A stretch of 23,871 nucleotides of DNA from a virus, in IMG/VR virus record IMGVR_UViG_3300025110_000127, positions 1 through 23,871 of that record. One strand, written 5' to 3'. The stretch's first letter is position 1. Every line of letters starts with the position of its first letter. Of the stretch, positions 1-23,871 are shown piece by piece. The notes under the pieces are model-generated. The model was given only the letters and a program-made list of their open reading frames with translations, was not told the origin of the DNA and ran no database searches. Position numbers and translations under genes: made by a program.

Positions 1-1
1 A

Positions 2-172
2 TTCGTAGCTGTTAAAGATGCAGACACTGAAACTCGTCTTTCAGGAAAAGCTGGTGGAAGTATTGCAGTATCTGAATCTACAGATATCTACGGTGAAGTA
101 TCTTTCCTTACAGGTGAAGAGGAAGAAGATTTTGGGTCAGGCGGAAAGCTAGGTGTTAAGTACAGCTTCTAA
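2..172 (+). CDS. C-terminus of an outer-membrane beta-barrel-like protein (partial)
   Basis: The frame is open from the left edge and codes for 56 residues before TAA. Polar and hydrophobic residues alternate as in amphipathic beta strands (IYGEVSFLTG, GGKLGVKYSF), separated by an acidic turn (EEEED). The last residue is Phe, the usual end of porins and autotransporter barrels recognised by the BAM machinery. I infer a barrel or barrel-like fibre domain; the N-terminus is missing so the family cannot be named. A strong terminator 20 bp downstream closes this transcription unit. A phage tail-fibre or adhesin domain with beta structure is the alternative. Confidence 0.55.
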   Translation, partial: FVAVKDADTETRLSGKAGGSIAVSESTDIYGEVSFLTGEEEEDFGSGGKLGVKYSF

Positions 173-191
173 ATTCTAGATTTTTCTTATT

Positions 192-228
192 AAACCGTTC
201 ATACTGTATTGAGTATGGGCGGTTTTTT
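192..228 (+). terminator. Rho-independent terminator after the barrel-like gene
   Basis: The arms at 192-205 and 212-225 pair over 14 positions (two of them G-U), around a 6-nt loop. The 3' arm runs into six T residues (223-228). It lies 20 bp after the stop at 172 and separates that gene from the unit starting at 343. Confidence 0.85.
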
Positions 229-342
229 ATGAGAGACTTGAGTCGAAGAATAATTGACTCCAGCATGAGCCAAATATTCATTAGTATGCCTGGAGAAAAC
301 AAAGAAAGCTAGAATAGGGAGTGTTAGACTGTCTTCTTTCTT

Positions 343-834
343 GTGCCAAATAATCAAGGCTATCAAATGCGGATGGCTGGGAATGAGGCAGTATTAAATC
401 TGCTAAATAAACAACAAGCTGAGAACGTTCAAACTGTTGCATTGGGTAACTCAATGATCAATAGTGGTTTTCCTGTTCAAGGTTTAAGTGATGTGCCTAA
501 TACACCAATAGCACCTCAAGCTCCTCTCGTCAGTGGCAACCTAAAAGTAGATGATCAAGGTATTTACGGAGTAAAAGGATCTTTACAAACTCCGATCAAT
601 CAAAAGAAAGATATTAATTTTAGTGGTGGAGTAGACGTTAATTTCCCTTATCAAGACAAAGGTCAAGATCCTTTCGGAGGTGAATTCACAATGGACAATC
701 CTGGATCAATAACAGGACAAGCAGGTATATCAAAGATAGATCCACGAACTGGAGGTGGCTTTAACCTAGGTATTGACTACAGGCCTCGTGGTGGTGGATT
801 TGGCATGCAAGGTGGCTTCACTCACAATTTTTAA
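343..834 (+). CDS. Hypothetical glycine-rich beta protein, probably virion-associated
   Basis: Codes for 163 residues from a GTG start. The N-terminal 60 residues look helical and Gln/Asn-rich; the rest is rich in Gly, Asp and aromatic residues in short alternating stretches (GGGFNLGIDYRPRGGG) and ends in Asn-Phe, like a small beta barrel or fibre domain. There is no signal peptide. It opens a tight + strand run: the next gene starts 3 bp downstream. I do not recognise the family; position beside 1142-2221 suggests an internal or structural phage protein. No other in-frame start is better placed. Confidence 0.65.
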   Translation: MPNNQGYQMRMAGNEAVLNLLNKQQAENVQTVALGNSMINSGFPVQGLSDVPNTPIAPQAPLVSGNLKVDDQGIYGVKGSLQTPINQKKDINFSGGVDVNFPYQDKGQDPFGGEFTMDNPGSITGQAGISKIDPRTGGGFNLGIDYRPRGGGFGMQGGFTHNF

Positions 835-836
835 TC

Positions 837-1145
837 ATGATGAATTTTGCTAACGACAGAGAAGAAGTTCAATCATTGCTAGCTTCAATGTTTGCTATAC
901 CTGGTCAAAGCCCAGGTGACGACAGGTCTAAAGAACCTTATGACAAGGATTGGCCTGCCCCTGCACCACTTGCACCTAAATTGGCTGATGCAAATATAGT
1001 TGGCTACGAAGACTGGACTACAGACGGACCGGTAGAACAAGGTCCTATTCCTTCTCTTCTAAATACCCAATCTATTGATCAAGGAAAATTAAAAACTTTA
1101 ATGGATGAAATAGCAGATATGAGAAGAAGAGGTGTTTTCCTGTGA
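837..1145 (+). CDS. Hypothetical acidic, proline-rich protein
   Basis: Codes for 102 residues; two adjacent ATG codons (837, 840) are possible starts. The middle is Pro/Ala/Asp-rich and looks disordered (WPAPAPLAPKLAD), the end is a short amphipathic helix (LKTLMDEIADMRRRG). No known domain is recognised. It starts 3 bp after the previous stop and its TGA overlaps the GTG of the next gene (GTGA), so translational coupling is likely. Probably a virion-associated or assembly protein by context. Confidence 0.6.
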   Translation: MMNFANDREEVQSLLASMFAIPGQSPGDDRSKEPYDKDWPAPAPLAPKLADANIVGYEDWTTDGPVEQGPIPSLLNTQSIDQGKLKTLMDEIADMRRRGVFL

Positions 1146-2221
1146 ATGAAGATTTTAAAAAAATATTAGATGCCCTTGATAATCTCATGGGAGCAAAAGG
1201 TGCAGGCGAAGGTATTTGGCGTGCTGCTGAATTAGGAGACGTAACAGCAAGAGCCTTGGTTGGTAAGGCTATGAGAGATATAGATAAGTTGCAAGAAATG
1301 ACAGGTCCGCAGATGTATAAAAATATTGAAGCAGCAGAAATTAAAGCCATTGCAGAAAGAGCTGGCGTCAGCGAAAATGAAATATTACAACGACTTGCTT
1401 CAAGAGATATTACTGAAGATAGAGGCGGTGGAGTTCCTGGGGATTTTCCTAAGTCATACACAACAGATCAAGTTCCTAGGGGAGCTTTTGCAGATCAAGA
1501 CCAAAAGAATGTCTATCAATACGATGATCCTAGTGTCTTGCTGAATCAAGGGACAGGCACTAAAAAAGCACAAGATCAACTCGAAAAATATAGAGCATCT
1601 TTGACGGCAAGAGGTGATATTGCTGGTGGTGATGCAAGGTTAGTGTCTGATGCGTTAATAGATGATTTATTTCAGACAAATCCTGCTACTCGTTACAATC
1701 CTGCTGAAGGTGTTTACGACACCGCAAGAGAAACAGCAGACTTTGACTTGGCTTATGTTAAAGCACGTGAATTAGGTTTAAGCGATCAGGACGCTAAAGC
1801 TATGGCTCGTCTTAAGGTCGGCCAACCAACAACAGAAGCAACGGCTGACGGACAGAGGAGACAAGCAAGAGCAGATACTCCTATGACCGATCATCGCAAG
1901 ATGATGACCAAAATGGCAATATTAAATGCCAGTCAAAGTGATGATCCTACCTTTGACCCAATGAATATAGGAGAGGATATGAGAGAATATAAAGCTCCTG
2001 TTGCTCCTGAATCTGAAGTTGCTGCTGGTCCTAGCACTCCCGTAAGAGATCCTGCTGAACCTGCTGATACCGCACCTCGTGATGTGATTAGTGATCCTGT
2101 CTATCAAAAAAGCTTACGTGGACGTAAAGCTATGAAGTGGGGAGCAGGACATACAGCAGCTAGTTTGCTTGCAGGGTTGGGCGGTTTGTACGGTTTATCA
2201 GAAATTTACGATTACGATTAA
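1142..2221 (+). CDS. Hypothetical 359-residue protein, probable internal virion protein
   Basis: Starts with GTG inside the preceding stop (GTGA). The protein is mostly predicted alpha-helical and strongly charged, with an Asp/Glu/Pro-rich disordered stretch around residues 265-310 (PVAPESEVAAGP) and a C-terminal hydrophobic segment at about 335-352 (AASLLAGLGGLYGLSEIY) that could be a single membrane helix. Size, helical content and a terminal membrane segment fit internal virion or ejection proteins of short-tailed phages, but I see no diagnostic motif. The function is an inference from context. Confidence 0.65.
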   Translation: MNEDFKKILDALDNLMGAKGAGEGIWRAAELGDVTARALVGKAMRDIDKLQEMTGPQMYKNIEAAEIKAIAERAGVSENEILQRLASRDITEDRGGGVPGDFPKSYTTDQVPRGAFADQDQKNVYQYDDPSVLLNQGTGTKKAQDQLEKYRASLTARGDIAGGDARLVSDALIDDLFQTNPATRYNPAEGVYDTARETADFDLAYVKARELGLSDQDAKAMARLKVGQPTTEATADGQRRQARADTPMTDHRKMMTKMAILNASQSDDPTFDPMNIGEDMREYKAPVAPESEVAAGPSTPVRDPAEPADTAPRDVISDPVYQKSLRGRKAMKWGAGHTAASLLAGLGGLYGLSEIYDYD

Positions 2222-2270
2222 TAAACAACATCAAAAATTAATCCGCCTTGCGAGGAAGGCAGAGAAATGC

Positions 2271-2348
2271 ATGTCTCGAGACGAGGCACAGAAAATTATT
2301 AAAAAGGCTAAAAAAGCCTACAAAAAATTATCTCATGCTCATGAATGA
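2271..2348 (+). CDS. Possible Lys-rich micro-ORF (25 residues; longer form lacks a normal start)
   Basis: The ATG at 2271 gives a basic helical peptide beginning MSRDEAQKIIKKAKKAYKK. The same frame is open upstream to the stop of the previous gene, giving about 43 residues (KQHQKLIRLARKAEKC precedes the ATG), but that longer form has no ATG, GTG or well placed TTG, only an ATT overlapping the previous TAA. A purine-rich GGAAGGCAGAG lies before the ATG. The stop overlaps the next start region. The pattern faintly recalls NblA. Real expression is uncertain. Confidence 0.3.
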   Translation: MSRDEAQKIIKKAKKAYKKLSHAHE

Positions 2349-2514
2349 ATTAGCAGACCCGTCAACAATTCAATTAGCTTTTCTATTTCCATTTTTACCT
2401 GTTATATCTGTATTCATCGTTAGCATTCTTATGCTTGGTGAATTACCTTTCAAGGATGACGATGACGACGATGATGACAGAGGAACACTAGTGCCTGCGT
2501 ATTACCCAACTTAA
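2335..2514 (+). CDS. Small membrane protein with an eight-Asp run
   Basis: From the ATG at 2335 (2341 is the alternative) the product has 59 residues: about 12 polar residues, one hydrophobic segment (IQLAFLFPFLPVISVFIVSI, residues 14-33), then a run of eight Asp in a row and a short tail. The longer frame from a TTG at 2248 would add a basic N-terminus, but it overlaps another plausible frame. It precedes the holin-like gene, so a role in lysis or at the membrane is possible. The family is not recognised. Confidence 0.5.
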   Translation: MLMNELADPSTIQLAFLFPFLPVISVFIVSILMLGELPFKDDDDDDDDRGTLVPAYYPT

Positions 2515-2548
2515 AACGTCTACTATTAATGTAGATTAATCAAATGAA

Positions 2549-2998
2549 ATGGCTACTACGGCAGATAAGAAAATTCCACAAGAGGAAGAGCCGAAGAAGA
2601 AGGGTGTCTTTCAGGCGTTGAAAGAAAAATTAGACGATAAGGAGGAACAGTTTGAGTACATCTCAGTTTTAGTGAGACTGGTAGTAGTTGCTTGGTCCGG
2701 GGCATTAGTGACCCTAAATTATTTGCCAGAGATTCCTGGGTTGACGTCAGGGGAAAAACAGGATATAACTTTTCCGGCGTCTCTCCTGGCTTCGTCGCTT
2801 GCAAGTTTTGGCCTGGAGAAGAGTGCTAAAAAACAAGGAGATGGTACTTATAATGTGAATCCAGATGATAAGCCGCTAAGCAAGAAAGAATTACTATCTT
2901 TATTAGGCAATCAGAGTAGTGGTTACCAAACAATTAGAGTTGAGCAGCCAATTAGAATATTAGGTGCAGAAGTTGTAGACTCTTCTAAGAAATCATGA
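2549..2998 (+). CDS. Putative holin-like membrane protein
   Basis: Codes for 149 residues. A charged N-terminus of about 38 residues (EEEPKKKG, KLDDKEEQ) is followed by a hydrophobic segment at about 39-60 (ISVLVRLVVVAWSGALVTL) and a second, weaker one around 76-90 (FPASLLASSLASFG); the C-terminal third is soluble and Lys-rich. Two membrane segments, small size and the following XhlA-like gene suggest a phage holin; I infer this from topology and context, not from a family signature. Its stop overlaps the next ATG (ATGA). Confidence 0.55.
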   Translation: MATTADKKIPQEEEPKKKGVFQALKEKLDDKEEQFEYISVLVRLVVVAWSGALVTLNYLPEIPGLTSGEKQDITFPASLLASSLASFGLEKSAKKQGDGTYNVNPDDKPLSKKELLSLLGNQSSGYQTIRVEQPIRILGAEVVDSSKKS

Positions 2999-3207
2999 CT
3001 TGCGACAATCCTTCACATGTAGATGCGTCTCAAGAGACTCGTCTTACAGTACAAGCTCTTAAGATCGAAAGACTGGAAGAGAAGCAAGATGAGTTGCGTG
3101 AACGTCTTAAGGCTGTAGAGAAGTGGGTTATAGGTGCGGCAGCAGTACTAGCAGCAGGCGTTACATTGATAGGATTTGCTACTAATATATCGAAAGCATA
3201 CTTATGA
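2995..3207 (+). CDS. XhlA/holin-associated type protein: coiled coil plus C-terminal membrane helix
   Basis: Codes for 70 residues. Residues about 15-45 form a heptad-like coiled coil (ALKIERLEEKQDELRERLK) and residues 46-64 a single membrane helix (VIGAAAVLAAGVTLIGF). This order, coiled coil then helix after a KW-IG junction, is typical of the XhlA/hemolysin-associated small phage proteins that work with holins at the cytoplasmic membrane. ATGA overlaps on both sides couple it to 2549-2998 and 3204-3407. Lysis or membrane-perturbing function is inferred. Confidence 0.6.
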   Translation: MTCDNPSHVDASQETRLTVQALKIERLEEKQDELRERLKAVEKWVIGAAAVLAAGVTLIGFATNISKAYL

Positions 3208-3407
3208 CAGAAATGACGATTGATCCTCAACTAGTCTTTTTTATAGGTGGTTTAGTAGTCATCACCTTGGCATCTATCACGTATGGAATTTATTTGACGT
3301 TTGGTGGAGGATCAAAACAATTGAGAGACACAATTGATGAACATGCCAAAATGCACGAACTAGGTATCGCACATGGACATGGTGATTCCAGACTTAGAAA
3401 AGACTGA
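3204..3407 (+). CDS. Small single-span membrane protein
   Basis: Codes for 67 residues with one hydrophobic helix at about residues 9-31 (LVFFIGGLVVITLASITYGI) followed by a charged, His-rich soluble tail (HAKMHELGIAHGHGD). It overlaps the XhlA-like gene by ATGA, so it belongs to the same translationally coupled set. It may be a second lysis component such as an antiholin or spanin-like protein, but no lipobox or family signature is visible. Confidence 0.6.
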   Translation: MTEMTIDPQLVFFIGGLVVITLASITYGIYLTFGGGSKQLRDTIDEHAKMHELGIAHGHGDSRLRKD

Positions 3408-3510
3408 GTTGATTACTAAAGAATGTAACTGTGCTCATTGTCAAGAGATTAAAAGGCAACAGTATCGTATGCAACATTGGCAAAAGGAAAAAATCTGTAG
3501 CGAAAAATAA
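3379..3510 (+). CDS. Possible 43-residue Cys-rich small protein
   Basis: An ATG at 3379, inside the end of the previous gene (29-bp overlap), opens a frame to TAA at 3510. The peptide contains C-x-C-x2-C (CNCAHC, residues 16-21), a His inside it and a further Cys at 40, suggesting a metal-binding knot, with a basic tail. It fills most of the gap before the next gene. The Cys pattern and tight overlap support coding, but the length is too short to be sure. Confidence 0.4.
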   Translation: MVIPDLEKTELITKECNCAHCQEIKRQQYRMQHWQKEKICSEK

Positions 3511-3511
3511 T

Positions 3512-3530
3512 TACCTACTATAGAGAAAGA
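3512..3530 (+). promoter_or_regulatory. Possible promoter before the exported-protein cluster
   Basis: The string CTACTATAGAGAAAGA contains a sigma-70 style -10 (TACTAT/TATAGA) and also matches the ACTATAG-plus-purines core of T7-class promoters. It lies 17 bp before the ATG at 3547 in the only clear gap of this + strand region. No good -35 is seen. Confidence 0.3.
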
Positions 3531-3546
3531 CATTTGAATCCTTTCT

Positions 3547-4077
3547 ATGAAGCGCATAGTTTTACCAGCGCTGTTACTTGCATCGGTTGCAGCACCTGCG
3601 ATGGCAGATATCACTCATAGTCTGAGTTCTTCAGTGCAGCTCACTGTGGATGGCGCTAGCTCAGTTGCAACAAGGCTGGGTTCGACTTACGCGGTAAGCG
3701 GTACAAATATTAAAGTTGGCACTGGCAATAATGATTCGTTTGGTGGATTGACAGCCGGATCGGCCACTGCAGCAGCGACCATGACGGCTGGGACCTACGT
3801 GCAAAATACCCCCGGAAATCAGTTCAGTTTTTCCGAAAGTTGGCTCCAAGGAGACGCCATACCTGGTATTAACGCCGGTTCAACCGTGTCAACCACAACC
3901 GGACAAGTCGCATCTATTCCGGCTTTTGGGTCGACTACGACTTTTGCCGGAGGAACAAAAGGTACCTTAGCTGGTGGAGTTTCGAGTTTAGCTGGTGGAA
4001 CAATTACGTCTCTAACCGCCGGCGGATCCGGTACAACTGCTATTGGACAATTTATATCTACTCTTAATGTAAAGTAG
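3547..4077 (+). CDS. Secreted beta-rich protein, resembling a cyanophage-conserved family
   Basis: Codes for 176 residues with a clear Sec signal peptide: basic start (MKR), hydrophobic core (IVLPALLLASVAAP) and AMA/D cleavage near residue 20. The mature part is Ser/Thr/Gly-rich and beta-like, with SSSVQLTVDG near 27-36, YAVSGTNI at 48-55 and a C-terminal TAGGSGTTAIGQF segment. From memory, very similar exported proteins occur in T4-like cyanophages; no search was run. Function is unknown; a surface, periplasmic or adhesive role is inferred. The YxVSGTxI motif recurs in the next gene, so the two may be related. Confidence 0.7.
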   Translation: MKRIVLPALLLASVAAPAMADITHSLSSSVQLTVDGASSVATRLGSTYAVSGTNIKVGTGNNDSFGGLTAGSATAAATMTAGTYVQNTPGNQFSFSESWLQGDAIPGINAGSTVSTTTGQVASIPAFGSTTTFAGGTKGTLAGGVSSLAGGTITSLTAGGSGTTAIGQFISTLNVK

Positions 4078-4084
4078 ATGTCAT

Positions 4085-4573
4085 ATGTCTACTCATGCAT
4101 CCGAGAAACTGGTTGCCCCGATTGTTGGCGCCATATCGAAATTAAAGTATGTCGCAATTGCGGCGGGTGTCTTTGTCATACCTGCAGGTGCGGTTCCGGT
4201 AGTACCAAATTTTTCATCCGGCCAGCTCACACAAACAACAACTTCGCGGTCTGTGATATCTGAGGCGATAGTTTCAGAAGACTATGCGACTGGTTGGCAG
4301 TATACGGTAAGTGGAACAGGTATAAATTTAAATGGTGCATCTATTGAACCAGGTGCCATAATCAATACAAATACAACTTCTGCGTCAGGAATAACTACTA
4401 AATGGACAGGCTTAGACGTAAACAACAAGCCAAATTGGACGCTGACTCAGCCAGGGGGTTCGTTCCAATTTCAATCCAGTTATTCAGGACCCGGACTTCA
4501 GAATCGCACGACCATAACGAGGACCATAGAAACGGACACAACGATAGAATCGGTTTCCGTATTTTCTCAGTGA
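4085..4573 (+). CDS. Exported beta-rich protein, resembling a cyanophage-conserved family
   Basis: Codes for 162 residues. A long N-terminal region ends in a hydrophobic stretch (YVAIAAGVFVIPAGAVP, residues 22-38), a probable signal peptide with cleavage near 36-38. The mature part has YTVSGTGI at 73-80, like the preceding gene, then Thr/Ser-rich strands (RTTITRTIETDTT) and ends in SVFSQ. It starts 7 bp after the previous stop; its own stop overlaps the next start (GTGA). I recall cyanomyovirus proteins with the same VPVVPNF and SVFSQ ends, unverified. Role unknown. Confidence 0.7.
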   Translation: MSTHASEKLVAPIVGAISKLKYVAIAAGVFVIPAGAVPVVPNFSSGQLTQTTTSRSVISEAIVSEDYATGWQYTVSGTGINLNGASIEPGAIINTNTTSASGITTKWTGLDVNNKPNWTLTQPGGSFQFQSSYSGPGLQNRTTITRTIETDTTIESVSVFSQ

Positions 4574-5412
4574 TACCAAGGGTTCTCGGCATATTAATGC
4601 TAATCCCTTTTTGTCCTGTCGTCAAGGCAAGTGATGTGGGAGGAATATCAGCTACATCTAATCCGGTGGCTAACTCTTCCGGCCAAGCGAATGTCAATGC
4701 ATATCAAGTGTTGACAGGAAATTTCATGCAATCAGGTTTTACAAATGGTGTGGTCTGTCAATCCGAGACATTAACAATATCTCCTTACGTGGGTCGTTCT
4801 GCAAATATTAAGAAACCATTCTTTGAGACTTACGAAGATCCGGTATACGACGTCAGAGATATAGATGGTGACGGTGCTCCCGACAACCCTGGGAATATCC
4901 TTTGGTATAAAACAGTTCAAACTCTACAGAAAGACAACTATTCTCTCAACATGGGGGTGACTGCTCAATGGAGTAGACCCTTAGATCAGAAGATGATGTC
5001 TCTTTGCAAAGACGCTGCTGCGACTGAAATAGCCCTAAGAAAGGCAACATTAAATTTACGAGTCTTAGACTATGAAATTTCTAGACTCAAGCATTGTGGA
5101 AATCTAGCTAAGGAGGGCATAGTATGGGATCCGACCAGCAAATATAAAGTTATATGTGAGGACGTTTTATTAACTTCGCCTCCTGGGGTTTTATTAAATC
5201 ACAGTCATTCAATAGATCCTATTACTTTCGACTCTTCCTCTGTTCAATCATCCTCTCTCGAACAGACAGAATCTTCTCTTTCTTCCGAAGCTTCTTCAGA
5301 ATCGTCTTCGTCACTTTCTTCGCTAGAGGTTTCACAACCTTCATCAAGTACTGCTGGAGAGGTTGGCCCACTAGGGCCACCCCTAGAGTTGCGCCTACAG
5401 CTATCGAAGTAG
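4570..5412 (+). CDS. Exported protein, resembling a cyanophage-conserved family, with Ser-rich tail
   Basis: I place the start at GTG 4570, which overlaps the previous stop (GTGA) and gives a signal peptide (MIPRVLGILMLIPFCPVVKA); an in-frame start at 4402 would lie inside the preceding gene. The product has 280 residues. Visible blocks are GISATSNPVANSSG after cleavage, a calcium-loop-like DIDGDGAPDN near 97, and a conserved-looking helix ending RLKHCG then YKVICEDV. The last ~65 residues are Ser/Glu-rich and low-complexity; they lie in the 191-bp overlap with the - strand gene ending at 5222. Similar proteins are remembered from T4-like cyanophages. Confidence 0.65.
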   Translation: MIPRVLGILMLIPFCPVVKASDVGGISATSNPVANSSGQANVNAYQVLTGNFMQSGFTNGVVCQSETLTISPYVGRSANIKKPFFETYEDPVYDVRDIDGDGAPDNPGNILWYKTVQTLQKDNYSLNMGVTAQWSRPLDQKMMSLCKDAAATEIALRKATLNLRVLDYEISRLKHCGNLAKEGIVWDPTSKYKVICEDVLLTSPPGVLLNHSHSIDPITFDSSSVQSSSLEQTESSLSSEASSESSSSLSSLEVSQPSSSTAGEVGPLGPPLELRLQLSK

Positions 5413-6019
5413 TGTTGAGAATAGTCTGAGGAGGAGGAGTATAGTTATTGATGACATTAAGTAAGGCTATATCCTCATACAGAGTGATACATTCGCCTGC
5501 AGAGTTCTCTTCGTAACCTTTTACGATCTTCGTGCCGTATTTGCCATAGGCTCCCGGAGGGGGGCTTCCTGGTCGTGGACAGGGAAGCTTAACATCAGGA
5601 GGTTTGATAGCGTTACTATCAAGACCAGGAAGATTAGGGTTTTGAGCTGCTCCATCTGTAGTCGATTCATTCTTTTCCGTCGATTGATTATTTCCTAAGC
5701 CACTAACTGCCCCTAGATTGGGTTGATTATCCATAGGAATAACGACTAATTCTTTGCTTGGATCGAACTCGGGAGGGTTGAAGTAAGGCATCCCTGGCCC
5801 TGTGCATAGAGTTAGTGTTCCTTGGGGATCATCTTCTATTAACTTGTTATTGCCTTGTGTCTCTCTGGCTTCTACGCAACCAGGCATCTCTACGGTTGGG
5901 AAACCTATCTGAAGAGTTACAGGCGGTGCTTGAGGAATACTTAAAGGTAAATCAATCGCCCATGTCGGAACCTGTGGGACGTATATCTCCCGTACTCCGA
6001 TCCGAGGGATAGAACCCAC
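5222..6019 (-). CDS. Cyanophage-type proline-rich protein with C-terminal membrane segment and basic tail
   Basis: Codes for 265 residues from a GTG start at 6019, 5 bp after the upstream stop. The N-terminal half is Pro-rich with PTVEMPGCVEAR and DDPQGTLTLC blocks, which I remember from proteins of T4-like cyanophages (unverified). A hydrophobic segment follows at about 205-225 (TTSIAVGATLGVALVGQ) and the last 40 residues are very Lys/Arg-rich (KKVTKTILKKLRKKEK). The basic tail is antisense to the Ser-rich tail of 4570-5412. A membrane-anchored virion or membrane protein is inferred. Confidence 0.65.
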   Translation of the reverse strand: MGSIPRIGVREIYVPQVPTWAIDLPLSIPQAPPVTLQIGFPTVEMPGCVEARETQGNNKLIEDDPQGTLTLCTGPGMPYFNPPEFDPSKELVVIPMDNQPNLGAVSGLGNNQSTEKNESTTDGAAQNPNLPGLDSNAIKPPDVKLPCPRPGSPPPGAYGKYGTKIVKGYEENSAGECITLYEDIALLNVINNYTPPPQTILNTTSIAVGATLGVALVGQPLQQYLMKVVKPLAKKVTKTILKKLRKKEKILSVRERMIEQRKSRK

Positions 6020-6024
6020 TGATC

Positions 6025-6291
6025 TTACTTACGAACTGGCATAACTCCCCCAGTGGCACTAGGAATAGATAAAAAACTGCTAGAGCCGTTAGAAGGACTG
6101 CCACCGAAACCAGGTAATGCACCCTTGATTTGAGATTCGACCAAAGGTCCGACTTGTTCAATTAATGCCTTTTTAATTTTTTCTTTAGCGGCTGGAGATT
6201 TGAGGTAGAAATACCCTGCAATCGTTCCACCCACAAGGCTCCCAGATAATGCCAAGCTTGCAACAGCAAGAATAGTTGGAAGGTTTTTCAT
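6025..6291 (-). CDS. Small single-span membrane protein (cyanophage type)
   Basis: Codes for 88 residues beginning MKNLPTI. Residues 6-30 form a hydrophobic signal anchor (ILAVASLALSGSLVGGTIAGYF); a charged amphipathic helix follows (SPAAKEKIKKALIEQ), then a Gly/Ser/Pro-rich tail ending ATGGVMP. It lies 5 bp upstream of 5222-6019 and is probably cotranscribed with it. Similar short MKNLP-type proteins are remembered next to that family in cyanomyoviruses, unverified. Function unknown. Confidence 0.65.
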   Translation of the reverse strand: MKNLPTILAVASLALSGSLVGGTIAGYFYLKSPAAKEKIKKALIEQVGPLVESQIKGALPGFGGSPSNGSSSFLSIPSATGGVMPVRK

Positions 6292-6392
6292 GAGATTTTG
6301 GGTGCCATTTCTAATCTTAGGTGATTTTGCGTAGTGAACACAAAAAACATACCTACTGACGATTGTAGCGTGGTATTAATTGAACTCGTCAT

Positions 6393-6908
6393 TTGACACC
6401 AGAACACTGGGGCAGTTACGTGTTTGGTCTAGTAGACCTTTCAGGTAAAGCCGCTCGCAAACGTTTCCGTCAGTCAATCAAAGACGAATGGGGGTGTTGC
6501 GCTTATTGTGGGAAGAATCAAATTCACCTAACATTAGATCACATACGGCCAAGAGTCCGTGGTGGCAGTAGTATGAGATCTAATTTGATCCCTGCTTGCG
6601 TTCAATGCAACTCTCAAAAAGGCTCGGCAGAGTGGAAGGCATGGTTTGAAAACCAAGTATTCTTCTCAGCCGCAAGAGCTGCCAGAATCGAAGTATGGAC
6701 TAAACCTCGTACTTACGAAGTCTGGGAACATTGGTTTTTAGCAGGAGGTAATGATGACTCTGAATGCAGACTTGACACAGGAACAAAACTTCTTCCTTCA
6801 TCGAATAGCTCTGGAAGCGCAGTCGTATTCTCGAGACGAGCTTATAGAAGCGTTACTCGATTGCTGGGAGGCGAAGTTCAGGCAGAAGCAAACCTTTGTT
6901 GTGAGTAG
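6393..6908 (+). CDS. HNH endonuclease
   Basis: Codes for 171 residues from TTG at 6393 (the only start after an in-frame stop at 6381). The HNH core is complete: zinc-knuckle Cys at 36 and 39 (CAYC), LDH at 48-50, the GGSSMRSN loop, and Cys 69 and 72 followed by Asn (CVQCN). It probably nicks or cuts DNA, as a homing-type or packaging nuclease. Residues after about 120 are read through the first 155 bp of the NblA-like gene in another frame, so the natural C-terminus may be a secondary extension. No strong Shine-Dalgarno sequence is visible. Confidence 0.8.
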   Translation: MTPEHWGSYVFGLVDLSGKAARKRFRQSIKDEWGCCAYCGKNQIHLTLDHIRPRVRGGSSMRSNLIPACVQCNSQKGSAEWKAWFENQVFFSAARAARIEVWTKPRTYEVWEHWFLAGGNDDSECRLDTGTKLLPSSNSSGSAVVFSRRAYRSVTRLLGGEVQAEANLCCE

Positions 6909-7101
6909 CAAAGAAGCTGGCTTTAGTTTTAATCTCAACGAAGGTATAGCTGTCATGCCAGAGACAGTAGTAGAAGAATTCGAGAAGGCTAATGGACATG
7001 CTCCTACATGGGAAGACGCTGAAGATTACTTAGAAAATATTCAAGAAAACGTGTCGATGGAATTAGATATGGATGCTATCGTCCTTGAACCTGGAGAGTA
7101 A
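6754..7101 (+). CDS. NblA-like phycobilisome degradation protein with C-terminal extension
   Basis: I choose ATG 6754 because GGAGG at 6744-6748 is 5 bp upstream; ATG 6751 is too close. The product has 115 residues. Residues 7-47 match the two-helix NblA pattern (LTQEQNFFLHR, then SYSRDELIEALL): Leu-Ser/Thr-x-Glu-Gln start, central Ser-Arg-Asp. NblA is a proteolysis adaptor that hands phycobiliproteins to Clp protease. NblA is normally about 60 residues; here about 65 acidic residues follow, which is unusual. Assignment rests on pattern only. An unrelated helical phage protein remains possible. Confidence 0.5.
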   Translation: MTLNADLTQEQNFFLHRIALEAQSYSRDELIEALLDCWEAKFRQKQTFVVSSKEAGFSFNLNEGIAVMPETVVEEFEKANGHAPTWEDAEDYLENIQENVSMELDMDAIVLEPGE

Positions 7102-7135
7102 TGTAGATACACTATTAAAAAATCGGATTAATTTA

Positions 7136-7588
7136 ATGGAAGGTATCATTGCAGCGGTCATAACTACAACTGTTGGAATACTATGTGGGCAAACAGTTAT
7201 AGGTCAAGTTAAAACAAAACTTGGTAAAAACAAAATCAATTCAAGTTGGCAATCTAAGATAGAACGACGCATCGAAAATATTGAACGCACCACGGATGGA
7301 CTAGTAGGAGAGTTACCCAAACTGATAGGAAGACAAGAAGTAGCAGATGCTTTAAATAAAGTCCCTCCCATCGTTATGCAAGCAGTACAACAAGAAATGG
7401 GTCAAACTCGAACCGTACCTAATCAAAGAAATGCACCTCCTCAGTTAACTGCAGACCAGCTACGATCATTACAGGCTCACGAGCAAAGTATGAAAGCAAT
7501 GCAAGATGCGGCTGCCTTGCTAGATAAATTTGAGAATCAACAGCCTATTGACTATCAACGTCCGTTCCCAACAGGAGAGCAATCATGA
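7136..7588 (+). CDS. Membrane-anchored coiled-coil protein
   Basis: Starting at ATG 7136 the product has 150 residues: an immediate hydrophobic helix (IIAAVITTTVGILCGQTVI, residues 4-22), a charged coiled coil (KIERRIENIERTTDG) and a Gln-rich helical tail (QLRSLQAHEQSMKAMQ). An upstream ATG at 7073 is in frame but overlaps the NblA-like gene and would bury the membrane helix. Its TGA overlaps the next ATG (ATGA). Function unknown; it is at the start of a coupled three-gene run. Confidence 0.65.
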   Translation: MEGIIAAVITTTVGILCGQTVIGQVKTKLGKNKINSSWQSKIERRIENIERTTDGLVGELPKLIGRQEVADALNKVPPIVMQAVQQEMGQTRTVPNQRNAPPQLTADQLRSLQAHEQSMKAMQDAAALLDKFENQQPIDYQRPFPTGEQS

Positions 7589-7788
7589 ACGACATGAGCA
7601 TGAGGTTGACTGAACCAGTAGAAGAAGCTTTGAACGAAGCTCAACGAGACTTGCGTGAAGCATTAGCTTTTGCTGCTAGATCTGAGAAGCCTTATATCAG
7701 CAAGCATATTGCTGATATCTTGCTAAAGATTGATACTTTGTTAGATATTTCTAAAGTAATCAAGCAAGTAGAAGAATCATCTTCGTGA
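7585..7788 (+). CDS. Small helical hypothetical protein
   Basis: Codes for 67 residues, almost entirely predicted helix, acidic/basic mixed (VEEALNEAQRDLREALAF), with no Cys and no membrane segment. ATGA and GTGA overlaps couple it to both neighbours. No family recognised; it may bind the coiled-coil protein encoded upstream. Confidence 0.6.
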   Translation: MNDMSMRLTEPVEEALNEAQRDLREALAFAARSEKPYISKHIADILLKIDTLLDISKVIKQVEESSS

Positions 7789-8321
7789 AGAAAATACCTT
7801 TTAGTGATTGCATTTGTCATACACAGGTTGCAAGTCATAGCGAAATTAAAGATAACATTTTAATTGAGATAGATAAAGCTGATACTTATAAACCTAAAGT
7901 CACAGATGGATTATCTTTCTCTAAGATTGACTGGGCTGCGGCTACCTCTCCTGACAGGCCATGGGTTCAAATTTTCTTGCCTGTATTTAACGAGTTAATA
8001 GGAAACATAACGAAAGAGTTAGGATATTCAGGATATGAAATTATGGGCATATGGTTTCAGCAATACTCAGAAGGTGATAGCCATTGTTGGCATACCCATG
8101 ACGGCCATTTCACAGGGGTATATTATTTGGAATATCCACAAGGTTGCGGCAAAACACGTATACGATCTCCCTACGACTGTAAAGAAATAGAGGTAGAAGC
8201 AGAAGAAGGTGATTTAATTGTATTTCCTTCTCATTGGATTCATCAAGGTACGACTAATTTAACAAATAGAAAAACAATAATATCATACAATTTCGAGATA
8301 CGTTGTCCTAGTAGGCTTTAG
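7785..8321 (+). CDS. 2-oxoglutarate/Fe(II)-dependent oxygenase
   Basis: Codes for 178 residues from a GTG start overlapping the previous stop. The double-stranded beta-helix signature is visible: WHTHDGHFTGVYYL (His 103 and 105), EEGDLIVFPSHWIH with the distal His 153, and NRKTIISYNF with the 2-oxoglutarate-binding Arg 162. Such enzymes hydroxylate protein, nucleic acid or small-molecule substrates using O2 and 2-oxoglutarate; many cyanophages carry them and the substrate is usually unknown. The gene ends 3 bp from the convergent MazZ-like gene. Confidence 0.85.
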   Translation: MKKIPFSDCICHTQVASHSEIKDNILIEIDKADTYKPKVTDGLSFSKIDWAAATSPDRPWVQIFLPVFNELIGNITKELGYSGYEIMGIWFQQYSEGDSHCWHTHDGHFTGVYYLEYPQGCGKTRIRSPYDCKEIEVEAEEGDLIVFPSHWIHQGTTNLTNRKTIISYNFEIRCPSRL

Positions 8322-8324
8322 CTG

Positions 8325-8645
8325 TTATCTTCCATCTCCTTTTGTAAAGGTTTCTGAGTCGGGTCCTGTGAATCGATCATCGGTTCCCCATCCATTTCGT
8401 TGGTATTCCATAAGGAAGAGGAGGCAGCATCCTGCGTGGGCAAGATGAGAGTGTCCTGTTTCGGGGTCATTATCTTCTCCTCTCCACCAGGCAAAGAGGT
8501 GTCTACATAGCGCGGCAAAGTAACGCCCCCACTCAGTTCCCCTACACCAATTATTAGAGCTATACTTTCGAGCGCCGTAGCCGAGAACGTCAGCGATGTC
8601 TCCAACAGCTTGCCAAGGGACGAGATCAAAACGTGTTTTCTCCAT
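8325..8645 (-). CDS. MazZ-like dATP/dGTP pyrophosphohydrolase (all-alpha MazG superfamily)
   Basis: Codes for 106 residues, the usual length of this phage family. Diagnostic blocks are RFDLVPWQA (5-13), LGYGARKYSSNNW (21-33), CRHLFAWWRGEDNDPETG (47-64) and HLAHAGCCLLFLMEY (67-81), with the acidic and His residues that bind Mg2+ and nucleotide in all-alpha NTP pyrophosphatases. Relatives hydrolyse dGTP or dATP to the monophosphate; in Z-genome phages MazZ supplies dGMP for 2-aminoadenine synthesis. No PurZ or DatZ is visible in this window, so a general dNTP-pool role is as likely. Confidence 0.75.
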   Translation of the reverse strand: MEKTRFDLVPWQAVGDIADVLGYGARKYSSNNWCRGTEWGRYFAALCRHLFAWWRGEDNDPETGHSHLAHAGCCLLFLMEYQRNGWGTDDRFTGPDSETFTKGDGR

Positions 8646-8696
8646 CTATACTTTCATTTTGCCTAGGATAGAAAAGGAAGCAAGTTCTAACAAGTC

Positions 8697-8987
8697 TTGA
8701 AAGGAAATCCAAGTGCGCCTTATAGATATAGAGACACTAAACCTTTAGTGCGTAAATATTTAGCACAAACTCGCAAGCTTGCTAAAGATGCTCAGTCTTA
8801 TGGCGGCAGTACAGGAGGAAGAAAAAGTTTAGATTCCCAAGGCAGAGGAATGGTTACCCTCAGTGCCAGATCCGCTGAAGCTGCCGAAAGAGGTAAAGTA
8901 TTTGCGGAGTCAGGCAGAGGTGCCTTGGGTGCAAGACAATCTATATGGGAAGTAAAGAAAGATCTTTACCCTGACTTAGGTACTTGA
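8697..8987 (+). CDS. Hypothetical small protein
   Basis: Codes for 96 residues from TTG at 8697; AGG-type purines are weak upstream. The sequence is basic at the N-terminus (YRYRDTKPLVRKYLAQTRK) and Gly/Ser/Ala-rich in the middle (YGGSTGGRKS), with no Cys and no membrane segment. It is divergent from the MazZ-like gene and overlaps the convergent gene 8966-9421 by 22 bp. No family recognised. Confidence 0.5.
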   Translation: MKGNPSAPYRYRDTKPLVRKYLAQTRKLAKDAQSYGGSTGGRKSLDSQGRGMVTLSARSAEAAERGKVFAESGRGALGARQSIWEVKKDLYPDLGT

Positions 8988-9421
8988 GATATAGCAGAAG
9001 CTTCTACTAATTTATTAGTTAAAGCTTTTAAAGATAATCGACTATTTCTTTTCGTTGAGTTGTAATGCAATAAATCTTGCGCTGTGAAATCTTCAATCAT
9101 AAAACGACAAGTCTTACCAGAGTTCCAATTCTCATCAGTATCACTTGGATCCCACCATAAGACAAATTCATACGGCGACTCTGTAGTAGCTTTATAGTTT
9201 GGTAAAGATTGATGAAGTTTATGAACTCTGCCAGCTAGTTCGATAATATTGTTGTAAATATCTTCAGAGAGTAATGCATGTTGTGCAATGTCGTCAGGGA
9301 GGGCGTCCTTCCATGTGATCCACGAGTCGTAAATGATTGCTCTAATCGTCAAAAATTTTTGCCCTGTTGGATTGACGAAAGTCGTAGGGGAATTTTCGAA
9401 GAGGGGATCAACTATAGACAT
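8966..9421 (-). CDS. Hypothetical protein downstream of the Dam-like gene
   Basis: Codes for 151 residues; its ATG directly abuts the stop of the Dam-like gene upstream, so it is in the same - strand operon. A Trp-rich block (YEFVLWWDPSDTDENW, residues 85-100) and a helical, basic C-terminus are seen. There is no known domain I recognise. Last gene of the operon on this strand before the convergent small gene. Confidence 0.65.
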   Translation of the reverse strand: MSIVDPLFENSPTTFVNPTGQKFLTIRAIIYDSWITWKDALPDDIAQHALLSEDIYNNIIELAGRVHKLHQSLPNYKATTESPYEFVLWWDPSDTDENWNSGKTCRFMIEDFTAQDLLHYNSTKRNSRLSLKALTNKLVEASAISQVPKSG

Positions 9422-10057
9422 TCAGGCACGATAGTTATATGGTTTTTTCATTGTCACTTTGTAGGATTTCTCCCAGTCTTTACTACCACTGTATTCGTTA
9501 AATATAATTCTGCCCAAAGGATTAAAGGCGGTATGAAATCGAGAGACCATGGCATCGAACTGTTGATGATCTTCTGGAGGTGGCAGATAGATAATGGCCG
9601 ACCAATTTGATGGTGCAACTCCTCTGAAAACTTCTAGTTCGTCGTCCCACCATGTCGGTCTTAAACGTCGAAACGGTATACACATGGGAAAGTCCCATAC
9701 CCAAGGTGCTCTGATAATGGATTCGTTATGAGCCAACCATAATATTGCATGTTCTATATTTCCTTTTTGATATTCATTAAGAGTCTTATTAATTAAACGT
9801 CTAGTTAAAGCCGCACCAGCAGGAGCTCCTACGAATACACGTTTGCGAGAAGGCTCATCCCATTCAGTATTAATAATATCTTCTAGAGACAAATCATCTC
9901 TATCGTAATAACGAGCTGCTTGTACTAAGCGATTAATATCTTTAGTCGAATAAGGGTCAAGATCAATAGATCCTAAGACAGATCTGGCTGCTTTAACTAC
10001 ATCGATGGGAGGAGCTAGGTTGCACTTGTCCGGTCTTTCTGTAGCTAATTCACCCAT
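9422..10057 (-). CDS. Dam-like (phage N6-adenine methyltransferase family) protein without the NPPY motif
   Basis: Codes for 211 residues. The arrangement fits the phage Dam-like family: APP near the start, an SAM-site-like GSIDLDPYS (29-37), a short Asp-rich loop (YYDRDDLSL), the strand RVFV, and later AILWLAHNES and PFRRLRPTWW. In active members the strand ends in Asn-Pro-Pro-Tyr; here the residues are GAPAG (77-81), so the catalytic Asn/Asp and aromatic are absent. I infer either a non-catalytic SAM- or DNA-binding protein or a changed activity. Coupled to neighbours by near-abutting stops and starts. Confidence 0.6.
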   Translation of the reverse strand: MGELATERPDKCNLAPPIDVVKAARSVLGSIDLDPYSTKDINRLVQAARYYDRDDLSLEDIINTEWDEPSRKRVFVGAPAGAALTRRLINKTLNEYQKGNIEHAILWLAHNESIIRAPWVWDFPMCIPFRRLRPTWWDDELEVFRGVAPSNWSAIIYLPPPEDHQQFDAMVSRFHTAFNPLGRIIFNEYSGSKDWEKSYKVTMKKPYNYRA

Positions 10058-10504
10058 TTATAAATCGTCCATCATTTCTTGAATTTTCTTAGCTGGCATG
10101 TCTCTCATTATTCGACTTACTGACCCTCCTGAATTATCCAGAAATAAAATAACAATGTGTTGGTTAGCGTTAGAATCTCTGATTGTTTTTAAAGCATCTT
10201 TAATAAACTCTTCTACAACAGTATCTTTAGAATTCATAGCGTCTACTAAGTCTTTTTCTAACGAATCAACTGTGACGTAATTATTTATATTATCCTCTTT
10301 AGGATTTTTCAAATTAACAATCAAAGCACCTTCACCCATAAGGGAATAAAGCTTATCATATTTAGCTATTAAGTCAGAAATAATTGCCTCGCAAATTCTG
10401 ACATTTAATTCTTTAGATGCTTTTTTATTGGAAGAAGCAACTGTTTTGTCTATTAATTCTGGAAAGAATTTAACTAATAATTCAAGAGGCTTGGGTCTTG
10501 CCAT
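10058..10504 (-). CDS. Hypothetical helical protein
   Basis: From ATG 10504 (MARPKP; a TTG six bases earlier is the alternative) the product has 148 residues. It is Lys/Asp/Asn-rich with helices (KKASKELNVRICEAIISDLI), a hydrophobic strand HIVILFLDNSGG near 118-129 and a helical end (KKIQEMMDDL). The strand followed by Asp-Asn-Ser-Gly recalls a nucleotide- or metal-binding loop but no family is recognised. It overlaps the end of the upstream gene by 23 bp and stops 1 bp before the next ATG. Confidence 0.6.
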   Translation of the reverse strand: MARPKPLELLVKFFPELIDKTVASSNKKASKELNVRICEAIISDLIAKYDKLYSLMGEGALIVNLKNPKEDNINNYVTVDSLEKDLVDAMNSKDTVVEEFIKDALKTIRDSNANQHIVILFLDNSGGSVSRIMRDMPAKKIQEMMDDL

Positions 10505-10667
10505 GTGCAATAGTGCTGCGTTGATAGTCTACAAGTAAAAGATCTGTTGCTTCCTCTATTCGACGCGCTACGGGTAGATATTGTTGAAACTTAGGGTCTC
10601 GAGATATTTGATCTACAAGATCACTGCATCCATCATGGATTAATGCAAGTTCGTAAATTGAATTCAT
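10482..10667 (-). CDS. Small hypothetical protein after the thyX-like gene
   Basis: Codes for 61 residues, starting next to the stop of the ThyX-like gene (TTTAAATG). The sequence is helical (RRIEEATDLLLVDYQRST) with a single Cys and no membrane segment. Position suggests cotranscription with the nucleotide genes. Function unknown. Confidence 0.55.
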   Translation of the reverse strand: MNSIYELALIHDGCSDLVDQISRDPKFQQYLPVARRIEEATDLLLVDYQRSTIAHGKTQAS

Positions 10668-11423
10668 TTAAACTCTTAAATCTAATTTTGATCTGTGTTG
10701 TGTAGACCACCAAGTATATACTTGAGGTATCCAAGAATTAATGTGATCAGCAATCTTAGATACTAAGTCTTGCATTTCGTAAGACTTGTGAGGCCTTGAA
10801 TGACTGTCTAATAATTGAAGCCATGAACGCAGACTACCTGAAGCTACTGATTTTTGCAATGTATTAGTTGTGAGCCATTGACTTGTATGATGGCTCCCCA
10901 CCCCTATCTCTTTTCTTGATTTAATATCAAACGCAGTTGACAATCCAAAAGCTAATTGCTCTTGCCTGTCTTCTTCAGTCCAAGGATGTCTATGCCCTGT
11001 GTGATCAGGGTAATTCCCTGGAGGTCTTGCTGAGAATAAATCTTCTAAGTCAGTTGACTTCTCTGTAATAGCTAATTGAGTTCCTTCAGCAACTTCTCCT
11101 AAAGATTGATTCGTAAAAGTAATCAATTTAGTTTCAGCAGCAAGTTCATATAAGGTTGCAATATCTGCATGAATCTCGAAAGATATAACAGGATGTTCTA
11201 AGGGCGAGTAAGCACTCCAAGATGGAATCCTATTACTAGATTGCAAATAATGTTCTGCTATATAGTGACCACAAGAATCTTCCGAATATTGAGTAGGCTC
11301 ACCTTCTTGTTCTTCTGGCAGGGAACCTCCAAAGCGAGCATTGTATAAAGCTGCGTAAATTAAACGCTGCGGCATCTCTGTAGCTGACAGCTTCTTGACA
11401 GCACAGTTTTTGGAAAACTCCAC
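10668..11423 (-). CDS. ThyX-fold protein lacking the RHR signature
   Basis: Codes for 251 residues from GTG. Two ThyX landmarks are clear: SPLEHPVISFEIHA (73-86), the substrate/FAD-domain strand, and WLTTN...SLRSWLQLL...HKSYEMQDL (183-220), the C-terminal dUMP-binding helix region. Yet where active flavin-dependent thymidylate synthases have RHRxxSxNxxSxR, this protein has AETKLITFTNQSLGE (96-110), and the Arg of LRxDxHAQ is replaced in LDSHSRPHKS. So key FAD/dUMP contacts are missing. It may be inactive, regulatory, or have a new substrate. Neighbour genes include dCMP deaminase further upstream. Confidence 0.6.
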   Translation of the reverse strand: MEFSKNCAVKKLSATEMPQRLIYAALYNARFGGSLPEEQEGEPTQYSEDSCGHYIAEHYLQSSNRIPSWSAYSPLEHPVISFEIHADIATLYELAAETKLITFTNQSLGEVAEGTQLAITEKSTDLEDLFSARPPGNYPDHTGHRHPWTEEDRQEQLAFGLSTAFDIKSRKEIGVGSHHTSQWLTTNTLQKSVASGSLRSWLQLLDSHSRPHKSYEMQDLVSKIADHINSWIPQVYTWWSTQHRSKLDLRV

Positions 11424-11450
11424 AAAGGTATTACGATTTCTTCGTAGAGG

Positions 11451-11468
11451 ATAGGAAGAAATTCCTAT
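11451..11468. repeat. Perfect 7-bp hairpin upstream of the thyX-like gene
   Basis: ATAGGAA (11451-11457) and TTCCTAT (11462-11468) flank a GAAA loop on the + strand (TTTC on the transcribed - strand). It lies 28 bp before the GTG start of the thyX-like gene, in the 95-bp gap after the DUF4214 gene. It may be an operator or a leader hairpin; no T-run follows, so it is not a terminator. Confidence 0.45.
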
Positions 11469-11518
11469 GGACGCAAGCCTTAGTAGGCCAATTTATTATT
11501 ACGTTTTATTAAGCTTAA

Positions 11519-12328
11519 TTAATCGTCTTTATCACCGTACATTTTGTCCCAATAATAATCAAACTGTTCCTTAGGATCTTGATATTCAGGTAATGAAATA
11601 TTGATACCAGTAACATTGCCTGAAGCGTCTCTGTTAAATAGACGATTCATTGCGACATTATTGGAGTAACCTATTTCTGCTGTACCTAGATCAGTAGTTC
11701 TTTTCCAATTAGGAAGGAATCGACCATAAAAATCATCGGTCATTCTGTTCCCAGCGCTAACGGCTGCGCTAATACCAGGAGACTTAGGATCTATTTTGTA
11801 CTCAGGAGCTGTATTAGGATTGAATTTTCCCCAATCTATATTTCTCCAATCTTCGTTAGGATCTTTTTTTTTTGGAGTGTCATCGACGTCATTATCGTCT
11901 TCGTCAATGATGATTGGTTTTCTACCATCAATGAGACCGTCGTCACCTGCTTGATATGTTTTATATTCGTCTGAACGTCTAATGTTGTCTAAGACTTGAT
12001 CTCTAGTTTGTACAGGTCTATCTGATCCATACGTTAAATCTTCCTTACCTGAACCTGCGCCACGAAGATCTCCCATCCAGTGCTCTCTACCTTCTGTACC
12101 TAAGTCTCTGCCGAGTTCTGTTTGGTACGTATCAGCAAGCCATTTCTCATCGCTACGTCGAATGTTAGATAAAACTTCGTTACGTGTAGCTCCTTTAGCT
12201 ATGTCGTCAGCCCAATACTTAAGGCCTTCAGCATCTGCTTCTCTGCCTAGCTCTGCCCTGTAGACATCTTTCAACCAATTTTGCGTTCTTTCTTTTGCTG
12301 TTGCGGCAGGAATTACAGGGTCTGACAT
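11519..12328 (-). CDS. DUF4214 repeat protein, probably virion-associated
   Basis: Codes for 269 residues. Two DUF4214 repeats are visible at about 12-67 and 63-140: WLKDVYRAELGREADAEGLKYW then RNEVLSNIRRSDE, and WLADTYQTELGRDLGTEG then RDQVLDNIRRSDE, the second with a ~20-residue insertion. DUF4214 resembles the fold of phycobilisome linker repeats and occurs in S-layer, secreted and phage proteins. An acidic linker (DEDDNDVDD) and a Tyr/Asp-rich C-terminal half follow. Structural role is inferred. Confidence 0.75.
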   Translation of the reverse strand: MSDPVIPAATAKERTQNWLKDVYRAELGREADAEGLKYWADDIAKGATRNEVLSNIRRSDEKWLADTYQTELGRDLGTEGREHWMGDLRGAGSGKEDLTYGSDRPVQTRDQVLDNIRRSDEYKTYQAGDDGLIDGRKPIIIDEDDNDVDDTPKKKDPNEDWRNIDWGKFNPNTAPEYKIDPKSPGISAAVSAGNRMTDDFYGRFLPNWKRTTDLGTAEIGYSNNVAMNRLFNRDASGNVTGINISLPEYQDPKEQFDYYWDKMYGDKDD

Positions 12329-12383
12329 TTTTTCTTGAACTTTATATAACTATATATTAACTACTATTTCATAGTGTCAATAA

Positions 12384-13262
12384 CTAAGTTCTCATCTTTC
12401 GGAGCAAGTCTTCATAGTTGGAAACTGCTCCACCTGGTGTGCCGTCTAAAAATCCATAGAATCTTGATTTACGTTCAGCCGGGACAGTTTGATTTAATGA
12501 GCTTTGATATTGACCCGAAGTTACGAATGGAATACTGCCTAGTTGTTCCATAGGGGTTAAGTCTATTCCTAATCTTCTTCCAGGATTGACGCCTATTTTC
12601 ATCCAGTCGTCCATGCGAATCGGCATTGGATCATCATCTTTAGATCCATAGCCACGTCCTCCAACTTTAGGCTCTGGTGTTCTCAGAGGATTAGCATTCT
12701 CCTCCCAATCTTTTCTTTGATCTAAAAGCTCCTTATCAGGGGTAATAACTACTGGGTCAGGTGTAACAGGGTTGACTACCACTTCTTCTTCTTTTTCTTT
12801 TTCTACTACTGCTGGAATACCTTGGTATCTATAGATATTCCAGTAATCGTCATCACCATCTTCTTCCATTCTTTCGAAACGGGCTTTACCCGAGGTTCTC
12901 AGGTCGATATCAAAATCATCCCAACCTCCGTCAGCTCTTAATAAAAGATCGTCTCCATCAAAAGCTAAATCGTTGTCCCTCATATAACGAGCATTTGGGT
13001 CTAACTTGATTCCGCCTGAGGTTCCCGCTTCTGCTAACGAAGCAGCCACAGCATCCCCGCTATAGGCGAACCTGCCCCAGTCATCTCCACGATCATTAAA
13101 TATGTTTTTATATTCGTCGTAGCTTAAGGACTTGTCGTCACCTGCCGAGCTTATTATTTGATCGTAAATATGTTTATTTCTAGCTTTTTCTTTTGCGTCC
13201 TTAGTTTGCCAACCTTGGGAACGATAATAAGCGTCTTGGTCTTTAGCAAATGATGCTGCCAT
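12384..13262 (-). CDS. Hypothetical acidic protein, possibly structural
   Basis: I choose ATG 13262 (MAASFAKDQD) with GAGA-type purines upstream; a TTG at 13286 would add eight residues. The product has 292 residues, is rich in Asp, Glu and Gly, and contains an unstructured Glu/Val/Pro stretch (EKEKEEEVVVNPVTPDPV). The C-terminal ~70 residues are Gly/Pro/Arg-rich (VGGRGYGSKDDD). No signature is recognised. Position next to the DUF4214 gene on the same strand suggests a virion protein pair. Confidence 0.6.
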   Translation of the reverse strand: MAASFAKDQDAYYRSQGWQTKDAKEKARNKHIYDQIISSAGDDKSLSYDEYKNIFNDRGDDWGRFAYSGDAVAASLAEAGTSGGIKLDPNARYMRDNDLAFDGDDLLLRADGGWDDFDIDLRTSGKARFERMEEDGDDDYWNIYRYQGIPAVVEKEKEEEVVVNPVTPDPVVITPDKELLDQRKDWEENANPLRTPEPKVGGRGYGSKDDDPMPIRMDDWMKIGVNPGRRLGIDLTPMEQLGSIPFVTSGQYQSSLNQTVPAERKSRFYGFLDGTPGGAVSNYEDLLRKMRT

Positions 13263-13305
13263 TACTTCATTCTCTGAGCAATTCAATACATCTATATTAG
13301 ATCAT

Positions 13306-13989
13306 TCATTCTTGCGTCTTGAAATTTAAAGCGTGAATACTCATCGGATCGACAGGACCGTTAGAAGCAAGCCTGAAGTCAATCCAAATTTTATTAGCTT
13401 TTTGAATCTTTTCGAATCGCTTAGGATCTTTATCGTATGTTGTCTCTAAAAATAATTGTGTCTCACCAAGTAATTTATTGGAATTAAACTCTAAATCTAT
13501 AGTTTGTAAGTGACGGTCTTGGAAATAATGTGGAACGCCTTTAACTCTTAAGTGCAAAGGGTTACAGCAATTATGGTCACCACAAATAGGTTTGATAGGT
13601 AGTCGACCAACGTCTCCCCAAGTAAACCAAACAGCACATCGTTGTGCCGAATATTGTCTACCTGATCCCCAGTGTCTTGGCATAGCAAAATAACTAGAGT
13701 TCGACCTTGAATGATACTTACCTCTCCAAGGCCAACATTCATTGGGTCCTCTTATCTCTACAAACGACCAAAATTCTAGGAATCTTCGTCTGTATTTCTT
13801 TTCGATGCGATGAACATCTAAAGATAAACGTCCTTCAGTTAAAGCACTAATACATCTAACGCAAGAATGACTGTCGTTATATCTCGGTACTCGACCATCT
13901 TTCGATCCAATGTTGTGATCTGAGTGAAAGCATACAGGTCCTCCTTCTATTTCAGAATGAAGTTTAGGAGGCAAAGCCCATTGAGCCAT
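13306..13989 (-). CDS. HNH_3-type endonuclease with N-terminal zinc-like motif
   Basis: Codes for 227 residues. The core is CWPWRG (85-90), then AQRCAVWFTWGD (115-126) and ICGDHNCCNPLHL (135-147), the pattern of HNH_3 homing-type nucleases (His-x-x-x-Cys-x-x-Pro-x-His-Leu). An N-terminal region carries C20, H22, H25, C43 and C46, like a small zinc-binding knuckle. The His of the usual AHR segment is replaced by Gln (AQR), so activity is uncertain. It is a free-standing gene in a small - strand operon; homing or DNA-repair-like nicking is inferred. Confidence 0.7.
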   Translation of the reverse strand: MAQWALPPKLHSEIEGGPVCFHSDHNIGSKDGRVPRYNDSHSCVRCISALTEGRLSLDVHRIEKKYRRRFLEFWSFVEIRGPNECWPWRGKYHSRSNSSYFAMPRHWGSGRQYSAQRCAVWFTWGDVGRLPIKPICGDHNCCNPLHLRVKGVPHYFQDRHLQTIDLEFNSNKLLGETQLFLETTYDKDPKRFEKIQKANKIWIDFRLASNGPVDPMSIHALNFKTQE

Positions 13990-13991
13990 AT

Positions 13992-14216
13992 TTAAATATT
14001 TAAAGGGAATCCTTTGGGCGGCTTGTATTCTCCACCCATGACAATTAATTGTTCCTCTTGTGGTTTTAAAGTTACTTGAACTTCAGGCCAAAGTTCTTTG
14101 CGAGTGCTTTGTTCTATGGCAACAGGAACGAGCTTATTATATGGACTGCTGACAATAAAGCCATCCCTGCCGTCGACATTATTTGTGACGCGTTGACCTA
14201 ATTTAAAGATTGACAT
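13992..14216 (-). CDS. Small SH3-like hypothetical protein
   Basis: Codes for 74 residues (MSIFKLGQRVTNN start). The pattern of short strands with FIVSS, VPVAIEQS and VQVTLKPQ suggests a small SH3/KOW-like beta barrel. It lies 2 bp upstream of the HNH gene and downstream of dCMP deaminase, probably one operon. Function unknown. Confidence 0.6.
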   Translation of the reverse strand: MSIFKLGQRVTNNVDGRDGFIVSSPYNKLVPVAIEQSTRKELWPEVQVTLKPQEEQLIVMGGEYKPPKGFPLNI

Positions 14217-14251
14217 CTCATTTTTATGGAATATTTAATTGTTACGATAGT

Positions 14252-14758
14252 TTAAGTTTGTTCTTCAAGTTCTTCAACCTCACTAATATCTCCATCCATA
14301 GGAATTCTCTGAACAGACACACCAGCTTCTACGCACATTTCTCTTGCTTTGTCGAAAGACTCTTGCCATCTATAAGGCTCAACATAATCTGGAACAATAA
14401 TTTTAGCGATGTCTGCTTGGATTAAAACTGCGGCACAATTACTGCAAGTCATTAATGGCCAAATATACATAGTCGATCCAGCTAGGCATACTCCATTTCG
14501 AGCGGCAAAAGCTACACAATTCATCTCTGCATGTACAGTCATGCTCAGTCGAGTCTCTCTATCCTTGAGTCTGTAATCAGAATCTGTTATACCGTGAGGA
14601 AGACCGTTATAGCCCTCAACTAATATTCTTCTATCACGAACTGCTAATGCTCCAACTTTAGTACTTGGATCTTTAGACCAACCAGCAAACATCCTAGCGG
14701 CGTGCAGGAATCGTTGATCCCAATGTTTTGGAGCTCGTGGTGCTTTTAAATATGTCAT
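14252..14758 (-). CDS. Deoxycytidylate (dCMP) deaminase
   Basis: Codes for 168 residues. The zinc cytidine-deaminase signature is complete: HAE at 76-78 (VHAEMNCVAFAA) and C105-x2-C108 (TCSNCAAVL); the N-terminal KDPSTKVGALAV and GYNGLPHGI blocks are typical of phage dCMP deaminases. The usual Pro before the first Cys is Thr. It converts dCMP to dUMP, feeding thymidylate synthesis. It is the first gene of the - strand operon leading through HNH, structural genes and the thyX-like gene, and is divergent from 14789. Confidence 0.9.
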   Translation of the reverse strand: MTYLKAPRAPKHWDQRFLHAARMFAGWSKDPSTKVGALAVRDRRILVEGYNGLPHGITDSDYRLKDRETRLSMTVHAEMNCVAFAARNGVCLAGSTMYIWPLMTCSNCAAVLIQADIAKIIVPDYVEPYRWQESFDKAREMCVEAGVSVQRIPMDGDISEVEELEEQT

Positions 14759-14788
14759 ATTAGAATGTAGATGTAAGGAGGTTCAATC

Positions 14789-15010
14789 TTGCTAGAAGTC
14801 ACCGCTGTTATTGGAATTGCAACTGCGAGTGCTTTGTGGCGCATGGCATTCACTCAAGGAAGCATGAAGAGAGGGATGGAAGCCATATTGCACGAAGTAC
14901 AACTATTGAGAAATGAATTAGGTAAAGATATAATAATTTTAAAGGAAGATGTCAAGGATCACGAAATGAGAATTAGACAATTAGAAAGTACAACAAAGGG
15001 TAGAAGATGA
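14789..15010 (+). CDS. Membrane-anchored coiled-coil small protein
   Basis: Codes for 73 residues from TTG at 14789, supported by a strong AAGGAGGT six bases upstream. An N-terminal weakly hydrophobic helix (VTAVIGIATASALWRMAF) is followed by a long heptad coiled coil (HEVQLLRNELGKDIIILKED). It is the first of two + strand genes in an otherwise - strand area, and its stop abuts the next GTG. Function unknown. Confidence 0.6.
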   Translation: MLEVTAVIGIATASALWRMAFTQGSMKRGMEAILHEVQLLRNELGKDIIILKEDVKDHEMRIRQLESTTKGRR

Positions 15011-15223
15011 GTGGACTGGGAATGCGAAACCAAACTTCTATCTAGTGAACAAATGATTACTGTCTATCAAGATCACATAGAAGAACTTGAAGATGAGAAT
15101 CAAAAACTGAAAGACAAGGTTAAGTTCCTAGAACAACAGTTGGATTACAAATCCATGGGAAGACCTGCTGAACAAGAATTAGACATGCAAAGCTTTTTAT
15201 CTATTGGCCGCAACCAGAAGTAA
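15011..15223 (+). CDS. Coiled-coil hypothetical protein
   Basis: Codes for 70 residues from GTG directly after the upstream TGA. Residues 12-46 form an acidic coiled coil (QMITVYQDHIEELEDENQK, then KLKDKVKFLEQQ). The end overlaps the convergent gene 15201-15503 by 23 bp. It probably pairs with the preceding coiled-coil protein. Confidence 0.55.
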   Translation: MDWECETKLLSSEQMITVYQDHIEELEDENQKLKDKVKFLEQQLDYKSMGRPAEQELDMQSFLSIGRNQK

Positions 15224-15503
15224 CATCTGCTCCTGAACCTACTTCTTCATCAAGGAGTTGACTTGGTCTCCAGCCTCCTTGCCAGATTTCTCTTGCTTTA
15301 ATGTGAAGTTGATTGGGAGTCTTGTTCCACTTATGAAGCGCCAAGACAATATCACCTCGAATATCTTTACCGTCAGATACGCCGTTATAACGAATAAGAA
15401 GTCGTGCTGCGTTGACAATGTCTGCATCTGTTAATTCTTCCAACGGTTTAGATGATAACCGACCCACGATGGCTCGGTCAGTATTGTACATTGGATGTGA
15501 CAT
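15201..15503 (-). CDS. Hypothetical cyanophage-type protein
   Basis: Codes for 100 residues from ATG. Visible blocks are VGRLSSKPLEELTDADIVNAA and then RLLIRYNGV, a helical repeat-like N-terminus, and IWQGGWRP near the end. I remember similar sequences in cyanophage small proteins, unverified. No catalytic motif is seen. It starts just inside a 317-bp gap holding two terminators. Confidence 0.6.
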   Translation of the reverse strand: MSHPMYNTDRAIVGRLSSKPLEELTDADIVNAARLLIRYNGVSDGKDIRGDIVLALHKWNKTPNQLHIKAREIWQGGWRPSQLLDEEVGSGADVTSGCGQ

Positions 15504-15708
15504 TGGAACCAGGGTGACAGGGGTGGCGGGGTATCTATAAACTTTTTTAGAGATATTCTTCTCTTCTTAATTCTTTATAACTAATTTCTTCACATATGTA
15601 AATAATAAGACAGGAAAAAAGTGAACAACGTTTTATTTTCTCAAGAAAGGTTTTCTGAAACGGTGTCACCCTTGGCACCTTATATAAGACTCATTCCAGC
15701 AGAAGAGA

Positions 15709-15746
15709 ACAAAAAGAAAGACCCTGGCACTAAAATGACAGGGTCT
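15709..15746 (-). terminator. Second tandem terminator after the primase-helicase gene
   Basis: AGACCCTG (15719-15726) and CAGGGTCT (15739-15746) pair perfectly over 8 bp around a 12-nt loop. On the - strand the stem is followed by TTCTTTTTG. It lies downstream of the first terminator. Confidence 0.7.
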
Positions 15747-15750
15747 CAAT

Positions 15751-15786
15751 AAAAAAGACCACTGATTGAGCTATATCAGCAGTCTT
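15751..15786 (-). terminator. First tandem terminator after the primase-helicase gene
   Basis: AAGAC/GTCTT and CTGAT/ATCAG form a two-part stem (15755-15786) with a symmetric internal mismatch. On the - strand it is followed by a T-run (the A-run at 15751-15756). It lies 35 bp after the stop at 15821. Confidence 0.8.
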
Positions 15787-15820
15787 GAAGTGAGATTAAG
15801 TTAGTCTAGTCTTGAGATTC

Positions 15821-18166
15821 TCAGGATGATTGTATCCAAACCCTTTGACTTTTATTATCTCTTTTGATTCTTTTTGGTTTATAACCTAATCTTTTTAAGC
15901 AATCTGTTACTGGAATATTCATTTGCCCTTGTTGAGCCACGTTAATATCAATCCAACTGAACAAATCAGCAAGGACTATATATTTGTGAGGTCCGTGATA
16001 GCCACTTGAATTCTGCTCCAATGCCCTTGTTACTACAGCATCGATAGGCGAATCACGAGTGAATGAGTCCTGATAGTCAGCAATATGACTAAGCTCATAG
16101 CTAGAAAAGACATGCACTGGGTTATCAAGATAAGCCTTATAAGCTGCAGCCCAGATAGAATTGCGGTCTTGTTTTAAGCGATCTAAGTCAATAATCTTGA
16201 GATCAGGATTCTCCTTAGAAGGAACCTTGCCTCTGACAATGATTGGCATAAATCGACGATTGCCAGTTGGATCGCAAAGGAAATCAGTATTGTTTGTTGC
16301 ACCTGCTAAAACAAACGCACGAGGATAAGACTTCTCATTCTCATATTTCCTTGCAGACCTATCAACTGAAACTGATATCAAGTTCTTCAGTTCTTCCGAG
16401 TACTTCCTCTTGCAGTAACGTTCGAATTCATCCATGACGACAATAAATCCTGCATGTAAAGCATGAGGTTTTTCCTTTAAGTATTCGATACCTTGTTGCA
16501 TCGTCACGACCCAAGGGTATGTTCCTAAATCTTCGACAGAAGGAGGAGTTAAATATTGGAAGAATGTTGTTTTACCACAGTTCTGACTACCAATAAGAAT
16601 TGGCATCCAATCGTGACGTGTTCCTGGAGATAAGACTCTTGCAACAGCTCCTATTAAAAACCTTTTCATAATGACATCTGCCAACAGATTGCCATCTGGC
16701 ATTCGAGGATTTTGAATATCGTCCTCAGGAACCCCGAGTATTTCTGACGCTATTCGATCAAAATAGGGACAAGGATCAGAGCTAGCAGCACAATGCTCCA
16801 GATACGTTTTGACAGGGTGAAATCTGTTTTCATAACCAATGACTCCGGCGAGGTCAAATACTAATGTCTTTGGAAAGATTTGTCCTTGTCCTCTAGAAAT
16901 ATAAACATAAGCCTGTGATATGTCATGGATTTCCCGAGGACGATCCTTTGGTCCATAGACCAATTGCTGACTCATACAATTTAATCTTAAGCCATTGTAT
17001 TGAGCATTCAATAGATCTTTAATTCGTTCTACTAAATCTTGATTGTCTCCGCCACTCCTAGCAGGTGTTGCTAAAGGGGGAGTTTCATCGTATTCAAAAG
17101 ATGCGACTTCACTCGATTCATTATCTTCATCTGGCTTTTCTATGACTGCTATCTGAGTCCAAGGCCTATCTTTATCAAATAATCCTTGAGATTGCTCAAC
17201 AGTTTCCACGGTCTCAGGTTCGCCTAAGAAATCTTCGTGAGCATATCCAGCGAAAGAATCCCCGTAGACTCCTAGCCTAAAATCTCCAGTACCACCTTTT
17301 AGTTCTGGAGGTAATGACTTCCTCCAACCGGGTTGTTGGGTATCGGCAGCCCAAAAGATTGTGGCAAGAGATCTACCTCTCCATCCTCTGAAGAATTTTT
17401 CGGAGGTTTGGGATGAGTTCTTTCCTTTTCCATGATGTCCTCTGGATGCCCAATCTGACCAGTAGGAAAACAGAGAATCTCCAGCCGTACTGGCTGCTCT
17501 CGTGATGTTGCAGAAATGATCTCTTTCTCCATCTGAGGTTGGCTCGAGAATATGTTCGAGACAGTAAGCAGCAAGGTTAATGGATAGTTCATCTACGTCT
17601 GCTGATTGTGCATGGTAAGTTGTCCTCTGTTGAGCGGCATGAGTTTGAGCATCCTCTATAAAAGAATAGGGGAGTATTGCTTTTGGCTGCCAAACAGGAT
17701 GTTCAGACCGACTATTGCCGTAGAAGATTCGACAACGATCAGAACAATTAGGATCACCGCCAAGAGATTTTATTAGTAAGCTGGTAACCGATTGGTATAA
17801 TTCTCCATCTGATATTCTTTGAGGTAGTTGGAATATAACCCTGAAACGATGTTTATCTTTTTCAGGATTGTGGCTTGCTGAAGTGTAAACCCATGCAGCT
17901 TCTTTATAGAGAGCATGTTTACTAAAACCTTCCAAGGTTAATCCATTGTCTATATCGACAACAGCTAAGTCTGAATAGTCAAAAGCTGCACTATTTCTGT
18001 GACCAGAAATCATAGCAGCAGGAATAAAAGCCTTGCCGTGACTGATATGGTCACGTAAATCTTGAAGAGTTCCTGTTTCTCTTATCCATCCTTTTCCAAA
18101 AGACGACATCCAATGAGTCGGCTTATTGAACAGCATGGGGTGAATGCTGTATTCAATCTTACGCAC
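15821..18166 (-). CDS. PrimPol - VapE-type primase-helicase
   Basis: Codes for 781 residues. The N-terminal AEP/PrimPol part has the catalytic AVVDIDNG (DxD, 71-73), ASHN...HRFRVIF (97-112) and DRCRIFYG (143-150). A PriCT-like helical region with Trp-rich YWSDWASRG (235-243) follows. The C-terminal half is a virulence-associated-E/D5-like helicase: Walker A GSQNCGKTT (526-534), Walker B VVMDE (576-580), sensor-like GATNNTDFL and GNRRF (635-639). It probably primes and unwinds DNA at phage origins. GTG start; it overlaps the small upstream gene by 8 bp. Confidence 0.85.
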   Translation of the reverse strand: MRKIEYSIHPMLFNKPTHWMSSFGKGWIRETGTLQDLRDHISHGKAFIPAAMISGHRNSAAFDYSDLAVVDIDNGLTLEGFSKHALYKEAAWVYTSASHNPEKDKHRFRVIFQLPQRISDGELYQSVTSLLIKSLGGDPNCSDRCRIFYGNSRSEHPVWQPKAILPYSFIEDAQTHAAQQRTTYHAQSADVDELSINLAAYCLEHILEPTSDGERDHFCNITRAASTAGDSLFSYWSDWASRGHHGKGKNSSQTSEKFFRGWRGRSLATIFWAADTQQPGWRKSLPPELKGGTGDFRLGVYGDSFAGYAHEDFLGEPETVETVEQSQGLFDKDRPWTQIAVIEKPDEDNESSEVASFEYDETPPLATPARSGGDNQDLVERIKDLLNAQYNGLRLNCMSQQLVYGPKDRPREIHDISQAYVYISRGQGQIFPKTLVFDLAGVIGYENRFHPVKTYLEHCAASSDPCPYFDRIASEILGVPEDDIQNPRMPDGNLLADVIMKRFLIGAVARVLSPGTRHDWMPILIGSQNCGKTTFFQYLTPPSVEDLGTYPWVVTMQQGIEYLKEKPHALHAGFIVVMDEFERYCKRKYSEELKNLISVSVDRSARKYENEKSYPRAFVLAGATNNTDFLCDPTGNRRFMPIIVRGKVPSKENPDLKIIDLDRLKQDRNSIWAAAYKAYLDNPVHVFSSYELSHIADYQDSFTRDSPIDAVVTRALEQNSSGYHGPHKYIVLADLFSWIDINVAQQGQMNIPVTDCLKRLGYKPKRIKRDNKSQRVWIQSS

Positions 18167-18368
18167 TAGGTTCTACCTCGGTTAAATGATGAGTCGCTTC
18201 TTCTAAATCGTTACAAAATCTACAAGAGCCTAAATAACAGGCCAAGTGTCGAACAAAAGTCGTCTTGCCTCCACTGATAGGATACGTGTGAACTGTTCCT
18301 CCGAGTGGAGTCGTTAAGATAAGTTTCGGTGTCTCTTGCACTTCGGGTGTTCGATTGAATAGCTGCAT
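18159..18368 (-). CDS. Small protein coupled to the primase-helicase
   Basis: Codes for 69 residues from ATG and overlaps the primase-helicase start by 8 bp, so translation is probably coupled. It has a Cys-x6-Cys-x2-Cys cluster (CYLGSCRFC) and Thr/Lys-rich strands at the N-terminus, suggesting a small zinc- or metal-binding protein. No family recognised. A role beside the helicase, such as loader or regulator, is only inferred from position. Confidence 0.6.
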   Translation of the reverse strand: MQLFNRTPEVQETPKLILTTPLGGTVHTYPISGGKTTFVRHLACYLGSCRFCNDLEEATHHLTEVEPSA

Positions 18369-18391
18369 AAAGAGTATGCCTAATATCTGAG

Positions 18392-18403
18392 GGATTGCAA
18401 TCC
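18392..18403. promoter_or_regulatory. 12-bp perfect palindrome in a divergent promoter region
   Basis: GGATTGCAATCC reads the same on both strands. It sits between the divergent - strand primase-helicase unit and the + strand unit starting at 18444, where an operator would be expected. The half-site GGATTG occurs again with CAATC spaced 7 bp apart at 23475-23492. Confidence 0.35.
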
Positions 18404-18443
18404 TGCCTTCTTATTCTAAAATCTATTTAAAGTACTTTTGATT

Positions 18444-19037
18444 ATGACGTTGATGAATAATAATTGGTTACAGAAAACCGCAGTTATTGCAGTTGCGGGA
18501 ACATTTGGATTGTCTCATCTTTGGATGATTAGTCTTCTTGCAAATAAAGAATCGGGACTTCCTAAATTTAATTTACCTGTTGGACAATACAGTCAATACA
18601 CGATTGATGCCAGTAAAGATGGTTACTCTATTACACATCGAATGAACGATCCTAAGGTAATGGAAATGAGAGAAGATATCGTTGTTCCTGGAAAGACTGG
18701 ATTATTTGGTGGCAGCAGTAAAGATAAGAAAATTTACAAGTTTGAACAATATACGATGGAGGGTCATCAGCACATGATGGGACCAGGTATCTTTCAATCT
18801 AAAGGAGAAGGAGACGGGAAGCTTACTGCAGAACAGATCGCCTGCATCAAAAAAGCCGGAGCCGGCCAAGGAACAGGGGCTGCGATTGGCGCTGCAGCAA
18901 CTACTCAGTATATCTCTCCTGCCGTTAGTTCCATACCTATTGTCGGTTGGGTTGCATCTGGTTTTGCTACTGCTTTCGGAGCTAGGAAAGGGGGTGAGGT
19001 AGGAGAGAATCTGGCTGAGTGGTATCACGACTGCTAA
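18444..19037 (+). CDS. Cyanophage-type membrane protein with exported domain
   Basis: From ATG 18444 (TTG 18438 and ATG 18453 are in frame) the product has 197 residues. A hydrophobic segment at about 11-31 (TAVIAVAGTFGLSHLWMISL) is a signal anchor; then PVGQYSQYTIDASKDGY and a Lys-rich polar domain; a Gly/Ala-rich C-terminal segment (GAAIGAAATTQ, then VGWVASGFATAFGA) may be a second membrane-associated hairpin. I recall this family (KDGYxI, GWxASG blocks) from T4-like cyanophages, unverified. Function unknown, envelope location likely. Confidence 0.7.
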   Translation: MTLMNNNWLQKTAVIAVAGTFGLSHLWMISLLANKESGLPKFNLPVGQYSQYTIDASKDGYSITHRMNDPKVMEMREDIVVPGKTGLFGGSSKDKKIYKFEQYTMEGHQHMMGPGIFQSKGEGDGKLTAEQIACIKKAGAGQGTGAAIGAAATTQYISPAVSSIPIVGWVASGFATAFGARKGGEVGENLAEWYHDC

Positions 19038-19043
19038 CTCCGT

Positions 19044-19610
19044 ATGCTAATAAATACGACACCAATGTTTTATGTACCTTTGGTACAAATACGATGTAAT
19101 AAATGGGACGCTAAAAAGAAAGAATTAACCAACCTTCTAGACGAAGATCACTGCATGAAAGTTGGCAATCAAGGTTACGCAGATAATATTAAATCTGATT
19201 ATGGATATCAATCGCAGACCAATCAAGAAGGGATGCATAATGAGTCAATATCTGAAATCCTTAAGGACGAGATATCAGAATTTTGCTCCTCACTACATCT
19301 ACCTCAGGCTAAGATTGCACACTCTTGGTTCGAGAAAGGCACTCAGTCTGATTTTCATGCTGTTCACAATCATGGAGCTCTTGGCTACAGCGTGGTGTGT
19401 TTTGTTGATTACGATTCAACGGTACATGAACCTACTTGTTTTTGTAGTCCTTTTAACGACTTCCTCGACGGGACGTGCAGTGAATTTCAACCTCAGGGTA
19501 TTGTCGAAGGTGACATAATCTTTTTTCCTTCTACGATATTGCACCATACAAAACCTAGTAATAGCGAGATACCTAGAACAGTAGTCTCTTTTAATTTGGA
19601 TATCTCATAA
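19044..19610 (+). CDS. 2-oxoglutarate/Fe(II)-dependent oxygenase (second copy type)
   Basis: Codes for 188 residues; the ATG at 19065 (MFYVPLV) is another possible start. The iron site is visible as FHAVHNHGALGYS (His 105, 108, 110), with FPSTILHH (distal His 167/168) and PRTVVSFNL (Arg 178). The VCFVDYDSTVHEPT and APFNDF-like SPFNDF blocks match a cyanophage subfamily I remember. It differs clearly from the copy at 7785-8321, so the two are not recent duplicates. Substrate unknown. Confidence 0.8.
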   Translation: MLINTTPMFYVPLVQIRCNKWDAKKKELTNLLDEDHCMKVGNQGYADNIKSDYGYQSQTNQEGMHNESISEILKDEISEFCSSLHLPQAKIAHSWFEKGTQSDFHAVHNHGALGYSVVCFVDYDSTVHEPTCFCSPFNDFLDGTCSEFQPQGIVEGDIIFFPSTILHHTKPSNSEIPRTVVSFNLDIS

Positions 19611-19611
19611 A

Positions 19612-19652
19612 TGTTCCGTTAACCCATCCTGATATTTCGGTTAACTAGAACA
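19612..19652. promoter_or_regulatory. Inverted repeat ahead of the hli cassette
   Basis: TGTTCcGTTAACC (19612-19624) and GGTTAACtaGAACA (19639-19652) pair over 12 bases around a 14-nt spacer. It lies directly after the oxygenase stop and 56 bp before the first hli ATG. It is followed by TATAAATA (19656-19663), the T4 late-promoter consensus, and by a TATACT hexamer at 19673. It may be an operator or a leader structure for the hli cassette. Confidence 0.45.
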
Positions 19653-19707
19653 GGGTATAAATACCTAGCGACTATACTTAGCTTATAACATTTTTTTAAT
19701 CTTTCAG

Positions 19708-19815
19708 ATGACACCTGAAGCAGAAAAATTCAACGGCTGGCTAGCAATGTTAGGCGTTGTAGCAGGCTTAGGTGCCTACGCTACCACTGGTCAACTTATA
19801 CCAGGAATCTTTTAA
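19708..19815 (+). CDS. hli: High-light-inducible protein 1 (Hli/ELIP-like)
   Basis: Codes for 35 residues, near the minimum for an Hlip: MTPEAEKFNGWLAMLG then a single helix ending AYATTGQLIPGIF. The chlorophyll-binding helix motif ExxNGRxAM is present except that Arg is Trp (NGWLAM). Hlips bind chlorophyll/carotenoid in thylakoids and protect photosystem II, here presumably during infection. First of four coupled hli genes. Confidence 0.9.
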   Translation: MTPEAEKFNGWLAMLGVVAGLGAYATTGQLIPGIF

Positions 19816-19818
19816 ATC

Positions 19819-19938
19819 ATGCAACCATCTAATAAAACAATTTTTGAAAGAAGTATCGGAAGACCAGCAATGATGGCTTTCGTTTTGTTAGCAGGTACTT
19901 ACCTAGCTACAGGACAACTTATCCCTGGTGTAGTTTAA
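19819..19938 (+). CDS. hli: High-light-inducible protein 2
   Basis: Codes for 39 residues ending AGTYLATGQLIPGVV. The helix motif is ERSIGRPAMMAF: Glu and Arg of the salt bridge are kept but the Asn ligand is Ile. It starts 3 bp after hli1, and its stop overlaps the next ATG (TAATG). Function as in other Hlips, photoprotection of host photosystems. Confidence 0.85.
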   Translation: MQPSNKTIFERSIGRPAMMAFVLLAGTYLATGQLIPGVV

Positions 19939-20102
19939 TGAAATCTGAACAACCTAATACTGTTGTAGGAACAGAGACTCAAAGATTAGAAGAAGGTAAA
20001 CTCATCGCTGAAAGAGTGAATGGATACGCTGCCCTCTTTGGATGTGCTGCTCTTATAACTGCTTACGCTACAACTGGTCAAATTATCCCTGGTTTCGTTT
20101 AA
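19938..20102 (+). CDS. hli: High-light-inducible protein 3
   Basis: Codes for 54 residues with an 18-residue polar N-terminal extension before the helix. The motif is ERVNGYAALFG: Glu and Asn are kept, Arg is Tyr. The end is AYATTGQIIPGFV. Coupled by TAATG to hli2 and hli4. Confidence 0.85.
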   Translation: MKSEQPNTVVGTETQRLEEGKLIAERVNGYAALFGCAALITAYATTGQIIPGFV

Positions 20103-20320
20103 TGACTTCATCTACTCAATCTGTAGCGGCTGCATCTACTGTTACTGAATACGGTAAGCAGAATATTTTTGCTAAAGAGCCTCAGACACAGCTAGTCGAA
20201 GACTACAAAGGTTATGTTAAGGAAGCTGAATTAGCTAACGGTCGCTGGGCAATGATCGGCTTTGCCGCTCTTCTCGGTGCTTACATTACTACTGGCCAAG
20301 CTCTCCCTGGAATCTTTTAG
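20102..20320 (+). CDS. hli: High-light-inducible protein 4 (canonical motif)
   Basis: Codes for 72 residues from ATG 20102 (an upstream ATG at 20042 would overlap hli3). It carries the canonical motif ELANGRWAMIGF and ends AYITTGQALPGIF. A longer Ser/Thr-rich N-terminus precedes the helix, as in many cyanophage Hlips. Its last 90 bp are antisense to the end of the nuclease gene 20231-21073. Confidence 0.9.
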   Translation: MTSSTQSVAAASTVTEYGKQNIFAKEPQTQLVEDYKGYVKEAELANGRWAMIGFAALLGAYITTGQALPGIF

Positions 20321-21073
20321 AATTTGTTTCGCTATCCTCTCTTCTTCTTTTATTTCTTGATAACGGCGAACCTTTTGCAGCCATTTAGTATGGAATTTAG
20401 CAAGTTCGTTTGAATTAAGAATAAAGCTTTGGTTTATCTCTGGTGTAGAGACAATGATTTCTGCACAGCTGACATCCACACCAAGCGTCTCTTTGCATGC
20501 TTGAGCGTATGCTGCTAGTTGCATTGCACATTTGTTGAACTTATTCCAACCAGTAAATAAAGCTCTGTTGTTTTTACTAGCTTCTTTAGTTGGATAGTAA
20601 CGACAATAAGGTTGGTTAGAGGTTTTGAAGTCACCAATAATGATAGTGTCATTGCGAACGCCTAATAAATCAGGACATCCGCAATACATATATTCATGAC
20701 TCCAAACTCTACTAATTCCATCTTCTCCAGTACAGAATTTCCACTCAGGACGAAGAGGCATTTCTGACCAAATAAACTCATCGTATTTATCTAAGTGTTG
20801 ACTCATCCCTTCCCAAAATGGTAGGTATTCTTCTTTTAGGGTTATTTCTTTCCCTCGAATATAATCCTCGCACGCTTGGTGTACCGCTGACCCTCTTTCG
20901 GCTGCAAGCATTGCGCCGTTTGGGTTTTTAGCTTGCCAATTAAGTAATGCTTTCTTACTTCTTTCAGAAGAAGTTGCACCTAGAATTGTAGTTACTGAAG
21001 GGTAGGCTTTATCTGCTTTATCTGTCGCATAATGACGTTCACCATTAACCTCAAATCGAGTAGGTTTCGCCAT
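20231..21073 (-). CDS. PD-(D/E)XK exonuclease, Cas4/RecB-like phage type
   Basis: Codes for 280 residues. Landmarks are RGSAVH (60-65), PDLLG with Asp 135, DFKTS with Asp 148 and Lys 150, and QLAAYAQ (185-191), the RecB-family order. The protein probably degrades or resects DNA ends in phage recombination. Residues from about 252 to the end are read antisense through hli4, so the natural gene may have ended earlier. A hairpin lies directly before the ATG. It is the last - strand gene of the replication module. Confidence 0.8.
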   Translation of the reverse strand: MAKPTRFEVNGERHYATDKADKAYPSVTTILGATSSERSKKALLNWQAKNPNGAMLAAERGSAVHQACEDYIRGKEITLKEEYLPFWEGMSQHLDKYDEFIWSEMPLRPEWKFCTGEDGISRVWSHEYMYCGCPDLLGVRNDTIIIGDFKTSNQPYCRYYPTKEASKNNRALFTGWNKFNKCAMQLAAYAQACKETLGVDVSCAEIIVSTPEINQSFILNSNELAKFHTKWLQKVRRYQEIKEEERIAKQILKDSRESLASSNVSTEKSGKADHCPATVS

Positions 21074-21078
21074 TAAAT

Positions 21079-21103
21079 GTTACATTACTACTACTAATGT
21101 AAC
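21079..21103. promoter_or_regulatory. Perfect 9-bp hairpin directly upstream of the nuclease start
   Basis: GTTACATTA (21079-21087) and TAATGTAAC (21095-21103) pair perfectly around a 7-nt loop. On the - strand the stem ends six bases before the nuclease ATG, where a Shine-Dalgarno would lie; none is seen. It could be a translational or transcriptional operator. Confidence 0.55.
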
Positions 21104-21416
21104 GTTTTATTTCAGTTTGTAACTATTTACGACTTACCTCAATTGATAGGGGGTCTTACACTATACGACATCCTTTGCAGCCAGCCCTATGATAGGTACA
21201 ATTCGAACCCATTGGTACTACTGACTGTCCTCGATGGGAACCGAACTGCAACGAAAGCTCTTGCCTAAAACTTTCGCGAGTTTTTCATATCTTAAGAAGA
21301 AAGCTAGACAGTCCCGAATAGCTAGAACCAACCACTTAGCCCGAGCAGTTGCCTTCTGTGATACTGGCAGGATGCTTAACAGCCAATCATGAGAACCGCG
21401 ATAGACGCCCCGATAA
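21104..21416. other. 313-bp unexplained, higher-GC stretch with protein-like frames and stems
   Basis: No gene is assigned. From 21181 to 21420 the GC content is about 47% against roughly 38-40% around it. Two frames look protein-like: - strand 21430-21218, about 70 codons without ATG, GTG or a good TTG (blocks ARAKWLVLAIRDCLAFFLRY); + strand ATG 21234-21392, 52 residues, basic. Stems: CGAAAG/CTTTCG (21252-21276) inside GACTGTC/GACAGTC (21224-21313), and a CCTATgATAGG dyad at 21186. A structured RNA or recoded small gene are both possible. Confidence 0.3.
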
Positions 21417-21803
21417 TTACTCCGAATGATCTTCTTTTTCTAAGAACTCTAATGAGTTTTTCAAAGAATCAATAGGCTTCCTTTCTGATTCGTATGCTGC
21501 ATATTCTTCTACCATGCGACTCGATAAATGAACACCTCCTTTTAATATTTCTTCTAAGCTCACCTCTCTATCTAGATGTCTTGCTAATGCAGGACCTATA
21601 AGACTTAGATATGCAAGCATTGAAGTATCAGGCAGGTAGCCATTAATACTGGCACCACCAGAGGTGAAGCCGTTAAGTAAGTATTTAATATCTTCTAATT
21701 GCTTAGACATGATACTTAAATACTCACCATTCATTTTTAGATGGTCGAGAAGTTCCGACATCATTTGATATTGGTTCTTCCCCTCCTCGTTCTTCGTAGT
21801 CAT
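21417..21803 (-). CDS. Hypothetical coiled-coil-like protein
   Basis: Codes for 128 residues beginning MTTKNEEGKNQ. The N-terminal 45 residues look coiled-coil (MMSELLDHLKMNGEYLSIM), the centre holds a hydrophobic helix (TSMLAYLSLIGPALARHL) and the end is acidic. It overlaps the gene upstream by 80 bp in another frame. Small - strand replication-module gene; function unknown. Confidence 0.6.
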   Translation of the reverse strand: MTTKNEEGKNQYQMMSELLDHLKMNGEYLSIMSKQLEDIKYLLNGFTSGGASINGYLPDTSMLAYLSLIGPALARHLDREVSLEEILKGGVHLSSRMVEEYAAYESERKPIDSLKNSLEFLEKEDHSE

Positions 21804-21975
21804 GGATAATAACTCCAGTAAAGGCGTTGGCTAGTTGCAAAGATGCTCTTTCAATAGAGCTTAGTTGCTTCCAAGCCTTATTACATTCTGCTTGACCATA
21901 CGTGTTGATGACGTGCTTGACATCTCTGCCGCAGGTTGCCCTGCGGAGAGACGTAAGAGCAATTGATTCTTGCAT
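21724..21975 (-). CDS. Small hypothetical protein overlapping its neighbour
   Basis: Codes for 83 residues; the ATG at 21975 overlaps the stop of the micro-gene upstream (TAATG). The N-terminal 60 residues are helical with Cys at 15 and 31; the acidic tail overlaps the next gene by 80 bp, so only one of the two tails may be conserved. No family recognised. Confidence 0.55.
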   Translation of the reverse strand: MQESIALTSLRRATCGRDVKHVINTYGQAECNKAWKQLSSIERASLQLANAFTGVIIHDYEERGGEEPISNDVGTSRPSKNEW

Positions 21976-22052
21976 TAATAGTTAGTGTAAATATTACGCA
22001 AGAGTATGTAGATCAAAATGATCACACAAAAGAGAATGATAAATCCTTGCAT
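21975..22052 (-). CDS. 25-residue single-span membrane microprotein
   Basis: The peptide is nearly all hydrophobic: GFIILFCVIILIYILL is a membrane helix, followed by a short polar tail RNIYTNY. Its ATG overlaps the preceding stop and its stop overlaps the following ATG, both as TAATG, so it is translated in a chain. That exact fit on both sides is unlikely by chance. Function unknown. Confidence 0.6.
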   Translation of the reverse strand: MQGFIILFCVIILIYILLRNIYTNY

Positions 22053-22795
22053 TAAACCCAATCACTCCCGATTTCTTCGGATGATGATTTGATTTCATGG
22101 TCAGCACCTAAGTCATCTCTATGAGTAGGAGGTAAACCTCTTGGCTTAGACTCTGCAGGTTTCCCAGCAAAAGGATCAGCATTGTCATAAAGAGCTGGTA
22201 GATACCATTTGTCTTTAATCTCTTTCCATTTTTTAGCTACAGCAGTCCTTACTGGAGCTTTTAATGGAGCAGGTGTCAATGTGTAGACAGTATCTGTACC
22301 AGATCCTTTACGAGCTAGTTTCATTAAGAAGTTGTAGACACCTTCGTCATTCGCTTCGTAAGAATCCATCGATAAGATTTCTTCCAACGCTGTGCGTAAT
22401 CCTCTGGTACTAAACTCGACAATGGCAAAGTCTTTCTTCTCTTTGATGTAGCCAATAAAACTAAGGATTTGCTTAGGCTTGTCTAGGTCTTCTTCTTTGT
22501 GTTGGCCATATTCAACCTTGCGAAGAAACTTTGCATCATAGTTCAATCCAATATCATCCTTGTAATTCTTTGGATAACCCTCAGAAAAAGGAGTGGTATG
22601 TGGTTGACCATCATTCTTGAAGTATTTGTAGCCACTAATAACGTGACCAGTGTCAAAGCCACCACAGACAATAACTTCATGTGAGTCACCGTCTTTAAGT
22701 TGTTTTCCAGGTGAGTAGAAACGATCACTCTCTTCTTGAGTGAATGTGCTTGCTGTTTCCGTAGCAAATTTGTGATCAGGAGGAAAGAATCCCAT
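22052..22795 (-). CDS. Phage ssDNA-binding (gp32-like) protein
   Basis: Codes for 247 residues. The central pattern GYKYFKNDGQPH, then ILSFIGYIK, VEFSTRGLRTALEEIL and RKGSGTDTVYTLTPAPLK resembles phage ssDNA-binding proteins of the gp32-like group, with a Pro/Trp region after it. The C-terminus is acidic and ends SEEIGSDWV, the usual SSB-type tail that binds replisome partners. It starts 2 bp after the SSB-like gene's stop. Assignment rests on motif memory. Confidence 0.55.
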   Translation of the reverse strand: MGFFPPDHKFATETASTFTQEESDRFYSPGKQLKDGDSHEVIVCGGFDTGHVISGYKYFKNDGQPHTTPFSEGYPKNYKDDIGLNYDAKFLRKVEYGQHKEEDLDKPKQILSFIGYIKEKKDFAIVEFSTRGLRTALEEILSMDSYEANDEGVYNFLMKLARKGSGTDTVYTLTPAPLKAPVRTAVAKKWKEIKDKWYLPALYDNADPFAGKPAESKPRGLPPTHRDDLGADHEIKSSSEEIGSDWV

Positions 22796-22797
22796 AG

Positions 22798-23490
22798 TTA
22801 GTTCCAGTTGTTAGATGTTGGCATGTCACCAGTTTCTTCGTCGCTACCCATAAAATCTGAGTGCTCGTAACCTGATGCGGTAGTGTCTTTAGCGGGGTTA
22901 GCTGCGCCACCACCACCTTTAGTTTTTTCGTGTAGACGTATTCGTCTGCATTTAACTTCTGTATAAAGTTTGCCTTTACCATCCTTAGCGGGGGTAAGCA
23001 TTCCTAATACTTCAGCCAAGCTTCCTTTTGGATAACAAAGGATTCGTTCCTTCCAATTACCGTATCCTCTTACTCGGTACCAGTCTGTAATTTGATTACC
23101 TGCAACATACCTGTTGACGGCGATGCTGCGACTAGCTGACTTCTCCGCTGGTTTTCCATCCTTTGAAAAGCGTCCAACAAACATCGCTTCGTTGATGAAC
23201 TGATCTTTGTTGGCATCGCATATAGAAGTCATAGTGATGATTGGGTAACCATCGTGATCTGAATCTTTAGGACCTAAAGATAATGCACCAGTGATTAATA
23301 CATAATCATCTTGTTTCTTGTTTTGGAACCGTGAGGCTGGTCCTGCGTTAGTTGTGGCTCTTGCTCTTAGGATGACAGGCAGTGGTTCAGGTGTGCTGGC
23401 AATAGCAGGAGCTTCGAGATACTCTTGACCATTGACCACAACCTGAGTCGGAGTCGAACCTATAGCAACAGTAAGGATTGCAGTAGACAA
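22798..23490 (-). CDS. OB-fold SSB-like protein
   Basis: Codes for 230 residues from TTG (a GTG at residue 18, MVNGQEYLEAP, is an alternative start). Residues 100-187 match the single-stranded DNA-binding OB pattern: NEAMFVGRFSKDG, SIAVNRYVAG, TDWYRVRGYG, YPKGSLAEVLGML and LYTEVKCRRIR. The first 95 residues may hold a partial second OB domain. The tail is Gly/Asp/Glu-rich (SDEETGDMP). A second ssDNA-binding gene follows directly; the two may have split roles in replication and recombination. Confidence 0.65.
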   Translation of the reverse strand: MSTAILTVAIGSTPTQVVVNGQEYLEAPAIASTPEPLPVILRARATTNAGPASRFQNKKQDDYVLITGALSLGPKDSDHDGYPIITMTSICDANKDQFINEAMFVGRFSKDGKPAEKSASRSIAVNRYVAGNQITDWYRVRGYGNWKERILCYPKGSLAEVLGMLTPAKDGKGKLYTEVKCRRIRLHEKTKGGGGAANPAKDTTASGYEHSDFMGSDEETGDMPTSNNWN

Positions 23491-23515
23491 TCGTTTGCAT
23501 ATAAGGGCAACTCAG
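23443..23515 (-). other. tRNA-like cloverleaf over the SSB start (low confidence)
   Basis: On the - strand ACTCAG/CTGAGT close a loop holding TTGC/GCAA, GATTG/CAATC with a 7-nt loop, and GGTTCGACTCC, which has the T-loop B-box pattern. The anticodon-like loop lacks U33, the D-loop lacks GG, and the variable region is too long, so it is probably not a functional tRNA. Confidence 0.2.
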
Positions 23516-23548
23516 CCTAACGCTGTATGTGGTGTGTGCAACTTTTTG

Positions 23549-23871
23549 TTACACCACTGATGGGGTGCTTGGGTCGTAAAACCCTCGTGCCATCTTGTCT
23601 TGAGAGTAAGCTTTCAACCAATCTGGAACAGGTGGAATAGGTTCTGCCGTTTGAGGCATGACCAAGATCACAACGTTTCCTGATTCTTCCTGAATTCTCA
23701 TCGGACCTCCATCAAAGGAGTGTAAGGTTACCGATGAATTGATGGAACTCAAGCTTTTAATAGCTCTTTGAACATAGTTAACGTCGTACCTGCCAGCAGT
23801 AGTAGAGGATGCTACTTTCCATCTTTTAATACAGTCTTGTAAAGCACCTGCTAAATCAGGAAACTCAACTG
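23549..23871 (-). CDS. Probable sliding clamp, C-terminal part (partial)
   Basis: The frame is open to the right edge and covers at least 107 residues; the internal TTG at 23752 is not the true start. The segment YDVNYVQRAIKSL, then PMRIQEESGNVVILVMPQ matches the C-terminal clamp pattern (strand-helix-strand, ending in the hydrophobic ...MP), as in beta clamps and phage gp45-like clamps. A Pro-rich tail of ~27 residues follows. The clamp would tether the phage polymerase, which must lie outside the window. Confidence 0.5.
   Translation of the reverse strand, partial: VEFPDLAGALQDCIKRWKVASSTTAGRYDVNYVQRAIKSLSSINSSVTLHSFDGGPMRIQEESGNVVILVMPQTAEPIPPVPDWLKAYSQDKMARGFYDPSTPSVV

Follow-up and report, generated by a model that had tools for sequence, protein, structure and literature searches.

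Results

Fold and family assignment

The DNA analysed here (the window; IMG/VR record IMGVR_UViG_3300025110_000127, positions 1 to 23,871, its full length) encodes a homologue of the flavin-dependent thymidylate synthase ThyX in which the catalytic RHR motif cannot be recognised. The gene is:

10668 to 11423, minus strand: candidate ThyX-fold pseudoenzyme, 251 aa, GTG start (Pfam Thy1; AF2 model; PDB fold search; nine further contigs with the dead form, i.e., the form lacking the motif)

The initial annotation of this DNA, made from the letters alone, had described the frame as intact, and it is indeed open over its full length and subject to purifying selection (see below). It had also assigned a ThyX fold. 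The profile search does return ThyX, as the 251-aa product matches Pfam Thy1 (PF02511) above the cut-off (E value 5.8e-7; 29.9 bits versus 24.8), while the 29.7 bits obtained with the TIGR02170 thyX model are far under its equivalog cut-off of 87.9. Because a phmmer search of the PDB with the single protein gave no match, a fold comparison was needed. The AlphaFold model, for which the window and locus sequences served as input, has a mean pLDDT of 85.1 and a pTM of 0.84. All 50 PDB matches listed in a fold search with this model are ThyX-family chains (best E value 8.4e-10), and among these 50 the E values are about 1e-9 and the TM-scores normalised by target are 0.64–0.80. The leading named matches in a viral structure library are likewise ThyX. 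Based on the model together with the PDB and viral library matches, the predicted ThyX fold is firm. The motif regions on which the assignment had been based are also real: SPLEHPVISF of the window aligns with TPFEHIVFTF of Thermotoga maritima ThyX, and SLRSWLQLL...HKSYEM aligns with ARSLMNFL...HAQWEI of the same enzyme.

Loss of the active site

The FAD and dUMP ligands of ThyX are the RHR motif, Ser88, Arg90, the lid residue Tyr91, Arg165, and Arg174 (PMC6514825; PMC3498832). Eleven ThyX positions, the majority of which appear in published work, were compared using T. maritima numbers or their equivalents, and the altered sites include the following:

11130 to 11141, minus strand: site of the R(x)HR FAD/dUMP motif, residues 95–98, reading AAET (RTHR in all active relatives; alignments)
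11094 to 11105, minus strand: S88-x-R90-Y91 site (substrate phosphate and lid Tyr), residues 107–110, reading S-L-G-E (alignment; roles from PMC3498832 and PMC6514825)
11211 to 11213, minus strand: equivalent of T. maritima His53, Ala71 (alignment)
10881 to 10883, minus strand: equivalent of T. maritima Arg147, Ser181 (alignment)
10800 to 10802, minus strand: equivalent of T. maritima Arg174 (dUMP contact), His208 (alignment)

Among the eleven positions, the window protein retains Ser88 and Arg165, and has lost RHR, Arg90, Tyr91, Arg147, Arg174, and His53. Thus Ser88 alone is kept of Ser88, Arg90 (Gly), Tyr91 (Glu), and Arg174 (His); Glu144 is replaced with His. Both substitutions named in the initial annotation are borne out, since the R(x)HR site reads AAET and the dUMP-contact Arg174 has become His208. 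Both His53 and Glu144 turn up as studied mutants among the listed PDB matches, and Arg147 of T. maritima ThyX is presumably a dUMP contact. A comparable contact is made by Arg166 of PolB (PMC5003785).

A displaced RHR was sought by alignment elsewhere in the window protein, and none was found. The HRH of GHRHPW (residues 143–148) was considered as a moved motif and rejected, as it lies in another loop and is not invariant (RHRNPF in the related contig L116, DKQFKW in L119); for the same reason the R(x)HR pattern match in L116, which is this RHRNPF, is not the motif.

The RHR motif is lost in all nine dead copies analysed. Arg165 is retained in eight of the nine, so some residual ligand binding may persist. 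Of the columns conserved across 174 active relatives, six distinct dead copies retain 10 of 66 cells in the ligand columns and 112 of 288 in the other conserved columns, the cells not being independent; counted as whole columns kept in at least five of the six copies, the values are 1 of 11 and 13 of 48, respectively, a weak contrast that is descriptive only. As judged from the alignments, standard ThyX catalysis by the window protein is not credible, and the binding of FAD, dUMP, and folate has probably been lost.

Distribution of the dead form

Scans of IMG/VR revealed the same dead form on ten contigs of uncultured cyanobacterial phages, i.e., the window and nine further ones, all with intact ORFs of similar length. 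The extent of identity to the window protein is 69% for L001, 62–63% for L016, about 49% for L017 and L018, 37–39% for L115–L118, and 30% for L119, which is so divergent that it might have another role. In the tree, the nine dead copies that were analysed group as a single clade (support 100/100), the stem of which measures 1.21 changes per site. Together with the intact ThyX of L019–L024, L027, and L120 they constitute a group with support of 99/100, the order inside which is not settled by the tree. R(x)HR is present in 155 of 155 other relatives tested, including 80 loci from genome contigs, mostly of Synechococcus, Cyanobium, and other cyanobacteria. Since the site is absent from the window and nine further contigs and the motif is present in all of these relatives, the AAET site is more than chance or a single bad assembly. 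Genome contigs scanned with the dead pair as query gave no match, and no cellular dead ThyX was seen among them; intact ThyX is present in Synechococcus and Cyanobium genomes.

Two further ThyX genes were encountered. On L121 (2001–2699), a ThyX with 62% identity to the phage sister clade is found on a contig assigned by binning to a Phycisphaerae genome; this is possibly a mis-binned phage contig. On L003, a 243-kb phage contig, a 578-aa frame (4804–6540) contains a canonical ThyX split just before the LEHP motif by a long insert that looks like an intein.

Gene order and neighbouring genes

Without exception, the dead gene occupies the same position within a packed nucleotide cassette. The relevant neighbours in the window are:

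8325 to 8645, minus strand: dATP/dGTP diphosphohydrolase (PF18909), motif apparently intact (profile match 5.6e-32)
8966 to 9421, minus strand: 151-aa syntenic protein (ORF calls, synteny)
9422 to 10057, minus strand: Dam-like protein with GAPA in place of NPPY, common to intact-ThyX phages (tblastn, fold search, motif)
10058 to 10510, minus strand: 150-aa syntenic protein, overlapping the 61-aa ORF (ORF calls, synteny)
10482 to 10667, minus strand: 61-aa ORF with its ATG directly after the ThyX stop (TAA/ATG), in all dead-clade cassettes (ORF calls, synteny)
14252 to 14758, minus strand: dCMP deaminase, HAE and CxxC intact, which would supply dUMP (profile match, motif)
15821 to 18166, minus strand: replication protein with a VapE-like helicase domain; nearest isolate matches include S-LBS1 and S-2L (profile, similarity)
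20042 to 20320, plus strand: chlorophyll a/b-binding protein of the high-light-inducible type, which marks a cyanobacterial phage

The window shares with L019, L020, L027, L120, and L023 the order VapE-domain replication protein, dCMP deaminase, 227-aa protein, ThyX, 150-aa protein, and Dam-like protein; most of these five contigs also have the PF18909 diphosphohydrolase and a small ORF following ThyX. In all five, the ThyX position is occupied by an intact enzyme. Because intact ThyX holds the syntenic position in sister phages and all other relatives tested carry the motif, parsimony indicates that the dead gene arose in situ, once, as a loss. The 61-aa ORF was considered as a partner unique to the dead clade and rejected, as a similar small ORF is found there in intact-ThyX phages.

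A second Thy1 was sought, and a single one was found on the window and on each of 14 related contigs; ThyA (PF00303) was absent from eight related contigs. As IMG/VR contigs are perhaps incomplete, an unseen second thymidylate synthase is possible. The 150-aa protein of the window shares 51–64% identity with its dead-clade relatives, and those of L001 and L016 share 89%, which suggests replacement or recombination in the window. Two 2OG-Fe(II) oxygenase-like proteins (PF13759; 7785–8321 and 19044–19610, both plus strand) have no close match in the compared phage contigs.

The gene had been described as lying next to a MazZ-like and a Dam-like gene. The former is real as the PF18909 diphosphohydrolase. 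The latter description holds in part: there is a weak likeness, with 24–32% identity to phage adenine methyltransferases by tblastn and a weak RlmJ fold match (E value 9e-3), but NPPY is absent. The Dam-like protein is degenerate in the whole phage group, even where ThyX is intact, and a co-loss of the two enzymes was rejected for this reason. It is a probable second pseudoenzyme of the cassette, judging by its motif, and may be older than the dead ThyX. As the protein is weakly Dam-like and lacks NPPY, the ThyX-like, PF18909, and Dam-like genes alone do not make a DNA-modification cassette.

Selection and evolutionary rate

Under a codon model, omega for the dead clade is 0.096 (lnL -4686.8, versus -4935.1 with omega fixed at 1, i.e., worse by 248 lnL units). 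The corresponding values are 0.035 for intact sister ThyX and 0.014–0.050 for neighbouring genes; as pairwise dS is mostly above 1, single values are rough. The ratio of ThyX distance to that of four neighbours is 1.96–3.07 in dead pairs and 0.54–0.67 in intact pairs, with no overlap, and relative to the neighbours the dead ThyX evolves at 2.4 times and the intact copies at 0.6 times the rate. When the window is compared with L116, identity is 98% for the diphosphohydrolase and 79% for the dCMP deaminase, as opposed to 39% for the dead ThyX. The dead ThyX is thus under constraint and nevertheless changes unusually fast, a speed that would also follow if the constraint were partly relaxed.

Discussion

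Compared with ThyX (PF02511, TIGR02170), the fold, the overall motif order, and the syntenic position shared with the intact enzyme of sister phages are alike. The dead form differs in the absence of R(x)HR, Arg90, Tyr91, Arg147, Arg174, and His53, in scoring under the equivalog cut-off, and in being predicted unable to make dTMP. The gene therefore combines the features of a selected pseudoenzyme: an enzyme fold, loss of catalytic and ligand residues, and purifying selection. We propose, with a probability of roughly 60%, that it encodes a ThyX pseudoenzyme which lost ligand binding once and has been kept for a non-catalytic role.

A decaying relic, whose frame stays open because its translation is coupled to that of the ORFs downstream, might account for an omega that exceeds the value of intact ThyX by a factor of about 2.7 and those of the neighbours by factors of 2–7, and the ThyX stop does abut the next start directly. 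Coupling, however, requires an open frame and not the conservation of amino acids implied by the poor fit of omega = 1; moreover, the fold is confidently predicted and every copy is full length across many divergences, which makes a relic quite improbable. A new enzymatic activity or ligand in the emptied cavity is unlikely, if somewhat less so. Glu93, Glu97, Glu110, and Glu113 are common to four copies (window, L001, L016, and L018), the first three in place of the Q, H, and Y of active ThyX, and PolB, the UMP/dUMP methylase of polyoxin biosynthesis (PMC5003785; PDB: 4p5b), demonstrates that a diverged ThyX fold can change its substrate and role. Yet PolB retains FAD and the Arg and His substrate ligands and remains catalytic, unlike what is predicted for the dead ThyX, and the acidic residues are absent from L115–L118 and partial in L119, for which reason a metal site formed by the four Glu residues was rejected. 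Nearly all of the 33 columns invariant in the nine dead copies also occur in active or sister ThyX. Leu189 and Tyr215 are the only ones clearly specific to the dead form, and Tyr215 is the only clearly new invariant polar residue. Had the copies acquired a new active site in common, new invariant polar residues would be expected, so binding is likelier than catalysis. Of the two possibilities raised in the initial annotation, a decoy or regulator and an altered nucleotide-modifying enzyme, a non-catalytic role thus fits best and the altered enzyme is less likely.

If the dead ThyX is a pseudoenzyme, it would presumably work by binding a partner. A scaffold or regulator within the phage's own replication or dNTP-precursor complex, which overlaps with the preferred reading, is conceivable but doubtful. 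The fixed place in a packed cassette with the dCMP deaminase, the diphosphohydrolase, and the VapE-domain replication protein would suit it, as would the precedent of the MHV68 uracil-DNA glycosylase, whose binding to viral replication proteins does not depend on its catalytic residues (PMC10312458). The co-encoded would-be partners are, however, 60–98% identical between the window and L116, and a partner of slowly evolving proteins should not be the fastest gene of the cassette. Host ThyX is the likeliest single partner, and even this choice is tentative and well short of even odds. It is suggested by three observations: ThyX forms tetramers whose active sites lie between the subunits (PMC6514825), the related host enzyme is intact, and rapid divergence would fit a host target that itself changes.

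In the proposed scenario, the ability to bind FAD, dUMP, and folate would have disappeared from the phage ThyX at this locus a single time, in the ancestor of the group, and the protein would then have been retained for a non-catalytic role. The dead protein might join or cap host ThyX tetramers, so that their activity is altered or blocked during infection; host ThyX, supplied by the phage dCMP deaminase, might nevertheless continue to provide the phage with dTMP. Alternatively, the host enzyme might be held by the dead ThyX in a phage precursor complex. The full proposal, that a fast-evolving dead ThyX inserts into cyanobacterial ThyX tetramers and controls thymidylate synthesis as a viral prozyme or anti-enzyme derived from a host-type enzyme, is speculative and rather unlikely to hold in every part. 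Targeting of the host enzyme is directly testable.

Roles have been proven for non-catalytic homologues in viruses and parasites (PMC8431809; PMC10312458; PMC3663545; PMC5201418). The M45 protein of MCMV is an enzymatically dead ribonucleotide reductase R1 (PMC8431809), and resembles the present case as a viral enzyme of nucleotide metabolism that is inactive and still needed; it differs in its unrelated fold, its animal virus origin, and a function shown by experiment. In trypanosomatids, deoxyhypusine synthase forms a heterotetramer with a dead paralogue (PMC3663545), and this enzyme and the AdoMetDC prozyme (PMC3663545; PMC5201418) exemplify a dead paralogue of an oligomeric enzyme, as here. 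In those systems one genome encodes both the active partner and the dead paralogue, and binding has been demonstrated, whereas here the partner would be that of the host. Pseudoenzymes are thus already known; no published ThyX pseudoenzyme was found in the open-access literature searched.

The thyX genes of phages are routinely classed among the auxiliary metabolic genes, as producers of dTMP. In the present case the Thy1 match passes the cut-off although the enzyme would be unable to work in the usual way, so that both the annotation and any metabolism deduced from it would be wrong. With the intact and the dead version sharing one locus in sister phages, the two would provide a natural before-and-after experiment in the conversion of a viral metabolic enzyme into a non-catalytic protein.
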